Of a stretch of 64,000 bases of DNA, positions 1-64,000 are shown piece by piece (the first letter of the stretch is position 1; every line of letters begins with the position of its first letter). The translations under genes were made by a program, and so were the position numbers. The stretch lies in NCBI RefSeq assembly GCF_002753895.1, contig NZ_NJER01000003.1:310001-374000 (forward strand), read 5' to 3'. The notes beneath the pieces are model-generated. The model was given only the letters and a program-made list of their open reading frames with translations. It had not been told where the DNA came from and did no database searches. The stretch is from Halobacteriovorax sp. JY17. GTDB taxonomy: Bacteria; Bdellovibrionota; Bacteriovoracia; Bacteriovoracales; Bacteriovoracaceae.

Positions 1-1053
1 AAGGTTTGATAAAACTCTTTTTAGGTCAACCTGAGAAAAACACCCCCATTCTTTAGTGCTTTTTTCACAGTAATTAAAGTTAATTTCGAGACCACTTTTT
101 TCAATATATTCTAACCTCTTTTCTTCAATAGCTTCAGAAAGAAGTGTAAAGAAATTAAATTCTTCTCCTTCGCTTACTGTAATATCTAGTGATGCTCTTG
201 TCTTTTGCTGCATATTATCGGCAATGCTTCGAATCCGATTTAATGCTGTTTTAATTAAATTAAGCCTAGGCTTCTCTATTTCATCTAAATTATTAATCGC
301 CATATCCAGAGCGGCAAGTGGTGAGCGGATATCATGGGCAACTTGTTGAGCGACCTCAACAATAACCTTATCCTCCACATTTCTTACGATTTCATCTTGG
401 TAACTCTGTAACTGTTTCAAGAGCTCATTTCGGTTCTTAAACAATGAGTTAAGCTCCGTAATATTAATAACTCTATTATTATAGAAATCATCTTCTTTAA
501 CTTCTGTATACCTAACAATTTCAGATAAAGACCTCGTCATTTTCTCAAGAGGCCTAATGACGACTTTTTTTAGATAATTATTCAAAATAATCGCTACAGT
601 AAAAAAGCAAATTGTTAAAAAGAGTAGCAACATTAGCACTCTGCTCAGAATACTCTCTTCTTTCTTATACCCAAGAACGACTTCCGCTGCCCTCTCTTCC
701 TTTTTCGTATCGAAGTAGAGATTCTTCTTAATTAAATTCCCCCCCGATAACTCTGATCCATTCCGACAAACGACAAGGTTTTCTTCTGTTAAAATTTGAA
801 TATAGCTAACGGTGTTTTGATCAAAGAATTGATTACACTTTTTTTCGACTGAAGCATATTGTCCCATAATTATATCTTGAGAAACAAGAGACGAAAAAAG
901 AGAAAGATTTTCGGTATAAAGTTTATTAAAATTCTCATTATTCATCTTATCAAATGAAACATAGAGATAAACGCTCATCACTACCAAGAACAAGATATTC
1001 AAAATAAGTAAAGGTATTGATATCGCTTTAGATAGAGATAAATCAATTTTCAT
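1..1053 (-). CDS. Sensor histidine kinase, C-terminus beyond window edge
   Basis: Reading back from ATG at 1053 gives a membrane sensor kinase of at least 350 residues that runs off the left edge. One membrane helix lies at about 10-32, a periplasmic sensor segment of roughly 100 residues follows, a second helix is at about 137-158, and then a HAMP-like linker. The dimerisation/phosphoacceptor helix carries the H-box AHDIRSPLAAL, with the phospho-accepting His at residue 240. The sequence stops inside the N-box of the ATPase domain (LSNL), so the ATP-binding part is missing from the window but not necessarily from the gene. The start overlaps the end of the peptide-binding protein gene by 11 bases, so the two are probably translationally coupled and the binding protein may feed the sensor. 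A response regulator could lie just outside. Confidence 0.9.
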   Translation of the reverse strand, partial: MKIDLSLSKAISIPLLILNILFLVVMSVYLYVSFDKMNNENFNKLYTENLSLFSSLVSQDIIMGQYASVEKKCNQFFDQNTVSYIQILTEENLVVCRNGSELSGGNLIKKNLYFDTKKEERAAEVVLGYKKEESILSRVLMLLLFLTICFFTVAIILNNYLKKVVIRPLEKMTRSLSEIVRYTEVKEDDFYNNRVINITELNSLFKNRNELLKQLQSYQDEIVRNVEDKVIVEVAQQVAHDIRSPLAALDMAINNLDEIEKPRLNLIKTALNRIRSIADNMQQKTRASLDITVSEGEEFNFFTLLSEAIEEKRLEYIEKSGLEINFNYCEKSTKEWGCFSQVDLKRVLSNL

Positions 1054-2503
1054 CAATTACATCTCCTAAACTTGGAATAAATTTATAACTAAATCTAGAA
1101 AGCTTTCTCTTAGATTTCATCACAATGATTGGCTTTATAGAAAAAGCTTGAATTATTTTATTCTCACTCTCAAAACTAGAAAATGACTCGGAATACCCCT
1201 TCAATCTATCAACAACATTATTCGAGTTTCTATGTTTAGAAAGAGAATCCATTAGGTTAGATGTATTACAATTTAAAAATTTATAACGGTTACTTTCCTC
1301 AAGTATACTTAAGAAACCATCAGGATCAGGAAAGACGCCTACAGATGCCCCCGAAATGAGATGATACTTGCGCTCTTGCAGGTTCTTTACATAGTCTTTT
1401 CCTTCTATCAGAATAATATCAAATTTTATTTGATATTCTGACAGATTTTTTTTGAGCCTTTCAATTACTTTCACTGGAAAGTGCTCCACTCTTAGGATTA
1501 TTCTTATTTTCTTATCAATCTTTACTTTTTCAACACTCTTCTCCAGGCTCGTTAAATAATAGGGCCTTGGCATAATTCCGTTTGGAAGAAATGTTGTCTG
1601 AGAGGAGATTAAACTAGTGTCCTCAACTTTTTTAAAAGATTCTTGAAATATCTTCTTCAAAAAAGTTCTCTGTTTTAATGCTAATGAAAATTCATCAGCA
1701 CAGTTAAAATAAAGATGATTAATCGCAAGACCATTTAAAGATATAACGGAATAACCATGATCCCTAAGTAGATTCACTTCTTTTTCCGAAATCCCCATGG
1801 CCACATCATAACCTAAAAGATTTTTTCCCTTAGATATCGCGATTTCTTTATCTTTTGAAACAATACTAAGTTTATCGTTATTGAACTTTAACACTACATT
1901 TCGTGCAAACTTCCCTGGAACTGTTCCATCTTTCAAGAAAGTATAATCTGTCTTACTCGTTATCTTGGGGATGATTCCAAACGTAGGTAATGACAGTACA
2001 TAAAGAAAAGGAGCGTAGGGCTTCTTTAAATTAAAAGTAATAGAATAATCGTCATTTACTTGTACTAGCTCTCCGTAGTTTTGTTTACTTAAATCTTTCC
2101 CCTCCAATCTAAAGGCGTTCATTAAGTAGCTCTTAATTGAGCTCTTATTAGATTTATCAAAATATTGTTTAAAGGAATATTCAATATCATGTGCTGTAAT
2201 ATGATAACCTTGGTAAACTACATCTTTTTTTAATTGAAAGGTATACTTCCGACCATCTTTTGATATAGTCCATCTTTTTGCAATATCTCCTCGGAGAAGT
2301 CCTTTGTTATCTACTGAAACTAAATTTCGAAATAGATACTTAGAAATAAAGTAATGATAATAATACCATTGCTTAGTTGGTAGTAAATTCTTAGGCATAA
2401 TGGGCATAGAAATTTCGTACTTCTTCTGAGCGAAAGTTTGAAGGCTAAGAAAAATAAGAACTAACACAAGGCTAACTTTCAAGAACTCTCCTATAGTTTT
2501 CAA
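1043..2503 (-). CDS. Orphan periplasmic peptide-binding protein (SBP family 5)
   Basis: A 486-residue exported protein: Lys-poor hydrophobic signal peptide to about residue 25 (ending TFAQ), then a family 5 extracellular solute-binding fold, recognisable from the stretch around residues 55-110 (LFRNLVSVD, IAKRWTISKDGRKYTFQLKK, HDIEYSF). Family members bind oligopeptides, nickel or dipeptides for ABC importers. No permease or ATPase gene is nearby; the next gene is a histidine kinase, so a sensory role is more likely than import (inference). The start codon is TTG, needed to keep the signal peptide, and it lies 32 bases inside the end of the upstream HExxH gene. The later part of the protein is poorly conserved in my reading, so the ligand cannot be named. 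Confidence 0.8.
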   Translation of the reverse strand: MKTIGEFLKVSLVLVLIFLSLQTFAQKKYEISMPIMPKNLLPTKQWYYYHYFISKYLFRNLVSVDNKGLLRGDIAKRWTISKDGRKYTFQLKKDVVYQGYHITAHDIEYSFKQYFDKSNKSSIKSYLMNAFRLEGKDLSKQNYGELVQVNDDYSITFNLKKPYAPFLYVLSLPTFGIIPKITSKTDYTFLKDGTVPGKFARNVVLKFNNDKLSIVSKDKEIAISKGKNLLGYDVAMGISEKEVNLLRDHGYSVISLNGLAINHLYFNCADEFSLALKQRTFLKKIFQESFKKVEDTSLISSQTTFLPNGIMPRPYYLTSLEKSVEKVKIDKKIRIILRVEHFPVKVIERLKKNLSEYQIKFDIILIEGKDYVKNLQERKYHLISGASVGVFPDPDGFLSILEESNRYKFLNCNTSNLMDSLSKHRNSNNVVDRLKGYSESFSSFESENKIIQAFSIKPIIVMKSKRKLSRFSYKFIPSLGDVIDEN

Positions 2504-3257
2504 CTAAGGACATTCCCGCAGCCGTCAACTGTAAATGATCAAAAGTATCGAGCGTATCTTTAAGTAATTCTTTTTCATTTTCTAAATCGTAAGAAAAGTC
2601 TTCAACGTGCTTTATCAATCTATACATAACATGTGCAGAATGAAGCCTTGCTATTGGAGGTCTCTCTTTTCTTTGAAAAGGTGCGTATTTTAAAGTCCCA
2701 TCACTCTCCTCACGAACAAGTCGATCTTCCAAATTTAGAATGAATAGTTCTTGGTGTGCTATTTCATGAACAATGGACTTTATAACATCAGAGCGTTTCT
2801 CACATTCATCGTAATTTAAATAGAGGCAAAACAACGTGTGAGGATGAGATGCACCTCTAAAGTTTGGAGCCTTTACAAAACAGAACCTCAGATGCTTTTT
2901 AAGATCAATTCCAAATTCCCCAGACTCTTCAACCTCAGAAATAATTGATTCGAGATCAAATCTTTTTAAATCCCCATGAAAAGGATTTAATTTTTCGCTA
3001 ACAATTGAGATTCGTTTTTTCCAAAACTCTCTAAATTCTACTGAAACATTTTTGTTAACGATCCTTTGCTTATAGAAGTCATTCACACCTATTAGTTCTT
3101 GGTGAGATAAGTTTGAGTAATAAAGAAGAGTCAAATATCCAATCGGTGCACTAGCAAGGAAATCGATACTAAAGTTATCTATTAAGGCCTTCGCATATGA
3201 CGAACGTACTTGTTCAAATTTATCCCCAAAGGTCCAATTACTTAAGTCAAAATTCAT
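2472..3257 (-). CDS. HExxH-motif putative peptide-modifying enzyme
   Basis: A 261-residue cytoplasmic protein without signal peptide. The central motif IVHEIAHQELF (about residue 165) is followed by an YAPF segment, an RPP segment and a LHSAHVMYR segment. This order (HExxH, then aPwR, RPl, LHgafvf) is the pattern of the HEXXH putative peptide modification family often found in ribosomal-peptide clusters, where members have been reported as iron/2-oxoglutarate peptide hydroxylases (recalled knowledge, not checked). The distal His in LHSAH would be the third metal ligand. It overlaps the SDR gene by 4 bases (ATGA) at its start and the binding-protein gene at its end. A plain zinc metalloprotease is the alternative reading of HExxH. 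Its substrate is unknown; the neighbouring repeat protein is one possibility. Confidence 0.7.
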   Translation of the reverse strand: MNFDLSNWTFGDKFEQVRSSYAKALIDNFSIDFLASAPIGYLTLLYYSNLSHQELIGVNDFYKQRIVNKNVSVEFREFWKKRISIVSEKLNPFHGDLKRFDLESIISEVEESGEFGIDLKKHLRFCFVKAPNFRGASHPHTLFCLYLNYDECEKRSDVIKSIVHEIAHQELFILNLEDRLVREESDGTLKYAPFQRKERPPIARLHSAHVMYRLIKHVEDFSYDLENEKELLKDTLDTFDHLQLTAAGMSLVENYRRVLES

Positions 3258-4258
3258 TCGGCTCTCAATTCTTTAGAAATTATATCGCTCTCTAGTGATC
3301 GAAACTGCTTAGCGTAGCTAGGCTCCTTTTTTAAAAGAAATTCTTCTGTTAAATCCTTCATCCATTGTGAAACAGGAATAATTCTACTTTTGTCTTCTAT
3401 TGTTTTTAATAGTGTTAAGTCCAACTCGTACTTCCCCCACTTTCCAAAAGGTGGGAGAGCAATTCCTCTTTCAATAAATAATTCTTTATTGATCTTATAT
3501 ATTTCTGTTTTTTTCTTAAAATTATCATCCAAATAAGAGATAAATTTCTTATTAGTTAAGACTTCATCCTGAGAATAATTCACTACCAATTCACTAGTTT
3601 TTATATAATTTAAAATTAGATCCATATAGAAGTTTACAAGATTAGAGGCATACACAAGATGATAAGTATTCTCTCCTACGTCTGGAAGTAAAACACCTTT
3701 CGAATCAAACACTCTTTCGAAAAAGTAATTCGTTCTCTTTAAGGGGTCATTCTTTCCAACAATAACATTAGGCCTAACGATTAACTTATATTGAAAGTCA
3801 CTCTCTATTAAAGCTCTTTCACAGTCAGCCTTTCCTTGGATATAGTCCCACTCTCGATCTTGAAACATCGGATTCTTTTCATATTTAGTAAACACATCAA
3901 CATCAGACTCAGTAAAATCATTTTCTTTTAAATCTCTTACAAGATGGTAAATTGCTGATGAGCTAGTGAAAACATACTTCAAATTAACTCGATGCCTAAG
4001 TGCAGAAATAATATTTTCGATCATTTTTTCATTAACCGACACATTATCCACAATTACATCAAATTCTAGATTCTCTAGCTTCCTCAAGTCGTCAGGATTT
4101 AAAATATCTCCCCTAACTGTATTTAAGTTTTCATGGGAGAAATTATCTCGCGGACCAGTTCTATTAAAAGTTATAACTTTATGACCCAAATCAAGTAGTT
4201 TAACTACAACTTCTCTTCCGACGAATGAATTACCTCCAAAGATTAGAACTTTAGTCAT
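3254..4258 (-). CDS. NAD-dependent epimerase/dehydratase-like SDR
   Basis: A 334-residue extended short-chain dehydrogenase. The N-terminal Rossmann motif GGNSFVGREV is at residues 8-17, a basic-residue segment FNRTGPRD that would favour NADP follows the second strand, an SSSAIY active-site strand is near residue 120, and a YIQGKADCERAL segment supplies the Tyr-x-x-x-Lys pair. Such enzymes act on nucleotide sugars or other carbonyl substrates; the closest look is to mRNA-binding/sugar-epimerase-type SDRs with a GGNSFVG start, and the substrate cannot be read from sequence. The start has AGGA 7 bases upstream. It lies 9 bases after the repeat-protein gene and overlaps the HExxH gene by 4 bases, so it is in the same operon. 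Confidence 0.82.
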   Translation of the reverse strand: MTKVLIFGGNSFVGREVVVKLLDLGHKVITFNRTGPRDNFSHENLNTVRGDILNPDDLRKLENLEFDVIVDNVSVNEKMIENIISALRHRVNLKYVFTSSSAIYHLVRDLKENDFTESDVDVFTKYEKNPMFQDREWDYIQGKADCERALIESDFQYKLIVRPNVIVGKNDPLKRTNYFFERVFDSKGVLLPDVGENTYHLVYASNLVNFYMDLILNYIKTSELVVNYSQDEVLTNKKFISYLDDNFKKKTEIYKINKELFIERGIALPPFGKWGKYELDLTLLKTIEDKSRIIPVSQWMKDLTEEFLLKKEPSYAKQFRSLESDIISKELRAE

Positions 4259-4267
4259 TTTACAATC

Positions 4268-5056
4268 CTATTTGTGATTGAAAATAATATCCGAATAATT
4301 CATTGAAAGATTCCTACCTTGAATAAGAATTTCAATTCTCGCCTCAGAAATTCCTTCCTCTCTCAATCGATTTAAATTTTCCTCAGAGAGTCTAAAATTT
4401 CCAGACAATATTTCAATACGAGAATCTGATAAACCCGCGTCTCTTAAATGGTTTAAATTGATAGACCTACCGTTATCTATCAATATTTCAACTCGCGACT
4501 CAGAAAGAGCTTCAGCTCTTAGAAGATCTAAATTCAAGTGATTCCTTGACTCCAACAATATTTCAACTCTAGCTTCAGAAAAACCAGCTTCAGATAGGTT
4601 TTCCAAATTTATATTTCTTTGATCTCCAGATAAAATTTCCACTCTTGATTCAGAGAATACCTCATCCTTCATTATTTCAAGATCAATTTTTTCCACTTCA
4701 TCAGATATTAAAATTTCAATTTTCGCTGCTTGAAAATCTCTTGAAAAGTACAGGTCTAGATTTAGTTTTCCACTATTTTTCTCTATCACCTTGTCTATTT
4801 TCTTATTATCTAAGTCTCCAATACTTAAATTTCCAGACTCTAATAAATGAAAAATATGAGGCCTAAGAGAAAAGAAACTTCTTTGATATTTTTGGGATAG
4901 TTTAAATGCAATAATATCTGCCTTTATTCTTATAAGTTCAGCATGTTCTTGCTCGCTTATACTCATGTCATAATAAGCCGTACCACTATTTATTTCTGCG
5001 ATAGCTGCAGGTGACATATTCATTAATAAAATTAAAGATAAAATCTCTTTCTTCAT
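4268..5056 (-). CDS. Secreted protein of 25-residue tandem repeats
   Basis: A 262-residue exported protein, first gene of the operon running to the left edge. The signal peptide covers about residues 1-20 (cleavage near AIA-E). From residue 109 to the end the chain is built of repeats with the core SEARVEIL followed by an N-x-L-x-x-L-R-x-A-G helix; Arg/Lys anchors sit at residues 112, 138, 163, 188, 213 and 240, giving spacings of 26, 25, 25, 25 and 27. Two or three weaker units precede them (around residues 65 and 90). The pattern predicts a helix-turn-helix solenoid. I do not recognise the family. GGAGAGG lies just ahead of the ATG at 5056. Possible roles: periplasmic scaffold, surface adhesin, or substrate for the modifying enzymes downstream. 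Confidence 0.75.
   Translation of the reverse strand: MKKEILSLILLMNMSPAAIAEINSGTAYYDMSISEQEHAELIRIKADIIAFKLSQKYQRSFFSLRPHIFHLLESGNLSIGDLDNKKIDKVIEKNSGKLNLDLYFSRDFQAAKIEILISDEVEKIDLEIMKDEVFSESRVEILSGDQRNINLENLSEAGFSEARVEILLESRNHLNLDLLRAEALSESRVEILIDNGRSINLNHLRDAGLSDSRIEILSGNFRLSEENLNRLREEGISEARIEILIQGRNLSMNYSDIIFNHK
4285..4732 (-). repeat. 75-bp-period coding repeat array
   Basis: In-frame tandem repeats encoding residues 109-258 of the secreted repeat protein. Five clear units have a 75-base period (one of 78, one of 81), each encoding S-E/D-A/S-R-V/I-E-I-L. The DNA copies are diverged at synonymous sites, so the repeat is old and maintained at protein level rather than being a recent slippage product. 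Confidence 0.8.
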
Positions 5057-5193
5057 ATCCTCTCCAAAGTTATTTCTTTAACTTCTATATGTGTAAATTC
5101 TTTAATTTTAAAGTGGATTGAAAAAATTCTATTTAACTTGAATAACGTTTGCACGCAATTTCAACAGGTTACACAAGAAAGGATTATAAAAGA

Positions 5194-5233
5194 TTATGGA
5201 TAGAGGAGTTCTTGATAATCCCTCTATCCATAA
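5194..5233 (-). terminator. Hairpin after the E1 dehydrogenase gene
   Basis: Perfect 13-base arms TTATGGATAGAGG and CCTCTATCCATAA separated by 14 bases. It lies directly after the stop of the fused E1 gene (5241), with an A/T-rich flank on both sides. The U-run on the minus strand is short (TCTTTT), so efficiency is uncertain. Confidence 0.65.
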
Positions 5234-5240
5234 AAAAGCA

Positions 5241-7430
5241 TTAATAATTTAGTAACTTTTTAAGTTCATCATACACATCGTCAACTTGTGGAAGAATATA
5301 ATCTTCAGAAGTTGGGCAATAGGCAACGTAAGAATCTTTCGCTGCAACTCTTAGAATTGGAGCATCAAGAGACTCAAAACATTCTTCGTTAACTCTTGCT
5401 GCAATTTCCCCAGCAAAACCTGACGTCTTAGTTTCTTCGTGACAAATGAGTAATCTATTTGTTTTAGCGATAGAGTTTTTAACGGCCTCCATATCAAATG
5501 GAACGAGTGTTCTAGCATCTAAAATTTCAATCTTTACTCCAAGCTCAGCTTCCACTTTCTTTGCCGCTTCAATAGACTTTTGAACTAAGGCACCCCAAGC
5601 AACAATCGTTGCATCTGCACCTTCTCTCGCGACACGAGCTTTTCCAAATGGAATCATATACTCTTCGCCTACATCAGCAGTTCTATTGTAACCTTGATAG
5701 TAAAGGTGCTTATGCTCTAAGAACATCACTGGATCATCAGCTCTGATTGCCGTTCTTAAAAGACCTGCTGCATCTGCCGCATTTGAAGGGAAGGCCACAC
5801 AGATTCCAGGAATATGTGTAAAGAGAGACTCACCACATTGCGAGTGATAAATTGATCCTCCTCTTAGGTATCCACCAATTGGAACTCTTACAACCATAGG
5901 TGATTTGAAGTCTCCTCCAGATCTATATCTTGTTGTCGCCATCTCATTTTTGAGTTGCATATAGGCCGTCCAGATATAATCAAAGAATTGAATCTCCACT
6001 ACTGGCTTAATTCCTCTCATTGCCATACCAATAGCGCGACCAATGATATTTGCTTCTGCAAGCGGTGAATTGAAAACTTGTCCTTCTTTAGAAGCTCTTT
6101 GAACTCCTGAAGAAACTTTGAAAACTCCACCCTTTCCTGAAAGTTCTGGGTTATCTAATTTTTCTAATTGAGAAAAGTCTGCAACGTCTTCACCGAACAT
6201 TCTTAGAAGTGGGTTCTTAGAAAACTCTCTCTTTAAAACACTATTAATGGCTCCCGCCATTGGAACATCATCTTTTCCTTCAAGTGTTGGCTCAGTATCA
6301 AATTCGCTTGAAGAGATATCTACGTCTTCAGAGAAAATATGCTTTAGAGCATCTTCTGGCTTAGGCCACTCTGTTGCAATGGCTTCATTCATTGCCTGTC
6401 TAACTTCTTTTGAAACTTCTTCTAATAAAGCTTTCACTTCATCTTGGCTCATGATTCCAGACTCGATTAGAGTTTTAGGATATGAATTGAAAACATCGAG
6501 AACTTTTTCTTCTGCTAGCTCTTCTTTAGTTCTATACATTGATTGATCATCAGAGAGAGAGTGAGAATAAGGTCTTGTCACATGAGAGTGTACAAGTACT
6601 GGCCCTTTCTTTGATCTGATGTGTTTAACGGCCTCAACAAATGTTGCGTAAGACTCTATTGGGCAATTACCATCACACTCTAAAACTTTTAGTCCTGGAA
6701 ATTGCTCCATTGCTTTAGAGATTGATCCTCCAGGTGTTTGAATAAAAGTTGGAGTTGAAATTGCGTAACCATTATCTTCAACGTGAAAGAGAACAGGAAG
6801 CTTATTTACGCTTGCAGTTGTTAGTCCTTCCCAGAACTCTCCTTGAGATGTTGTTCCGTCACCGCAAGATGTGTAAACAACTTCATCATCATGAAAGTCT
6901 TGTCCGCCAACATCAGCGCCAGTAGCTTCTAAAGAGTTTAAATACTCTCCTGCTTCTGCAACACCGCACGCCTGAAGGAATTGAGTTCCAGTGCATGAAG
7001 ATTTATTCACAATATTTAATTTTACATTTCCCCAGTGAGCCGGCATTTGACGACCGTGTGAAGCCGTGTCCCCAATATTACCATTGGCCTGACAAAGCAT
7101 TTCGTAAGGAGTTACTCCAAGTCCAGTACAAAGAGCTCTGTCTCTATAGTAAGGAATGAACCAGTCATACTTCGGTTTCATTGCAAAAGCTGCAGCTGTT
7201 AAGACACCTTCATGTCCCGCTCCTGAAATCTGGAAGAATGCTTTTGATTGCTTCTTCATTGTAATTTCAGCGTCATCTAACTTTCTAGAAACGTAAACAT
7301 TTCTAAGCATCGCTATAAGATCTTCTTTCTTAAGTTTATATTTCTTTGCTAGTTTTAACTTTTCTTCTGCACTAAGTTTCTTAAGTTTTTTAGAACTCAT
7401 TTCATTCAGTCCTTTTGTTTTATCGAGCAT
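5241..7430 (-). CDS. Fused alpha-beta E1 of 2-oxoacid dehydrogenase (branched-chain type)
   Basis: A 729-residue thiamine-diphosphate enzyme with the E1-alpha domain (about 35-365) and E1-beta transketolase domain (about 385-725) on one chain; most bacteria make these as two proteins. The ThDP/Mg site is visible as GDGTTSQGEFWEG and VEDNGYAISTP around residues 200-235. SHGRQMPAHWG and the phosphorylation-loop-like RPYSHSLSDDQSMYR are typical of the alpha part; GEDVADF and HSQCGESLFTHIPG are typical of the beta part. It would decarboxylate branched-chain 2-oxoacids and pass the acyl group to a lipoyl E2, not seen here. A leucine dehydrogenase at 15021-16130, which makes such oxoacids, supports the branched-chain assignment. 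AGGAG precedes the ATG at 7430. It appears to be a single-gene unit with its own terminator. Confidence 0.9.
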   Translation of the reverse strand: MLDKTKGLNEMSSKKLKKLSAEEKLKLAKKYKLKKEDLIAMLRNVYVSRKLDDAEITMKKQSKAFFQISGAGHEGVLTAAAFAMKPKYDWFIPYYRDRALCTGLGVTPYEMLCQANGNIGDTASHGRQMPAHWGNVKLNIVNKSSCTGTQFLQACGVAEAGEYLNSLEATGADVGGQDFHDDEVVYTSCGDGTTSQGEFWEGLTTASVNKLPVLFHVEDNGYAISTPTFIQTPGGSISKAMEQFPGLKVLECDGNCPIESYATFVEAVKHIRSKKGPVLVHSHVTRPYSHSLSDDQSMYRTKEELAEEKVLDVFNSYPKTLIESGIMSQDEVKALLEEVSKEVRQAMNEAIATEWPKPEDALKHIFSEDVDISSSEFDTEPTLEGKDDVPMAGAINSVLKREFSKNPLLRMFGEDVADFSQLEKLDNPELSGKGGVFKVSSGVQRASKEGQVFNSPLAEANIIGRAIGMAMRGIKPVVEIQFFDYIWTAYMQLKNEMATTRYRSGGDFKSPMVVRVPIGGYLRGGSIYHSQCGESLFTHIPGICVAFPSNAADAAGLLRTAIRADDPVMFLEHKHLYYQGYNRTADVGEEYMIPFGKARVAREGADATIVAWGALVQKSIEAAKKVEAELGVKIEILDARTLVPFDMEAVKNSIAKTNRLLICHEETKTSGFAGEIAARVNEECFESLDAPILRVAAKDSYVAYCPTSEDYILPQVDDVYDELKKLLNY

Positions 7431-7552
7431 GAAAACTCCTCTTCGGCGCTAGGCGACGTAAATGTAAAAAATCTCTAGCAGACTACCTAAAGGTGGGCCA
7501 AATGTCTAAAATGACACGATAGGAAAATGTTAAGATATTGATTTTAGAATAA

Positions 7553-8674
7553 TTAAAGACCGTAACTGAAGCTTAGAGCAAATCTTCTATCCTCTTCGCC
7601 TCTAAATTCATTAGAAGTTGTATCAACTGCGTACGTTGTGAGATCAAATTCTAGTCTCTGAGATTTAATTCCAAGTCCTGCAGAACCCCATCCATCACCG
7701 TAACCAAATCTGACAAAGAACTTTCTCCCAATATCAAATTCAGCACCAAGAGTGAGTTTCCTATTGGTAGAAATCCCCTCATACTCAGCTGAGATGTCCT
7801 TGTAATTTGCTTCAAGATGAAGTCTAACAATTTTTCCAATTTGTGGAGTTAAAGAAAAACCTACGTCCATTGAATTTAAAACATCGGTAGGCGCACCATT
7901 AGTACTACCCTCTGAAAATTTTTGGTCGAAGGCATTGTTCATTTTTAAAGCAAACGTTGGAAGGAAAGTAATCGGAAGAGTTAACTTTGCACCGGCCACA
8001 ACAATAACTGCTGCCCCTTTCTTTATCTCATCTGGATTTTCATTGTACTCAACATTGGCGTCACTCTCACCTACAACTTCTTTTCTATTTAAATAGGTTG
8101 CCGAGCCACCAAACTTAACCACACCACCAAAGAGAGAAATATTTAAAGCTGCGTAAGGACCATGATCTCTTCTATCTGCGTATTCAAAAGTAGCGCCTGC
8201 CTCTTGCCCGATAGTTGCTCTCGTTCTCTTAGAGACAAGATAACCAAGACTAAAATATCTAGTTGTAAAATTTGGTAGGAAATTAAATCGCTGATGAGAA
8301 ATTGTTCCTTTATTCTTTAAGAGACTCTTTCTCTGCCCCTCTAAACTAAAGGCATCCATTGCCTCTGGAAAGACATCTAGAACACTTCCCTTTGTAGAAT
8401 TATCCAGCCATCCCTTATTAAGTTCTAGGTGAAAATTACTTAAGTGAAAGTGAGTCTTTCTAACGGTACCAAGTCCTGCAGGATTATAATAAACAGCACT
8501 AGCATCATCTGCTTTAGCAACGTAAGCATTCCCCATGGCCAATGCACGAGCAGAGGTCGCAAGCTCAGGAAAGACAGCATCTTCAAAATCGATAGCAAAA
8601 CTCAGCGAAGGTATCGAAGAGAGTGCGAAAGTAAGAATAAGTGTTTTAAGCCCAAGGCCCTTTAAACAATTCAT
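7553..8674 (-). CDS. Outer-membrane beta-barrel protein (FadL/PorV-like)
   Basis: A 373-residue exported protein with a signal peptide to about residue 27 (ending LSFA). The mature N-terminus contains ARALAMGNAYVAKADDASAVYYNPAGLG, the hallmark of FadL/PorV/UPF0164-type barrels in which an alternating small-residue segment plugs the pore. The rest alternates polar and hydrophobic residues as in beta strands and ends FALSFSYGL with aromatic/Leu-terminated strands suited to BAM recognition. Possible roles are uptake of hydrophobic compounds or an assembly factor at the outer membrane; the sequence does not decide. It is monocistronic in appearance, 122 bases after the E1 gene's start in genome order, with no clear ribosome site before ATG. 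Confidence 0.75.
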   Translation of the reverse strand: MNCLKGLGLKTLILTFALSSIPSLSFAIDFEDAVFPELATSARALAMGNAYVAKADDASAVYYNPAGLGTVRKTHFHLSNFHLELNKGWLDNSTKGSVLDVFPEAMDAFSLEGQRKSLLKNKGTISHQRFNFLPNFTTRYFSLGYLVSKRTRATIGQEAGATFEYADRRDHGPYAALNISLFGGVVKFGGSATYLNRKEVVGESDANVEYNENPDEIKKGAAVIVVAGAKLTLPITFLPTFALKMNNAFDQKFSEGSTNGAPTDVLNSMDVGFSLTPQIGKIVRLHLEANYKDISAEYEGISTNRKLTLGAEFDIGRKFFVRFGYGDGWGSAGLGIKSQRLEFDLTTYAVDTTSNEFRGEEDRRFALSFSYGL

Positions 8675-8763
8675 CAGGTAATTTTAGCATTTTTAGGTGT
8701 GAGATCGAACAGGGCAAGATAGTTCGCCGAGCCGAACATTCTCTTTAAAAACAATACCTTAAG

Positions 8764-9816
8764 CTACTTCCTAAATGCTTCGAATAGAGTTTTAAACGGT
8801 GACAACATCATTGAGTGAGGCGCGTAACAATTCATCCAACACTTTTGACAATTTCCAAGATAAGGATCCATTCGGGCTGGTATATTATTCTTATCAAGTA
8901 ATTTGTTAAAGAAATCAATTTCTTTAATATTAGAGTAGCTATCTAAATACATACAAGGGCCAACTTCACCATATGGTGAAATATGAATAGAGGAGAGCCC
9001 TGCTGAACAAGGAATTAAATTTCTCTTTTGTCCTTCTTGAACAAATTTTAAAGCAAGTCGAATGTAAAGCTTTTCCCAGAAGTCTCCAAGAGAGAAAACT
9101 TGATACCTTTTAAGAATTGTTCTCAAAGAAGACAAAAGCTTCCTACTATCAATTACATTTTCTGTATTATAGATTCCTCCACTATTTACAAAAGTGACGG
9201 CTTTAATAGAATCGCTATATCTTTCATATTCATCTCTAATAAATTCATAATTTTCATCACTGATTGTAATTCCAAAGTGTGTATTGAATTTCTTAGTCTT
9301 TAAAAGATTAAATGTATCAAATGCCTTTCTATAATTTCCAGAAACACCTCTGACTTTATCGTGAATTTTTTCATCACCATCTAAACTTATTGTAATAAAG
9401 TGATCTATTCCATAGCTTCGAATTATCTCGGCAATTTTAAGAACTCGATTAGGGAGTAAGCCATTTGTTGTAAAGGCAATCATTTTTAAATTTTTGCAAT
9501 ACTTATCAGCAAGTCTAATTAATTCCTCGACATTATTATCAAGAGTTAACTCACCTCCACTCAAAGAGAGCCAGTATAAGTTTTTTCCATAATTTTTAAA
9601 AAGGTTTTCATAATGCTTTATTTGAATTTCTTTTTCTTTGAGGGATTTATTCTTATTAATTTTCCAAATATGGCAACTATCGCATTTAGAATTACAGTCG
9701 TTAGTTGTCTGGATAAGAATTTTATATGGAACAATTAAATCAACTCTACCTAATAGAAAGAAGATTCTATGCTTAATATTAATGAGAACAATAGAAATGA
9801 TGGTTGTTAACTTCAT
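8764..9816 (-). CDS. Radical SAM/SPASM-like enzyme
   Basis: A 350-residue radical SAM protein. Cys41, Cys45 and Cys48 form the CxxxCxxC iron-sulfur site (TNDCNSKCDSCHIW), followed by the SGGELTLD glycine motif that contacts SAM near residue 86 and the ITISLDGDEKIHD strand. A C-terminal cysteine group (PCSAG, GPCMYLDS, NCQKCWMNCYAPH) looks like a SPASM or twitch domain binding a second cluster. Members modify peptides, proteins or lipids/sugars. Its start overlaps the stop of the glycosyltransferase gene by 4 bases, so it belongs to the operon coming from 13847, and its product probably acts on the same glycan or lipid (inference). The N-terminal 20 residues are hydrophobic, which might place it at the membrane. 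Confidence 0.82.
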   Translation of the reverse strand: MKLTTIISIVLINIKHRIFFLLGRVDLIVPYKILIQTTNDCNSKCDSCHIWKINKNKSLKEKEIQIKHYENLFKNYGKNLYWLSLSGGELTLDNNVEELIRLADKYCKNLKMIAFTTNGLLPNRVLKIAEIIRSYGIDHFITISLDGDEKIHDKVRGVSGNYRKAFDTFNLLKTKKFNTHFGITISDENYEFIRDEYERYSDSIKAVTFVNSGGIYNTENVIDSRKLLSSLRTILKRYQVFSLGDFWEKLYIRLALKFVQEGQKRNLIPCSAGLSSIHISPYGEVGPCMYLDSYSNIKEIDFFNKLLDKNNIPARMDPYLGNCQKCWMNCYAPHSMMLSPFKTLFEAFRK

Positions 9817-10499
9817 TTTCCATTCTTTTGTAGTTTTAGTGAGAATATTGTTTTTACTATTTTAAACCCGTCAAAGATAGAAATTTTCTTTCCTTCTCTC
9901 TTTGTTCTTGGATAATAATCAATTGGAACCTCAAGAATACAAATCGACCCTTGAATAAGTTTAATTGTTACCTCCACACAAAAAGAAAACCCTTTAGAAC
10001 TTAATGTTAGTCTATCTAAACACGACCTCTTAAATACTTTATGACCTGTATTTATATCCTGAACAGATTTTCCAAAGAGTAACCAAACAAGCTGGGATGT
10101 TGTAAATTTTGCAATTAGAGAAACGGGTAAAAAACTTTCAACATTTATACGTCTACCATAGACTACGCTCGTCTCATTCTTAACTATTGGTTCAATTAAT
10201 CTTGGAATATTAGTCGTTGGGTATTCTAAATCTGCATCCTGAATTAGAATGATCTCCCCTGAAGAAATTCTTAATCCAGATTGAATAGCATCAGCCTTTC
10301 CAAGGTTTTCTCCATGAGTGACTAACTTTACAGAAGGAAATTTCTTTACAATTTTTTGGCTTTCATCAGTTGAAGCATCATCAATGACAATTATTTCATA
10401 ATTGCCTTGAAGTTGAACTAAATGTCCCAACAATGTCCCAATAGTAGCACTTTCGTTATACATAGGAATTATAATTGTTACTAATGGGTCATTAACCAC
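9813..10499 (-). CDS. Family 2 glycosyltransferase (polyprenyl-phosphate sugar synthase type)
   Basis: A 228-residue GT-A enzyme. It has VTIIIPMYNES at the N-terminus, EIIVIDDASTDES near residue 40, GKADAIQSGL near 68 and QDADLEYP (the DxD-like metal site) near 88, the pattern of dolichyl-phosphate mannose synthase and bacterial polyprenyl-phosphate glycosyltransferases. There are no long C-terminal membrane helices, unlike the GtrB/ArnC group. It would move a sugar from a nucleotide donor to undecaprenyl phosphate at the cytoplasmic face, and the multi-pass protein at 12132-13847 could then use that lipid-linked sugar (inference). Start is GTG at 10499 with AGGA upstream. It is followed by the radical SAM gene with a 4-base overlap. 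Confidence 0.87.
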   Translation of the reverse strand: MVNDPLVTIIIPMYNESATIGTLLGHLVQLQGNYEIIVIDDASTDESQKIVKKFPSVKLVTHGENLGKADAIQSGLRISSGEIILIQDADLEYPTTNIPRLIEPIVKNETSVVYGRRINVESFLPVSLIAKFTTSQLVWLLFGKSVQDINTGHKVFKRSCLDRLTLSSKGFSFCVEVTIKLIQGSICILEVPIDYYPRTKREGKKISIFDGFKIVKTIFSLKLQKNGK

Positions 10500-10572
10500 G
10501 TTAAGTCCTAAATTAAAGTTTTAAAGAAAGCATAGAAACTATATGACAATCTTAATTAAAACAAAAATATTA

Positions 10573-12120
10573 TTATTTCTGCAATCTTCGACCTTTTACA
10601 AAGTCCTTATACATATTTGCAAACGCGACCTCTAACATTGTCTGAGGTGTATCTTTCACAACATTCGTCACTAAATTAAAAAATCTTATTGGCCTAAACA
10701 AGTATTGCAAAGAGTAGAAGAATGCCATTCCTCCAAGGCTTAAAAAAGGAATCATGTAATCAGAAACCTCATTATTCCAAGACTTATTATTAAAAGGTTT
10801 TGTATAAATCAAATTAGACATGAACTCATAGTAATTCTCATCTCTCTTGATTATTCCTTTCTCAAGTAACTCATCAAATAGCTCACTACCAGGATATGGT
10901 GTAAATCCAAAGCAAGGCACATCATGAATTCCCACTAATGCCATTCTAAAGATAAAGATAAAATTATAAACTCTATCCATAAACTTTTCTTCAGGAAATC
11001 CAAATATAATATTGGCCTTTACAATAAGTCCTACTTTTACTGCATTTTTCATTGAGGCTAACATCTTCTTTAAATTAACCTTCTTTTTAACAAGCTTACT
11101 CATTCTAAGAGAACCAGTCTCAGGAGCATAAGTAATCTTGGTACACCCACTTCTCTTTAGTAAGTCAAGTACTTCAAAAGTTAAAGCTTCCGATCTTGTC
11201 CCAGAAGGTAAGGACCATGTTAGATTGATTTCTTGCCGGATCATTTCTTTACAGAAATCAATCGACCATTGCCTATTAATGATTGCAGTAAGATCATAGA
11301 AATCAATATGATTTATATTATAGAGATCTTTATACATTTTTATTTCTTCAATTACTTCATAGTAATCTCTCGCCACCCAACGGGTCGTCCACATTTTTGC
11401 ACTTGAACAAAAAGTACATTGATAGGGGCATCCCCTAGATAGGAGCATTGGCATTGTCCTCTTACCAATCATAGACATTCCAAGTAATCGATCATGAAAA
11501 GTGTCTATCTCTAATCCATCCCATTTTGGAAGAGGTATGCTTTCTAAATTTTTCACCCTATAGTCACCATCATTTGTAATTATGGCTTCAGACTTATGAT
11601 CAAAGAATGTAATCCCGGGAGCACTATATAAATGGTCAGGATTTTCACTGTAAATATTTAAAAGGTTTGCTAGTTTTTGCTCACCCTCTCCTAGAATACA
11701 AAGAGAAACTTCTTTCTTATATGTTGTTAATATATATTCATGATCCGCTGTAACATGCTCACCACCTAGGACAATGACGAGGTTTGGGAACTTTTCTCTT
11801 ATCATTTTTACAAGTTCAATAGTATTAATCCAATCACTAGAAAACATGCAAGAGATTCCGAGAATATCTGTCTCAGAAGAAATAAGACTTAAGGTCTGCT
11901 CATTTGGCATACCATTAATTAAAAGATTAGTATCTTTAATAGGCGTAAATGTATCTATTCCTTTAGCAAAGGAGTCTATGCAAGTCACATTATGTCCAAG
12001 CTTATCAACAGTGCCGGCCAAGTAGGCAAGGCCCAGCGATGGTGTTCCCTGATTACCGAACACTGAACTTTTTGGGATCACATAAGGTGCTCTAATGAGC
12101 GTTACATTTAGTTTATTCAT
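10573..12120 (-). CDS. Cobalamin-binding-type radical SAM enzyme
   Basis: A 515-residue protein with two parts: an N-terminal B12-binding-like Rossmann domain (about 1-160; segments GTPSLGLAYLAGTVDKLGH, ILGISCMFSSDW, VLGGEHVTADHE, ILGEGE) and a radical SAM barrel with Cys231, Cys235 and Cys238 in RGCPYQCTFCSS. The tail contains FGFTPYPGSELFDELLEKG, common in this class. The canonical DxHxxG cobalamin ligand is not evident, so B12 may be bound base-off without His or not at all. Such enzymes methylate unreactive carbons or rearrange lipids and natural products. It lies 11 bases after the multi-pass membrane protein and 73 before the glycosyltransferase, in the same direction; a joint role in building a modified glycolipid or polymer is inferred. 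Confidence 0.82.
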   Translation of the reverse strand: MNKLNVTLIRAPYVIPKSSVFGNQGTPSLGLAYLAGTVDKLGHNVTCIDSFAKGIDTFTPIKDTNLLINGMPNEQTLSLISSETDILGISCMFSSDWINTIELVKMIREKFPNLVIVLGGEHVTADHEYILTTYKKEVSLCILGEGEQKLANLLNIYSENPDHLYSAPGITFFDHKSEAIITNDGDYRVKNLESIPLPKWDGLEIDTFHDRLLGMSMIGKRTMPMLLSRGCPYQCTFCSSAKMWTTRWVARDYYEVIEEIKMYKDLYNINHIDFYDLTAIINRQWSIDFCKEMIRQEINLTWSLPSGTRSEALTFEVLDLLKRSGCTKITYAPETGSLRMSKLVKKKVNLKKMLASMKNAVKVGLIVKANIIFGFPEEKFMDRVYNFIFIFRMALVGIHDVPCFGFTPYPGSELFDELLEKGIIKRDENYYEFMSNLIYTKPFNNKSWNNEVSDYMIPFLSLGGMAFFYSLQYLFRPIRFFNLVTNVVKDTPQTMLEVAFANMYKDFVKGRRLQK

Positions 12121-12131
12121 AGATATTCAGA

Positions 12132-13847
12132 TTACTTATCCTCTTTGTAGTATCCATAATAGAAAATGTAATTATCTAAAACATCATCAAACTCAGGATT
12201 ACTTTTCAATAGATTCTTCTTAATTATATCATAGTAAATTTTCCGCCTATTTATGATATCTTGCCTCAATTCCTCATCTTGAGCGGCCCTCATTCTAAAC
12301 TCGAGAGAGTCATTTATATAATTATAAAAATAGACTTCGCCACTATTTCCAATTACAACACTCTCCTTTAGATCTTTATTACTTTCAAAGTACTTCTTTG
12401 TGTTTTCCCCTGAATTGCTATAGCTCAAACCACAAAAGACCAACAAAAGTATCCCTGTATAGACCTGAAAGAAAAAGAAGAGCCTTTTTTTAAAAAAATT
12501 AAACAAAAGAAATATTACAAAGCTCCACACTACAATAAAGCTAAAGTTGTAATTAGCAATTTTCATATTGAATAAAACTGTATCAATAATCTTTTCAAAT
12601 TCGGCATAGCTTTTGACAATCTTCTGTGTTGCATATTGATAATGATTTATTCTAGTCACAGCAACATAATTTGAGAGAGAGAATAGATGTAAGACAATGA
12701 AGCTGACACTAACAAATACTTTGATCCACTTATTCTTTATTGCTTTATAAAAATAGAAGAATCCAATTAACAGTAAAGGAAGAACAGTTAATACTAAACG
12801 ACCAGAGAATTGATCATTTACAACATTACCTACTATAAATACTGTCTGTGTAAATCCCGCTCCGAGCCACCCGAGGAGCGTAATAAGAATAAATTTGTCA
12901 TATTTTCTTTGAAATAGTCTAAAGATAAATATCAGGACAAAAACTAGTGAGGGAAGATAAGCTGGGTTAGAAGTAAACAACCCTCCAATTGAAAAACCTC
13001 CAAAGAAGAAAGTGCTAAAAAAATTTCGGAAAGAAAAATCAATAAAGGTACTCGCCGATCCCCCCAGTAACTCTATGCCTCCAAATTGATCATACATATT
13101 GATATAATACGTTCCTCCCATCAATAAAGTAGTTAGAACAAAGACTACTTTTGCCTGAAAAGACTTATTCCTTATGAAAATATAATAAGCTCCCATTATA
13201 AATGGAAAGAAATAGATAGACTTTGAAATTAGTAGAACCCCACAACATATACTAAAACAAAGAGAGTCTTTAAAAGATGAAACCTCTTTTTTCAGTAACA
13301 CTATAAACAATAAATAAGCTGTCATAGGAAAAGAAAAAATTTCACTCACGCTTAAGTAGCAGATTGAAAAAAACATAAAAACAGTTGAAGTAAAGAAAAT
13401 CAAAAAGGGTTTTAAAAAATGCTCTTCGTGAAATCCTTTCAGTATCTGTATACAGAAATAAAATCCATAATAAAGGCAAAATAAACTTAATGTAATTGAT
13501 GCCAACAAAAACTCTTCTTCAAATTTATTTTTAAATAAGAACGTTTCTAAATACCGAAGCCCTACAAGAGCTGGTGTTTGAACTTCTGTGTGTTGTGTTG
13601 GATGAAAGTATTCTTTTGTAACCAGCCAGCTAAATGTTTTATCAACTTGATTAATAACATTATAGTCAGAATCCTTAATTATGGAATTTGCCTTAGCAAT
13701 ATATAGGCCATCCTCAAAAAAGGAATCCCCAAAACTTGTAATCGTAATGACATAGAAAATTGCTAAAAATAATGGATAGAGCTTAAAGAAGCCGCCCCCA
13801 CTGATGGCAATTTTCATAATATCTGACTTTAGTAATTTCATACTCAT
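12132..13847 (-). CDS. Multi-pass membrane protein, possible GT-C glycosyltransferase
   Basis: A 571-residue integral membrane protein with about 11-12 hydrophobic helices. The first loop after TM1 is long and polar (about residues 35-85) and begins SFFEDGLYIAKANS, with Asp/Glu placed where GT-C enzymes of the ArnT/PMT group keep catalytic acids. I cannot confirm the family by motif. The C-terminal soluble tail of about 100 residues contains ENTKKYFESNKDLKESVVIGN. The neighbouring polyprenyl-phosphate sugar synthase fits a GT-C enzyme that takes the sugar outside the inner membrane. It is the first gene of the minus-strand operon, 122 bases from the divergent cupin gene. The codon usage is very AT-rich, like the other genes of this cluster. 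Confidence 0.6.
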   Translation of the reverse strand: MSMKLLKSDIMKIAISGGGFFKLYPLFLAIFYVITITSFGDSFFEDGLYIAKANSIIKDSDYNVINQVDKTFSWLVTKEYFHPTQHTEVQTPALVGLRYLETFLFKNKFEEEFLLASITLSLFCLYYGFYFCIQILKGFHEEHFLKPFLIFFTSTVFMFFSICYLSVSEIFSFPMTAYLLFIVLLKKEVSSFKDSLCFSICCGVLLISKSIYFFPFIMGAYYIFIRNKSFQAKVVFVLTTLLMGGTYYINMYDQFGGIELLGGSASTFIDFSFRNFFSTFFFGGFSIGGLFTSNPAYLPSLVFVLIFIFRLFQRKYDKFILITLLGWLGAGFTQTVFIVGNVVNDQFSGRLVLTVLPLLLIGFFYFYKAIKNKWIKVFVSVSFIVLHLFSLSNYVAVTRINHYQYATQKIVKSYAEFEKIIDTVLFNMKIANYNFSFIVVWSFVIFLLFNFFKKRLFFFFQVYTGILLLVFCGLSYSNSGENTKKYFESNKDLKESVVIGNSGEVYFYNYINDSLEFRMRAAQDEELRQDIINRRKIYYDIIKKNLLKSNPEFDDVLDNYIFYYGYYKEDK

Positions 13848-13905
13848 ATACTATAATTCTTTAATAAATTAAGCTACATAGGAAAATATGCTTAAGTAAC
13901 AAATA

Positions 13906-13933
13906 TGGACAAAAGTTAGCAACAAGGTATAAT
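13906..13933 (+). promoter_or_regulatory. Sigma-70-type promoter candidate for the cupin gene
   Basis: TGGACA (13906-13911), a 16-base spacer, then TATAAT (13928-13933). The predicted transcript start near 13940 leaves a leader of about 30 bases before the ATG at 13970. Position and a perfect -10 box support the call. Confidence 0.5.
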
Positions 13934-13969
13934 TTAGAAGTATTAATAACTCCTGACAGAGATTGAAAA

Positions 13970-14989
13970 ATGGTTACCGACAAATTTAAGAAAATTAAAA
14001 TTCCTATTCTTCTGAGGACAAAATTCAACCTCTACTTTGTCCTGCTTCATATTTTTAAAAACAGTGAATTTCTTATCAATGGCAAAAAGAAGGCGCTAAT
14101 TGAAATTAACAAGAAAACGAGTTTAAAAAACTTTGATAACTCTCCTAAAGAAGTCGAGAGAAAGAAAAATTTATCTGAAAAAGATTTTTTAAAATACCTT
14201 AAGGCCGGTGTACCTGTAATATTTGATAAAGAAGCTCTAGAATGGCCCGCCACCAAGAAGTGGAGCTTTGATTTCTTAGAGGAACATTACGGAGATGAAA
14301 AGTTTCCAATTGTTTCAAAGAAAGGACTAGATGAAAAATATCAAGACCCATCTCTTCCTAAAGACGGTGAAATGATTTCTATCAAAGAGCTCGTTAAAAG
14401 CTGGAAAAATAAAGAAAACAACTATCTTCGCTTTTGTAAAATAATGGAGTTTTTTCCAGAACTTCAAAAAGATTTCAATCTTAGTTGGCTCGAAAAAATG
14501 AGACAATGCTTTATCGGCTTTAGTTATCAATCTTTTATTGGCCCAGCCAAAAGAGTCACGACGTGGCACTGTGGAATGACTGCTTTCTTCTTTGTTACTG
14601 TGACTGGAACTAAAGACTGGGAAATGTATCCTGCCGACCTTTCTCCCTTAATGAATGTAGGTCATGACGGGTTTGGCTATTACTTCTCAGACAAGGATGA
14701 AGATGAGATTAGTGAATTAATTAAAGAGATCAAGCCTTACAAGTGCACGCTTGAGCCTGGTGATATTCTCTTTATTCCAGCCTGGATGTGGCATCGAGTT
14801 GAAAACCAAACCGATACAATTGGAGTTAGTTACCGCTTTGCAAATATTAGAGGGATTCTTCGCTTTCCTGTTCTTACGACTATTAGATTCTTTTTTACTA
14901 ATCCATCTTTTCTAACGGTGATTAAGAATAGTTTTAAAAAGAAATCTGATCATGACAATGCCTTAACCCCAAAACTTTATGTGAAATAA
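13970..14989 (+). CDS. Cupin-8/JmjC-like oxygenase with altered metal triad
   Basis: A 339-residue protein with the cupin-8 (JmjC-type, FIH-like) jelly roll: WSFDFLEEHYGD near residue 98, then TTWHCGM with His200, VTGTKDWEMYP (the K/W that contact 2-oxoglutarate), and GDILFIPAWMWHRVEN with the distal His275. In this family the first motif is normally His-x-Asp/Glu; here the third residue is Gly202, so only the two histidines remain. That could mean an altered reaction, an inactive enzyme, or a ligand supplied from elsewhere. Family members hydroxylate proteins, RNA or small molecules. It is divergent from the radical SAM/glycosyltransferase operon and has its own promoter and a strong terminator. 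Confidence 0.8.
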   Translation: MVTDKFKKIKIPILLRTKFNLYFVLLHIFKNSEFLINGKKKALIEINKKTSLKNFDNSPKEVERKKNLSEKDFLKYLKAGVPVIFDKEALEWPATKKWSFDFLEEHYGDEKFPIVSKKGLDEKYQDPSLPKDGEMISIKELVKSWKNKENNYLRFCKIMEFFPELQKDFNLSWLEKMRQCFIGFSYQSFIGPAKRVTTWHCGMTAFFFVTVTGTKDWEMYPADLSPLMNVGHDGFGYYFSDKDEDEISELIKEIKPYKCTLEPGDILFIPAWMWHRVENQTDTIGVSYRFANIRGILRFPVLTTIRFFFTNPSFLTVIKNSFKKKSDHDNALTPKLYVK

Positions 14990-15017
14990 AAAAGGCTTCG
15001 AAAGAAGCCCTTTTTTT
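14988..15017. terminator. Bidirectional terminator
   Basis: Stem GGCTTC (14994-14999), loop GAAA, stem GAAGCC (15004-15009), followed by C and seven T on the plus strand and preceded by five or more A, which serve as the U-run on the minus strand. It lies between the convergent cupin and leucine dehydrogenase genes. Confidence 0.92.
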
Positions 15018-15020
15018 AAA

Positions 15021-16130
15021 TTAATTTCTAGTTTTTCTACCAGGGAATCTGTGACCCAAGTTACCTAGGTACTTTCCACTGATATTTCTGATCGATTCAA
15101 TTCTACTTTCAGCAAGAACGTCGGCAGCTTTATTCACTGGGATATTCTGCTCATCTGAAATTGCAAAAATCTTAAGAGTTGTATCATAAATTGTATCAAC
15201 CATTCTTGAAGACTTAGAATCAGACCAACCTTCAAATTCAATTGAAACGTTCATTAGTCCACCAGCATTGATTAGGTAATCTGGAGCGTAGAGAATTCCT
15301 TTCTGTCTAAGAATTTCACCATGACGATCTTCTGCAAGTTGGTTATTTGCAGCACCTGCAACGATTTTACATTTTAATCTATCAATAGTGTCATCATTCA
15401 CTGTTGCACCAAGAGCACATGGAGCGTAGATATCACAATCAACATCGTAAATATCATTAACACCAACAACTTCTACTGCAGGAACAGCTTCCTTTAGTAA
15501 TTGAATATTTCTTTCGTTAATGTCGCAAACAACAACTTTTGCTCCTGCTTCATCTAAGAACTTAGCAAGGTATCTACCAACAGAACCTGCCCCTTGAAGA
15601 GCAACTGTTTTACCTTTTGGAGAACGATCTCCATATACTTTCATACATGCAGCTTCAATTCCTCTAAATACACCTTTCGCTGTATATGGAGAAGGGTTAC
15701 CTGAACCACCATGAATTTTAGCAACACCACAAACATTACCAGTTTCAGTAAAGACGTGTTCGATATCTTGAACACCAATATTTACATCTTCTGCTGTTAT
15801 ATATCTTCCATTTAAAGACTCAAGAAATCTTCCGTAAGATCTAAAAAGAGCTTCCGACTTATCCTTATCAGGATCACCGATAATAACGGCCTTACCACCA
15901 CCAAGATTTAATCCTGAAACAGCAGCTTTATAAGTCATACCTTTTGAAAGCCTAAGAACATCGTTAATTGCTTCTTCTTCCGAAGCGTACGGCCACATTC
16001 TAGTTCCACCAAGAGCTGGTCCTAGTGTTGTGTTGTGAATAGCAACAATTGCTTTTAGATTACAACTAGGATCACTGAAGAAAATCACTTCTTCGTGTCC
16101 ATCTTTATATAATCTTTCAAAGCTCATCAT
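15021..16130 (-). CDS. Leucine (branched-chain amino acid) dehydrogenase
   Basis: A 369-residue Glu/Leu/Phe/Val dehydrogenase. The substrate domain shows GPALGGTRMWPY (around 37-48) and GLNLGGGKAV with the catalytic Lys80, then ITAEDVNIG; the NAD domain has the Rossmann motif ALQGAGSVGRYLAKFL near 177-192 and VVVCD with the Asp that selects NAD. Length and motifs fit leucine dehydrogenase better than the longer glutamate dehydrogenases. It deaminates Leu, Val and Ile to 2-oxoacids, feeding the fused E1 at 5241-7430, which suits an organism living on prey protein. The start has two consecutive ATG codons with AGGAG upstream. Shares the terminator with the cupin gene. Confidence 0.92.
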   Translation of the reverse strand: MMSFERLYKDGHEEVIFFSDPSCNLKAIVAIHNTTLGPALGGTRMWPYASEEEAINDVLRLSKGMTYKAAVSGLNLGGGKAVIIGDPDKDKSEALFRSYGRFLESLNGRYITAEDVNIGVQDIEHVFTETGNVCGVAKIHGGSGNPSPYTAKGVFRGIEAACMKVYGDRSPKGKTVALQGAGSVGRYLAKFLDEAGAKVVVCDINERNIQLLKEAVPAVEVVGVNDIYDVDCDIYAPCALGATVNDDTIDRLKCKIVAGAANNQLAEDRHGEILRQKGILYAPDYLINAGGLMNVSIEFEGWSDSKSSRMVDTIYDTTLKIFAISDEQNIPVNKAADVLAESRIESIRNISGKYLGNLGHRFPGRKTRN

Positions 16131-16236
16131 TTTTTAGCTCCTTGCTACGTGATCCTTAATAATTCTCGTATCATACCGATAAGGTAAGTACCTGAGTAAA
16201 TTCAGCAAACTATAGTCATTAAAGGATGGAATTCGT

Positions 16237-16587
16237 ATGCCCACCGTGTCACTTGTGCAAGTCACCGAAAATGGAGAACTCATAGATGAGGAGACTCTTT
16301 CTTTTGAAATTGAAGCTGGTGAAAACCTATGGGTTGGTCTCGAGTTAGCAGGCCATGTTCTCCCGAGCGGATGCCTAGCAGGATCTTGTGGAACCTGTAG
16401 AATCAATGTTTTAGAAGGAAGTGATAACCTATCCAAACTAAGCGTTATTGAGAATGATACTGTAGAGCACATCAAAGGCTCTTATAAAGAAGCGTACGGT
16501 GAAACTTGGCTAGAAGGAAAAGAGATTAGACTCTCTTGTAGAGCTAAAGTGACAGGAGATGTGAAAATTCATATTTTAAAGAAGTGA
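16237..16587 (+). CDS. [2Fe-2S] ferredoxin
   Basis: A 116-residue plant/adrenodoxin-fold ferredoxin. Cluster ligands are Cys46, Cys51, Cys54 (GCLAGSCGTC) and Cys101 (LSCRAKV). The 4-2 spacing of the first three cysteines and the late fourth one are standard for [2Fe-2S] proteins. No redox partner is fused. It would carry single electrons in the cytoplasm. AAAGGA lies upstream of the ATG. It diverges from leucine dehydrogenase (106 bases apart) and its end overlaps by 12 bases the convergent gene at 16576. The flavoprotein at 16983-17960 is a possible electron partner by position, on the opposite strand. Confidence 0.9.
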   Translation: MPTVSLVQVTENGELIDEETLSFEIEAGENLWVGLELAGHVLPSGCLAGSCGTCRINVLEGSDNLSKLSVIENDTVEHIKGSYKEAYGETWLEGKEIRLSCRAKVTGDVKIHILKK

Positions 16588-16986
16588 GTTTAATTTAGAA
16601 GTGATTGAGAGGAAGTCCTCTCCATCATCCCATATTTCTTGATAGTGAATTTGTCCTTTGATACTTTTCAAGTTTAAATGATAAATTCCGTCTTCGTAGC
16701 GAATATCAATTTCTGATTCAGTAATAGTTCCGACCTTTTCATTTTGATAAAAGAGATTTCCATTTTCAATTTTAAAACTTGAGGGAGGATAACTTGCTTG
16801 GATTTCTCCGCAGATATATCCTCCGTCTAAAATATAAAGCCTCTCACTCGTAACTTTAAACTGCATAAACACTTCAGAACAATTCCCTTCTCTCACATTG
16901 TAACTATAGAAACCTCCACCACTCCACTTTCCAGAGAATCCTGCAAGACTTGATAGAGAAATTAAAAAGACAAAGAGTATTTTCAT
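16576..16986 (-). CDS. Small exported protein, function unknown
   Basis: A 136-residue protein with a short signal peptide (about 1-16, ending SLAG). The mature part is beta-rich with two cysteines (NCSEV and YICGE) that could form a disulfide, and GFSGKWSGGGFYSY at its start resembles the first strand of lipocalin/avidin-like small barrels. I do not recognise a family. The start overlaps the stop of the flavoprotein gene by 4 bases, so it is probably co-transcribed with it. The end overlaps the ferredoxin gene by 12 bases in convergent orientation. Confidence 0.6.
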   Translation of the reverse strand: MKILFVFLISLSSLAGFSGKWSGGGFYSYNVREGNCSEVFMQFKVTSERLYILDGGYICGEIQASYPPSSFKIENGNLFYQNEKVGTITESEIDIRYEDGIYHLNLKSIKGQIHYQEIWDDGEDFLSITSKLNSLL

Positions 16987-17960
16987 GAGTTACGGACTCT
17001 TCTTCTTATTCTCGCATTAATATCATCAGCACTATCAACGGCTGTGTCCCAAGCAGTATAGATTTGCTTTTTTACACCAGCGCGCAGATCTCCTGCCACA
17101 TAGAGACCTTCAATATTCGTTTCACCTTTTCCATTAGTGATGACAAACCCTCTCTCATCTACTTCTGCGCCCAGTTTTTTTGCAAGTTCATTGTAGACAA
17201 TCATTCCAAGGGAAACAAAACTCATTTCAACTTCTACAATTCCAGAACCTTCAACTTCAAACCCTTCCAGCTTTCCAGTCTTTGTATCACCTTTGATTGA
17301 GAATATTTCACCCTCATAAACTTCAATTCCATATCTCTCGATAAGATCCTTTACTTCGTCGTCAAGCTCAGGAGCTTCACCGTGAGTGAAGATCATCATT
17401 TGAGGAGTTTTATACCTTTCATAGAGCATGGCCGCGACCCAACCAGCTCCATTAGTGTGACCGATTATTCCAGTCTTTTTTCCATAAACATGGTGTCCAT
17501 CACAACGAAGGCAGTAATCGATAGTTTGATTATTGGCATAAGGGAATACTGGTTCAATATCTCCGTCAATCTTTGGTTGAACGTCCATTACACCTGTGCA
17601 AAGAATGACATAGTTGGCTTGATAGACCTCACCCTTATTATCAGTAAGCTCAAACACTTCTCCATTCTTTTTAACTTCAGTTACACCTCTATTTTTTAAC
17701 CATGTAAACTTATCTTTTAGGTCACTCTCGGTTGATAACCAATTGAGGGACTCTCTATTTGGATTTTCAATTCCTTTCTTATACTCAAGATGTCCCGGCA
17801 TATTCTCAACTTTCGTCACCCACATCGCACGAGACTTCTTCTTATCTTTTCCCGTTCCAGGAAAGAGAATAGTCTCATCGTTATTTAAGACTGTTCTAAG
17901 AGCGGCCATCACACCGGCAGATCCTCCGCCAATAATTGCAACATCATATATTTTACTCAT
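16983..17960 (-). CDS. Thioredoxin-reductase-like FAD/NAD(P) oxidoreductase
   Basis: A 325-residue two-dinucleotide-domain flavoprotein. DVAIIGGGSAGVMAAL at the N-terminus binds FAD. The NAD(P) domain carries a CxxC in DYCLRCDGHH, placed like the redox-active pair of thioredoxin reductase, followed by GIIGHTNGAGWVAAML (an altered GxGxxG). The GLYVAGDL segment near the C-terminus closes the FAD site. An insertion around residues 35-75 (FPGTGKDKKKSRAMW onward) and the changed CxxC context make it distinct from TrxB proper, so the substrate is open: thioredoxin-like protein, ferredoxin or another disulfide. It overlaps a small exported protein gene by 4 bases. A terminator separates it from the upstream CNNM gene. 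Confidence 0.82.
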   Translation of the reverse strand: MSKIYDVAIIGGGSAGVMAALRTVLNNDETILFPGTGKDKKKSRAMWVTKVENMPGHLEYKKGIENPNRESLNWLSTESDLKDKFTWLKNRGVTEVKKNGEVFELTDNKGEVYQANYVILCTGVMDVQPKIDGDIEPVFPYANNQTIDYCLRCDGHHVYGKKTGIIGHTNGAGWVAAMLYERYKTPQMMIFTHGEAPELDDEVKDLIERYGIEVYEGEIFSIKGDTKTGKLEGFEVEGSGIVEVEMSFVSLGMIVYNELAKKLGAEVDERGFVITNGKGETNIEGLYVAGDLRAGVKKQIYTAWDTAVDSADDINARIRRRVRNS

Positions 17961-17971
17961 TAAATTTCTCC

Positions 17972-17999
17972 AAAAAAAAAGACCTAAATAAATTAGGTC
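17972..17999 (-). terminator. Terminator of the CNNM transporter gene
   Basis: Stem GACCTAA (17981-17987), loop of five bases, stem TTAGGTC (17993-17999); on the minus strand it is followed by nine T. It lies between the stop at 18033 and the start of the flavoprotein gene. Confidence 0.88.
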
Positions 18000-18032
18000 T
18001 TTAGTATAAACGTAAATAGATCTTTTTATAAG

Positions 18033-19403
18033 TTATACAGGAGATATTTTTTGAGAAGTAACGCGGTCAACATCTTTCTCTTCAACACTTTCCTCTTCTC
18101 CAGCAGAGCTGGCTTCACGTTTTGAAAAGTAATGTTTCTCTCCATCTACATCTTGGATTCTAATTTCTCTAATCTCATAGTCTTGAACCTTCTTAAGCTC
18201 AAAGCAGAGACCTTCCCAAACAATAATTTGCCCCTCTTCAGGAAAGTTATTTCCAAGCATATCGAGAATGAAACCAGAAACTGTGGAATAGTTATCATTT
18301 AAAGGAATCTTTATTTCAAAGTCATTATATAAATCTCTAAGAGAGAGAGAGCCATCAATATAGATGCCCGTCTCGAGGTCACTTATTTGATATTCTTTAT
18401 TAACTGACTCTTCTTCTTCATCGTGCTCATCTTGAATTTCTCCAAAGATCTCTTCTACAATATCTTCTAGTGTGATGATTCCTACGATCAGTCCATTCTC
18501 ATCCTTAACTAAGGCTAAGTGAACCTTCTTTCTATTCATGTGATCAAAGACCGCCTGAATTTTCATATGCTCATAAACGAAGAAAGGACTCTTTAAATGT
18601 TTTGAGATATCAAAGTTATCTCTATGTTCTTGCTTTAAGAAAACAAGTTCCTTTACGTGAAGAAACCCTTCCATATTTTCAAGCTCACCATCACAAACAG
18701 GAAACCTTGAGTGAGTATCTTCTTTGATAATATCTAAAACTTCATCGTAAGTTGCCTGAGCTTTTATATACTTAATCTTCTGCCTTGGGATCATAATATC
18801 TTTTACTTTGATCTTAGGAAAATCTAGGACAGAGTGAAGAAGATCTACTTGCTTTGAATCAATTGTATTTTCTTTTTCAGCTTTTTGAACCATGTACTCA
18901 ATATCAAGCTTAGTAATAAGCCTACCTGTTAGTTCTGCATTCTCTCCTAGGAAAGTGCTAATAAACCAAACGATACTTTTAATTATTGGAAATAAAGAAA
19001 TATACCAAAGTTGAAGGAATCTAATTGTTGGAACCGCAAGCTTTTCAGCGTGAGTTCGAGCAAATGTCTTTGGAATAATTTCACCAAAGATCAGAATTAT
19101 AAAGGTCGTGATACCGACGGCAATTCCGATTGAATCTGATGAGAATACTCTCGCCGTAATTGTTGTCATAAGTGAAGAGGCGAAAATATTAACAACGTTA
19201 TTTCCTACAAGGATAGTTGTTAAGAATTCATTTGGTCTTTCAATCATGAAGTTTAAGGCATTCCCTCTGCTTCCTCCCTCTTCAATAATTTGCTTGGCCC
19301 TATCTAGGTTAATAGACATGAGCACGGCTTCTGATCCAGAAAAAACTCCAGAGAGAAGAAAGCACGTCATAAGAAGTACGATTTCATAAGTCTCTACTTG
19401 CAC
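18033..19403 (-). CDS. CNNM/CorC-type membrane transporter (DUF21-CBS-CorC_HlyC)
   Basis: A 456-residue protein with the order N-terminal DUF21 membrane domain (about 1-195, SGSEAVLMSINLDRAK and GNNVVNIFASSLMTTITAR), two CBS motifs (about 205-330, PVCDGELENMEGFLHVKELV and GIITLEDIVEEIFGEI), and a C-terminal CorC_HlyC domain (about 345-430). The family exports magnesium/cobalt or affects Mg homeostasis; older annotations say hemolysin. DEHDEEEE after the second CBS is the usual acidic link. The start is GTG at 19403 with AGGAC upstream, chosen because it precedes TM1. It is monocistronic with a terminator. The 241 bases upstream (19404-19644) contain no gene that I can see. Confidence 0.9.
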   Translation of the reverse strand: MQVETYEIVLLMTCFLLSGVFSGSEAVLMSINLDRAKQIIEEGGSRGNALNFMIERPNEFLTTILVGNNVVNIFASSLMTTITARVFSSDSIGIAVGITTFIILIFGEIIPKTFARTHAEKLAVPTIRFLQLWYISLFPIIKSIVWFISTFLGENAELTGRLITKLDIEYMVQKAEKENTIDSKQVDLLHSVLDFPKIKVKDIMIPRQKIKYIKAQATYDEVLDIIKEDTHSRFPVCDGELENMEGFLHVKELVFLKQEHRDNFDISKHLKSPFFVYEHMKIQAVFDHMNRKKVHLALVKDENGLIVGIITLEDIVEEIFGEIQDEHDEEEESVNKEYQISDLETGIYIDGSLSLRDLYNDFEIKIPLNDNYSTVSGFILDMLGNNFPEEGQIIVWEGLCFELKKVQDYEIREIRIQDVDGEKHYFSKREASSAGEEESVEEKDVDRVTSQKISPV

Positions 19404-19644
19404 GAGTAACGTCCTGACAGAGAATTGAATAAAGTAGTGGGGATTGATTCAGTAAGGTTGGCTAATCTATTATAGCCGGTGAATGACGGAGGTTCTATTT
19501 CCTAGGTCCTTGTTAAGTTTTATAATGAGCCATTTCTTTTATACTTAAATAAATTAAATGTCTTGATTTATAATACATTGCATTGATTTCTTTGTCTATT
19601 CCTATGCAATTTCAACGTATTAATTACTATATTTATACCACAAA

Positions 19645-20100
19645 TTAGTGGTGTTCTAACTGCTTTCCATCAAAGTCATGGTCAGAGTAGACGATACGAT
19701 CATTCATTTCGTGATTAAAGCCATGTATCTCTTTAATATTACTAACATTTCTAAAGATTGTATTGCACTTATAGCAAATTGCTATTTGATTCAGCTTCCT
19801 AAAGAGAATTAAATCCATCACATAGAGAACTATAAACGAGATCCCATAAGTCCAAATTGATAAGACCGCAGCGATCACAAAAAGGGCCACACCTATCTTT
19901 CTATTAAAATCTTTTTGAGAGTAGAAATCTTTTCTCTCGCAACATGGACATTGTTTTAAAATTCCTTCTTCATGCTCCTTAGAAAAGTGAGTTGCTACTT
20001 CTTTTTCGCAAACGTCACACTTCGCAATTCTAGCATCAGTACTTGGAACAACATGGATTCCAGAGCCACATTCAGAACAAGTAAGGGTAACTTCCATCAT
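19645..20100 (-). CDS. Zinc-ribbon membrane protein, unknown function
   Basis: A 151-residue protein with three possible metal-binding Cys pairs: LTCSECGSG (residues 6-13), AKCDVCEKE (about 27-32) and KQCPCCERK (about 50-55), then two adjacent hydrophobic helices (about 70-105), then CYKCN. The first two pairs fit an MJ0042-like zinc ribbon. The His/Asp-rich tail ends DHDFDGKQLEHH. A cytoplasmic zinc-ribbon head on a membrane hairpin is the likely topology. It starts at ATGATG and overlaps the stop of the upstream multi-pass protein by 4 bases, so the two are probably made together. Not recognised beyond this. Confidence 0.65.
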   Translation of the reverse strand: MMEVTLTCSECGSGIHVVPSTDARIAKCDVCEKEVATHFSKEHEEGILKQCPCCERKDFYSQKDFNRKIGVALFVIAAVLSIWTYGISFIVLYVMDLILFRKLNQIAICYKCNTIFRNVSNIKEIHGFNHEMNDRIVYSDHDFDGKQLEHH

Positions 20101-20867
20101 ATTAGTAATCCGTATTTAAAGAATAAGTACGCTGAAACAAGCTCACCTACAAAGACAAAAATTGTCATGGCATACAGGACTCCTGTAGCACTTTGAGTTG
20201 AGCGAATCTTCACTAATTTCCAAGTGAAAATACTCATCGCAAAAATGACAACATAGCCCCAGCCAACTCGCATAGTCAACATTAACCAGTTAAATGCGTA
20301 GCCACCGCCAAGCTGAGTAAACTCTTTAAAGAATCCCCAGTTTAAATACGTTTCATAACCAGACCAAATAACTTTAATTGCTAGAATTGCCCATAGAATC
20401 AGAATACTAACTTTCAAAGGCTTCTCACTAAGTCGCGGCACAACGAGGTAGTAGTGCCCTAGAATCATAGCGTAAGTAATAATTCCAAGAAGAATTGCCG
20501 AGCTTACCCCAAATCGAAACTGTGAGCTCCAACCATTTTGAAAATCCATGAGTAAATAAAGTAAAGCGAGATTGTGAACAGCAAATAAAATCCACATGAA
20601 AATACTCTTCTCGTCTTTATGAAGCTGTCTAATTAAAAAGAGGGCCACTATGGAGATATAGTAAACTCGAGTTAGAGGATCGGTGAATGTTCCGTAGGAG
20701 AGATGGATCAGAAGAGCTGTTACCGCAGATCCAAGGCAAACGCTACTTATAAGTTTTTGAAAGCCAGCCCCAGTCATTTTAGAGCTAGCAATCCATGTGA
20801 ACATTCCCACGCCTAGTGCCAGAGTCATAAAGAAAAACTCTGCTACATTTACTATTTCTGCTCCCAT
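20097..20867 (-). CDS. Multi-pass membrane protein, unknown function
   Basis: A 256-residue protein with about seven or eight hydrophobic helices spread evenly and short loops, no signal peptide. A HYYLVVPRLSE segment in the middle and HNLALLYLL are the only distinctive motifs; histidines within helices (HLSYGTF, HNL, HYY) might bind heme or metal, but this is speculation. GGAGAATAT precedes the ATG at 20867. It overlaps the NUDIX gene at its start by 16 bases and the zinc-ribbon gene at its end by 4, forming a three-gene operon. Family not recognised. Confidence 0.6.
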   Translation of the reverse strand: MGAEIVNVAEFFFMTLALGVGMFTWIASSKMTGAGFQKLISSVCLGSAVTALLIHLSYGTFTDPLTRVYYISIVALFLIRQLHKDEKSIFMWILFAVHNLALLYLLMDFQNGWSSQFRFGVSSAILLGIITYAMILGHYYLVVPRLSEKPLKVSILILWAILAIKVIWSGYETYLNWGFFKEFTQLGGGYAFNWLMLTMRVGWGYVVIFAMSIFTWKLVKIRSTQSATGVLYAMTIFVFVGELVSAYLFFKYGLLI

Positions 20868-21301
20868 ATATTCTCCAACATATCTGCATCTTTGTGCTTT
20901 CTTATATAATTTAATAGGTCGTCTATTATTTCATAATTCACTTCAGGAAGTCTTCCTTTATAAGGCGAAGACTTTTCACTAAAAGAGAATTCAAACCATT
21001 CGCCATTTGAAGGGCTTAGTCCTTCTCCACTTGCAAAGTGAGTAAAAAGACAAACACTTCGATCTCTATAATCAAAACTCTTAATTTTAAAGAGAATTAC
21101 ATTTGTAAGTTCAGTGCTGGATTCTTCCAGGAACTCACGAATAGCCGCTTGCTTAGGAATTTCTCCGTCTTCAATCTTTCCACCAGGAAATTCAAGTAGC
21201 CCATTAAGTGGCCCATCTTCATGCCTCTCCTGCATCCAAAAACTACAAGAATTTTCATTGATATTTCTTATGAGAATAACTATTGCTACGGGAGTGACCA
21301 T
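20852..21301 (-). CDS. NUDIX hydrolase (MutT-like)
   Basis: About 149 residues when started at the ATG at 21301; the reading frame is open farther upstream but that would run into the promoter and start of the divergent Dus gene, so the short start is preferred (it also begins with the usual MVTPVAIVILIRN strand). The NUDIX box is GGKIEDGEIPKQAAIREFLEE followed by Ser where Gly is normal, keeping the metal-binding Glu residues. Preceding WMQER and GLLEFPGG match the MutT group, which removes oxidised dNTPs such as 8-oxo-dGTP; other nucleoside diphosphate derivatives are possible. First gene of the operon with the two membrane proteins at 19645-20867. Confidence 0.82.
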   Translation of the reverse strand: MVTPVAIVILIRNINENSCSFWMQERHEDGPLNGLLEFPGGKIEDGEIPKQAAIREFLEESSTELTNVILFKIKSFDYRDRSVCLFTHFASGEGLSPSNGEWFEFSFSEKSSPYKGRLPEVNYEIIDDLLNYIRKHKDADMLENIWEQK

Positions 21302-21395
21302 GACCAACCTTAAATTTCCTATAATACTTTCTAGCAAAAATAAAAAGTGTCTACAAGTCTTGAGATTTTGACACCCGTGGTCTATAAAGCCTTTT

Positions 21396-22385
21396 ATGCG
21401 AAAGTTACCATTTAAAGAAAGATCACTTTTATTTGCGCCGATGGAGGGAGTCACTGATGAACCTTACCGTATTGCTATTGAAAGGGCCTTTCCTGAGTGG
21501 GATTACCTTTGTACCGACTTTCTCCGCGTCCCAACAGTAGGAGCATTCTCTTCACAGAAGCTCATCAACCACTATGGACAAAAGGTACTACGTACCCCAG
21601 AGCTTAGAAAGAAAACTGGATTTCAAATTCTTACCAGCTACCGAGCTCAAACAGAAGAGATGGTTAAACAGATTAACGAGATTAAAGAAATTGAACATCT
21701 CGACTTAAACCTTGGATGTCCATCGAAGAAAGTAAATGCCCACAAAGGCGGAGCATACCTTCTAAGTGAGATGAATGAGCTCAGAGAAATCATTCAAATT
21801 ATAAGAAAGAATTTCGACAGAACATTCACAGTAAAGATAAGAATTGGCTACAAAGATACTGATCGATTTATTGATTCGTTAAAACTCTTTGAAGACGAAG
21901 GGGTTGAGGCAATCACAATTCACGGAAGAACAAGAGATCAGCTCTATCGAGGTTTTGCCAATTGGGACTTTATAAAAGAAGCCGTTAAAACTGTTTCTAT
22001 TCCTGTCATTGGAAACGGGGATGTGTGGACTGTTCACGATATTGATAGAATGTTTGATTACTGTGAGTGCGACTCCATTATGCTTGGTCGAGGAGCCTTG
22101 AAAACACCATGGTTGGCCTCACTCTATTACCAATACCAAGATAGACTTGACGATCTAGACGACTTCACTCTCCTTCAAGAAAGAAGAACCTACGTTCAAA
22201 ATTATTTTGATGAATTAGAGAGAGAATATAAGAAAGAAGAAAATATTAACGTTCGAATCTTGAATAGGTTCAAATCTTTTTCTAGATATATTTTTGACGA
22301 CTTTGAAAATGCTGAACAGCTTAGATCAAGTTTCTTAAGAGCAAACTCTCTCGATCACTTTAAAGACCTTCTCTACGATATTTAA
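21396..22385 (+). CDS. tRNA-dihydrouridine synthase
   Basis: A 329-residue flavin enzyme of the Dus family. FAPMEGVTDEPYR at the N-terminus binds FMN, DLNLGCPSKKVNAHKGGAYLL contains the catalytic Cys near residue 109, VKIRIGY and ITIHGRTRDQLYRG follow, and IGNGDVWT with SIMLGRGAL closes the barrel. It reduces specific uridines in tRNA. The EGVTDEPYR and short length fit the DusC-like group, but which U it acts on cannot be told. No clear ribosome site precedes the ATG. Its 3' end overlaps the convergent membrane-protein gene by 26 bases. Confidence 0.9.
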   Translation: MRKLPFKERSLLFAPMEGVTDEPYRIAIERAFPEWDYLCTDFLRVPTVGAFSSQKLINHYGQKVLRTPELRKKTGFQILTSYRAQTEEMVKQINEIKEIEHLDLNLGCPSKKVNAHKGGAYLLSEMNELREIIQIIRKNFDRTFTVKIRIGYKDTDRFIDSLKLFEDEGVEAITIHGRTRDQLYRGFANWDFIKEAVKTVSIPVIGNGDVWTVHDIDRMFDYCECDSIMLGRGALKTPWLASLYYQYQDRLDDLDDFTLLQERRTYVQNYFDELEREYKKEENINVRILNRFKSFSRYIFDDFENAEQLRSSFLRANSLDHFKDLLYDI

Positions 22386-22791
22386 TCAGTCTAATTATTC
22401 GTTCACGGTGAAAGATTAATTCAAAATAAATTGATCCTAAAAGTGATGCAATAAAAACGCCCTCTAAACTAATTAAGAAGCAAAGGCCTGAAAAAATCAT
22501 CGGAGGAACTGACCGAAGAAGAATTTTTAAATAGAACTTCTGACTTATTGAACTTAGAAAGTTATCCACGCCAAAAATAAAACGAAGTAGCGAAAACTTA
22601 TATTTCTTAAGTTCAAGTCTTTCTCTAAGACTTGGAGCATGTATCGTAAAGCTCCAACAAAACCCTAGAACAATATAATTGAACGTTTGAAAATTAATAC
22701 TGGTAAACCATAAGCATAGGCTTAGAGTAAAAAGAGCTACTAAGTAAGTTACTAAATATTTATTATTCTCATTTAAAGTCATTGAAATCAT
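22360..22791 (-). CDS. Small membrane protein, unknown function
   Basis: A 143-residue protein with four hydrophobic segments in two pairs (about 12-28, 36-50, 93-110, 112-128) separated by a basic/aromatic loop (RERLELKKYKFSLLRF). The C-terminus is strongly basic (FHRERIIRLIKYRREGL), typical of a cytoplasmic end. I do not recognise it. The start at 22791 (or the in-frame ATG at 22782) has no clear ribosome site. Its end lies within the dihydrouridine synthase gene, on the other strand. Confidence 0.5.
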   Translation of the reverse strand: MISMTLNENNKYLVTYLVALFTLSLCLWFTSINFQTFNYIVLGFCWSFTIHAPSLRERLELKKYKFSLLRFIFGVDNFLSSISQKFYLKILLRSVPPMIFSGLCFLISLEGVFIASLLGSIYFELIFHRERIIRLIKYRREGL

Positions 22792-22838
22792 TATAGCAGA
22801 GAAATTATTGCTATCTCTCCTTTTTTTACGACCTAAAT

Positions 22839-22844
22839 TATAAT
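22839..22844 (+). promoter_or_regulatory. -10 box of the small Cys-rich protein gene
   Basis: TATAAT at 22839-22844 sits about 26 bases before the GGAGG and ATG at 22870. It overlaps an upstream in-frame ATG at 22843, which therefore cannot be the true start. No good -35 box is visible. Confidence 0.4.
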
Positions 22845-22869
22845 GAACTTATTCAATCATGGAGGATTA

Positions 22870-23316
22870 ATGAAGCAACTTATTGCAATCTGCGCACTAG
22901 CAGTCTCTTTTAATACATATTCAACTTGTACGGATGACTTTAATCAAGGAATCGCACAATATGAATTTGCAATGAATTACTTCGAAAGCGGTAGTGCGAA
23001 CTATCAAATAGCTGTTGATGAGTCGAGAGGACAAGGAAGAAGAAGTGTTGTGTGCAACGCTCTTGTAAAGTCTAATACTGGTTTTGATGTGGCTACAAAT
23101 TCATTTTCTAAGTGTATTGAATCGTTTACAAGTGCAGCAAGTAGTTGCTCTGGTCAATCGAGAGATATTGCTCTTGAAAATAAAGACGTTTGCGTAGGAA
23201 ATCATGATATTGCGAAAGGTAACTACGAACAAATTCTTTCCACACTAAAGGCCACATGCTTTAAGAGTGAAGAAAGTGGTGACCTCAATTTATCTGGAAG
23301 TATTCAAGAACTATAA
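22870..23316 (+). CDS. Exported Cys-containing helical protein, unknown function
   Basis: 148 residues from the ATG at 22870, chosen because GGAGG lies 5 bases upstream and a -10 box covers the earlier in-frame ATG at 22843. Signal peptide of about 19 residues (ending TYS), mature start TCTDDFNQG. Seven or so cysteines are spread through an Asn/Ser/Ala-rich, apparently helical chain (VCNALVKS, KCIESF, SCSGQ, VCVGNHD, TCFKSEE), which could form disulfides in the periplasm. NYQIAVDES and NYEQILSTL hint at a duplicated helical unit. Family unknown. Followed by a strong hairpin. Confidence 0.65.
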   Translation: MKQLIAICALAVSFNTYSTCTDDFNQGIAQYEFAMNYFESGSANYQIAVDESRGQGRRSVVCNALVKSNTGFDVATNSFSKCIESFTSAASSCSGQSRDIALENKDVCVGNHDIAKGNYEQILSTLKATCFKSEESGDLNLSGSIQEL

Positions 23317-23321
23317 GTGAT

Positions 23322-23353
23322 TTTTAGCATCGAGGTTATCCTCGATGCTAAAA
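23322..23353. terminator. Strong hairpin between convergent genes
   Basis: Perfect 14-base arms TTTTAGCATCGAGG (23322-23335) and CCTCGATGCTAAAA (23340-23353) with loop TTAT. The A/T ends of the stem provide U-rich tails in both directions, so it probably ends transcription from both sides. Confidence 0.85.
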
Positions 23354-23356
23354 TAT

Positions 23357-23854
23357 TTAAATACAATCTTTTCTTTTTAATTTAACAGAGAAATCATAGA
23401 ACATTCCTCTTCTAATTGAAGAGAGATAGAATTTTCCATCTACATACTCTCCATCAGTCCTAAAGCTCGCATCAACTAAGAAATCAATTTTAATTCTTTG
23501 GTAATTTGAACTGTAGTACATAATATCTTCATCCATTTTAAAAGTAGTCTCATTCCCAGAGGTACTCCAATTACCTTTATCAACAGGAATAACTACATTT
23601 GAAAAACCGTAGTAAGGTTCATCATAACCATTGAAAACACTTACAACTAATGTGTTTAATTCCTTAAATGTATCTAAATCCCTATAGTACTGGTTTGCTG
23701 TCATAAACAGCTCACTCTCTGAATTTTCAAGAGATGGCCCGGCCACAACATCATTTCCATTAATACTAATTGTTTCATAGCATCCAACAAGTTCTGTATA
23801 ACCAAATGCATTTAGGCTCAATAAAAGTACTGATAGTCTTAGAATTAATTTCAT
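23357..23854 (-). CDS. Exported protein, unknown function
   Basis: 165 residues with a signal peptide to about residue 18 (ending NAFG) and AAGGAG before the ATG. The mature protein starts YTELVGCYETISING, a pattern like the first strand of lipocalin-type small secreted proteins, and is beta-rich with many Tyr and Asn; it ends KLKRKDCI. The two cysteines, one near each end, could close the barrel by a disulfide. No family is recognised. Monocistronic between two hairpins. Confidence 0.6.
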   Translation of the reverse strand: MKLILRLSVLLLSLNAFGYTELVGCYETISINGNDVVAGPSLENSESELFMTANQYYRDLDTFKELNTLVVSVFNGYDEPYYGFSNVVIPVDKGNWSTSGNETTFKMDEDIMYYSSNYQRIKIDFLVDASFRTDGEYVDGKFYLSSIRRGMFYDFSVKLKRKDCI

Positions 23855-23910
23855 AATTTCTCCTTTTCTTTCTATAGCTTAAACATTTTTCTTTGTTTTA
23901 AAAAGAAGAA

Positions 23911-23936
23911 ATAAAAAAGCCCTCAATTGAGGGCTT
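23911..23936 (-). terminator. Terminator of rny
   Basis: Perfect 20-base palindrome (half-site AAGCCCTCAA) at 23917-23936, followed on the minus strand by a run of T. It directly follows the rny stop codon. Confidence 0.88.
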
Positions 23937-23968
23937 CCTTTAATTATTTTCTGAATTTTATTCGCGAT

Positions 23969-25528
23969 CTACTTAGCAACACCGATTGCTTTAGTTTCTC
24001 TAACCACTGTAATCTTAATAGTTCCAGGGTAAGACATTTCTTCTTCAATCTTCTTAGCAATATCTCTTGAAAGCATTACTGTTTGCTCATCATTTACAGA
24101 GTTATTTTCTACGATAACTCTTACTTCTCTACCACCAGAGATTGCGTAAGACTTAGAAACACCTTCAAAGCTATTAACAATTTCTTCAATATCAGTAAGA
24201 CGTGAAACGTATGATTCCATCATTGCTTTTCTAGCACCTGGACGAGCACCAGAAAGGGCGTCTCCAGCAGCAACAATATGAGCAAGTACTGATTCAGGTT
24301 TTTCATCATCATGGTGAGCTCTGATCGCGTGAACGATATCTGGAGACTCTCCATACTTCTTAGCAAAGTCAGCACCAGTAACAGCGTGGGAACCTTCTGC
24401 TGAAGCATCAAGAACTTTACCAATATCATGTAATAGACCTGCACGTCTTGCTTGCTTAACGTTTAGTCCCATCTCAGCGGCCATGGCCCCGCAAATAAAT
24501 GCAGCTTCAATAGCATGTTGGTATTGGTTTTGAGTATAAGATGTTCTCCAATTTAGAGCACCTACTAATTTTAAAATCTCAGGGTGAATCCCGTGAACTC
24601 CAATTTCCATTTGAGCTTTTTCACCGAGAGAGAGAAGTTGTTTTTCCATTTCAGTCTTAGACTTATCATGGAATTCTTCAATCTTAGCAGGGTGGATTCT
24701 ACCATCAGCGATTAGTTTTATAATCGTCTGTCTTGCGATCTCTCTTCTAACGACATTGAAAGATGAAATAACGACAACCTCTGGAGTATCGTCAATAATT
24801 AAATCAACTCCACAGATTTGTTCGAACGCACGAATATTTCGACCTTCTCTACCGATAAGACGACCTTTCACATCATCTGATGGAAGCTCAACTGTAGAGA
24901 TTGTTTTCTCTGCTACATGCTCTCCAGCAAATCTCTGAATTGCAATTCCTACAATTCTCTTCGCTCTCTCTTCTGCTTGGTCTTTAGCTTCTTCTTCTAG
25001 ACGAACAAGCCTTTTAGAAAAATCTACTTTCGCATCTTCTTCCATTAAAGAGATCAACTCTTCTTTAGCTTGCTCCTCTGTAAGTTTTGCAACTTCAGTT
25101 AGCTTTACAACAATTTCTTCTTGCTTAGCTTTAAAGCGACCTTTTTCTTCGTCGGCAGCTCTTCTCGCTTTTTCGACTTCAGCCTCTTTATCGGCCATAC
25201 GAGCTTTTTCTTTCTCAGCTTCTTCTAACTTTGTTTCAAGCTTAGCTTCTTTCTGAGTAATTTCTCGTTCTTGATCTTTAATTTCTTTAGTTCTTTGACT
25301 AATTTCTTTATCAAGATTTTGTTTTTCTTCTCTCGCAATTTCCTTAGCTTCTTTTCTAGCTTTATAAGCTAGATCTTTTGCTTTTTCTTTTGCTTCTTCG
25401 ATGATCTCATCACCTTTTGATTTTCTTTCATTCAATTCCTTCGTTGCTTGCGCATTTCTAACGACAAATCCAGCTGCCGCACCAACGATTAGAAAAAGAA
25501 CGGATGCAAGAATAACTTCCATACCCAT
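23969..25528 (-). CDS. rny: Ribonuclease Y
   Basis: A 519-residue membrane-anchored endoribonuclease that starts mRNA decay. Order: N-terminal membrane helix (about 4-23), long Glu/Lys coiled coil (about 30-200), KH RNA-binding domain (about 210-275, GRLIGREGRNIRAFEQICGV), and HD metal-dependent phosphohydrolase domain with GLLHDIGKV near residue 365 and RAHHDD. Length matches the family's usual 510-530. AAAGGAG stands 7 bases before the ATG. The gene lies directly downstream of the formyl-THF cyclo-ligase, zapA and ftsY on the same strand, with gaps of 20-50 bases, so the four probably form one operon, ended by its own terminator. Confidence 0.96.
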   Translation of the reverse strand: MGMEVILASVLFLIVGAAAGFVVRNAQATKELNERKSKGDEIIEEAKEKAKDLAYKARKEAKEIAREEKQNLDKEISQRTKEIKDQEREITQKEAKLETKLEEAEKEKARMADKEAEVEKARRAADEEKGRFKAKQEEIVVKLTEVAKLTEEQAKEELISLMEEDAKVDFSKRLVRLEEEAKDQAEERAKRIVGIAIQRFAGEHVAEKTISTVELPSDDVKGRLIGREGRNIRAFEQICGVDLIIDDTPEVVVISSFNVVRREIARQTIIKLIADGRIHPAKIEEFHDKSKTEMEKQLLSLGEKAQMEIGVHGIHPEILKLVGALNWRTSYTQNQYQHAIEAAFICGAMAAEMGLNVKQARRAGLLHDIGKVLDASAEGSHAVTGADFAKKYGESPDIVHAIRAHHDDEKPESVLAHIVAAGDALSGARPGARKAMMESYVSRLTDIEEIVNSFEGVSKSYAISGGREVRVIVENNSVNDEQTVMLSRDIAKKIEEEMSYPGTIKITVVRETKAIGVAK

Positions 25529-25548
25529 CTCTTTACTCCTTTATTATT

Positions 25549-26103
25549 TCAAATCTCAATAACTTCCCTATCTGTGACAACCCAACTTAGATAACAATCG
25601 TGCTCTTCCATTGGGATCTCAGGTACTAGCTGCTCATCAAGACTTAAACCTATGGTTATACCTTTATAATTTTGTAAATACTTATCATAGTAACCGCGTC
25701 CTCTTCCAAGCCTCTCTCCCTTTCTTCCAAAGGCGAGTCCCGGAACAAGCAAGACATCTGGTGTGACAACCTTACTCTTTAAACTCGGTTCTAATATCTT
25801 TACTTTGAAACTCGTATTTTCAACTAAGTCCTCAAAGTTCGACTCTCTAAAAATCATTTCCGCCTGTTCATTAACACTTGGAAAAGCAAGAGTGCCTACT
25901 CTCTCTGCTATACTCTCAACGATATTAATTTCGTCATTTAGAGGTGCAAATAATCCTAAAACAATTTCATTGGAAAGGAGGCCTTTGGCCTTAAGAAGTT
26001 CTATTAGATTTTTAAAACAAAGTTGTGACTTTTCATTTCTCTTCTCATTGTCTAATTTCAACAACTTTTCTCGAAGATCTTTTCTAAGCTTTTCTTTATT
26101 CAA
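25549..26103 (-). CDS. 5-formyltetrahydrofolate cyclo-ligase
   Basis: A 184-residue protein of the 5-FTHF cyclo-ligase family, which turns 5-formyl-THF into methenyl-THF with ATP. The C-terminal signature GLAFGRKGERLGRGRGYYDKYL (residues about 128-150) supplies the ATP/Mg site, and DVLLVPG and ITIGLSLDEQLVPEIP surround it. The start is TTG at 26103; no ATG exists upstream in frame. In many proteobacteria the gene lies beside zapA with 6S RNA between them; here zapA is 31 bases upstream with no room for 6S RNA. Confidence 0.92.
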   Translation of the reverse strand: MNKEKLRKDLREKLLKLDNEKRNEKSQLCFKNLIELLKAKGLLSNEIVLGLFAPLNDEINIVESIAERVGTLAFPSVNEQAEMIFRESNFEDLVENTSFKVKILEPSLKSKVVTPDVLLVPGLAFGRKGERLGRGRGYYDKYLQNYKGITIGLSLDEQLVPEIPMEEHDCYLSWVVTDREVIEI

Positions 26104-26134
26104 AATAAATTTCCACTCTTTCTAAAGAGAAGAA

Positions 26135-26440
26135 TTAAATAGTAGAAGGAGACACTTCTTCAATAAATTGAAGGGCATCACAAGCCGTCATATGCAATTT
26201 TGATATATTATTTTCAAAATCTCTTTCAATAGAGATTTTTTCATTGGCTATTCTAAGAGCCGCAAGTGTTGCTACTTGACCTATATCTAATTGAGGAGAC
26301 TTTTGTCTTATTTCCTCAGTTATTTTCTGCACATAACTCACAACTTCCCTGGCCGAAACACTCGCGTCTGCCTCATCAGCTGTGAACCTGATATTATATC
26401 CTAGTACGTTAAATTCTCTTTCTTCTCTTATACTTTCCAT
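26135..26440 (-). CDS. zapA: Cell division protein ZapA
   Basis: A 101-residue ZapA, which bundles FtsZ filaments at midcell. EFNVLGYNIRFTADEADA forms the N-terminal beta unit, a long helix follows, and LDIGQVATLAALRIANE is the typical family signature in the coiled-coil part. Length is normal. It sits between ftsY (50 bases upstream) and the formyl-THF cyclo-ligase (31 bases downstream) on the same strand, a neighbourhood that recurs in proteobacteria. Confidence 0.9.
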   Translation of the reverse strand: MESIREEREFNVLGYNIRFTADEADASVSAREVVSYVQKITEEIRQKSPQLDIGQVATLAALRIANEKISIERDFENNISKLHMTACDALQFIEEVSPSTI

Positions 26441-26490
26441 CTCTTAAATAGTACCCTCAAAGCTCTATTAGAGTCAATCAACTTAACCTT

Positions 26491-27681
26491 CTAATCGATG
26501 TCTAGAAGGGCATCTAAGTATTCATTTAAACTGAAAACATTCAGGTCTTCAACCTGCTCACCAACACCAATGTACGTAATTGGTACTTTTAACTTATCAA
26601 CAATACCAATGGCTGCACCCGCTTTAGATGACCCATCGCATTTTGTAAAAATTAAACCTGATAATCCAAGAGTATTATTAAACTCTTCCGCTTGCCTTAT
26701 AGCATTTTGTCCCGTTATGGCATCAATAACCAATAAGGTTTGATGAGGCGCTGACTCATCTAGCTTCTTAAGAACATCGCGACTCTTTTTCAGCTCTTCC
26801 ATTAGATTTCCTTTAGTATGTAATCTTCCGGCCGTATCCAAAATACAGTAATCAGCCTTTGAGTTTAGGGCCGCTTGAAGTGCGTCATAACCCACTCCAC
26901 TAGGATTCGCCCCCTCTTTTGCACGGATCATCTCTGCCCCTGCTCTTTTACACCAAACTTCCAACTGATCTACCGCTGCTGCCCTAAAAGTATCACAGGC
27001 CCCAACAACAACCTTTGCCCCCTGCCCCGTTAATTTTGTCGCAAGCTTTCCAATTGTCGTTGTCTTTCCTGCTCCATTTACGCCAACAATCATAATAACT
27101 TTCGTTTTCCCTTTATTGGATTCATCGAAATTATAGAGATCTGTATCCACATCTTTTTGAACAGTACTCATTTTTGAGTCTAGGAAATTTTTTAAGAAAG
27201 CTTTAAACTCTCTTTCTCCAAATCCCTCTTTCTTAGCCTCTTCCTCAAGACTTTCAATAAGCTCAGCAGCAATGGTTGGCCCAATATCTGCTCCATAGAG
27301 AAGCTCTTCAACTTCTTCCAAAGTGTCGTCATCTAAACCTTTTCCTGTAAAGATAACCCCTATTTTTGACCAAACTTCATTACTTGATTTTGAAAGTCCC
27401 TTTCTCAATCTTTCTTTCCAACTCGGACCAGTTGGAGCCACAGGCTCTTCTTCACGAAGAGGCGCTTCTTTGAAAGTTTCTACAACCTCTTTTACCACTT
27501 CCTTAGCTTCTACTTTTTCTTCTTCAAGTTTTTCAGAAGGCTTTCTAAATAGAAGAATACTACCCACAAGTACGAGGGCGAGAATTATTCCACCAGCTAT
27601 ATAGACATGGTTAGCATCTGCCACCAAAGTTTGACCCGAACGGTCATAGAGATTTTGTAGTAAGTTTACTAAATCAATCAT
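26491..27681 (-). CDS. ftsY: Signal recognition particle receptor FtsY
   Basis: A 396-residue SRP GTPase. There is an N-terminal membrane helix (about 27-45), unusual for E. coli FtsY but seen in other lineages, then a short acidic linker, the N domain (about 90-175), and the G domain: VGVNGAGKTTTIGKLA (G1), DTFRAAAVDQLEVW (G2), LDTAGRLHTKGNLMEEL (G3), FTKCDGSSKAGAA (G4/closing loop). It receives ribosome-SRP complexes at the inner membrane for co-translational insertion. AGAGGA stands ahead of the ATG. It is first in the ftsY-zapA-fcl-rny group and divergent from epmA. Confidence 0.95.
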   Translation of the reverse strand: MIDLVNLLQNLYDRSGQTLVADANHVYIAGGIILALVLVGSILLFRKPSEKLEEEKVEAKEVVKEVVETFKEAPLREEEPVAPTGPSWKERLRKGLSKSSNEVWSKIGVIFTGKGLDDDTLEEVEELLYGADIGPTIAAELIESLEEEAKKEGFGEREFKAFLKNFLDSKMSTVQKDVDTDLYNFDESNKGKTKVIMIVGVNGAGKTTTIGKLATKLTGQGAKVVVGACDTFRAAAVDQLEVWCKRAGAEMIRAKEGANPSGVGYDALQAALNSKADYCILDTAGRLHTKGNLMEELKKSRDVLKKLDESAPHQTLLVIDAITGQNAIRQAEEFNNTLGLSGLIFTKCDGSSKAGAAIGIVDKLKVPITYIGVGEQVEDLNVFSLNEYLDALLDID

Positions 27682-27760
27682 TAAAAATCCTCTTGTGTAT
27701 TTTGTGGTGTCATTGATATGTCATAGGCTCAAGAAAATCAACACATGGCGCGGTGAGAAA

Positions 27761-28750
27761 ATGAAAGAAGAGACAAATCGTCTAGAAAAACTAAGAATGC
27801 TGTTTAAGCTGCAACAATATATTCGCGAGTTTTTCACTTCGCAGGAATTTATTGATGTACAAACACCACCCATTGTTCAAAACCCGGGAATGGAGACTCA
27901 CATTCATCCCTTTCAAATTAAGAGCCCACATACAAAGAAAGATTTGAATCTCTATCTTCATACTTCTCCTGAGTTTCACATGAAGGAACTTCTCTCGCTT
28001 GGTTTTGAGAAAACTTTCAATTTATCTTACTGCTTTAGAGATGAGCCAAACGCCCCTCACCATCGCCCACAATTTCTTATGCTCGAGTGGTATAGAAGAG
28101 ATGAATTCTACACAAAAATTATGACAGATATTGAAAGCCTCTTTAATTACTGCATTAAAAGATTTAAAACAGAAGGATTTAAGGTTCGAGAAGAGCTGCA
28201 ATCCTACATACCTTTAAAGAAAACTATTCAAGAGGTTTTCCAAGAAATTTTAAATATAGATATCCTAAATTATTTAGAAAAAGATTCTCTAGCGAGATTA
28301 ATTCGAGAAAACTTCAAACAAGTTCCACTTCCATCAGAAAAAGAACACGATAAGCTTTCATGGGACGATTATTACTTCTTATTATTTTTAAATGAAGTTG
28401 AGCCTAAGTTAAAAAAATATCCTTTCATACTTCTTTATAATTTCCCAAAGCAATTAAGTGCTCTTTCAACTATAAACAAAGATGACTCCAGAGTTTGCGA
28501 TCGCTTTGAAGTCTACTCCTTTGGAGTTGAGCTTTGTAATTGCTTTAACGAACTCACAGACCTTTCCCAACTTAAAAATAGATTTTCAGAGCAGGCCTTA
28601 CTAAAGAAAAATCTCTATGACTACCAACTTCCAGAACCTAGAGATTTCTACAACACCATGGAGACCCTACCCAATTCAAGCGGGATCGCCCTCGGCGTTG
28701 AAAGACTATTAATGAGCATTACAAATATTGAAAACCCATTCTTCTACTGA
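27761..28750 (+). CDS. epmA: EF-P lysine ligase EpmA-like (GenX/PoxA)
   Basis: About 329 residues from the ATG at 27761, chosen because GGTGAG lies just upstream and LysS-type proteins start near here; the frame stays open from 27695. It is the catalytic core of class II lysyl-tRNA synthetase without an anticodon-binding domain: FIDVQTPPIVQNPGMETHIHPF, LHTSPEFHMKELL (motif 2 entry), CFRDEPNAPHHRPQFLMLEWY, and the motif 3 GIALGVERLLM. Such enzymes attach beta-lysine to elongation factor P. EF-P and EpmB are not in the window. Convergent overlap of 7 bases with the next gene. Confidence 0.88.
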   Translation: MKEETNRLEKLRMLFKLQQYIREFFTSQEFIDVQTPPIVQNPGMETHIHPFQIKSPHTKKDLNLYLHTSPEFHMKELLSLGFEKTFNLSYCFRDEPNAPHHRPQFLMLEWYRRDEFYTKIMTDIESLFNYCIKRFKTEGFKVREELQSYIPLKKTIQEVFQEILNIDILNYLEKDSLARLIRENFKQVPLPSEKEHDKLSWDDYYFLLFLNEVEPKLKKYPFILLYNFPKQLSALSTINKDDSRVCDRFEVYSFGVELCNCFNELTDLSQLKNRFSEQALLKKNLYDYQLPEPRDFYNTMETLPNSSGIALGVERLLMSITNIENPFFY

Positions 28751-29526
28751 TTGGTCGCATTGAATAACTTGTGCAATTTAATAATCACTTCTGACTTCAC
28801 ATGCTGAATTGGTACAAATTGCGCCCATTTCCTATGACGTTCTCTCGATGTGCTTTTTCTAATTTTGTTTGTAAAAAAAGCAGGGTATTTCTTTGCAGTA
28901 TCTGCCGAAAAGACCGCGTACCAATCGTAAAACAAATTCACATCTTTAAAAAGAAGCTCATCTAATATTTCCAAAGTTTGCTCAACGAGAACTCTCTTTA
29001 GGGTAAAGAAGTTTGTTTTCTCTAGCGAGTCCTTTGAAATCTCCTTACTAATAAAGGTGGCTACATAGTACTTTGCAAAAGCAATTCCAGAGTCAGTCAT
29101 TGGAGTGTCGTAATTTTCCATGGCAGCGTATGTATTATCAAGAACCAGAGCTCTATAAACTCCCTCTCTACTTCCACCTTGTGTTATAACATTCATCCAT
29201 TTAGCGACATCATTATCATTTGGTTTTACTCTTCTCGCAGCTTCATAAACTTCAAAGAGAAATGATAAGTTTGCTTTATTCATTTGTTCTTTAGTAATAT
29301 TCGTTTTTACCTTATCTACATACTCAGCTCTTGTAGACTTAGCGTCTTTATTTACCTTTGGGATTTCTGGAAGTTTAATGCTTTCTTCTTTTGATCCAAA
29401 TAGCTTTACAGCAATTTCATCACCCAAGAATTGTTCCACATAAGGTCTTAACTTATCTGAAATCCCCTCTGCTTGAACGTTAGAAATACTTAAAGTAATC
29501 ATTGCTGCCATTAAAATTTTCTTCAT
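28744..29526 (-). CDS. Exported helical protein, unknown function
   Basis: 260 residues with a signal peptide (about 1-19, ending VQA). The mature chain is predicted helical with many Lys and Asp, no cysteine and no membrane segment. A conserved-looking core around TFISKEISKDSLEK, LVEQTLEILDELLFKDVNLFYDWYAVFSADTAKKYPAFF is followed by a basic stretch RKSTSRERHRKW. I do not recognise a family. It follows the mini-DHp gene by 4 bases on the same strand, so it may be the third gene of the NtrC operon and either a target or a periplasmic partner of that system. Confidence 0.6.
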   Translation of the reverse strand: MKKILMAAMITLSISNVQAEGISDKLRPYVEQFLGDEIAVKLFGSKEESIKLPEIPKVNKDAKSTRAEYVDKVKTNITKEQMNKANLSFLFEVYEAARRVKPNDNDVAKWMNVITQGGSREGVYRALVLDNTYAAMENYDTPMTDSGIAFAKYYVATFISKEISKDSLEKTNFFTLKRVLVEQTLEILDELLFKDVNLFYDWYAVFSADTAKKYPAFFTNKIRKSTSRERHRKWAQFVPIQHVKSEVIIKLHKLFNATNQ

Positions 29527-29530
29527 TTCA

Positions 29531-29728
29531 TTAACCTTTCTTTTTAATAATATTTTTTGCGACTTCCCAGTCGCTTTCTAATTTTTTTGCTTTCTCCAAA
29601 ATAAGAGGAAGAATTTTTTCGACAATTTCAGGATTCGTCTTCCAATTATCGTTTATTAAGGATAAAGATTGCGAAATAGCGGAAAGACCTGAATTTATAT
29701 CGTGAATGACTTTACTCTGATCTTCCAT
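29531..29728 (-). CDS. 65-residue stand-alone DHp-like (histidine kinase H-box) protein
   Basis: A 65-residue protein that looks like only the dimerisation/phosphotransfer hairpin of a histidine kinase: helix 1 has VIHDINSGLSAISQSLSLI, close to the HisKA H-box (H-D/E-x-x-x-P-L), and helix 2 is KILPLILEKAKKLESDWEVAKNII. The usual Pro after the His is Gly here. There is no ATPase domain. Its start overlaps the stop of the NtrC-type regulator gene by 17 bases and GAGGA precedes it, so the pair is translationally coupled. Possible roles: phosphotransfer protein, phosphatase hairpin, or dimer adaptor for the receiver. A non-phosphorylated structural hairpin is also possible. Confidence 0.65.
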   Translation of the reverse strand: MEDQSKVIHDINSGLSAISQSLSLINDNWKTNPEIVEKILPLILEKAKKLESDWEVAKNIIKKKG

Positions 29729-31100
29729 CTTTATTTATCCTCTGTGAAATTCGATAAAATGCACTATTTGAAATTTTCAAAACACTTAGTGTTTTTCTAA
29801 CTTTATCTTCATTACTCTTCAATGTAGATATGACAGCGTCTTCCTCAACTTTATCTAAAAAAGACTTCAACCCATTCATTTGAATAAATTCTAATTGCAT
29901 TTTGCTTAGAATACTTCCCTCTATGATTGGAGTAAATTCGACTTCAGCAATATTTTCAATGTGACGACTCACCCCTAGAATATGTGCAGGAAGGTCTTTA
30001 GCTTCTATCACCCCATGAGACTTTGCCTGTAACATCTCTACAACCTTTCGAAGCTCTCGAATATTTCCGGGCCATGAGTATTGAATTAAAATATTCTTAG
30101 CTTCTGAATTTAGAACAACTCTCCTCTTTCCAAGCCCCAAGAAAAACTTTAGTAGAAGAGGAATATCTCCCTTTCTCCTCTCAAGTGGGGGAAGATCAAT
30201 ATTAAATCCTTCAATTCGATAGTATAAGTCTTCTCGAAAACTTCCTTCCTTTACCATCTCTGCTAAATTTTCGCAGGTAGCACTTACCAATTTAAAATTA
30301 GATTTTACTAATTTCTCACTTCCTAATGGGTAGAAAGATTTTTCATCTATCGCTCTTAATATTTTCTTCTGTAGAAGCATTGGCATCGTTGCAATTTCAT
30401 CCAAGAAAAGTGTTCCTCCATCTGCGAGTTCAAACTTTCCTTTCTTACTTGTCTCTGCTCCAGAGAAAGCTCCTTTGGAATAGCCAAACAATTCTGCTTC
30501 TAATAGATTCTCTGGAATTTCTGAACAATTTAAATGAATAAACTTATCTTTATTTTCAAAAATCAGTTCATGAATGAGCTTGGCAATAAGAGTTTTCCCT
30601 GTACCGGTTGGACCTTTTAAAAAAACAGGTTTATTGCTTGCGACAACTTCATTTATCACTCTTAAATTTTCTATGAGAGAGTCATCCTGAGTCACATATC
30701 TAGTTCCAAAGAAGTTTCGAAGTGTAGACTCTTTAGAGAGTACTTTGAATTTCCTCAAAACTAGGGCAAGGGCCTCTTTATCAAAAGGTTTCGACAGATA
30801 ATCTTCACACCCTCTTTTATAAGCCTCCGCTATATTTGAATCCTCTTCCCTTCCAGAGAGAACAACTGGGTAAGTTCCTTTCTTTTTAACAATTGGAATT
30901 AAATCAAGACCTGCCAAATCTCTTTCTAAATCCAAATCAATCCAAGCAAGATCAAACTTTTCATTTTCAAGTAATTCTTTTGCTTCATTTGAATTTTTTG
31001 CTTCCCTTACAAGTCCATGCTCTTTTAGTAAAGTCACTAGATTCAATCTGGATAATGCATCATCTTCTATAACAAGAAAATTCAATACCTTCTTACTCAC
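29712..31100 (-). CDS. Sigma-54-dependent response regulator, NtrC family
   Basis: 462 residues: receiver domain (about 6-120, IEDD, phospho-accepting Asp in AWIDLDL, KPFD Lys), AAA+ domain (about 135-370) with Walker A GPTGTGKT, the sigma-54 contact loop GYSKGAFSGAE (GAFTGA with Ser for Thr), Walker B GGTLFLDEI and the LPPLERRKGDIPLLL segment, then a Fis-type helix-turn-helix at the end (EEDAVISTLKSNEDKVRKTLSVLKISNSAFYR). It would activate sigma-54 promoters after phosphorylation. The start is GTG at 31100. No full kinase is adjacent; a mini-DHp protein is encoded immediately downstream. The divergent 1645-residue lipoprotein gene is a candidate target. Confidence 0.93.
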   Translation of the reverse strand: MSKKVLNFLVIEDDALSRLNLVTLLKEHGLVREAKNSNEAKELLENEKFDLAWIDLDLERDLAGLDLIPIVKKKGTYPVVLSGREEDSNIAEAYKRGCEDYLSKPFDKEALALVLRKFKVLSKESTLRNFFGTRYVTQDDSLIENLRVINEVVASNKPVFLKGPTGTGKTLIAKLIHELIFENKDKFIHLNCSEIPENLLEAELFGYSKGAFSGAETSKKGKFELADGGTLFLDEIATMPMLLQKKILRAIDEKSFYPLGSEKLVKSNFKLVSATCENLAEMVKEGSFREDLYYRIEGFNIDLPPLERRKGDIPLLLKFFLGLGKRRVVLNSEAKNILIQYSWPGNIRELRKVVEMLQAKSHGVIEAKDLPAHILGVSRHIENIAEVEFTPIIEGSILSKMQLEFIQMNGLKSFLDKVEEDAVISTLKSNEDKVRKTLSVLKISNSAFYRISQRINKDGRSE

Positions 31101-31288
31101 TTCTAAGACCCCAATAATTAAACGTTTTATCTCTTATTTAATTGTATTTCTCTCCTGAGTTTTAAACAAATTTATATTTTAGGGAATACTTTTAACCCCT
31201 TGAAAGTTTAGAGAAGATTTAAAATATACTTTTTTTCTAAAAAAAATGAATAGTAGAGAATTTCAGTGCCCTAAATAACAGGCAATTT

Positions 31289-31306
31289 CGATCTGGTAAT
31301 AGATCG
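31289..31306. other. Inverted repeat in the lipoprotein leader
   Basis: CGATCT (31289-31294), six bases, AGATCG (31301-31306), extended by T/A pairs at the ends. It lies in the 298-base region between the divergent NtrC-type gene and the lipoprotein start; a weak TTGAAA/TATACT pair (31200 and 31225, 19 apart) is upstream. Could be an operator or an RNA hairpin; no T-run follows. Confidence 0.3.
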
Positions 31307-31398
31307 GAACTAGGCAAGAATTTCCACTCAAGGCCTTGATATTAAAGTATGTTCTTAAGTTTCTAAATATCCGCTCAGAAAGTGTCGATAATAAGACT

Positions 31399-34300
31399 AT
31401 GAAAACTTTATGGAAGATATCGACATTTTTAGTACTTTTATTCACCCTGACAGCGTGTATGCCGGATAGCCTCACGAAGTTTAAAGAGTCACCTACCAAA
31501 AAAGGAGATGACACAACTTCAAGTAGTGGTGGTTCTGGAGAAACAGACCCTTCTGCTCCCGTAGATGAGATTGTCACAGTATTATCCAATCTTCAAATTC
31601 CACAATTTGCAGACGCTATAAATGGTGACTTAATCTTGATTCAACTTGAGACAATTGGAACTTTAAAAGCAGGCGACACCATCTACTCTTCAGCAACAAT
31701 GTTCAAAACTTCAGACAGAGGTGCAGCCAGAGTCTTACAGGTTGCCCCTGATAATAATAGTACTTCAGGAAAAGTTCTCGCTAGGATCACTCTTGGAGCA
31801 ATTAGTGAAACAAATATTTTTAGAGATGGATACTTTATTGATAACTGCTCCCTAGGTTATGCGAACTGCTCCGTTGGTTCTTCTACAGCATCACGAATTT
31901 TATCGACATCGCTGTATTTTGACCCTTCGGGAGCACCTTCTTTTTCAAGAACAATAACAGTCGATGCGACTAACCCTCTTCCACTAGAATACGGTGTTCA
32001 ACCAAACCTACCTCTTGGTGTTTCCTTAAATACTGAGACAGGAGAGATAACTGCACCAGTTGTGCCTTTTACAATCGCGAACACTTTTGATTTTTCAGAA
32101 TATACCTTCTTCTCAAAAGTTACCAACGAGTTTGATGGAGAATTTGATGATCCAGAAGAAGTTACTGATGCAATCTTTAAGATTAGCTCACGAGTCGGAA
32201 CACAAACAACGGCCATCTCAAATTACAATTTTGATTATAAATTATTAGATAGTGATCGCATTCTTTTAAAGGTTGCTAATACAACAGGTATCTACGCCAA
32301 TGATGTTCTCTACTCTTGTATTTCAACAAATTTTACAAGCTGTAATACCAATACTGAGTACACTGGAATTGGGACAGTTTACTATGTCGATACTGCGAAT
32401 AAAACTCTCTACATCAACGTTGATGATGTAAATGGTGCCGCGAACCCTAGTCAGTTTCTAGACGGATACTACCTTCATAAATCAAATGGATCACTCTTTA
32501 CTGTTCAGACTGGTATTCCTTCTAGACTTTATAACTCTAGTACTACAGGAATATCCTTTTCACCAGAATGGGAAGTTGACCCTGTAGGAGATGGTATAAC
32601 ACCTCTCTTTAATATTGACTCAGTCATTCCTGGACTTACAATTGACGCAAACTCGGGTGTTATTTCATTAACTGCACCCATTCAATTAAGTACAGAAAAT
32701 CAATACACTGTAACTGCAATTGATTCTTCAACTGGTGAATCAATTGCATCATATGTGTTTAAACTTGGGGTATTTGACCCTCCTAGTGGTATCACTTATT
32801 CAGGATCTTCATTTAGTTTAGGAATTGGAAAGGATAGTGTTAATCTAAATCCAGTACTCTCTCCTGTAAACTTTGCTGATACATCAAGTGTCTACTATAG
32901 TGTCACAGGTGCCCTTGTTGCTGGAGTTTCATTTTCTGAAAGTGATGGGATTTTTACAGGATCACCAACTGCTTATGACCCAGGAACAACTGTAACGATT
33001 GAAGGATACTATCCAAGAGCAGGGTCTACCCCTTTTGCTTCAACAACGATAAACTTTAAAGCAGGAACTCCGATCGATGAATTTTATTATCCACAGCTCG
33101 CAGGTGAATACCTTCAACTCACAGTTGGAGACGCTAGAGTCTTTACCTTAGGAGATAATGTTTCATCTTCAAATGGAGCAACAGGTGTTATTTCTTATAT
33201 CGATGCTGGAACAAATCAAGTTGTTATTCAAGTCTCATCTACACTAACGGGAGCGCAAGTCTTTAAGAGAAATGACTTCTTAGACAATGCCATCACTTAC
33301 TCATTCTTAAAAACTCAAGTTGCTGATGTCGTGCATATTTTCAATTCTGCAACTGGAGTACCTTCAAGACTACCTACTCTATATAATGACTTGAGTCCTA
33401 CAACTCTTTCATTGGGAGAAGTAATATCTTACGACATCTCACCAACACTTCCTTCTGATTTTACGATGTTTAATAGCACAACAGGAGAAATTGATGGAGA
33501 TGCATCTCTACCTCTCTCCCTCACAACTCCCAAGACATTTGTAATTCAATTAACAAATTCAATTGGTGAAATTGTTGCTAAAGAGTATAAATTCCTCGTA
33601 AAAAGTGCTCCTATTCAAGCGACAATTGGTCGCTACCAATTCATTAGAATTTCACAAAACTTTAATAACTTCTATATTGGTTCCCGTTTTCAAACATCTG
33701 GTGGGACAAAAGGACGTGTTGTACACAAAATTGGAAATTCTACATCTGGAGGTTTACTCGTAGATGCCCAAGGAACTATTGAAGCGGGAGAAGATATTGA
33801 TAACGTTATCCCATACTATGCTGCAGAAGCTAGAGTTCAAAAGTACTTATTAATTACTTTAAAAAATGCTACGACATTAGCTGCCTCCAATATTATTACA
33901 ACGACGGATGGTGATACAGCACAGATTCAAAGTGTTGTGACTGGTGAAAATAAAGTCTACGCCTTAGTTTCAAGTGGAGACTTCTCTGCTGGTGAAATAA
34001 TAAATGCAGGAACAGCTACTGAGACTATAGTAATGGATGTCGTTAGCAAGCACTACGCATCTCATATTTTAAGACTTACAGATGCATCTCCTCTTGAGAT
34101 AGGGGGCTATATATCCTCCAACCTTGGACTAGGTAGTGCCGACGTTATCTTTAAAGAGGACACGAATGACTATGCCTATATTCAACAATTAAGTGGAGAA
34201 TTTAGACAAGCTGAGAACTTTGACAACACTGTCACTTACGCAGGACCAGAATCAACTATTTCTCGAATTATTGGACCAATTGTAAAAATAACTTCTTCAG

Positions 34301-36336
34301 GAAATGCAGGAGGAGCGGAAGTTACCTCCAGTACTAATTCATTCATTGAAGGTTCTACAATTACAGCCTACCAAGCAGGTCATAAATCTTCGGGTATTGT
34401 TCTAAATACATCTGGAAATGATTTCATAGTAGACGTTAAAGATATTAAGGGGACAAACTCTTTCGAGATAGGAAACTCTCTAGATGATGCGACTCCATTT
34501 AATATCGCACTTGACTCTGCAAACACCGTTACAGCAATTGCCACTGGAAATGTTATCCCTCTCTACGTTGGAGAAGAAACTTATATTGAAGGTAAGATAA
34601 AAGGAGTTTTCAGTAACGTTAAACTTACTCCAGAAACTCTCCCACAGGGACTTTCTTTTGATGGCACTACAGGAGTAATTTCCGGTACACCTAACGAGCC
34701 GCAAGAAAAAACAACTTATACTATTACCTACTCATCACCTGGTGATGCTGATGCAGTTTTTACTTTTGAACTCGTTACCTATAATCAATTTGAATTAATT
34801 CAAGAAACCGAACAGGCTTCTTCATATATTCTTCATAAAGAAGGACAGGGCTATGGAACAACCTCTTGTAAGATTTTAAGTTCACAGGTGTCTCCAACTA
34901 ACACTTCAAAATACCAGATGAATGATATTGTCTGCAGACTAGAAGGACAGGAGCTTGATCTCTACAATAGAGGTGCCGCACTTAAAGTAAAGTCTGGGGC
35001 CGGAATGTGTGAATATGTTAGATATATTCCAGAGGCTCACAAAAGCTATCCCACAGGAAGAACAAGATCTTACTTTGTTCAATACAATGAATTTACTGAT
35101 GCCTGTATGCCTTTTGGTGGAAACCCAGCGCTTCCTCAAATAGATATTGTAAATCCAATAACAGGTGGAGCCTTAACAATCATGGATACTGCAGTAGATC
35201 ACACAAATGGACCTCTCTCCGTTCAATCTGGAGGAGTTATAAATTTTGGTGAAAAAGCATGTGTTGCAGGTGATTGTTTACAACAATATGGTAAAGCAGG
35301 GGCAACAAACGCGTGTCAATTCAACCATACAACTCCGAAAGGAGACCTTAAGTGTGATGAAGGTAGTAAGTTCACTTCTACAGTGTCATGTGAAGAAAAA
35401 ACCGATGGATACTGCGCCTGTGTAGCAACAGACTGGGTAGAAGAAGAGTGTGGAGGAAATAAGAATGCTTGTATCAGTGGTGGAATCAGAAGTACTGGAT
35501 TAACAATAGGTCTAGAAAATTCAGAAATAGTAAATTCATTTGCTGGAGTTGTTCAAGAGTTTACAGTAAAATCACCACAGTCATACGGACTTGGAAACAA
35601 TACTGTCATCGCAAATACGACAAGAGCATCTCAATGTAGAGACGTTTCTCAGAACTATGCTTTTGACAGCTACGATGATACCGGAATTCTCTCTACCTTT
35701 ATAGGGAATTACTCAAACTACAATACGACTGACTTTACTGCAAGTGACTTTGAAGCGAACGTTAGCCCGAATGGTGGGAACGAAGCAAACGCTAATAAGT
35801 TTTACGAATACCACTGTCTAGACGCTGCATTTAACGTAAAAGCTAGAATTAGACTACAAATAAGAGACTGGGATAAATCCTTTAATCCAGAAACACCAAA
35901 TATTGAAGTGTTTGACAACGGCGGAGCCATATCGAATATTGATGATTCTACAACAACGTGTTTTGGACTTAATTGTGACCAGAAGTGGGATTGGGATACA
36001 TTGATTGATGCTTTAGCGGCAGCTTCAAAACCAAACTACACAGTTGCAGCAGGATCATGCTCTAGAGGTGCATATGCTGCTCCAGCTGGTACAGTTAGAA
36101 CAACTGAATCTAGTACAACAATCCACACATCACTACCTCTAAACTCTCAGCTTATGCCAGGTATGATTGTAAAAGTTGGGACAGACCTAACTTCTGGAGG
36201 GGAGTTTAGATACTTTACAGTAGAATCTGTCAGTAGCGATAGATTTACGGTAACAACTCCTGCCGACATGACCCTCAGTGGGCTAGATTGGGAAATCGCA
36301 AGAGACTTCCCATTTCCTATGGACCATACTAATTAA
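31399..36336 (+). CDS. Large multidomain lipoprotein with alternating Ig-like and repeat domains
   Basis: 1645 residues from the ATG at 31399, which sits right before the signal peptide; the lipobox is LTAC, with Cys at about residue 20, followed by a Ser/Gly/Thr-rich tether. At least five putative He_PIG/cadherin-like Ig units are visible by the G-x-S/T-x-x-x-x-T/S-G-x-I-x-G/A-x-P pattern (GVSLNTETGEITAPV, GLTIDANSGVISLTA, GVSFSESDGIFTGSP, TMFNSTTGEIDGDA, GLSFDGTTGVISGTP). Between them lie about seven copies of a 60-85-residue beta unit with V-x-x-G/T...V...G-x-F-x-x-x-D/E-x-I. The C-terminal 450 residues are Cys-rich (CGGNKNAC, CVAGDCLQ). A surface anchor, adhesin or prey-contact role is plausible. 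Convergent with rimO, overlapping 8 bases. Confidence 0.85.
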   Translation: MKTLWKISTFLVLLFTLTACMPDSLTKFKESPTKKGDDTTSSSGGSGETDPSAPVDEIVTVLSNLQIPQFADAINGDLILIQLETIGTLKAGDTIYSSATMFKTSDRGAARVLQVAPDNNSTSGKVLARITLGAISETNIFRDGYFIDNCSLGYANCSVGSSTASRILSTSLYFDPSGAPSFSRTITVDATNPLPLEYGVQPNLPLGVSLNTETGEITAPVVPFTIANTFDFSEYTFFSKVTNEFDGEFDDPEEVTDAIFKISSRVGTQTTAISNYNFDYKLLDSDRILLKVANTTGIYANDVLYSCISTNFTSCNTNTEYTGIGTVYYVDTANKTLYINVDDVNGAANPSQFLDGYYLHKSNGSLFTVQTGIPSRLYNSSTTGISFSPEWEVDPVGDGITPLFNIDSVIPGLTIDANSGVISLTAPIQLSTENQYTVTAIDSSTGESIASYVFKLGVFDPPSGITYSGSSFSLGIGKDSVNLNPVLSPVNFADTSSVYYSVTGALVAGVSFSESDGIFTGSPTAYDPGTTVTIEGYYPRAGSTPFASTTINFKAGTPIDEFYYPQLAGEYLQLTVGDARVFTLGDNVSSSNGATGVISYIDAGTNQVVIQVSSTLTGAQVFKRNDFLDNAITYSFLKTQVADVVHIFNSATGVPSRLPTLYNDLSPTTLSLGEVISYDISPTLPSDFTMFNSTTGEIDGDASLPLSLTTPKTFVIQLTNSIGEIVAKEYKFLVKSAPIQATIGRYQFIRISQNFNNFYIGSRFQTSGGTKGRVVHKIGNSTSGGLLVDAQGTIEAGEDIDNVIPYYAAEARVQKYLLITLKNATTLAASNIITTTDGDTAQIQSVVTGENKVYALVSSGDFSAGEIINAGTATETIVMDVVSKHYASHILRLTDASPLEIGGYISSNLGLGSADVIFKEDTNDYAYIQQLSGEFRQAENFDNTVTYAGPESTISRIIGPIVKITSSGNAGGAEVTSSTNSFIEGSTITAYQAGHKSSGIVLNTSGNDFIVDVKDIKGTNSFEIGNSLDDATPFNIALDSANTVTAIATGNVIPLYVGEETYIEGKIKGVFSNVKLTPETLPQGLSFDGTTGVISGTPNEPQEKTTYTITYSSPGDADAVFTFELVTYNQFELIQETEQASSYILHKEGQGYGTTSCKILSSQVSPTNTSKYQMNDIVCRLEGQELDLYNRGAALKVKSGAGMCEYVRYIPEAHKSYPTGRTRSYFVQYNEFTDACMPFGGNPALPQIDIVNPITGGALTIMDTAVDHTNGPLSVQSGGVINFGEKACVAGDCLQQYGKAGATNACQFNHTTPKGDLKCDEGSKFTSTVSCEEKTDGYCACVATDWVEEECGGNKNACISGGIRSTGLTIGLENSEIVNSFAGVVQEFTVKSPQSYGLGNNTVIANTTRASQCRDVSQNYAFDSYDDTGILSTFIGNYSNYNTTDFTASDFEANVSPNGGNEANANKFYEYHCLDAAFNVKARIRLQIRDWDKSFNPETPNIEVFDNGGAISNIDDSTTTCFGLNCDQKWDWDTLIDALAAASKPNYTVAAGSCSRGAYAAPAGTVRTTESSTTIHTSLPLNSQLMPGMIVKVGTDLTSGGEFRYFTVESVSSDRFTVTTPADMTLSGLDWEIARDFPFPMDHTN

Positions 36337-37705
36337 GAGTAACGACTCTACCAACTAAATCATAATCTAAAACTTCGGTGATCTCGACTTTTACGAGATC
36401 TCCGGCTTTTAGGCCTTCTAGATCACTATCATTTATAATAACTTTTCCATCAATATCTGGAGCTTGTCCAACATGACGCCCTTGAATTAAAAGTTCTGTT
36501 TCTTCGTGAGCCCCTTCAATAAGAACGTCTATAACTTTTCCTTTATAACTAGCATTGAGCTCTCTAACTATTTCTCTTTGAACTTCAAAGAGCTGATCAA
36601 AACGATCATCAATTGTTTCTTGGTCTACTTTATCTCTAAGTCTATAAGCAGGTGTCCCTTCTTCGTCTGAATATCTAAAAATTCCTAAGTGATTAAACTT
36701 AGCTTTCTTTACACCCTCTAAAAGAGTCTGAAAATCCTCTTCACTCTCTCCAGGAAAACCTACAATAATTGACGTTCTAAGAACGATACCAGGATTTCTC
36801 TCACGAAGTCTTTCGATTCTATTCATGATTTCATCACCAGTAATTTTTCTATTCATCCTCTTTAAAACGTTTGTTGAAAAATGTTGAACAGGCATATCAA
36901 GGTAGCTACAAATCTTTTTACTATTTCTCATCTGCTCAATAACTTCATCCGTTAATTCATCTGGGTAGAAGTAAAATAGACGAATCCAATCTATCCCCTC
37001 AATACTTTCTAATCCATTTAAAAGTGCGAAGAGATTATTATTCTCATCAAGATCAACACCGTAATCAGAAAGATCTTGAGAAATAAGATTCAATTCACGA
37101 ACACCAGACTCTGCAAGGTTTTGGGCCTCTGTGACTAATGACTCAACAGATCTAGATCTTAATCTTCCTCTAAGCGCAGGAATAATGCAGAAGGTACAAT
37201 TTCTATTACAGCCTTCTGAGATTTTAAGCCATGCCGTATAGAATGGAGAAGTATTTAATCTTGGATCAAACTCCGTGTGGATAAACTTTGGAATTTCTAC
37301 GAATGATTTCTTCTCAAGCTTATTGTCTTCTAAAGCCTTAAGAAGAGGAACAATTTTATTATACTCTCCTGTTCCAATAAACATATCAACTTCAGGAAGA
37401 GATTCTTCTAACTGATCTGAATATCTCTGCGCCATACAACCAGAAACAACAAGGGCCTTACAATTTCCCTGCTCTTGATCTTTATAGTCAGCAAGATCTA
37501 AAATCGTTTCAATTGACTCTTGTTTTGCAGCCTCAACAAATGAGCACGTATTTACAACTATGACCTCAGCAGTTTCAGGTTCAGGGACAACCTGAAATCC
37601 ATCTAATCCCATATAGCCAAGCATTACCTGCGAATCGACTAAGTTCTTAGAACATCCTAATGAAGTGAAAAATACAGTACGGTTTTCAAACTTTGTTGTT
37701 TGCAT
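36329..37705 (-). CDS. rimO: Ribosomal protein S12 methylthiotransferase RimO
   Basis: A 458-residue radical SAM methylthiotransferase that adds a methylthio group to Asp of ribosomal protein S12. N-terminal UPF0004 cysteines: SLGCSKN, VNTCSFV and SGCMAQR bind one cluster; ISEGCNRNCTFCIIPALRGRLRSR carries the radical SAM CxxxCxxC near residue 165; a TRAM RNA-binding domain closes the protein (about 390-458). PALRGRLRSRS and DLSDYG separate RimO from the tRNA enzyme MiaB. ATG start with AAGGGA upstream. Gap to the neighbour on the left overlaps the convergent lipoprotein by 8 bases. Confidence 0.94.
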   Translation of the reverse strand: MQTTKFENRTVFFTSLGCSKNLVDSQVMLGYMGLDGFQVVPEPETAEVIVVNTCSFVEAAKQESIETILDLADYKDQEQGNCKALVVSGCMAQRYSDQLEESLPEVDMFIGTGEYNKIVPLLKALEDNKLEKKSFVEIPKFIHTEFDPRLNTSPFYTAWLKISEGCNRNCTFCIIPALRGRLRSRSVESLVTEAQNLAESGVRELNLISQDLSDYGVDLDENNNLFALLNGLESIEGIDWIRLFYFYPDELTDEVIEQMRNSKKICSYLDMPVQHFSTNVLKRMNRKITGDEIMNRIERLRERNPGIVLRTSIIVGFPGESEEDFQTLLEGVKKAKFNHLGIFRYSDEEGTPAYRLRDKVDQETIDDRFDQLFEVQREIVRELNASYKGKVIDVLIEGAHEETELLIQGRHVGQAPDIDGKVIINDSDLEGLKAGDLVKVEITEVLDYDLVGRVVTLN

Positions 37706-37834
37706 AGAATTCCCTTAAATTTAAAAATAACATGGCAACTTGTATTACATATTCTTCCAATAATCAAAGGGTTGTGTAATATTTCAACGAATTAGTCGAT
37801 TGCTTTTTTTAGCGATGAGAAATAGACTTAAGCC

Positions 37835-39841
37835 ATGGAAAACAAAAGCTTTTATATCCTTATTTTAGTGACCTTATTCTACTCCTCGTGTGCCACAAAG
37901 GTGATGAGTCCTCCAAATCCAAATTTTTTAAATTTGAGTGGCAGCCTTGAGCTTTCAGAATCTGATATTTTGGCCCAGAAATTCCATAAGGCTAATTTAG
38001 ATTTTTCAAATAAGTTCTATCAGAAAGCCTGTCCAGAGTTTGAAGAACTATCAAATAATAAGAAATTTCCGCTTAGAAATATTGCTCTTATTCGAGCCCT
38101 TAAGTCATGTAACTGGACTGTTCCTAAGTTGATATCTGTTTGGGAGTCTCATGAAATCGAAGATTGGCTCTCTCAAGATTATTACCAAATATCTTATGAA
38201 GTCGCAAAGTCCAAGAACATTAAACTCTGGCAAGCAAAGCATAACTTCTCGCTCTATCCTTTTGAAGTACGAAAAGAAGAAAAAGAAAAATATATTCGAA
38301 ATGCTCTTGAAATAGCTGAGGACGAACAAATCACAGAGCTAGTGACAAAGTATAATGAAGAACTTCAAAAAATTTCACCAAGATTTATCATTGCCCCAAG
38401 CGATGACCAGCTCTATGAAGTCGCGAGAGATTTTGAAAGAGCAAGAGAATATGACAACGCAATTAAAACCTATGAATCCATTATAAAAAATCAAAATGTA
38501 GATTTAAAAACAAAAATTAATTCATGGCACAGAATAACTAGAGTTTTTAAGAATAAGAGAAGAAAAGATCTTGCACAAAGTTCTACAAAGACACTTGTCA
38601 ATTGGATAGAAAAAAACAGAGAATCAATAGGGAGCCAATATAATTTTGAACTTGTTGAAGCAAGAACGAGGTGGGCAAGAGCAACTTGGACTGAAAATAA
38701 TCTTCCTCTAGCAAAGAAAATACTAACGAATACTCTAAAAAGGCACTCTCCTACGGACTCTCAAGGTGCTACTATTCACTACCTACTTGCAGGAATTGCA
38801 AAAGAAGAAAAGAAGATTAAATCTGCAATTTACTATCTCAACCAATCTATAAAACTTAGCGATAGAGAGCAGAAGGAAGATATTCTATGGCAACTCTCTT
38901 GGCTCGAATATAAGAGAAAGAATTACCAAGTATCGAGTAAGCTTCTCCTTGAACTTCACTCAGATTATAGCGACACTTCAAAGTATAGTTACTGGCTTGC
39001 AAAATCTCTTTCGAGAGAAAAGAAAACAAAAGAGTCTCTTCCTTATTTTTCGAAAACAATTGAGCTTAATCCCTATGGATACTATGGGATTCAGGCAAAG
39101 AGAGTTCTTGGGCTAAAGAGTGATTTCAACTTAGAGGTTATTAAATCAACAGAAGATAATCTATTTGAATGGTTGATTGCTCTTGGAGAATACGACTCTG
39201 CAAAGAAGTACCTAGATGGTCTTATTTATTCTAGTAAGTCTGATTCAAGTAAACTCTCTCTTTTAGAGAGAATGAATAGGGCCAGAAATTTTCAAGGAAG
39301 TCTTCGAACATTCTTTAATATGGATGAAAATCAACGTGGTGAAATTGAGAAGAAATTTATTCAATATATTTATCCAAAGCCAAGTTTAGAATCTAAATAC
39401 TTAGAAAATAAGTTTGATAACAACCTAGCGTATTCTATTATCAGACAAGAGTCTGCGTTCAACAGGGAAGCAAGAAGCTTTGCGGACGCTTATGGACTAA
39501 TGCAAGTAATCCCCTCAAGAGCTCAAAAACTCGCGAAGAAGCACTCTATCCCATACCAAGACACTGATGACCTCTACAATATCGATGTGAATATGGCACT
39601 CGGAGTTCACTACCTAGAAGATTTAAAAAAGATGTTTCAATACCTTCCAATGGTAATCGGCTCTTATAATGCTGGAGAAGCGGCCATGAGTAGATGGGTT
39701 AAATCCCGCTACCAAGGAGATATAGAAATTTTCATTGAAGATATTCCTTACCAGGAAACAAGAAAGTATATAAAGCTAGTTCTTAGAAATTACTTTATTT
39801 ACCAAGAACTACCTATTGATAAGAAAGTATTTATCTATTAA
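37835..39841 (+). CDS. Soluble lytic murein transglycosylase (Slt-like) lipoprotein
   Basis: A 668-residue periplasmic enzyme that cleaves peptidoglycan glycan strands. A signal peptide is followed by a Cys at about 20 in FYSSCATK, a possible but not canonical lipobox. The body is built of alpha-helical TPR-like repeats (about 60-470), as in the doughnut of Slt70. The catalytic SLT domain is C-terminal (about 535-650): SIIRQESAFN with the catalytic Glu, AYGLMQVIPSRAQKLA, and SYNAGEAAMSRW. In a predator such enzymes may also remodel prey wall (inference). Monocistronic, with a 129-base upstream gap shared with divergent rimO; its end overlaps lolA by 11 bases. Confidence 0.92.
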   Translation: MENKSFYILILVTLFYSSCATKVMSPPNPNFLNLSGSLELSESDILAQKFHKANLDFSNKFYQKACPEFEELSNNKKFPLRNIALIRALKSCNWTVPKLISVWESHEIEDWLSQDYYQISYEVAKSKNIKLWQAKHNFSLYPFEVRKEEKEKYIRNALEIAEDEQITELVTKYNEELQKISPRFIIAPSDDQLYEVARDFERAREYDNAIKTYESIIKNQNVDLKTKINSWHRITRVFKNKRRKDLAQSSTKTLVNWIEKNRESIGSQYNFELVEARTRWARATWTENNLPLAKKILTNTLKRHSPTDSQGATIHYLLAGIAKEEKKIKSAIYYLNQSIKLSDREQKEDILWQLSWLEYKRKNYQVSSKLLLELHSDYSDTSKYSYWLAKSLSREKKTKESLPYFSKTIELNPYGYYGIQAKRVLGLKSDFNLEVIKSTEDNLFEWLIALGEYDSAKKYLDGLIYSSKSDSSKLSLLERMNRARNFQGSLRTFFNMDENQRGEIEKKFIQYIYPKPSLESKYLENKFDNNLAYSIIRQESAFNREARSFADAYGLMQVIPSRAQKLAKKHSIPYQDTDDLYNIDVNMALGVHYLEDLKKMFQYLPMVIGSYNAGEAAMSRWVKSRYQGDIEIFIEDIPYQETRKYIKLVLRNYFIYQELPIDKKVFIY

Positions 39842-40436
39842 TTTTCGTGTTCTTTGGAATTTCAAAAACAAAGTGATCTTTAGAAAACTTAGGGCCTTCA
39901 ATAATTTTTGAAAGCTCTAACCTCTTTACTTTCTTACTATCTAAAACCATTTCAACAGTTTTTAAATTTTTAAAAAGTGGTTTTCCATCTTTGAATACTA
40001 GCTTCGCACTAACGATTCCTAAATCCTTAGAAATATCTTTTGTGAAAGTTAAAAAGTAATTACTTTCTTTATTCTTTGTTACTTTATAAAGCTTATTAGT
40101 AAGAAGTCCCTTTCTTAGAATATCTAGAAATTTTGTCAGTTCATTCTTAGTTGCTTCTTGAATGGTCACTTGCCCTGGCTCACTTTCTATAAAAGCAGGT
40201 GTATAATACCAAGTCTTTCTTTCATTACTAACATAAGTTAAGCTCTCCGGTGATGAAGTCTCTAATCGAATACTTCCAGGGTAGCTATAATCCATCATTC
40301 CCTTAGATCTCTTCTCTTTTCCAGTTAAGGCACTTTTATACACTTGCTCAAAACTTGCCGAAAAACGATCAGGAATAAATGCCGCGGCATAAATTTGATT
40401 AATAAATAGAAGTGAAATTAAGATTGATTTAGCCAT
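39831..40436 (-). CDS. lolA: Outer-membrane lipoprotein carrier protein LolA
   Basis: A 201-residue periplasmic LolA-like shuttle that takes lipoproteins from LolCDE to the outer membrane. Signal peptide of about 18 residues (ending YAAA), then FSASFEQVY, the typical N-terminal helix, the RPG-like GSIRLETSSPESLTYVSNERKTWYYTPAF strand pair, and ILRKGLLTNK. Sequence identity across LolA is low, so the call rests on length, signal peptide and these strands. It lies 47 bases downstream of smc on the same strand and overlaps the lytic transglycosylase by 11 bases. The many lipoproteins in the window fit its role. Confidence 0.8.
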   Translation of the reverse strand: MAKSILISLLFINQIYAAAFIPDRFSASFEQVYKSALTGKEKRSKGMMDYSYPGSIRLETSSPESLTYVSNERKTWYYTPAFIESEPGQVTIQEATKNELTKFLDILRKGLLTNKLYKVTKNKESNYFLTFTKDISKDLGIVSAKLVFKDGKPLFKNLKTVEMVLDSKKVKRLELSKIIEGPKFSKDHFVFEIPKNTKINR

Positions 40437-40483
40437 AATAGTGAAGCCTCCATAGACTTCACTATTATAACTAGATATGAAAA

Positions 40484-43400
40484 TTAGTGCAATTGTACTG
40501 ATACTGCTTTTGAAACACCTGGCTCTTGCATAGTCACACCATAGAGCGTGTCATTAAGTTCCATTGTTTTCTTATTGTGAGTAATGAGAATAAATTGAGA
40601 GTCAGAGCTCATTTCTCTAAGTAGTTCGTTAAATCTACCTACGTTAGCATCATCAAGAGGAGCATCAACCTCATCTAGAAGACAGAACGGAGAAGGTTTA
40701 ACTAAGAATATTGAGAAAATTAGTGACACTGCTGTCATGGCCTTTTCACCACCTGACATCAAGTTAATATTCTGCATTTTCTTACCTGGTGGCTTAGCAA
40801 TGATGTCTACCCCACACTCACTATCATTTATATCACCAGTAACTTTTAGCATGGCTTCACCACCACCAAAAATGATTGGGAATACTTTTCTAAATCTTAC
40901 ATCAACTTCTTCAAAGGCAATTTTAAATCTCTCTTTAGACTTATCATCAATATGATTTATTGCCGTCTCAAGATCTTCGAGCGATTGTTTTAACTCAACC
41001 TCTTGCACTCTTAGGAAATCAAACCTGAGCTTTTGACGATCGTAATCTTCAATTGCTTGCCAATTTATTTCTCCAAGACGGTTATACTCGTTCTTGTAAT
41101 TCTTAAGCTTATTAGAACATTCTTTTAAATCCTGCCCATAACGTCTGTGGAACTCGTATGATTGTTTTTGAATAGGAATTAGACCATTTTCAGTTTCCAT
41201 CATATACATTTGTCTTGTATCGATAAGGTCTTCAAAATCATCTTGTTCGTACTCTAAGAATCCACCGATAGCTTCTCTTAAGTCAATTTGATACTTTTCA
41301 AAGATATTTTTAACCGACTCAACTTCTTCATTTTGCCACTGAGTGATTTTAAGATCGTATTCTGTAATATCTTTTTCATTCTTACTAACTTTCTTATTTA
41401 GCTCCTTAACCTCATCTTCTCTCTCTTGCATTGCAAGTAGTAGCTGAGTTAAGTCATCTTTCATAATTCCTAGAACATCATCTCTGCCTGAAAGCTCAGA
41501 GGCCTTCTCTTGATTAGATGTCTCTAGAAGATCAATTTGATCGTTAGTTGTTTCAATTTCTTCATTATACTTTTCTATTAATTCTTTATTTGAAGCTATA
41601 CGTGTTGTTTGCTTCTCCATTTGAGAATTAATATCATCGATTTGAGCTTGAATTCCAGAAACACGTTCCTTAAAAGTATTTATCTCTACTTGTTTCTCCA
41701 TATAAGACTCTCTTTCAGTCTCATATGTTGATCTTAGATCGATTAATTCCTCATTCTCTTCTTCAAATCTCGCTGTTAAATCTTCAAGCGCTTCATCAAG
41801 AATAACTTTATTCTTAGAAAGTGAATCCTCACTCTCAAGCATATCTAATCTAGATTTTGAAATTTCGGTCTTTCTCTTCTTTAGGATCTCAAGACGTGTA
41901 TTTCCTGACTCCATTCCAGAAAGTTTAGACTCAAGGGCTGACTTCTTTGCAGCATGATCCGCTCTTGCTTCAGAAAGTTGATTTCTTTGTAGCTCAAGCT
42001 CGTCTCTCTTTTCTTCAAGTGTAATAGAATGTTCTTCACACTTAACTTCAAGATTTCTCACTTCAACTTCAAGAACTTCTATTTCTTTTTCAAGTTCTAA
42101 GATCTGATTATTTCTTTCAACAACGCCCTGCCCTTCAGAGTTTCCAGTCATCGTTAAAATTTTTCCATTTCCAGCATTTCGAATTAAAGACTTTCCATCC
42201 ACTGAGCTGATTGCCTTAAATTTAATTGAATCTGAAATAGACTTGAAAACGTCTTGATCGAAGCTTGTTGCAATAAAGTATCCATCAAAGAATGGTACTA
42301 GTTTTGCTTTATATTCTTCAGGAAGATTTAGTAACTCATAAACAGGAGTTATATTCCCACCTGTAGCAACTCTTAATCTCTCAAGAGTTTCTTCAGAAGT
42401 CATGTCTCCACTTTTATTTGGAGAAAGGAATTCTAAAGCTTTTTCATTATTATTCTTACACCAGTCAAGAACAGGACTTACTTCATCTTCAGTAGAAACA
42501 AGAGTATCCATGAAATCACTTAGAAGATTCTGAACTGCTTTTGCGTGCGTTTCCTCACACTGTATTAGACTTCCAAGTAATTGGTATTTTTCAGAATCAA
42601 CAGTCTTTAAAAAATCAACGGCACCTTCTCTAACACCGTCCATCGCCGCGCTAACTTCTCTTAATGACGAAAGCTTAGACTCTTTTGTAATAAGAGACTT
42701 ACTTCTCTCTTTAAGCTCAGCTTCAAGAGCTTTATTTTCTACGATTAACTTTTCAATTTCAGTTTTTAAACTTACTTCAAGGTCAGTTAATCTCTCAGCT
42801 AACTCATTTGCCGCGTGAACAGCATCTCTTTCTTCTGCTAGTTGAGTAGAAACACCTGAGTATTGCTTCTCTAGAGCTTCAATTTCTTCAGTTATATCCT
42901 GAAGATTAGCAGCATACTCTTCAAGCTTGGAAGTATTTTGAAAAGCTGTTTGAGAAAGAGTATTGAGTTCAGCTCTCTTCTCTTCCATTCCACTTTTCAT
43001 CGAGTCGACTTGATCTACCTTAAGCTCCAACTGCTCTTTAAGAAGTTCTATTCTCTCTTCAACTTCTTCAAAGTTGATAGCCTCTTCATTCTTTGCCTGC
43101 AATTCAACTAGAGATTTTTCAAGAGCTTTAATCTTCTCTTCTCTTTCGATTAGCTCTTCTTCAAGCTCGGACATTTCTTTTTGTCTTGTCTCGATTAAAT
43201 TTTCTTTATCTGTAAGAGTTTTACAAAGATTAGAAAATCTCTCTTCAGCAGTAGCAAGTTGAGTAGAAATTTCATTTCTTTCTTTTTGAAGAATTTCGAC
43301 TTTCTCTGTTTGCTCTTCTTTCTTAAATCTCTCTTCTTCGAGTGAAATTTCAAGAGAATTCTTTCTTGTTGCCCAACCTTCGAGCTCAAGAGTTTTTTCA

Positions 43401-44164
43401 TTTAATAAAGTCTTTCCATCTCTTAAATCCTTAAGAAGATCATAAACTTTATGAGAGTGAACAATAATATCATTTCTCTTAATTTTCTCTTTAAGAGATC
43501 TTGCACGCTCCGCTTTTTCAGCTTGTTTTTGCAGGGCCTTCAAGTTCTTTTCAATCTCAGATTGAAGGTCTTGAAGTCTATTTAAGTTTTGTTCTGTTTG
43601 TTCAATTTTCTTTAAAGACTCTTTCTTTCTGACTTTAAATTTTGTGATACCAGCAACTTCTTCAATCATCGTACGACGCTCTTCCGGCTTCGCTTGAACA
43701 AGTCTATTGATTTCCCCCTGAGCAATAATCGAATAAGATTTCGCTCCGGCCCCAGTATCCATGAAAACTTCTTGAATATCTTTAAGTCTCGCAGGGTAAT
43801 TATTTATTCGGTATTCAGTCTCACCATTTCTATAAAGCTTTCTAGTCAGCTGAATTTCAGATGGGCTTGATACTTTATTTCCAATGTGGATATGTTTACC
43901 ATCATCATTACCAAGAACAAGAGTCGCCTCAGCATATGCACCAGGGTTATATTTTGAAGAACCTGCAAAAATTAAATCTTTCATGGATTTACCACGAAGG
44001 TGTTTTGCAGATTGCTCACCCATTACCCAAAATAAGGCATCAACAATATTCGATTTTCCACAACCATTTGGCCCAACGATACCAGTAATACCGTCATCAA
44101 AATGTATAGTTGTGCGATCTTTAAAGGATTTAAATCCCTGTATAACAAGTCTCTTCAATTTCAC
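40484..44164 (-). CDS. smc: Chromosome segregation protein SMC
   Basis: A 1226-residue SMC ATPase, usual length about 1150-1250. Head part 1 has FKSFKDRTTIHF and Walker A GPNGCGKSNIVDA at 32-44; a long coiled coil (about 170-510), hinge (about 515-680, GSLIQCEETHAKAVQNLL), second coiled coil (about 690-1040), and head part 2 with LMSGGEKAMTAVSLIF (C-loop signature) and FCLLDEVDAPLDDAN (Walker B). With ScpA/ScpB (not seen here) it compacts and segregates the chromosome. The start is GTG at 44164 with AGAGGA upstream. It is probably co-transcribed with lolA. Confidence 0.96.
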   Translation of the reverse strand: MKLKRLVIQGFKSFKDRTTIHFDDGITGIVGPNGCGKSNIVDALFWVMGEQSAKHLRGKSMKDLIFAGSSKYNPGAYAEATLVLGNDDGKHIHIGNKVSSPSEIQLTRKLYRNGETEYRINNYPARLKDIQEVFMDTGAGAKSYSIIAQGEINRLVQAKPEERRTMIEEVAGITKFKVRKKESLKKIEQTEQNLNRLQDLQSEIEKNLKALQKQAEKAERARSLKEKIKRNDIIVHSHKVYDLLKDLRDGKTLLNEKTLELEGWATRKNSLEISLEEERFKKEEQTEKVEILQKERNEISTQLATAEERFSNLCKTLTDKENLIETRQKEMSELEEELIEREEKIKALEKSLVELQAKNEEAINFEEVEERIELLKEQLELKVDQVDSMKSGMEEKRAELNTLSQTAFQNTSKLEEYAANLQDITEEIEALEKQYSGVSTQLAEERDAVHAANELAERLTDLEVSLKTEIEKLIVENKALEAELKERSKSLITKESKLSSLREVSAAMDGVREGAVDFLKTVDSEKYQLLGSLIQCEETHAKAVQNLLSDFMDTLVSTEDEVSPVLDWCKNNNEKALEFLSPNKSGDMTSEETLERLRVATGGNITPVYELLNLPEEYKAKLVPFFDGYFIATSFDQDVFKSISDSIKFKAISSVDGKSLIRNAGNGKILTMTGNSEGQGVVERNNQILELEKEIEVLEVEVRNLEVKCEEHSITLEEKRDELELQRNQLSEARADHAAKKSALESKLSGMESGNTRLEILKKRKTEISKSRLDMLESEDSLSKNKVILDEALEDLTARFEEENEELIDLRSTYETERESYMEKQVEINTFKERVSGIQAQIDDINSQMEKQTTRIASNKELIEKYNEEIETTNDQIDLLETSNQEKASELSGRDDVLGIMKDDLTQLLLAMQEREDEVKELNKKVSKNEKDITEYDLKITQWQNEEVESVKNIFEKYQIDLREAIGGFLEYEQDDFEDLIDTRQMYMMETENGLIPIQKQSYEFHRRYGQDLKECSNKLKNYKNEYNRLGEINWQAIEDYDRQKLRFDFLRVQEVELKQSLEDLETAINHIDDKSKERFKIAFEEVDVRFRKVFPIIFGGGEAMLKVTGDINDSECGVDIIAKPPGKKMQNINLMSGGEKAMTAVSLIFSIFLVKPSPFCLLDEVDAPLDDANVGRFNELLREMSSDSQFILITHNKKTMELNDTLYGVTMQEPGVSKAVSVQLH

Positions 44165-44396
44165 AAGCGCATCCTCTGCTTGAAATAGTGTGTGTATGTC
44201 CTAGAAATCTACCATTAATAAAGGCCTTTCGTACACGATAAATTATTAAATGTAAGATCTTGTGAGGCCAGGCTCAACGTAATTTTAATAACTTAAAAAC
44301 ATTAACTTTATTAACTTCAACCCAATATTAGCGAGATAAAAAGGTAGTTAAGGCACTTACTAAATAAAATCTTGATTCTTCCTTTAGTAAACGCTG

Positions 44397-44423
44397 TAAA
44401 TATTTAAAAAAACGTTCCGACAA
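44397..44423 (+). promoter_or_regulatory. Sigma-28 (FliA-type) promoter candidate for the chemoreceptor
   Basis: TAAATATT (44397-44404), an 11-base spacer, TCCGACAA (44416-44423). Against the sigma-28 consensus TAAAGTTT / GCCGATAA this matches 6 of 8 at each box at exact spacing. It lies 28 bases before the chemoreceptor ATG. The 286-base region 44165-44450 shows nothing else. Confidence 0.55.
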
Positions 44424-44450
44424 CTTAAGAAATCTTGAAAATGAGGAATT

Positions 44451-46040
44451 ATGACAAAGATAAACTTTAAGATTAAACTTATATTATTGTGTATTTTCAT
44501 GTCATCAGTAAGTCTGACTATTGGAATCGTTTCATACTTAGGTTTTCAAAAGTTTACCGACTTATCCAAAAATATTAACCACGATGTTATTCCTCGAAGC
44601 CTTCTTCTAAGTGAGATGGATGTGAATTATCAAAAAACTAGAATTGCGGTAAGAACCTTAGGTCTTGCGAACCTAAGTGATGAAGACAGGCTTGAGGCCA
44701 TACAAGCTTCAATCAACGCAGTAGCTGCATATGAAAAAGCTTCCGACAATTTAAATGCCAAAATCTCAAACCCAAAAGAAGAAATTCTCTACAAAAATGT
44801 TCTTAAAGAATGGGCTGATTTTAAAAGTGTTGGAGTTCGCGCACTTGATTTAGCAAAAGTGTACGATGAACCAGCAAAGATTAAACTACTCGAAATATTT
44901 CTTAAGCATTGCCCGGAAGCGGCAAGCCAATACCAAACAGTCCTTGATGAGTACAATAAATATATTCGTCTTGAAGTAACACACTCTTCCGACTCTGCAA
45001 CAAAGACTTCACACTTTTTAAACATCATTCTAATTGGAATTTCAATTACGGGAATATTCTTAGGTCTTATAACTGGATTTATTTTTGCGAGCAAAATTTC
45101 CACATCTATTAGAAAAACCCTAGAAAATCTTACACAGAGTTCAAGTTTTTTAACTCTTAGTGCGAACACTATTGCCGAGACATCTCAAAGCCTTTCAAGT
45201 TCAAGTGAGCAACAAGACACCTCACTTCAAGAATCATCCTCATCTCTTGAAGAGATTAGCTCAATGGTGAGAATGACTGCAGACAATGCGATCAAGTCTG
45301 ACGACTTAGCAAAATCAAGCCTTACCAAAGCCTCTTCCGGAAAAAAAGCTGTAACAAAAATGATTCAATCCATGAGTGATATAAATATTAATATTGATAC
45401 AATTGTTGAAGAGCTAGATGGAAATAATTTAGAAATGAAAAAAATCACTGATCTCATAAATAAGATCGAAGAGAAGACACAAATCATTAACGATATTGTT
45501 TTTCAAACAAAGCTTCTCTCCTTCAACGCTTCAGTAGAAGCGGCAAGAGCTGGTGAAGCTGGAAAGGGATTCGCTGTCGTTGCAGAAGAGGTTGGAAAAC
45601 TTGCAGAGCTTAGTGGGAAAGCATCGATTGATATTGCAGAGATGGTTTCTTCCAGCGTCGACCAAGTAAATAGAATCGTTAACGATTCACAGAAGAGAGT
45701 TTCTCTACTAGTTACAGATGTACGAACAAGTGTAACCAACGGCTCAAGTATTGCGAATGAATGCGGTGAAATTTTAGAAAATATTGTAACAAGTGTTGAG
45801 CATGTCACGACTTCAATTTCTGAAATCTCTACGGCCTCAAGAGAGCAATCAAAAGGAATAGAGGAACTTCAAGAATCAATTCTTCAAGTTGATAGCTCGT
45901 CAAAATCTAATACAGGCATTGCAAGAGATACTTCCGAAGTTGCAAATAAACTTAAAGATCAGGTCACTCATGTTAATAGCTCCATCTCAGAAATTCAAAA
46001 TGTCATTCTTGGTGACTTTGAAAGGAAGAAAGCTTCTTAA
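44451..46040 (+). CDS. Methyl-accepting chemotaxis protein
   Basis: A 529-residue chemoreceptor. TM1 at about 9-32, a four-helix-bundle-type periplasmic sensor (about 33-185), TM2 (about 188-212), a short HAMP-like segment, and the MCP signalling helix pair. The hairpin tip is visible as [40 protein letters not shown] around residue 345-385, the contact site for CheA/CheW. The C-terminus ends FERKKAS with no NWETF-type CheR tether. GAGGA precedes the ATG. A sigma-28-type promoter stands upstream. Ligand unknown. Convergent 4-base overlap with the next gene. Confidence 0.93.
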
Positions 46041-46972
46041 TTATTACAAATAACTTTATCGAGCTTGCAAGCAAGCTCTTTATATTTCTTAGCAAGCTTA
46101 GGATTCGCCTTTTGATAAATTGAATACTTTAAACAAGACTCTGCGGATGGGTCAATTTTAACCTGGCAAGCTCTTCTGTAGAAACTCATTGATCTTGCCA
46201 AATTTTTCTTTTCAATACTTTGAGCGTAACGAATACAACCCATTGCAAGTTCAAGATCACAGGCCTTTTCAAAGGAGGCCAAATCAAGTTTCCCTTCCTT
46301 CTGTTCAACCTCTCCTAAAGCTAGGCACCCCTGGGCACTCTTGTTGTTACAAGCTGTCTCTGCCCATTTCCTAGCTTCTGTTAAATTGGCCAAGAAGAGA
46401 TACTTTGAAGCAAGCTCTGTACATTTCTCGTACTTTTTTTCGGTACAGCTCTTTTCCAAAATTTTCATTCTCGCTTTTAAAAGATCAAGATACTTTTTCT
46501 GATCTGCGAGCTCTTCTTTACTTAATTCTTTCGAGTTTGTTCGAATAATTTTTGAAAAATAAATATCATACCGATCTTTTTTTTCACAGGCCTTCTTAAC
46601 ATTTAGAGTACAGGCCTTTTCGTAGTGATCTAAGGATTGTAAATAATCTTTCTTAGTAAAGTTAAAATCCGCAAGCTTAAAACATCCCATTCCAAAAGAG
46701 TGTTCACACGCAAGAATTAAATACTTCGGATCACTAATCAATTGATTTAATTTCTTATAAACTCTATCTAGGGCGTAGCACGATCTTCCGTCTTTTAAAT
46801 TACAACCTTTTTCAAAGTAAGTAAGTGGAGCAAGCTGATCACCATCAACAGCTCTTTTATAAGCATACTCAAAACAGTCTGTAGCTTTTCCAGAATTACA
46901 TCCATTTACCAATTGAGACACTTCTGCCTGAATGGAAAAAAAGGAAAAAAAGAAAACAAGAATAACGTTCAT
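46037..46972 (-). CDS. Exported Sel1-like, Cys-rich repeat protein
   Basis: About 311 residues from the ATG at 46972; the open frame reaches a TTG at 46990, but the ATG directly precedes a good signal peptide ([15 protein letters not shown]). The mature part repeats a 34-36-residue Sel1-like unit with the core A-x-x-Y-F/Y-E-K-A/G-C-x-L/K-x-x-x-x-x-C, e.g. [74 protein letters not shown]. One cysteine pair per unit suggests a disulfide-stapled solenoid, as in Helicobacter Hcp proteins. It is probably a periplasmic or surface protein-interaction scaffold. Overlaps the MCP gene by 4 bases, tail to tail. Confidence 0.82.
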
Positions 46973-47069
46973 TATCAAAGTATAACACAAGAACTTATAG
47001 AAATTTTATAGGAAAATTAAGACAAAAATAGCCAGACGAAATTCTTCAACATCGTTTTTTTACACAAGA

Positions 47070-47095
47070 AGTCCCCCCAAAAAATGAGGGGGACT
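47070..47095 (-). terminator. Terminator of the HupE/His-rich operon
   Basis: Stem AGTCCCCC (47070-47077) and GGGGGACT (47088-47095), loop of about 10 A-rich bases. It follows the stop of the last gene (47099). The GC stem is strong; the minus-strand U-run (TTCTT) is short. Confidence 0.7.
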
Positions 47096-47098
47096 ATT

Positions 47099-47437
47099 TT
47101 AAAGAAATTTAGTGGCGTATGAATGAATAAAATATCCAAATCCCAGTAAAGCTATTCCACTTGAATAGCAGGTCCAAAAATTTAAATTAAATTTTTGAGC
47201 CAGGAGAAATGGAATAAAGAATAATAATGAAACAGGTATCGCAACGAATACGCTCTTTGCATATTCAACTGACTGACTTGAATCTCCCCATTCTAAATGA
47301 GAAAAAGCCAGAGCTAAAAGAGTAGTTAGAGGCAAGGCGGTCAAGAACCCTGCCAAACCAGTCTTTTTACCTGAAAGCCAAGAAACAAAGCTAATTAAAA
47401 TAGCCGCGAAAATCGTTTTACCTACTGCTAACCACAT
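47099..47437 (-). CDS. Small inner-membrane protein in metal operon
   Basis: 112 residues from the ATG at 47437, preferred because it follows the stop of the previous gene by one base and starts right before TM1; an in-frame start at 47473 would add 12 residues inside that gene. Four hydrophobic helices (about 3-18, 26-44, 59-80, 88-108) with SWLSGKKTGLAGFLTALPLTTLLAL in the first hairpin, which resembles the DUF3147/GlpM-type small membrane proteins (uncertain). Last gene of the HupE/His-rich group and likely co-transcribed. No metal-binding residues are obvious. Confidence 0.55.
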   Translation of the reverse strand: MWLAVGKTIFAAILISFVSWLSGKKTGLAGFLTALPLTTLLALAFSHLEWGDSSQSVEYAKSVFVAIPVSLLFFIPFLLAQKFNLNFWTCYSSGIALLGFGYFIHSYATKFL

Positions 47438-47438
47438 A

Positions 47439-47774
47439 TTATTTTCCCGAGAAATTTGCTGCGACAAATCCACCTGATTTTTTCAAAAAGATATAAAGCT
47501 TTTTTCCTTTAACACCTTTGTCATTGTCAAATGTAACGATCCATTCATTTTTCTTCATCTCTGACTTATCAAACTTTGAATTGAGCCATGAAGTATCTAT
47601 TTTCTTTGCTTTTATAAGCCTTTGGATATGCTCTCTTCCAATTTTTTCAGTCTTCTCTTTACTAATCATAGGAGCACTATGAGAGTGACCATGTCCATGA
47701 GAATGTCCTCCTCCCGGACCAGCAAAAGAAATTGAAGTTAAAGTAAGTGTTATTAAAATTGTTATAATTTTCAT
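47439..47774 (-). CDS. Periplasmic His-rich protein (DUF6488-like)
   Basis: 111 residues: signal peptide to about residue 18 (ending SFA), then a His-rich head GGGHSHGHGHSHSAPM, then a basic helical/beta domain with IGREHIQRLIKAKKIDTSWL and VTFDNDKGVKGKKLYIFL. The His cluster suits zinc, nickel, copper or cobalt binding in the periplasm. It resembles DUF6488, small proteins near HupE/metal transport genes, though this is from memory of the pattern. AAGGAAAA precedes the ATG. It lies 9 bases after the HupE-like gene. Confidence 0.68.
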   Translation of the reverse strand: MKIITILITLTLTSISFAGPGGGHSHGHGHSHSAPMISKEKTEKIGREHIQRLIKAKKIDTSWLNSKFDKSEMKKNEWIVTFDNDKGVKGKKLYIFLKKSGGFVAANFSGK

Positions 47775-47783
47775 AAATTTTCC

Positions 47784-48557
47784 TTATAAGTTATCGTGTT
47801 GTTCAGTATTTTTAGTCTTATCTATCTTAAGGTGATGATGAATATGATTATCTTCACTAAATCCAAATTCCTCGGGGCTTGAGTTGTGTAAGTAGCCATG
47901 AAGCTGCATTAGCAAGAGCATAAATCCCGCAAGAATTAGACCATCGTTAGCTATCTTTGAAAATCTTTTAAAGAAGTTCGTCTTCCGAACTCCAGACAGT
48001 AAGACTAGCATAATCCCGAGGGCGACAATTTGTCCAAGCTCAACCCCTACGTTGAAAGAGACGATTCTCATCAACATTCCCATTCCTTTTTCACCAAGTG
48101 GGAGCTGTTGCAATCTTGTTGAAAGACCAAAACCATGAATTAGGCCAAAAATAAAAACCATCATTAAGAGATTCGGAGACCTCCTCATTCCAAAGTATGT
48201 TTTAAATCTATCATTATTATCAAAACCCTTATAGCAAACACTAATGGCGATTACTGCATCAACCAACCAATAGTTAGCCGTAATCCCCATAAAAGTTGCT
48301 AGAATAAGCGTAATGCTATGACCAAGAGTGAAGACACTAATGAATTTCACTATTTCTTTAAATGTAGTTAAGAAAAATATTACTCCAAAAAGAAATAGTA
48401 AGTGATCATAACCAGTAATCATGTGCTCGGCACCGAGCCATATATATTGAAGATAACCACCTTCAATCATTGCTTGCTTAGCTTCCTCACTTATTCCATG
48501 AGCAAAAGAACTTGCTGACATGAATAACATGAGAAAACTTAATATTAGTTTATACAT
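47784..48557 (-). CDS. HupE/UreJ-type metal transporter
   Basis: 257 residues from the ATG at 48557, picked because TTTGGAG stands upstream and a signal-like hydrophobic segment ending SSFAHG follows; the open frame reaches 48608. The HupE_UreJ_2 family pattern is clear: GAEHMITGYDHLLFLFGVIFF, FTLGHSITLILATF, LIHGFGLSTRL and FNVGVELGQI in successive membrane helices. Conserved His and Asp residues within helices (GYDHLLF, GHS, HGFG) probably line a metal path, and the family is linked to nickel/cobalt import or copper. A His-rich tail (HIHHHLKID) is cytoplasmic. Centre of the four-gene metal group 47099-48975. Confidence 0.85.
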   Translation of the reverse strand: MYKLILSFLMLFMSASSFAHGISEEAKQAMIEGGYLQYIWLGAEHMITGYDHLLFLFGVIFFLTTFKEIVKFISVFTLGHSITLILATFMGITANYWLVDAVIAISVCYKGFDNNDRFKTYFGMRRSPNLLMMVFIFGLIHGFGLSTRLQQLPLGEKGMGMLMRIVSFNVGVELGQIVALGIMLVLLSGVRKTNFFKRFSKIANDGLILAGFMLLLMQLHGYLHNSSPEEFGFSEDNHIHHHLKIDKTKNTEQHDNL

Positions 48558-48600
48558 ATTTTCTCCAAATAAATTATTGTGATTAGAATTAAAAAAAGAG

Positions 48601-48975
48601 TTAGCCAATCGGGGGCTTAAAGAGTTTCAACAAGTGAGGACTTGAAATTAAATACTTTTCAAAAAAACCTTGTGAAGGCCTATATTGATCTGAGTTGGTT
48701 TGAATATTGGTAGATTGATTTAAAAACTTCAATTCAAATTGAGGAATCTTTGAATGATCATGATTATGCTCGTGCTCTTCACCATCTTCGCTATGTCTAT
48801 GACTATGACCATGCTCCAGAGCTGTATCATCAATATTATCATGGTGAATTTTATTTATATGAGCATATTTATCCAAGTGAGACTTTGTATTATCTAACTC
48901 TAATAAAGGCTTCCCTGTGCTAACAATACATAGACAAAAGAATAAATGAATTGCTGCTTTAAAAATCTTATACAT
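48601..48975 (-). CDS. His-rich small exported protein, unknown
   Basis: 124 residues with an N-terminal hydrophobic segment (about 5-22) that can be a signal peptide or anchor. The middle is very rich in His and Glu (EHGHSHRHSEDGEEHEHNHDHS), a cluster expected to bind Zn, Ni, Co or Cu. The C-terminus ends LLKLFKPPIG, like a short amphipathic tail. No family is recognised; similar His-rich small proteins accompany RND and HupE metal systems. It is the first gene of the metal group, 44 bases before the HupE start. No DtxR-like site was seen upstream. Confidence 0.6.
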   Translation of the reverse strand: MYKIFKAAIHLFFCLCIVSTGKPLLELDNTKSHLDKYAHINKIHHDNIDDTALEHGHSHRHSEDGEEHEHNHDHSKIPQFELKFLNQSTNIQTNSDQYRPSQGFFEKYLISSPHLLKLFKPPIG

Positions 48976-49194
48976 ATTTGAATAGTCTATAGGACTTAAA
49001 GAGAACTTTAAAACATTTTATTTTCAACATATTGAGGGACTTGAGCGGGAAAGAAAAATGGTCGGCTCGCCGACACCGTATGCGAACCAAACCATCATAG
49101 CTCATATCTATCTGTTTTTATTACACATTTTTTCAATAATCCCAAGGAAAATATCGGAATTTTACGGAAACTATACCTCGATTTTGATCTCTCA

Positions 49195-49521
49195 ATGAGC
49201 AAAATCAGTGAACTAACTGAAGGAAAGTGGCCAAAGACATCTATCATTGAAGCCCTTCAGGCCCATGGAATTAAGAAGTCAGACACTCCAATTCCTTCCA
49301 AACCCAAGTATGGCTACAAAGTGGAAAATGGGGAGCTAGTTCTTTGTGAAAAAGAACAGAAAATCATCAAACTGATCTTGGAGCTTCATGCCCAAGGTAA
49401 CTCTTTGCGAAAAATCGCTCGAATTCTAAACGAGAAAAAAATTAAAGGTAAGTACGGCGGTCTTTGGGACAAGTCCGTTATCTCAACCATTATTAAGCGT
49501 GAAACCAAACAGGAGGAATAA
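49195..49521 (+). CDS. Recombinase-domain helix-turn-helix protein (possible truncated serine recombinase)
   Basis: 108 residues. The second half, EQKIIKLILELHAQGNSLRKIARILNEKKIKGKYGG-WDKSVISTIIKRE, matches the Recombinase domain of large serine recombinases (helix, S-x-R-x-I-A-x-x-L-N, G-x-W...V-x-x-I-L). No catalytic Ser-containing N-terminal resolvase domain is present, and the frame stays open upstream of the ATG (to about 49130) without it. So either this is a remnant of a mobile element or a free DNA-binding protein. The next gene begins 2 bases later with a strong ribosome site, and the pair is probably transcribed together. Confidence 0.65.
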   Translation: MSKISELTEGKWPKTSIIEALQAHGIKKSDTPIPSKPKYGYKVENGELVLCEKEQKIIKLILELHAQGNSLRKIARILNEKKIKGKYGGLWDKSVISTIIKRETKQEE

Positions 49522-49523
49522 TC

Positions 49524-49691
49524 ATGCGTGCAGTTATTGAAATCATTCTTGCGGTAGTATTTACAGCCATTACAGGAACGACAGTTTTAAACTTCTCTAG
49601 TAAGGCCATCAAAAAGGAAGCTCTCACAAAAATACAAAGGGGTCTGCCAAGCTTAGAAGATTTTACTTTAAAAATGATTCAGAGAAATTAA
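49524..49691 (+). CDS. 55-residue single-pass membrane protein
   Basis: A short gene with ATG at 49524, preceded by AGGAGG 8 bases upstream, two bases after the stop of the recombinase-tail protein. The product has one hydrophobic helix (about 4-20, IEIILAVVFTAITGTTV) and a basic amphipathic C-terminus (KAIKKEALTKIQRGLP, then LEDFTLKMIQRN). The near-perfect ribosome site argues that it is real. It resembles holin or toxin-like small membrane peptides only in general shape; function unknown. Confidence 0.65.
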   Translation: MRAVIEIILAVVFTAITGTTVLNFSSKAIKKEALTKIQRGLPSLEDFTLKMIQRN

Positions 49692-49740
49692 GCCCCTTTT
49701 GGCCATAGCTCTATTAGTACCAAAATTCAAAAAGGCTTAA
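49688..49740. terminator. Imperfect hairpin between convergent genes
   Basis: TTAAGCC (49688-49694) and GGCTTAA (49734-49740) can pair, with inner TTTT/AAAA pairing and bulges. It fills most of the gap between the 55-residue gene and the CDF gene. No clean T-run follows. Confidence 0.35.
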
Positions 49741-49747
49741 TGACTAG

Positions 49748-50593
49748 TTAATCACATTTATTAGAACAACATGTCTCTTTTACTGGCTCTACTTTCTTGA
49801 TTTTTGATAACCTAATTATGCTAATACCGCCTCTAATTACTATAATAGAGACAATTCCACCAATAATTAAATCTGGTATATTACTATTAAGAAAATAAAC
49901 TAACGCACCAGAAACAATTACTCCTGTATTAACAATTACGTCATTAGCAGAAAAAATCCAACTGGCCTTCATATGAACTTCGCCGTCTTTATGCTTGTGA
50001 ATCAAAACAAGACACCAAAGGTTCGCGATAAGAGCGATCATTGAAACGACAATCATATAATTAGAAAGTGGCTCACTCCCAAAGTAGAACTTTCTACCGA
50101 CCTCGACTAGGCAAAGCAAGCCAAGAGAGATTTGCATTACTCCACTAAAGTATGCTGCTTTGTGCTTCATTGAGATCGACTTTCCGACAGCGTAAAGACT
50201 TAGGCCATAGACAAATGAATCAGCTAGCATATCAAGTCCATCAGCGAGAAGCCCTGTAGACTCAGCATAAAACCCTAACATGATCTCAATAACAAACATC
50301 GTAAAGTTTATGCCTAGTAAGTATTTTAACGTTTTCGCTTCTACACTAGGAGCAATATCTGGAACTTCATCAATTCCTATTTCTTCTGTACTAATTAACT
50401 CACCAGGAAGGGATATGGTATTCAAAGATTCTATTATTTGGTGCTTATCCACACTATGATAAAAATGCACAGTCCTAGACTCTAAATCAAACTCCATCTT
50501 TGCACTTGGATCTAAGTTTTCCATCAATCCTTCGATCATTTTTATTTCCGAAGGACAATCCATTTTTTTTATATTTACAGATGTTTTTTGCAC
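49748..50593 (-). CDS. Cation diffusion facilitator (CDF) with N-terminal HMA-like domain
   Basis: 281 residues. The N-terminal 80 residues look like a heavy-metal-associated domain with a single Cys (KKMDCPSE). Six membrane helices follow: the TM2 motif LLADGLDMLADSF carries the Asp pair (DxxxD), and TM5 has HMKASWIFSANDVIVN, the CDF zinc/iron/manganese site. The tail ends CCSNKCD, another thiol-metal site. CDF proteins export divalent metal in exchange for protons. The start is GTG at 50593, immediately after the TAG of the FTR1 gene. Third gene of the DtxR-type operon, so it is likely to be controlled by iron or manganese. Confidence 0.85.
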   Translation of the reverse strand: MQKTSVNIKKMDCPSEIKMIEGLMENLDPSAKMEFDLESRTVHFYHSVDKHQIIESLNTISLPGELISTEEIGIDEVPDIAPSVEAKTLKYLLGINFTMFVIEIMLGFYAESTGLLADGLDMLADSFVYGLSLYAVGKSISMKHKAAYFSGVMQISLGLLCLVEVGRKFYFGSEPLSNYMIVVSMIALIANLWCLVLIHKHKDGEVHMKASWIFSANDVIVNTGVIVSGALVYFLNSNIPDLIIGGIVSIIVIRGGISIIRLSKIKKVEPVKETCCSNKCD

Positions 50594-52480
50594 CTATGCC
50601 ATACCTTTTTCCAATTTTAATCTGGAAGCGATGAAAAAAGAGAGGACTAAAAGAACCATAATCATTTGTGCGATTAGAACTTCTAGCGTCGAATTAAAGC
50701 CTATTGATGGTAGAGAAAAAATATCTAGCGAAGTTTGTGGAAATACACCAGTCTTTTGAAGAGCACCAATTCCTTTTCCTAAAAAAATTGTCGATAAACT
50801 CAAAATTAATATAGTTGATGCCTTAAATAGATACTTTAAGTTAAGCTTGATTGAGAATTTAATCGCAACCAAAATGACAAAAAAGGTTAATAGCACTGCT
50901 GATATAGCTCCAATTCCAACAAAGTACTGCTGATAACCGTCAAGAATTAATACTTTAAGAAAAAGTATTGTTTCAAATATTTCTCTAAAAGATGCAGTAA
51001 ATGCAATAAAAAATAAAGTCAAACCTCTCCCACTTCCGAGAGTAGTGTCTACTGCTGAGGTAAATTTATCTTTTAGTTTTTGAATATCAGTATTTTTATG
51101 CATCCAGTATCCGACATAAAACAATAATAAGGATGCGATTAACGCAGTATATCCCTCAAGAGATTCAGCAACTTCCCCTGTTATACTAATATATCTACTC
51201 AGCAAGATATATGCACCAACTCCGATTGCTATTGAAGATATCCAGCCTAAATGAATATGTTTATTAAATGCAGTTGCATTAGACTTCCTAGTAAGGCTCA
51301 GTAACAAAAATAATATAAGGCCTGCCTCAAATGCTTCCCTTAGTACAATGCCAAAAGACACTAAAAATGATGATACATTTGTTTTCTTGATCGTTGAGGT
51401 ATCTATGGCCCCTTGGAGCTTACTCAGTATGGGGTTTAAAACGGATTCGACTTTGCTATGATTAGCACTTTCACTAATTAAACCTCTATATTTTGCCAAT
51501 GATGTCTCTAGCTCAATTACTAAGTCTGCATTCTTAGACTTTAAAATTCCCTCGACAGGCTCAACTCCCTGCAAATAAGCAGATAATGAAAGATTCCTGG
51601 CCTCTTTTAATTTTCCTGCCTTATATAGTGAAAAGCTTGCTTTTAAGTCCTTGATTGCCTTTTTTAAATAAATTTCAACTTGCCCTTTATTGCCGTTTGA
51701 AGGTGGTGGTGAATTGATGTCTCTTATCGTTGCCATCATTCCCATTAAATCATCCTCTTTCAAATCGAATTTTTTTTGAATCTCATTGTCTGAAAGGGAA
51801 GAGCTTTCCTTAACATCTAAAACTAAACCTGCTCTCTTTTCTATGTTCTTAAAACGAAAGCTAGATACATAATAAGCTAACGACCAACGATCTTCTTTTG
51901 AAAGATAGTCGTGAGCGGCCATTCCTGTTTCATTTACTCCTAGGGTAATGGTATTATATGCCCCATAAGGAGATACATTTTTCATTCTCTCTAAGTCATG
52001 AAAGTTCGTAGGACTTGGCTCTAGCCCTTCTCCGGCCTCACCATCACCATATCCATTCTGACCATGACAGCTCATGCAATTATTCTTATATAAATTGGCC
52101 GCTCTAGTTAGGTCAATTTTTGTCTCAGGATAAGTTAAAAGATTGAACTGTTTTAAAATTTCAGACTTTATTTTATTTGCTAGAGCAGAAACCTCATGAA
52201 CCTTACTTTTAGCTAGAATTGACTGATTAAGATTTTGAATACTAGAGCTTAAACTTTGATTATAATTATTTTCTTTTGCAATTCTAATAACTTCATTGGA
52301 GAAATCAATTTGTTCCTCATATTCTCCTTTACTTATAACTTTTCCATTGGCAACAGCTTCACCGTAGTCCTGAGCTAAATAGCTTAAAAGGTGGACAGCT
52401 AATTGGTTCTCTTTAGTCGATGCAAATGCTGTAGAACCAATAACAAATAACAAACAAAAAAATATCTTAATCATCCTCAT
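50594..52480 (-). CDS. Cytochrome-c-fused FTR1 family iron permease
   Basis: 628 residues from the ATG at 52480, chosen because a GGAG lies upstream and a signal peptide (FCLLFVIGSTAFA) follows; the open frame reaches 52537. The periplasmic N-terminal half holds a c-type heme site NNCMSCHGQNGYGDG (Cys135, Cys138, His139) in a cytochrome c domain, then a helical linker. The C-terminal half has about seven membrane helices with the FTR1 iron-binding pair GIVLREAFEAGLIL and TASFREIFETILFL (REXXE). Like EfeU/FtrA-type systems it would take up iron, with the heme domain probably oxidising Fe(II). Overlaps the repressor gene by 14 bases; the operon has DtxR-like operators. Confidence 0.88.
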   Translation of the reverse strand: MRMIKIFFCLLFVIGSTAFASTKENQLAVHLLSYLAQDYGEAVANGKVISKGEYEEQIDFSNEVIRIAKENNYNQSLSSSIQNLNQSILAKSKVHEVSALANKIKSEILKQFNLLTYPETKIDLTRAANLYKNNCMSCHGQNGYGDGEAGEGLEPSPTNFHDLERMKNVSPYGAYNTITLGVNETGMAAHDYLSKEDRWSLAYYVSSFRFKNIEKRAGLVLDVKESSSLSDNEIQKKFDLKEDDLMGMMATIRDINSPPPSNGNKGQVEIYLKKAIKDLKASFSLYKAGKLKEARNLSLSAYLQGVEPVEGILKSKNADLVIELETSLAKYRGLISESANHSKVESVLNPILSKLQGAIDTSTIKKTNVSSFLVSFGIVLREAFEAGLILFLLLSLTRKSNATAFNKHIHLGWISSIAIGVGAYILLSRYISITGEVAESLEGYTALIASLLLFYVGYWMHKNTDIQKLKDKFTSAVDTTLGSGRGLTLFFIAFTASFREIFETILFLKVLILDGYQQYFVGIGAISAVLLTFFVILVAIKFSIKLNLKYLFKASTILILSLSTIFLGKGIGALQKTGVFPQTSLDIFSLPSIGFNSTLEVLIAQMIMVLLVLSFFIASRLKLEKGMA

Positions 52481-53003
52481 TGCCTTTCTCCATAGAATGT
52501 ATACTTTCACAAAGACCACAGCCAATTTCGGGGTCACATTGTAGGTAATATTTTTGAAACTCTTTTAAAAATTGCAAAACGACCTTGCGATCAGAACGTA
52601 AGAATTGAACAAACTTAAGTAGAGATTCACCCGTTTCATCAGATAGTAAATGCTCTATTTTACAACTATCCGTCACAGCTATATGTTCAGGGAGTCCCAA
52701 CACTTCTGTAAGCAAGACAATCATCGTTTGTCTCTTATTAGCGATTTTTTCGACTAACACTATCGAATGCTTTGGAAGTGATATAAAGTTATCTTTTATT
52801 TTAACAAGTTTTTTTTCTGATAACTTTTTGAGCTGTAAATGAACAGCATTTCTACTAACACCAAGTTCTTTGGCGATAGTGGAAGCTCTGAGTTGATCAC
52901 TTTTTTGTAAAAATGAATAAATAGTTAAGAGATAGTGCGTTTCAGAATGTGATAATTCGTTTTCACTATATTCCTTCCAGTACTGTCCAAATTGAAATTC
53001 CAA
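52467..53003 (-). CDS. DtxR/MntR-family metal-dependent repressor
   Basis: 178 residues. A winged helix-turn-helix (about 20-75: SETHYLLTIYSFLQ, TIAKELGVSRNAVHLQLKKLSEKKLV) is followed by the metal-binding/dimerisation domain with GLPEHIAVTDSCKIEHLLSDET, the family signature. No SH3-like third domain, so it resembles MntR. A Cys-rich tail (CDPEIGCGLCESIH) is an oddity and may bind metal. The start is TTG at 53003 with AAAGAGG upstream; the ATG five bases earlier is out of frame. It leads the operon with the FTR1 permease and CDF. Two palindromic operators lie directly upstream, so autoregulation is likely. Confidence 0.88.
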   Translation of the reverse strand: MEFQFGQYWKEYSENELSHSETHYLLTIYSFLQKSDQLRASTIAKELGVSRNAVHLQLKKLSEKKLVKIKDNFISLPKHSIVLVEKIANKRQTMIVLLTEVLGLPEHIAVTDSCKIEHLLSDETGESLLKFVQFLRSDRKVVLQFLKEFQKYYLQCDPEIGCGLCESIHSMEKGNEDD

Positions 53004-53016
53004 GGCATCCTCTTTT

Positions 53017-53038
53017 TATGTTAGGTATGCCTAACATA
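53017..53038 (-). promoter_or_regulatory. DtxR-type operator 1
   Basis: Inverted repeat with 9-base arms TATGTTAGG (53017-53025) and CCTAACATA (53030-53038) and centre TATG. The core TTAGG-N4-CCTAA resembles DtxR/IdeR boxes. It lies 14 bases upstream of the repressor start. Confidence 0.75.
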
Positions 53039-53055
53039 TTTTTAATCTCTAATAT

Positions 53056-53073
53056 TGTCAAGCATGCCTAACA
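53056..53073 (-). promoter_or_regulatory. DtxR-type operator 2 (imperfect)
   Basis: TGTCAAG (53056-53062), CATG, CCTAACA (53067-53073): same right arm as operator 1 and a mismatched left arm. Centres of the two sites are 37 bases apart, so repressor dimers could bind in cooperation. Confidence 0.55.
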
Positions 53074-53232
53074 GTGAGGATTGCTCTCTGGAAAGTTTCT
53101 CCATCCAGTCGAGAACAAAAAAGAGCGGGGAGTGTGTCGTCTTAACCTTTTAGAGATTTCATAAATTTTCAGATTTGGGATTGAGTAAAACATAAATTTA
53201 GAGATTACTAATTTTCATTCATCGCTGTGATT

Positions 53233-53367
53233 AAATATCGCAAATAAATAGTTCACAATCATGATTTAAATATCGCAATTTCGTTGAAAAATATCGCAGA
53301 CGAACCAAGCTTTTGGGCTAAAAAACAATAATTTCAGTGATTTAAAAATAGTGCAATAAATATCGCA
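53233..53367 (+). repeat. Four copies of AAATATCGCA
   Basis: Exact 10-base copies begin at 53233, 53268, 53289 and 53358 in the same orientation, spaced 35, 21 and 69 bases, within the gene-free 370 bases between the repressor and tRNA-Pro. Two are preceded by GATT or GATTT. May be binding sites or remnant repeats; no known element is recognised. The rest of 53074-53232 shows nothing further. Confidence 0.6.
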
Positions 53368-53375
53368 CAAAAAGA

Positions 53376-53450
53376 TGGTCGGAGTGATAGGATTTGAACC
53401 TACGACCCCCTGCTCCCAAAGCAGGTGCGCTACCCCTGCGCTACACTCCG
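53376..53450 (-). tRNA. tRNA-Pro (UGG)
   Basis: On the minus strand, acceptor arms CGGAGTG and CACTCCG pair perfectly, discriminator A and encoded CCA follow. The D arm is GCGCAGGGGTAGCGC, the anticodon stem CCTGC/GCAGG closes loop TTTGGGA with anticodon TGG, and the T arm contains GGTTCAAATCC. 75 bases including CCA. It is downstream of rdgB, probably in the same transcript. Confidence 0.96.
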
Positions 53451-53488
53451 ATCTATTCATTTTTAATGAGTGATTTTTATAAGGCCAA

Positions 53489-54079
53489 TTACACTATTTG
53501 GCAATCTCTTTCCTTGAAAAATTTCTGGGCCATTTTACAAGCGTGAGAGCGATGGGAGTTTTTATGTTTCCACTCAGGGACTTCAGCTACAGTCCTTGCT
53601 TCAAACTCACCTAAACCATGGAATATAGGATCATAGCCAAATCCGTGATCACCTATGTAATTTTGTCCTATAAATCCATTTAATCTTCCTTCAAAAAAGA
53701 AAATTTCTTGAGGGCTGATGTAGAAACAAAGCACACATGTAAAGTAAGCCTCTCTATTTTCTACTTCCTTCAGTTTCTCTAAAAGTAGAAGAGCACGACC
53801 TTTATCATCTAAACCCTCCCCTCCGAATCTGGCAGAATAAATACCAAGCTCTTCCGGTAAAGCCGCCACATTCAATCCTGAATCATCGGCAAGTACTGGT
53901 ACCTTAAATTGGTCGTAATAGGCCTTGGCCTTTAAGAAAGCATTCTCGTTATATGTTGAACCTGTTTCATCTACCTCTAATTTAGAGCTAGCTGGGACAA
54001 CTTTTAAAATATTCTTATCAAATAATTCTGAGAACTCTTCCGCCTTATGAGCATTTCCAGACGCCAGTACAAATTCCAT
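53489..54079 (-). CDS. rdgB: XTP/dITP pyrophosphatase (RdgB/HAM1)
   Basis: 196 residues from the ATG at 54079, which shares its first base with the TAA of rph; the longer open frame to 54136 would be inside rph and has odd Cys-rich residues. The Ham1 pattern is clear: EFVLASGNAHKAEEF at the start, the NENAFLKAKAYYDQF active-site helix, VLADDSGLNV with catalytic Asp, GIYSARFGGEG, HGFGYDPIF and the HKNSHRSHA end. It removes inosine and xanthosine triphosphates from the nucleotide pool. The rph-rdgB pair is a common bacterial arrangement; here the two are translationally coupled. Confidence 0.93.
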   Translation of the reverse strand: MEFVLASGNAHKAEEFSELFDKNILKVVPASSKLEVDETGSTYNENAFLKAKAYYDQFKVPVLADDSGLNVAALPEELGIYSARFGGEGLDDKGRALLLLEKLKEVENREAYFTCVLCFYISPQEIFFFEGRLNGFIGQNYIGDHGFGYDPIFHGLGEFEARTVAEVPEWKHKNSHRSHACKMAQKFFKERDCQIV

Positions 54080-54783
54080 TATTTTAAAACCTTTTCCTGA
54101 GCAGCGAAGACAACTTTGAGTGCATCGTAAGCACAATCCAAGATCGCGTTAAGCTCATCTCTTGAAAATGGCTCTCCCTCTGCTGTTCCTTGAACCTCAA
54201 TGAATTTTCCAGACTTAGTCATCACTATATTCATATCAGTTTCACAAGTTGAATCTTCTTCGTAATTCAAGTCAGCAATAACTTTTCCACCAGAAGTAAC
54301 TCCTACACTTAGTGCAGCAAGAGGCTCTCTAATTGGGCTCTCTTCTATTTTTCCAGACTCAAGTAACTTCTCAATTGCCATCGATAGAGCAACATAAGCT
54401 CCTGAAATTGATGTTGTTCTTGTTCCACCATCTGCAACGAGAACGTCGCAATCAATTTGAATACTTCTTTCACCAAGCTTTTCTAAATCAATTATAGCGC
54501 GAAGACTTCTTCCAATAAGTCTTTGGATTTCTTGTGTTCTACCACTAACCTTATCTCTCTCTCTTCTATTTCTCGTATGAGTTGATGATGGGAGCATAGA
54601 ATACTCTGCAGTAACCCAGCCTTGCCCTTTATCTTTTAAGAATCTTGGAACACTTTCTTCTACTGTTGCCGTAATGTGAACTTTTGTATTACCGAACTCA
54701 GCGATAACACTCCCTGCAGCATATGGATTTATTCCTGCAGTAAATTTAATTTCTCTCGGTTCAGATCTTTCAATAATTGACAT
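54079..54783 (-). CDS. rph: Ribonuclease PH
   Basis: 234 residues, near the normal 237-240. It is a phosphorolytic 3'-5' exoribonuclease that trims tRNA 3' ends. Signatures: [57 protein letters not shown] (active-site Arg residues), [18 protein letters not shown] and [20 protein letters not shown] lies ahead of the ATG. Upstream is the divergent birA gene, 76 bases away. A tRNA gene at 53376 follows the pair on the same strand, a fitting neighbour for a tRNA trimming enzyme (position only). Confidence 0.95.
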
Positions 54784-54859
54784 GTGAGTGGCCCCTTTAT
54801 AATGATTATCTATTATTTCTACCTTTTCTTTAGAGAATTGAAAAGAAGGTCATTTTACT

Positions 54860-55558
54860 ATGAATCACAATATTGAACACCTACACTTTGAAGAATGCGA
54901 ATCAACACAAATAATTCTAAAAACAGAGTTAGAAAAGAGAGATGATTCTCCAAATCTACTAATTACAAGTAGAAAACAGACAAAAGGAAGAGGAAGGAGT
55001 GGCAACACGTGGGAAAGTGTGGAGAACTCTATTGCAATGAGCTTTATCCTTTCACCAAACTCAGAGCTCACACTAACTTCTCTTGAGATTGGCGCTCTAA
55101 TTTGTCTTTTTTTTAAAAGTGAAAATCTACTTCTAAAGTGGCCTAATGATATTTTAAATTCAAATAGAATGAAATGTGCAGGAATTCTATGTCAAACCCA
55201 TAGAGATAAAATCCTCGTGGGTCTTGGGTTAAACTATGGACCGTCTAAAACTCTAGAGAAATCAGAGCAATTCAAATTTGGAAGATCACATATAACAAAT
55301 GAAGAGATTGAAAGCAGAAGAGTGAAATCAATTGCATTAAACTTATATTCTTTTCTTATTAACAATCGATTAACAAAAGAAGAGACAATTAAAACTTGGA
55401 ATACTTACTGTGTTCACATGGATCAATCCGTAGAAATAAGAGATTCAAATAATATACAGGCTGGAATGTTTAAAGGTATTGGAAAAAATGGAGAAGCCCT
55501 TTTAGAAAATAAGGGCCTCATCACTAAAGTTTACACTGGATCACTTTTTTTGAATTAG
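54860..55558 (+). CDS. birA: Biotin-[acetyl-CoA carboxylase] ligase (no repressor domain)
   Basis: 232 residues, the catalytic-only form of BirA that links biotin to the carboxyl carrier protein of acetyl-CoA carboxylase. HFEECESTQIILK, the biotinyl-AMP loop KGRGRSGNTWES (GRGRxGxxW), LLLKWPNDILNSNRMKCAGILCQT and VGLGLNY are all present. The N-terminal helix-turn-helix of bifunctional BirA is absent, so it should not act as a biotin repressor. AAGAAGG stands upstream. Its end overlaps the receiver-domain gene by 4 bases in tail-to-tail orientation. Confidence 0.92.
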   Translation: MNHNIEHLHFEECESTQIILKTELEKRDDSPNLLITSRKQTKGRGRSGNTWESVENSIAMSFILSPNSELTLTSLEIGALICLFFKSENLLLKWPNDILNSNRMKCAGILCQTHRDKILVGLGLNYGPSKTLEKSEQFKFGRSHITNEEIESRRVKSIALNLYSFLINNRLTKEETIKTWNTYCVHMDQSVEIRDSNNIQAGMFKGIGKNGEALLENKGLITKVYTGSLFLN

Positions 55559-56811
55559 TGTTCTAATGTACTTGTTATTTCTTTGATTTCTTTCTTAATT
55601 AGGTTTTCTGCAAGATCAGGAATCACTTCCCATGCGACTTGTTCAATTTTCTCTCTACAAAACTTTTGAACGAGCTCTTCAAGTGCAGGTGTAATAGCTT
55701 CTTTAACTTTCTCTACAATTTCATTTGTATCAATATCAACTTCTATTGCTGGAGAGCGATTATTAGCCGAAGCCATATTTTCGATTGTGTAACTCTCTTT
55801 TTCTGAATCTATTTCACTTTCTAAATCAGCAAAGATTTGATCAACTTCTTCTTCAGCAATATCGTCTAAATCTTCCATACTTGCTGTAGGAGTAGTATCA
55901 AATGAGTTCTTATTTTCCTCAAAAGTTATATCTTCACTATCGCCATCAACGGCCCAGAAATCTTCCTTATCAACCTCTTCTTCAAGAGAGCTAGAAGTCT
56001 CATTATTACTTAGGAAATCTTGTGGCATTTGAAATGAAGGATCTGTTGCATCAAGGTCCTCTTCCTCACCATCGTCATTAGAAAAGTCACTCATCGATAT
56101 TTCATCTAAATCATCTTCAACATTATCTTCAGAAGGTTCTTCAGACACTTCTTGTGCTTCAATTTTTGGAGGAAAAACACCGAATCTATTCTCAGCACCT
56201 ATAACATTGGGAACTTCAATTCCCCAACCTTTCATCTCTTCACTTAAAGCATCTTCTGCAATAGTTTCGTTAAATACTAATTCTTCTGGTTCTTGATCTG
56301 ATTTTGACAATATAGCACTTGAGCTATCACTAGGCTTAGGAGAATCAACCACCCAATCTTCACCAATAACCTCATCTTCTTCCTCTTCAACTTCTTCTAA
56401 AGAGAATGATTCTGAATCATCTAAACTAATATCTGAAAGCTCTCCCTTACTATCTAAGAGCATTCTACATTTTTGAATAAACTTATCGCTTTCAAATGGC
56501 TTAACAATCTTGTCACCAATTCCACAGTCGGAAAGTTGGTAATCATCAATTGTGTCGAATGTTCCAAGCATGGCCAAGATTTCAGAATCAGGAGCTAGCT
56601 CCTTAATTTTCTTTGCTAAATCATAGCCTGATAACTTATCTGATAAGTTGAAATCAAGTAAGATCAGATCAAAGTTATCTACTTCTAACTGTTGAATTAA
56701 ATCACTTTCATTCAAACATTCGACTAACTCGTAATCAGTATTTGAAAGAGTGATTGAGATAACTTTTTGAATTGTAAGACTGTCGTCAGCGACTAATATT
56801 TTTTCTGCCAT
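55555..56811 (-). CDS. Receiver-domain protein with long acidic linker
   Basis: 418 residues. The receiver domain is N-terminal (about 4-122): KILVADDSLTIQKV with the acidic pair, LILLDFNLSD with the phospho-acceptor Asp near 53, LAMLGTFD, and KIVKPFES with the Lys. It is followed by about 230 residues of acidic, low-complexity linker (EEVEEEEDEVIGE, EEDLDATDPS) and a C-terminal conserved helix of about 50 residues (EAITPALEELVQKFCREKIEQVAWEVIPDLAENLIKKEI), which in Myxococcus, Geobacter and Bdellovibrio proteins often ends such single-domain regulators. No DNA-binding domain. Lies 54 bases after the PP2C gene in the same direction, so it is probably part of the FHA operon. Confidence 0.83.
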   Translation of the reverse strand: MAEKILVADDSLTIQKVISITLSNTDYELVECLNESDLIQQLEVDNFDLILLDFNLSDKLSGYDLAKKIKELAPDSEILAMLGTFDTIDDYQLSDCGIGDKIVKPFESDKFIQKCRMLLDSKGELSDISLDDSESFSLEEVEEEEDEVIGEDWVVDSPKPSDSSSAILSKSDQEPEELVFNETIAEDALSEEMKGWGIEVPNVIGAENRFGVFPPKIEAQEVSEEPSEDNVEDDLDEISMSDFSNDDGEEEDLDATDPSFQMPQDFLSNNETSSSLEEEVDKEDFWAVDGDSEDITFEENKNSFDTTPTASMEDLDDIAEEEVDQIFADLESEIDSEKESYTIENMASANNRSPAIEVDIDTNEIVEKVKEAITPALEELVQKFCREKIEQVAWEVIPDLAENLIKKEIKEITSTLEH

Positions 56812-56865
56812 ATAGATATTGTCACCTAAATTCAGCAGGTAAGCAACTGATTATTAAATCATGAG

Positions 56866-57606
56866 TTAAAACTGGAGAAAAATAGTCGACTGATTATCTA
56901 AGTTTCCTCTTTGATTAGAGAGCTTAGTCAGCTCTTTAATTTTTCCATTATCATCGAGGTCCTGCCTTTCAAGAGTATGCTTAATTTCCTTATGTGATAA
57001 ACGTGAGTAAACACCATCAGTCATAAAGATAAATAAGTCCCCACCCATAACTTTAAACTCTTTCACATTTAAGTGAAGATCATCAAATAATCCAAAACCA
57101 CTCATCGGTGTCGTTCTAAACTGAATATCGTAACTATCTTCACTTAGTGACTCAAGAGAGTCTGGGCGAACAACATTGTCTAACTTTCCTCTTCTAAAAA
57201 GAAAAGCACTACAATTTCCAGTTGAAGAAGTAGTTAAAATACTATCGGCCAAAGTAGCAGCAATGCAAGAAGCGCCTCCCCTGCTTGATAAGTCTTTTTC
57301 TTGATTATCTGACTTAATCATCGAATGAGCTAGATGCATTGAATTTACAAGTGCATTTCCTTCAATTAAATACTTATGACTATAATAGAAAGGGAAAGTT
57401 GAATCTGGATCTCCACCTATTTTTGTATAGAATTTTAATATCGTATTCTTTATTTTTTCAACAGCAGCATCTCCAATATTTGATCCACCAAAACCATCAA
57501 AGATAAGAAATAATTTATTTTTTAAATCTACAACAGCATCATCTTCATTAATTTGAAGATATGGCCCTTGATTTGTGTAAACGGAATAACTCTTAAGCTT
57601 TGCCAT
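56866..57606 (-). CDS. PP2C-type serine/threonine phosphatase
   Basis: 246 residues of PPM/PP2C fold. Motifs: INEDDAVVD (first Asp), LFLIFDGFGGSNIGDAA (DGxGG), RGGASCIAATLADSILTTSSTGNCSAFLFR, then MGGDLFIFMTDGVYSRL with the metal-binding Asp, and NLDNQSTIFLQF at the end (DNxT). It would remove phosphate from Ser/Thr of partner proteins, most simply of FHA-domain clients. No Ser/Thr kinase gene is in the window. GGAG precedes the ATG; the gene follows the double-FHA gene by 2 bases. Confidence 0.88.
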   Translation of the reverse strand: MAKLKSYSVYTNQGPYLQINEDDAVVDLKNKLFLIFDGFGGSNIGDAAVEKIKNTILKFYTKIGGDPDSTFPFYYSHKYLIEGNALVNSMHLAHSMIKSDNQEKDLSSRGGASCIAATLADSILTTSSTGNCSAFLFRRGKLDNVVRPDSLESLSEDSYDIQFRTTPMSGFGLFDDLHLNVKEFKVMGGDLFIFMTDGVYSRLSHKEIKHTLERQDLDDNGKIKELTKLSNQRGNLDNQSTIFLQF

Positions 57607-57608
57607 TT

Positions 57609-59840
57609 CTACTCCAAATAATCTTTAAGCTTTTCTGTCGCTTTCAAATAATACTCACTATCCATAGGAGACACTTGTTGAACCTCCTGAAATTTCTCTT
57701 TTGCTTCATTAAAGAGACTCAGAGATTCTGCAATAATTGCTTCTCTAAAAATTCTCTTTGATCTAAGAGTAAGCCTATCTCTAATTTGATCCATTTCATT
57801 TAAAGCTTCTTTATTAGTTGGATCAAATTCTAATATTTTATTGTAAGTTTCATAGGCACCCTTTAAGTCTTGACCTTCATTTAAAGATCTGGCCTTACCA
57901 AGAAGAGGGCCAACTATATTATTAAGATTTTCCTTTGATTCGTTCAGCATTTCGGTTGCGCTTTTAACAAGGTCTTCATCCATTCCCTGTAACTTCAAGA
58001 ATATTTCAAGCTTCAACATGGCACTATGCCACTCACCCTTTAAATAAAAAGACTTACCTGGCTCTAGAGCTGTTTCTTGTCTATTTCTTTCAGCTTCTCT
58101 CTGAGCTTTTTCAACAGAAATTCTATCCTGCTCTTTTCTCCACTCATCTAGCTCTAACTTTAATTGTGGAACATCATAATTTTCAGGATCTAAACTAAGT
58201 ATTTCTTGAAAAAGAGATCTAGCATAAGTCTCTTGCCTTTCTTTTACAGCTTCCTTTGCCTTCTCTAGAAGTTTTGCAATTTTAACTTTTAACTCTGCTT
58301 TTCTAATCTCTTCTCTTTTCTTTCTCTCAGCTTCTTCAATACGAGCAAGACCTTCTTTGGCATTATTGTAAATTTGATTAGAGTTTTTATATTCTGGAAT
58401 CACTTGTCTTAATCTTTCAATTTCAATTAAGGCCTGCTCATACTTTCCACTTGCAAGCAAATCTTGAGAGAGTAAGTATTGCGATTCAACAAACTCTAAT
58501 TGCTCAGGCTTTAGCTGAATTTTCGGCGTATTTAGAGTTTTCTTCGGTGCATTTGCAAGGTTCTCATTCTTCTTCTTATTTTTAGCGCTTTCTTCTGGAA
58601 CAGGATCATCTGTTAAAAATACAAGAGCCAGAAGAAGACCAACAACAATATAAATGATTTTCTTCCTCTGAGCAGGATCTTTTAACGCTTCTTTTGAAAA
58701 AAGGGATTTTGGACCAGTATCTTGAGTAGCTCCAAATCCATCTCCATCAATTTCGACGACATCATCATCGCCTTCATAATCTGCAGAAACTTCAATAACC
58801 TCTTCGACTTCTACGATTTGGTTTTCTTCGACAGGCATTAAACGATCTTTCTCTTTCTCCAGAAAGTCAGAGCCTACTCTAAATGTAAAAGTAGTCGACC
58901 CAATAATAAATTCATCATTATTTGTTAGAACGGCCTGATTAACTCTCTCTCCATTTAAGAGAGTTCCATTTCCAGACTGCATATCTTCGAGCATACAAGT
59001 GATATTATTCTTCTTAAGCTTAGCATGTGTTGAAGAGACTTCTGGATCATTTAGAACTATCTGACATTTCGCAGGATCTCGCCCAATTATAACTTCTTGA
59101 TCCTCAACATTGTATCTATCATAAGGAGCATTCTCTCCAAAAAGCTCTAAAAAGAAAGAAGCAAATGATTGTAAAACTTGCGTCTTATCGTCTTCTTCAT
59201 AATCATCATCTAGCCCATACTCATCATCATATTCTTCGCCGTACTCATTGCCTTCTTCAAGAGATCCTTCGCCAAAGGATTCCGTACCATCGTTATCCTC
59301 AGGAAATTCTACGTCATTATTTTGTCCAGAAAAAAATGATGTACTCTCACCAATTGAAGAAGTTCCTCCATTTTCAGCAGTATCTTCTTCGACTATGATT
59401 TCTTCGTTTTCTTCACCATTTGTATCTAGAGGTGCGAGTTCATCACTTCCTAAATCTTCTATTTCGTCAGAGCTACTCAGAGCGATTGTTTCAGTCATTG
59501 AAACTGGTTCTTCTGAAGAGGTTTGATTAATTTGATTTACAAAGCAAATAATTGAAAATGGGCCAATCGTTATCATATCCCCATTATTTAAAGGTGATTC
59601 TTGAATCATATTTCCGTTAACTAAGATTTTTCCGAACTCAGAAATTTGCTTAATGCTCCAACCTTGACCATTGTAATCAAGTTGAGCATGCTCTCTGGAG
59701 ACCATTTTATCATCCAATAGAACATGACACTCCTGTGAGCGCCCAACAAGAAAACTTAATCCTTGCCCGGCCATTGTAAGTTCACTCGTTAAGTCAAACT
59801 CACCAACAGATATGTTATTTTTAGAAACATTTAACTTCAT
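57609..59840 (-). CDS. Two-FHA membrane protein with TPR-like C-terminus
   Basis: 743 residues. FHA1 (about 5-105: FLVGRSQECHVLLDDKMVSREHAQL) and FHA2 (about 235-330: VIIGRDPAKCQIVLNDPEVSSTHAKL, SGNGTLLNG) bind phospho-threonine. An acidic low-complexity linker (about 120-225, EEDDEEYG-type) lies between. One membrane helix (about 396-412, IIYIVVGLLLALVFL) follows, then a helical TPR-like region rich in Glu/Lys (about 450-743, LPEKYKNSNQIYNNAKEGL, KAYETYNKILEFDPTN) that lies on the far side. FHA2 keeps the GR...S...H...NG core; in FHA1 the SxxH is SREH. Overlaps the upstream FHA gene by 20 bases. Confidence 0.88.
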   Translation of the reverse strand: MKLNVSKNNISVGEFDLTSELTMAGQGLSFLVGRSQECHVLLDDKMVSREHAQLDYNGQGWSIKQISEFGKILVNGNMIQESPLNNGDMITIGPFSIICFVNQINQTSSEEPVSMTETIALSSSDEIEDLGSDELAPLDTNGEENEEIIVEEDTAENGGTSSIGESTSFFSGQNNDVEFPEDNDGTESFGEGSLEEGNEYGEEYDDEYGLDDDYEEDDKTQVLQSFASFFLELFGENAPYDRYNVEDQEVIIGRDPAKCQIVLNDPEVSSTHAKLKKNNITCMLEDMQSGNGTLLNGERVNQAVLTNNDEFIIGSTTFTFRVGSDFLEKEKDRLMPVEENQIVEVEEVIEVSADYEGDDDVVEIDGDGFGATQDTGPKSLFSKEALKDPAQRKKIIYIVVGLLLALVFLTDDPVPEESAKNKKKNENLANAPKKTLNTPKIQLKPEQLEFVESQYLLSQDLLASGKYEQALIEIERLRQVIPEYKNSNQIYNNAKEGLARIEEAERKKREEIRKAELKVKIAKLLEKAKEAVKERQETYARSLFQEILSLDPENYDVPQLKLELDEWRKEQDRISVEKAQREAERNRQETALEPGKSFYLKGEWHSAMLKLEIFLKLQGMDEDLVKSATEMLNESKENLNNIVGPLLGKARSLNEGQDLKGAYETYNKILEFDPTNKEALNEMDQIRDRLTLRSKRIFREAIIAESLSLFNEAKEKFQEVQQVSPMDSEYYLKATEKLKDYLE

Positions 59841-60810
59841 CTGCCCTCAATCCCTGCTCTTGTACAATTACATCAATTTCTTTTTGAGCTCTTTTATATC
59901 TCTCATCTTCAGGTCTTTCTTGAAGATATCTAAGTATGGAACAATAAATTCTCACCGACTTTTTAAACTTTAAAGAGTCGATCTCTCTCTTGGCTTTATT
60001 GAATTGGCTTTTCACTTCTTCATCTAGGAGCATTTTTGATTTTTCTAAATATGCACTTGCTCGACCATGGTTAGGACTTAGAATTAGTGCGAGGCTAAAT
60101 TCTTCAATGGCGCGCATATAATTTTTCTCTCTAAGTTCTCTAAAGCCACGATGAAGGATTACACCAATCTTTTCTTCCGTCTCTTGATCATAGCTCTTAT
60201 TCCTGTCTCTTAATGCTGCTGCTAGAGATTTATCTTCCTTTTCTATTACTGGAGCCTTCTTAACAGGAGGCTTTTTTTCTTCCCCCCCATCTAAGAAAAC
60301 AAAGAGTAGAGCAATTCCAACAAGTCCATAAATTAACTTCTTCTTTTTTGCAGCGGCTTCCTCTTTTGCCTTTTTCCCCTTGGGCTTCTTTTCCTCTTCT
60401 TCTTCATCTTCATCGTCTTCTTCATCACTGTCTTCGTCGTAAACCTCAAGCTCATTTTCAACGACAATGACATTAAATTTAAAGACTGTTTGCCCAATAA
60501 TAATTTTATCTCCATCATCAAGCTGATGTTGACTAACCTTTAAATCATTAACAATTATTCCATTTTGAGAACCCAAATCTGTCACAATATAGGTTTCACC
60601 AAACTTTGTTAATTCAGCATGCTCTCTTGAACTTTTAGCATCAAGTACTTGGATATCTGCAGAATCTGTTCGCCCAAGGACAAACCTCTTTCCTCTAAGA
60701 TAATAAACAAGACCTTTATTTTTCCCAGTCATACAAAGAACTCTAAAGTGAGTTCCTGCAGCCTCAGGCTTTTTTAAGTCTCTTGTTAATCGTATATCCT
60801 GATTCTTCAT
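59821..60810 (-). CDS. FHA membrane protein with TPR-like tail
   Basis: 329 residues: FHA domain (about 40-115; FVLGRTDSADIQVLDAKSSREHAEL, DLGSQNGIIVN), an extremely acidic then basic low-complexity linker (about 127-160, DEDSDEEDDEDEEEEE then KKPKGKKAKEE), one membrane helix (about 165-180, LIYGLVGIALLFVFLDGG) and a helical TPR-like tail (about 225-325, FRELREKNYMRAIEEFSLALILSPNHGRASAYLEKSK). The order FHA, linker, TM, TPR is the same as in the larger neighbour, so the two look like paralogues. It overlaps both neighbours (4 and 20 bases) and is in the Tad operon. Confidence 0.88.
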   Translation of the reverse strand: MKNQDIRLTRDLKKPEAAGTHFRVLCMTGKNKGLVYYLRGKRFVLGRTDSADIQVLDAKSSREHAELTKFGETYIVTDLGSQNGIIVNDLKVSQHQLDDGDKIIIGQTVFKFNVIVVENELEVYDEDSDEEDDEDEEEEEKKPKGKKAKEEAAAKKKKLIYGLVGIALLFVFLDGGEEKKPPVKKAPVIEKEDKSLAAALRDRNKSYDQETEEKIGVILHRGFRELREKNYMRAIEEFSLALILSPNHGRASAYLEKSKMLLDEEVKSQFNKAKREIDSLKFKKSVRIYCSILRYLQERPEDERYKRAQKEIDVIVQEQGLRADEVKCF

Positions 60811-62363
60811 ACTCTCACAAATGTTATATAATATGCTTTCGCAAAGTTATCTTTACCAAGTAAACTCGCAACATGAATAGCATAGGCGTTCCCTTGGAGA
60901 TCATATTCACCTTCTTGGTTAGTTCCCCCATTGTTGGCCGAGTTGTCGCATAACTCGATCACTGTCCCAGCAAAACCTTTCTCTCTCGAAACATCAGATA
61001 TATTCATACCTTGAGCACTTGACTCTCTTATACCTGTTATATCTTCCGCTTCATTATTAATTGCTTGTACATTTTTTTCTGAATCTAAGACGAGTACGGC
61101 CACCCCAGATCCTCTCATGAATTCCTTTAATGTCGAGACATACCCTTCATCTCCTTCCATTTCTGCAAACTCACTATCCATCTCTTCATTTTGAAGCTCT
61201 CTATTCCTTTGAAGAATAGAGTTTACGGAAGATCTAAGAGTATTCATTTCACTAAAAAGAAAACGACTTTCTAGATTTCGCCTCTTACCTCTCAAAGCTT
61301 CTTCAATTTGATACTTCATTTCATCTAAAGGTTTTATTGTTAAATAATAAACAATTGAAAAGAAAACGATTGCAACTAAGAAGGAAGTCATCAAAGCTTC
61401 AAGATAAGCCTTTGTACTTTCCTGACTCTCTACTGCTAGAGATTTAGGGCTAAACCTAATTGCAATAACCCCAACAGGCTCTGTCTGCCCCGTCTTTGGA
61501 TTAAAGGCCATAATTTTTTTACCAATACCAATCTCTCCACCATCAAGTCTCTTCTTGTAAATATTTTCCTCTGTTCTAGTCTTTTGTGCCCATTCCTTAA
61601 CTTTGATTGAGTGGGTATCGGTAATATAACTATTCATTCTGACTAGAGGTCTTACAATTCTTCCATCGAGTTCAAAAAGATCGTAACTCGTTACATCTTT
61701 AATACTATTCATAAAAGCTGTATTAAGCTGATCTAAATTCTTTGCTTCTAGAGCTCTTGCATTCGTTCTTGCAATTTCTTCTGCATAGTGGGCCCCACGC
61801 TCCGCCGTTTCAAGGAGAAGAGTTCTCTTGCTACTTTGAATCACAGGAAAAATAGTAAGCGTAATTGTAATAACACTCAAAATTGCCAAGAGTATTCCAA
61901 ACAAAACTCTCCACTCATACTCTTCATTTACACCGTGAAAGACAGGCATTAATTTATACTTAAATGCCCATATGACTTTGGCAGGAAGAGCCTGAGGAGC
62001 CGGAGGTGTATCCAACATGAAGTCAACATCTTCCTCTTCTTCTTGCGCTCTCTTCTTTATAACAATCTTTTTTTCAGCAACATAAACGACTTGTAAAATT
62101 GAATCAGGAAGAGCTATCTTATCGCCATTCTTAACTGTTGCTCTTTTAATAATCTTACCGTTTAGAAATGTTCCATTTGAACTTCCTAAGTCTTGTAAGT
62201 AAGCTGCATCTTTTGTTACTGATACCGCCATATGCTTCTTTGAAACACCATTTACAGGAAAGTTAATATCGCATTCATCACTGCGCCCGAGAATATTTTC
62301 TCCATCATGAAGTTCAAACTCCTGCCCTCTAAGCTTTCCACCTACGACAACTAATTTATACAT
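60807..62363 (-). CDS. FHA-sensor-PAS membrane protein
   Basis: 518 residues. FHA domain at the N-terminus (about 5-95: ENILGRSDECDINFPVNGVSKKHMAV, DLGSSNGTFLNGKIIKRA), linker, TM1 (about 150-172), a periplasmic region of about 150 residues with YDLFELDGRIVRPLVRMNSYIT and GVIAIRFSPKSLAVESQE (dCache/CHASE-like guess), TM2 (about 328-350, VAIVFFSIVYYLTIKPLDEM), a HAMP-like helix, and a PAS domain at the C-terminus (about 415-515; VAVLVLDSEKNVQAINNEAEDITG). No kinase, cyclase or DNA-binding output follows the PAS. It probably senses a signal and passes it by binding partners, perhaps through its own FHA. Part of the Tad operon. Confidence 0.85.
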   Translation of the reverse strand: MYKLVVVGGKLRGQEFELHDGENILGRSDECDINFPVNGVSKKHMAVSVTKDAAYLQDLGSSNGTFLNGKIIKRATVKNGDKIALPDSILQVVYVAEKKIVIKKRAQEEEEDVDFMLDTPPAPQALPAKVIWAFKYKLMPVFHGVNEEYEWRVLFGILLAILSVITITLTIFPVIQSSKRTLLLETAERGAHYAEEIARTNARALEAKNLDQLNTAFMNSIKDVTSYDLFELDGRIVRPLVRMNSYITDTHSIKVKEWAQKTRTEENIYKKRLDGGEIGIGKKIMAFNPKTGQTEPVGVIAIRFSPKSLAVESQESTKAYLEALMTSFLVAIVFFSIVYYLTIKPLDEMKYQIEEALRGKRRNLESRFLFSEMNTLRSSVNSILQRNRELQNEEMDSEFAEMEGDEGYVSTLKEFMRGSGVAVLVLDSEKNVQAINNEAEDITGIRESSAQGMNISDVSREKGFAGTVIELCDNSANNGGTNQEGEYDLQGNAYAIHVASLLGKDNFAKAYYITFVRV

Positions 62364-62698
62364 ACTATTTCCAATTGATCTTCTTTCTTTAATCTATTAT
62401 TTAAAGTTCCACTCTTCAGCTCTAATACCTGCGAGGATTTAAGGTACATTAATGTCATTCTCCAGGGCTTAATATTTTCAATGACTTTAACAACCTTCAT
62501 TTCCTTATTTAAGAAAACTATATCGAGCGCATATCTCATAAAGAAAGTATGAATCGAATTGCACTGTTTAATAAGGAGCCCATCAAATCCAATCATCTTC
62601 TTTTTAAACATTAAGCCTATTAGTCTTGAAAAAAAGTCATCTGCTATTTTTAATTCTTCGCAGAGAACAATCTCTTTAAACTTTACTTGCATACTCAT
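62351..62698 (-). CDS. DUF192 protein
   Basis: 115 residues of the DUF192 family: FSRLIGLMFKKKMIGFDGLLI near the N-terminus and CNSIHTFFMRYALDIVFLNKEMKVVKV, with the conserved HTFFM and DIVFL. VLELKSGT follows. The family is small, cytoplasmic or periplasmic, and lacks a proven function; it often sits near secretion or pilus genes. No signal peptide is seen here. Its ATG shares a base with the TAA of tadC, and its 3' end overlaps the FHA-PAS gene by 13 bases. Confidence 0.85.
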   Translation of the reverse strand: MSMQVKFKEIVLCEELKIADDFFSRLIGLMFKKKMIGFDGLLIKQCNSIHTFFMRYALDIVFLNKEMKVVKVIENIKPWRMTLMYLKSSQVLELKSGTLNNRLKKEDQLEIVCIN

Positions 62699-63912
62699 TA
62701 TTTAGGTCCCGTAACAAGTTCCAAAATAATTGGAGCCGCGACAACAATAAAAACTGCTGGAACAATAAGAAATAACATCGGGAAGAGAATTTTCGTAGCT
62801 GCTGTTGCTCCTGCTTTTTCAACCTCTGATGATTTCTTCTGCCTAATCTCTAATGATAGAGCTTTTAAGATAGGACCTATTGATGCCCCTACAGAGTCTG
62901 CCGCAATCAATGTTGCACAAAACGACGAGGTTTGAATTAAATCAATTCTCCAAGCAAGATTTCTTAGGGCCTCTGCCCTACTTGCACCAATTCGAATTTC
63001 TTTAATCATAGTTTCAAATTCTTCAGAAAGAGCTGTCTTCTTTGCCTTTTCAACAACTTTTGTCATAGCTGCAACAAAATCTAGTCCTGCTTCAACTGAA
63101 AGAGCAAGCATATCCACACAGAAAGGCATCGCCATAATGACTTCCTTCTGCCTCATTTGAATTCTTCCTTTTATCCAAATATCTGGGTAAACAAATCCTA
63201 CTGCTGCAATTATTGGAATCATACTTAATGGCCAATCTTCTTCTAAGAAAACTCTGACTCCAAAGAAAACAATAGGAAATCCAACAATGAGAAATATCTT
63301 AAATGAAAAGAAATCTTCAGGGCTTAAAACATCCGTTAATCCTGAAGAGGCTAATTTTCTCTTATACTTGTCCTTAATTTTCTTCTTGGATTTCATAGTC
63401 GAAACTATGGGGGTTACATACCTCTTAAAGAATGGCTTCGAATAACGAAGAACAATTCCATAGTTCTCAGTTGGTCCACTCTTCTTTCCTCCCTCTTCTA
63501 GTTTTTCAGAGGCTTTAAATTCTTCCTCATCTTGAAACATCATAATCGTTACAAGATAGACAGCAAGACCTATTAAACCTATTGATGAGTAGAAGAGTAA
63601 GTCAGAACCCGTATCTCTAGCAAGTCCACCCTTTAAGAATTCACAAGCATTTTCATGTCCACCCTGACAGGACTTTTGGATAAGCTTTCGCCCTTTTGAC
63701 TTTGATGCCTCACTTTCCGCCCCCATATACATCTGGCCAGCTTCATAGCAGTTAGCCATTTGTCCACGCTCACACTCTTCATTCAACAGTTGCACTAACT
63801 CTCTTGAAGAGAGATTCTCATAGCGCGCAGTTTGAGCGAGAGTTTGCGTTGGCGCAAAGAGCGTTAAAATTGTCAGTACAAGTAAAATGATATGATATCC
63901 CCATTTTTTCAT
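62698..63912 (-). CDS. tadC: TadC-like type II/Flp secretion membrane protein with Sel1-like N-terminus
   Basis: 404 residues. The N-terminus has a signal peptide (about 1-26, ending TLAQ), then about 70 residues of Sel1/Hcp-like Cys-paired repeat (LVQLLNEECERGQMANCYEAGQMYMG, LIQKSCQGGHENACEFLKGG), a membrane helix (about 106-124), then the T2SSF/TadC domain (about 190-395): PDIWIKGRIQMRQKEVIMAMPFCVDMLALSVEAGLDF, EEFETMIKEIRIGASRAEALRNLAWR, ATLIAADSVGASIGPILKAL, and two C-terminal helices. TadC is the inner-membrane platform for Flp/Tad pili. TadA and TadB are not in the window and may lie to the right. The Sel1 head is unusual for TadC. No clear ribosome site is seen before ATG. The final 88 bases show no gene. 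Confidence 0.85.
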   Translation of the reverse strand: MKKWGYHIILLVLTILTLFAPTQTLAQTARYENLSSRELVQLLNEECERGQMANCYEAGQMYMGAESEASKSKGRKLIQKSCQGGHENACEFLKGGLARDTGSDLLFYSSIGLIGLAVYLVTIMMFQDEEEFKASEKLEEGGKKSGPTENYGIVLRYSKPFFKRYVTPIVSTMKSKKKIKDKYKRKLASSGLTDVLSPEDFFSFKIFLIVGFPIVFFGVRVFLEEDWPLSMIPIIAAVGFVYPDIWIKGRIQMRQKEVIMAMPFCVDMLALSVEAGLDFVAAMTKVVEKAKKTALSEEFETMIKEIRIGASRAEALRNLAWRIDLIQTSSFCATLIAADSVGASIGPILKALSLEIRQKKSSEVEKAGATAATKILFPMLFLIVPAVFIVVAAPIILELVTGPK

Positions 63913-64000
63913 CTAAGTATAGGATATCAAAAGGATGTAAATAGGATGCTCACAGGCAAAAAAAGCATCCAATTTAAAGTAGTCGACAAAAGAGCTTAAG

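Follow-up and report, generated by a model that had tools for sequence, protein, structure and literature searches.

Introduction

What bacterial predators use to choose their prey, or what their phages and kin recognise on them, is largely open. Surface proteins with He_PIG (PF05345) Ig domains offer one architecture for comparison, and in Borrelia variants of the surface lipoproteins OspC and VlsE arise by recombination. The attack-phase promoters of Bdellovibrio bacteriovorus have been the subject of a study that we take to be that of Karunker et al. In the excerpted part of that paper, FliA is named and FliA-like sites of the form TTAAG-N16-CCGATA are given for 92 of 140 attack-phase promoters (PMC3627812). 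Bdellovibrio also makes mosaic adhesive trimers (MATs), which the excerpted text describes as trimeric fibres with a beta-rich domain of ~130 residues after the signal peptide and with S74 in 13 of 21 (PMC10769870), and a MIDAS adhesin, Bd0875, is a proposed predator adhesin that bears a lipobox (PMC11003981, in excerpt).

Here we describe a lipoprotein gene found in a 64,000-nucleotide stretch of DNA (the window, meaning the whole stretch analysed). Its product has Ig-type stalk domains in common with the He_PIG surface proteins, but it interleaves them with a second repeat family and ends in a Cys-rich head. In the Borrelia lipoproteins recombination generates variants; here, where recombination is the proposed cause, the mature proteins exceed 1000 residues, are only 27-30% identical, and differ between species of one genus. 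It has a lipobox, like Bd0875 as excerpted (PMC11003981), but lacks a D-x-S-x-S motif and any VWA match at E<=1; unlike the MAT fibres, as excerpted, it is a lipoprotein with a rod of beta domains and no S74 match at E<=1 (PMC10769870). In the literature searched on hypervariable predator lipoproteins, we recognised no paper that treats this protein. The host is presumably a predator, judging from the names attached to its relatives: ten named relatives come from metagenome-assembled genomes labelled Halobacteriovoraceae, Halobacteriovorax, Bacteriovorax, Bdellovibrio or Bdellovibrionales, which places the window in an organism of Bacteriovorax type within the Bdellovibrionota.

A large lipoprotein gene and its neighbours

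The ORF is real and runs on the forward strand from an ATG at 31399 to a stop codon ending at 36336, encoding 1645 residues (an alternative in-frame TTG start at 31336 would give 1666). Its first 20 codons (31399-31458) specify a signal peptide with the lipobox LTAC at residues 17-20, so that the lipid-bearing Cys is residue 20, followed by MPDSLT; signal peptide, lipobox and Cys together are the features that mark a bacterial lipoprotein. The pattern C[MLVI]P[DE][ST] recurs at the starts of 45 relatives, the window protein not counted. In E. coli, lipoproteins of the outer membrane are those whose lipid Cys is not followed by Asp; in the window protein the next residue is Met, although the rule is unproven for this phylum.

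Upstream and divergent lies an NtrC-type response regulator gene (29712-31100, reverse strand) with Response_reg and Sigma54_activat domains (Pfam), just as the first-pass annotation had proposed. We considered and rejected sigma54 control by this neighbour: between 29095 and 32052, intergenic region included, there are no sites with one mismatch or fewer. Rfam gave no match at gathering threshold over 29000-38500, nor did a simple scan for sigma70 promoters and terminators over 31050-31450. Downstream and convergent is a gene that we take to be rimO (36329-37705, reverse strand), which served as a conserved flank marker. The two genes overlap slightly at 36329-36336, where the stop codon of the lipoprotein ORF falls within the 3' end of this rimO-like gene, and a small overlap is seen again in a number of relatives.

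Two repeat families form the stalk

The stalk consists of 12 small domains, five He_PIG-type Ig domains (I1-I5) and seven beta units (T1-T7), and the order of modules in the whole protein is T-I-T-I-I-T-I-T-T-T-T-I, then the head, then a last module, T8. All lie on the forward strand, with boundaries placed by profile comparison (for I2 and I3 together with the stalk model): T1 at 31621-31938 (about residues 75-180), I1 at 31945-32256 (183-286), T2 at 32257-32574 (287-392), I2 at 32575-32808 (393-470), I3 at 32809-33087 (471-563), T3 at 33088-33333 (564-645), I4 at 33334-33624 (646-742), the four consecutive units T4-T5-T6-T7 at 33625-34488 (743-1030), and I5, the clearest He_PIG domain, at 34489-34773 (1031-1125). 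He_PIG is the sole Pfam family above its cut-off in this protein (E 2.8e-11; 44.2 bits against a cut-off of 24), matching two stretches, the better of which (residues 1053-1124) lies in I5; 22 of the 29 aligned members match it at E<=0.1.

When a six-sequence stalk profile was compared with itself, off-diagonal matches with a period of ~210 residues reached E 1.5e-24, whereas five column-shuffled profiles did no better than E 0.41-0.82 off the diagonal. Profiles of the individual modules split into the two families: strong pairs among T1-T7 reach E 1e-5 to 6e-12, with several pairs that involve T4 or T7 weak or non-significant (T4-T2, T7-T2), and I1-I5 are linked at E 3e-3 to 4e-9. Comparisons across families mostly exceed 0.1, the lowest being 0.017 (T1 against I2). 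The large lipoprotein with Ig-like and other beta repeats described in the first-pass annotation is thus borne out by the lipobox, the He_PIG match and the two separate families of module profiles. The alternation that it described is real, as the ~210-residue self-match attests, but imperfect, with I2-I3 and T4-T7 forming runs. Its repeat motif V-x-x-x-G-x-F-x-x-G-E-x-I does not survive in literal form, which has no match in the window protein or in any of the 32 stalks scanned; a relaxed form does, with five overlapping matches at three places in the window protein (mean 0.15, and at most 4 in any one, over 500 shuffles) and at least one match in 14 of the 32 stalks.

The model of the stalk (pLDDT 75.5) resembles the binding region of the SraP adhesin and cadherin-type Ig rods, including cadherin pairs (best match 4m02, Z 10.1, rmsd 2.4, 85 aligned), in match lists that barely probe the T units. 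By sequence, the window protein has no match in the PDB, and the T-unit profile has three matches to PDB sequences (E 0.35-1.8, including AfpX13 at 1.8) that we read as chance.

A conserved Cys-rich head

The head domain (34774-36078, forward strand, about residues 1126-1560) is supported by an iterated profile, by Cys conservation and by a genome survey. The Cys-rich C-terminus noticed at first pass is evident from the counts: the last 520 residues contain 18 Cys, whereas there are 4 in the 1105 residues between the lipid Cys and the head. Across the 44 heads compared, four Cys never vary and five others hardly do. The head is probably disulphide-bonded. With the lipobox, the Cys-rich head makes a cytoplasmic location unlikely.

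An iterated profile of residues 1126-1645 recovers 66 of 68 homologous ORFs, the same set on which it was built. Among 290 genomes sampled across the phylum, it finds matches in 122 (E<=1e-5), which fall under 12 family codes. Most matched genomes have one head gene, as do the window's own genome and each of the five genomes of its genus. Several matches occur in G014 (in tandem), G011 (on two contigs), G026 (extra weak matches) and G030 (two neighbouring ORFs), and the head lies in pieces on two contigs in G047, G220 and G297. G014, whose tandem pair (L081) measures 554 and 884 residues, is one of few genomes with more than one head.

Outside the window's family, head ORFs are mostly about 375-520 residues long, with some shorter and one of 757. 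Within it there is a stalked class of about 1100-2000 residues and a short, stalkless class. For 34 of the 68 head ORFs, the retrieved stretch also contains a rimO-like gene or its neighbour g28744. The short class has another shared neighbourhood, with genes presumably for transporter-, ferredoxin- and dUTPase-like proteins, whose clusters occur in 16, 14 and 14 of 25 short loci, respectively. A search for the POT transporter of that neighbourhood at E 1e-30 in five genomes, the window genome included, gave no match and is uninformative. By eye, a probable outer-membrane beta-barrel gene lies near the short head genes in 15 of the 25 loci (for example L093, L071, L069 and L062).

No relevant Pfam or NCBIfam match was found for the head in 29 members, and the head profile matches no PDB sequence. 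The model of head plus T8 has low overall confidence (pLDDT 48.9), and outside T8 it is too weak for a fold to be interpreted. A 2368-residue lipoprotein-like ORF of another family (L099, in G112) matches the stalk part only and has no head.

A promoter-like element at a fixed place

Just upstream of the gene is a sigma28/FliA-like element (31364-31392, forward strand): TAAA at 31364-31367, 18 nt, then CGATAAT at 31386-31392, six nucleotides before the ATG. With the usual promoter spacing, this position would put the mRNA start at or next to the ATG. We compared 46 upstream regions, the window's included, from genes that have the lipobox pattern and for which 110 nt of upstream sequence could be taken. 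CGATAAT is present in 40 of the 46, in 38 of these 13-15 nt before the ATG, and TAAA stands 17-18 nt before CGATAA in 32. Control ORFs (421 others of at least 150 residues from the same loci) have CGATAAT within 110 nt in 3 cases and TAAA-N14..18-CGATAA in 1; base shuffles of the 46 upstream regions give means of 0.57 and 0.10, respectively. The 43 nt at 31356-31398 are 93, 91, 72 and 77% identical to those of the congeners G001, G003, G002 and G004, against 58, 55, 50 and 46% for 31101-31300.

The -10-like CGATAAT is thus strong and the -35-like TAAA is present in 32 of 46; the element is similar to the attack-phase promoters of Bdellovibrio, but its TAAA differs from the consensus TTAAG-N16-CCGATA given in the excerpted source (PMC3627812). 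Genome-wide, TAAA-N17/18-CGATAA occurs at 69 sites against 52 for a reversed control, and TAAA-N15..17-CGATAAT at 6 against 19; because this enrichment is weak, the pattern alone predicts little and cannot name a regulon. What appears to count is the fixed place of the element before the lipoprotein gene in many genera, whose species are related and so are not independent cases. An attack-phase regulon of FliA-like sites in the window's own genome is possible, with the pattern weakly enriched over the control. Of the 69 sites, we inspected 30 (L140-L169), 16 of which had a suitable ORF, and scanned 10 of the proteins. Several of the genes that the pattern precedes are signal-peptide or lipoprotein-like, and the product of one (L149) has a bacterial cadherin-like domain; others encode an HD-GAF protein (L157) and a sigma54 activator (L148).

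In the short head class, CGATAAT is found in 0 of 23 upstream regions and TAAA-N14..18-CGATAA in 1 of 23. The occurrence of the head as short stalkless ORFs across the phylum means that its core role may be unrelated to prey. This distribution, and the absence of the promoter-like element from 23 short-class genes, point to an older role of the head, to which the stalk was added.

The mature region conflicts with its flanks

Between the window and G003, six flank genes are singly 77-95% identical (rimO 95%; rimO, g28744 and g27695 joined, 86%) and the signal peptide 93%, against 27% for the stalk and 30% for the head. For G001, the corresponding values are 84% for the joined flank and 93% for rimO, with stalk and head at 66% and 61%. 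When 29000-39000 of the window was compared by blastn, DNA similarity to G002, G003 and G004 ended at 31508-31532, within the Ser/Thr/Gly-rich linker (31459-31620, forward strand) that follows the signal peptide, and restarted at 36329-36339, at the stop codon and overlapping the 3' end of rimO; similarity to G001 was continuous through the gene except for one gap (35094-35599).

A three-gene flank tree of 29 genomes recovers the genus as monophyletic (100/100) and places the window beside G003 at 87/65 only. In a tree of 32 heads, which contains long branches, the window and G001 group instead with G048, G037, G080 and G070 (99/95), and the five congeners as a clade are rejected (p-AU 3.6e-8). 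In G080, G047, G037 and G070, rimO adjoins g28744 with no lipoprotein gene between them, and in G048 a lipoprotein gene lies between the two in the opposite orientation. Given the conflict between flank and head trees, the positions of the boundaries and this comparison of loci, the promoter and signal peptide of the window gene look native, and the mature region that follows them looks foreign. The mature protein seems to be an exchange cassette, the whole exported part being replaced between related species, and we infer that the discordance between flanks and mature region arose by recombination.

A second genus (g14) was chosen for its many genomes with long ORFs and for a pair already seen to be discordant (G017-G083; flank 86, stalk 32). 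Eight of its species with flanks carry the lipoprotein gene at the rimO locus (1108-1580 residues); the stretch from a ninth, G274, has no flank genes. In identity matrices, rho against rimO is 0.61-0.72 for NtrC, g28744, g27695 and SLT (SLT covering 7 species), and against NtrC it is 0.76-0.84 for the latter three. For the signal peptide the correlation is weak (0.47, p 0.02, with rimO; 0.34, p 0.06, with NtrC). Stalk (-0.15 and -0.05) and head (-0.24 and -0.02) are uncorrelated with rimO and NtrC, respectively, and the stalk follows the head (rho 0.42, p 0.013). The flank tree splits the eight species 4:4 (100/100), and a mature-region tree constrained to the same division is worse by 480 log units (p-AU 7e-55, a nominal value because the group was named after the distances were seen). 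In G210 the stalk alone may have been exchanged: the stalk tree rejects G210 with G268 (p-AU 2e-45), and the head tree is compatible with either grouping (p-AU 0.18, 0.12).

Proposed mechanism and alternatives

Our preferred reading, held with moderate confidence, is an attack-phase outer-membrane lipoprotein that carries a head on a long rod and whose mature part is exchanged as a cassette. It draws on what can be read in the DNA itself (lipobox, module order, conserved head, the conflict between mature region and flanks, and the conserved promoter-like element). The lipoprotein would be made in the free-swimming attack phase from a presumably active sigma28/FliA-type promoter and anchored in the outer membrane by its N-terminal lipid, and the Cys-rich head, probably exposed at the surface to a putative ligand, would be held away from the membrane on its rod of 12 small beta domains. 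Small beta domains measure about 4 nm, so the rod would be an estimated 40-50 nm long, and the periplasm is narrower than that. Recombination would exchange the mature part from species to species and leave in place the native promoter and signal peptide upstream, and rimO downstream. The likeliest reason for such exchange would be selection on cell-surface contacts, be they with prey, phages or kin.

Which of these partners selects is a separate matter: it is possible, and we hold it tentatively, that the swaps are driven by the predator's phages or by kin recognition and not by prey. The anatomy would be the same, and whole-cassette replacement would suit an escape or tag system as well as a change of prey range.

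We regard it as unlikely that the conflicting trees reflect ancient duplicates and differential loss, that is hidden paralogy, in place of recombination between species. The four genomes in which rimO adjoins the next gene with no window-type gene there, and the reversed gene at the rimO locus in G048, would fit such a history. However, the window gene has the promoter-like element, signal peptide and locus of its own genus, each of the genus's five genomes yields a single match, and eight species of the second genus carry the gene at one locus.

The first-pass annotation had likened the non-Ig repeats to phage-tail domains, and a domesticated phage-tail-derived attachment machine, its proposal extended, strikes us as rather improbable. 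Part of the likeness may hold, in a module that it had not described: T8 (36079-36333, forward strand, about residues 1561-1645), a small barrel-like last module whose part of the head-plus-T8 model is better predicted (pLDDT about 67-81) and whose modelled fold appears to resemble phage-tail modules. Its best PDB matches are the phage LKA1 tailspike (4ru4; Z 9.0, rmsd 3.0, 85 aligned), the Mystique tail tube (Z 8.6) and the JBD30 baseplate (8rk3; Z 8.4, rmsd 2.1, 73 aligned), values of 8-9 that lie near the stated background of 7-8. Against a viral library, the head-plus-T8 model matches phage proteins, two at E<=0.001 and neither with a named function. Tail fibre or minor tail PHROGs are matched by 3 of 20 orthologues scanned singly (L055, L014 and L013), in modules comparable to T8; among the 29 aligned members, phrog_9922 (minor tail) is matched in 4 and phrog_1980 (tail fibre) in 3 (best E 2e-9), and Gp10_D3 in 1 (E 0.002), a member outside the 14 scanned singly against Pfam. 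The window protein itself, however, matches no PHROGs family at E<=1, and neither it nor the protein of L014 (from G003) has a tblastn match at E<=0.01 among 50,697 phage records. T1-T7 have no significant tie to T8, whose profile matches neither them nor I1-I5 (lowest value 0.025). The stalk model does match phage proteins in the viral library, many of them multi-Ig and some of them tail proteins, with E as low as 1.3e-21; TM-scores are near 0.1, however, and rmsd exceeds 25, and we read these matches as generic Ig rods. The lipoprotein anchor, too, speaks against a tail-derived machine.

Least probable, and already disfavoured, is the view that no exchange took place and that this is a fast-evolving, weakly constrained envelope protein whose signal peptide and promoter are kept by function: stalk and head identity is low even in same-type congener pairs (G002-G004: flank 77, stalk 51, head 44), but G001 keeps its 66/61% at a flank identity of 84% where G003 has 27/30% at 86%, the heads of the window and G001 group with other genera, and a second genus has uncorrelated flank and mature distances and conflicting trees.

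Implications for predator recognition

Returning to the lipoprotein, its hypervariability and its attack-phase-type promoter-like element make the surface or prey-attachment role suggested at first pass likelier, and the protein is likely to be a contact point with prey, phages or kin. A lipoprotein whose exported part is apparently exchanged between species is a direct candidate for recognition of any of the three, and it is a single gene whose loss would bear on prey range, phage sensitivity and self-recognition. The head family, with no relevant match in Pfam, NCBIfam or PDB-sequence searches, is a new conserved envelope protein. We tentatively suggest that Bdellovibrionota have one main head receptor per genome and that it sits on a long stalk in the Bacteriovorax branch, where the attack-phase promoter and lipidation signal in front of it are invariant and serve as a docking cassette, such that swapping in the mature receptor of another species may change prey range, phage sensitivity or self-recognition in one recombination step.
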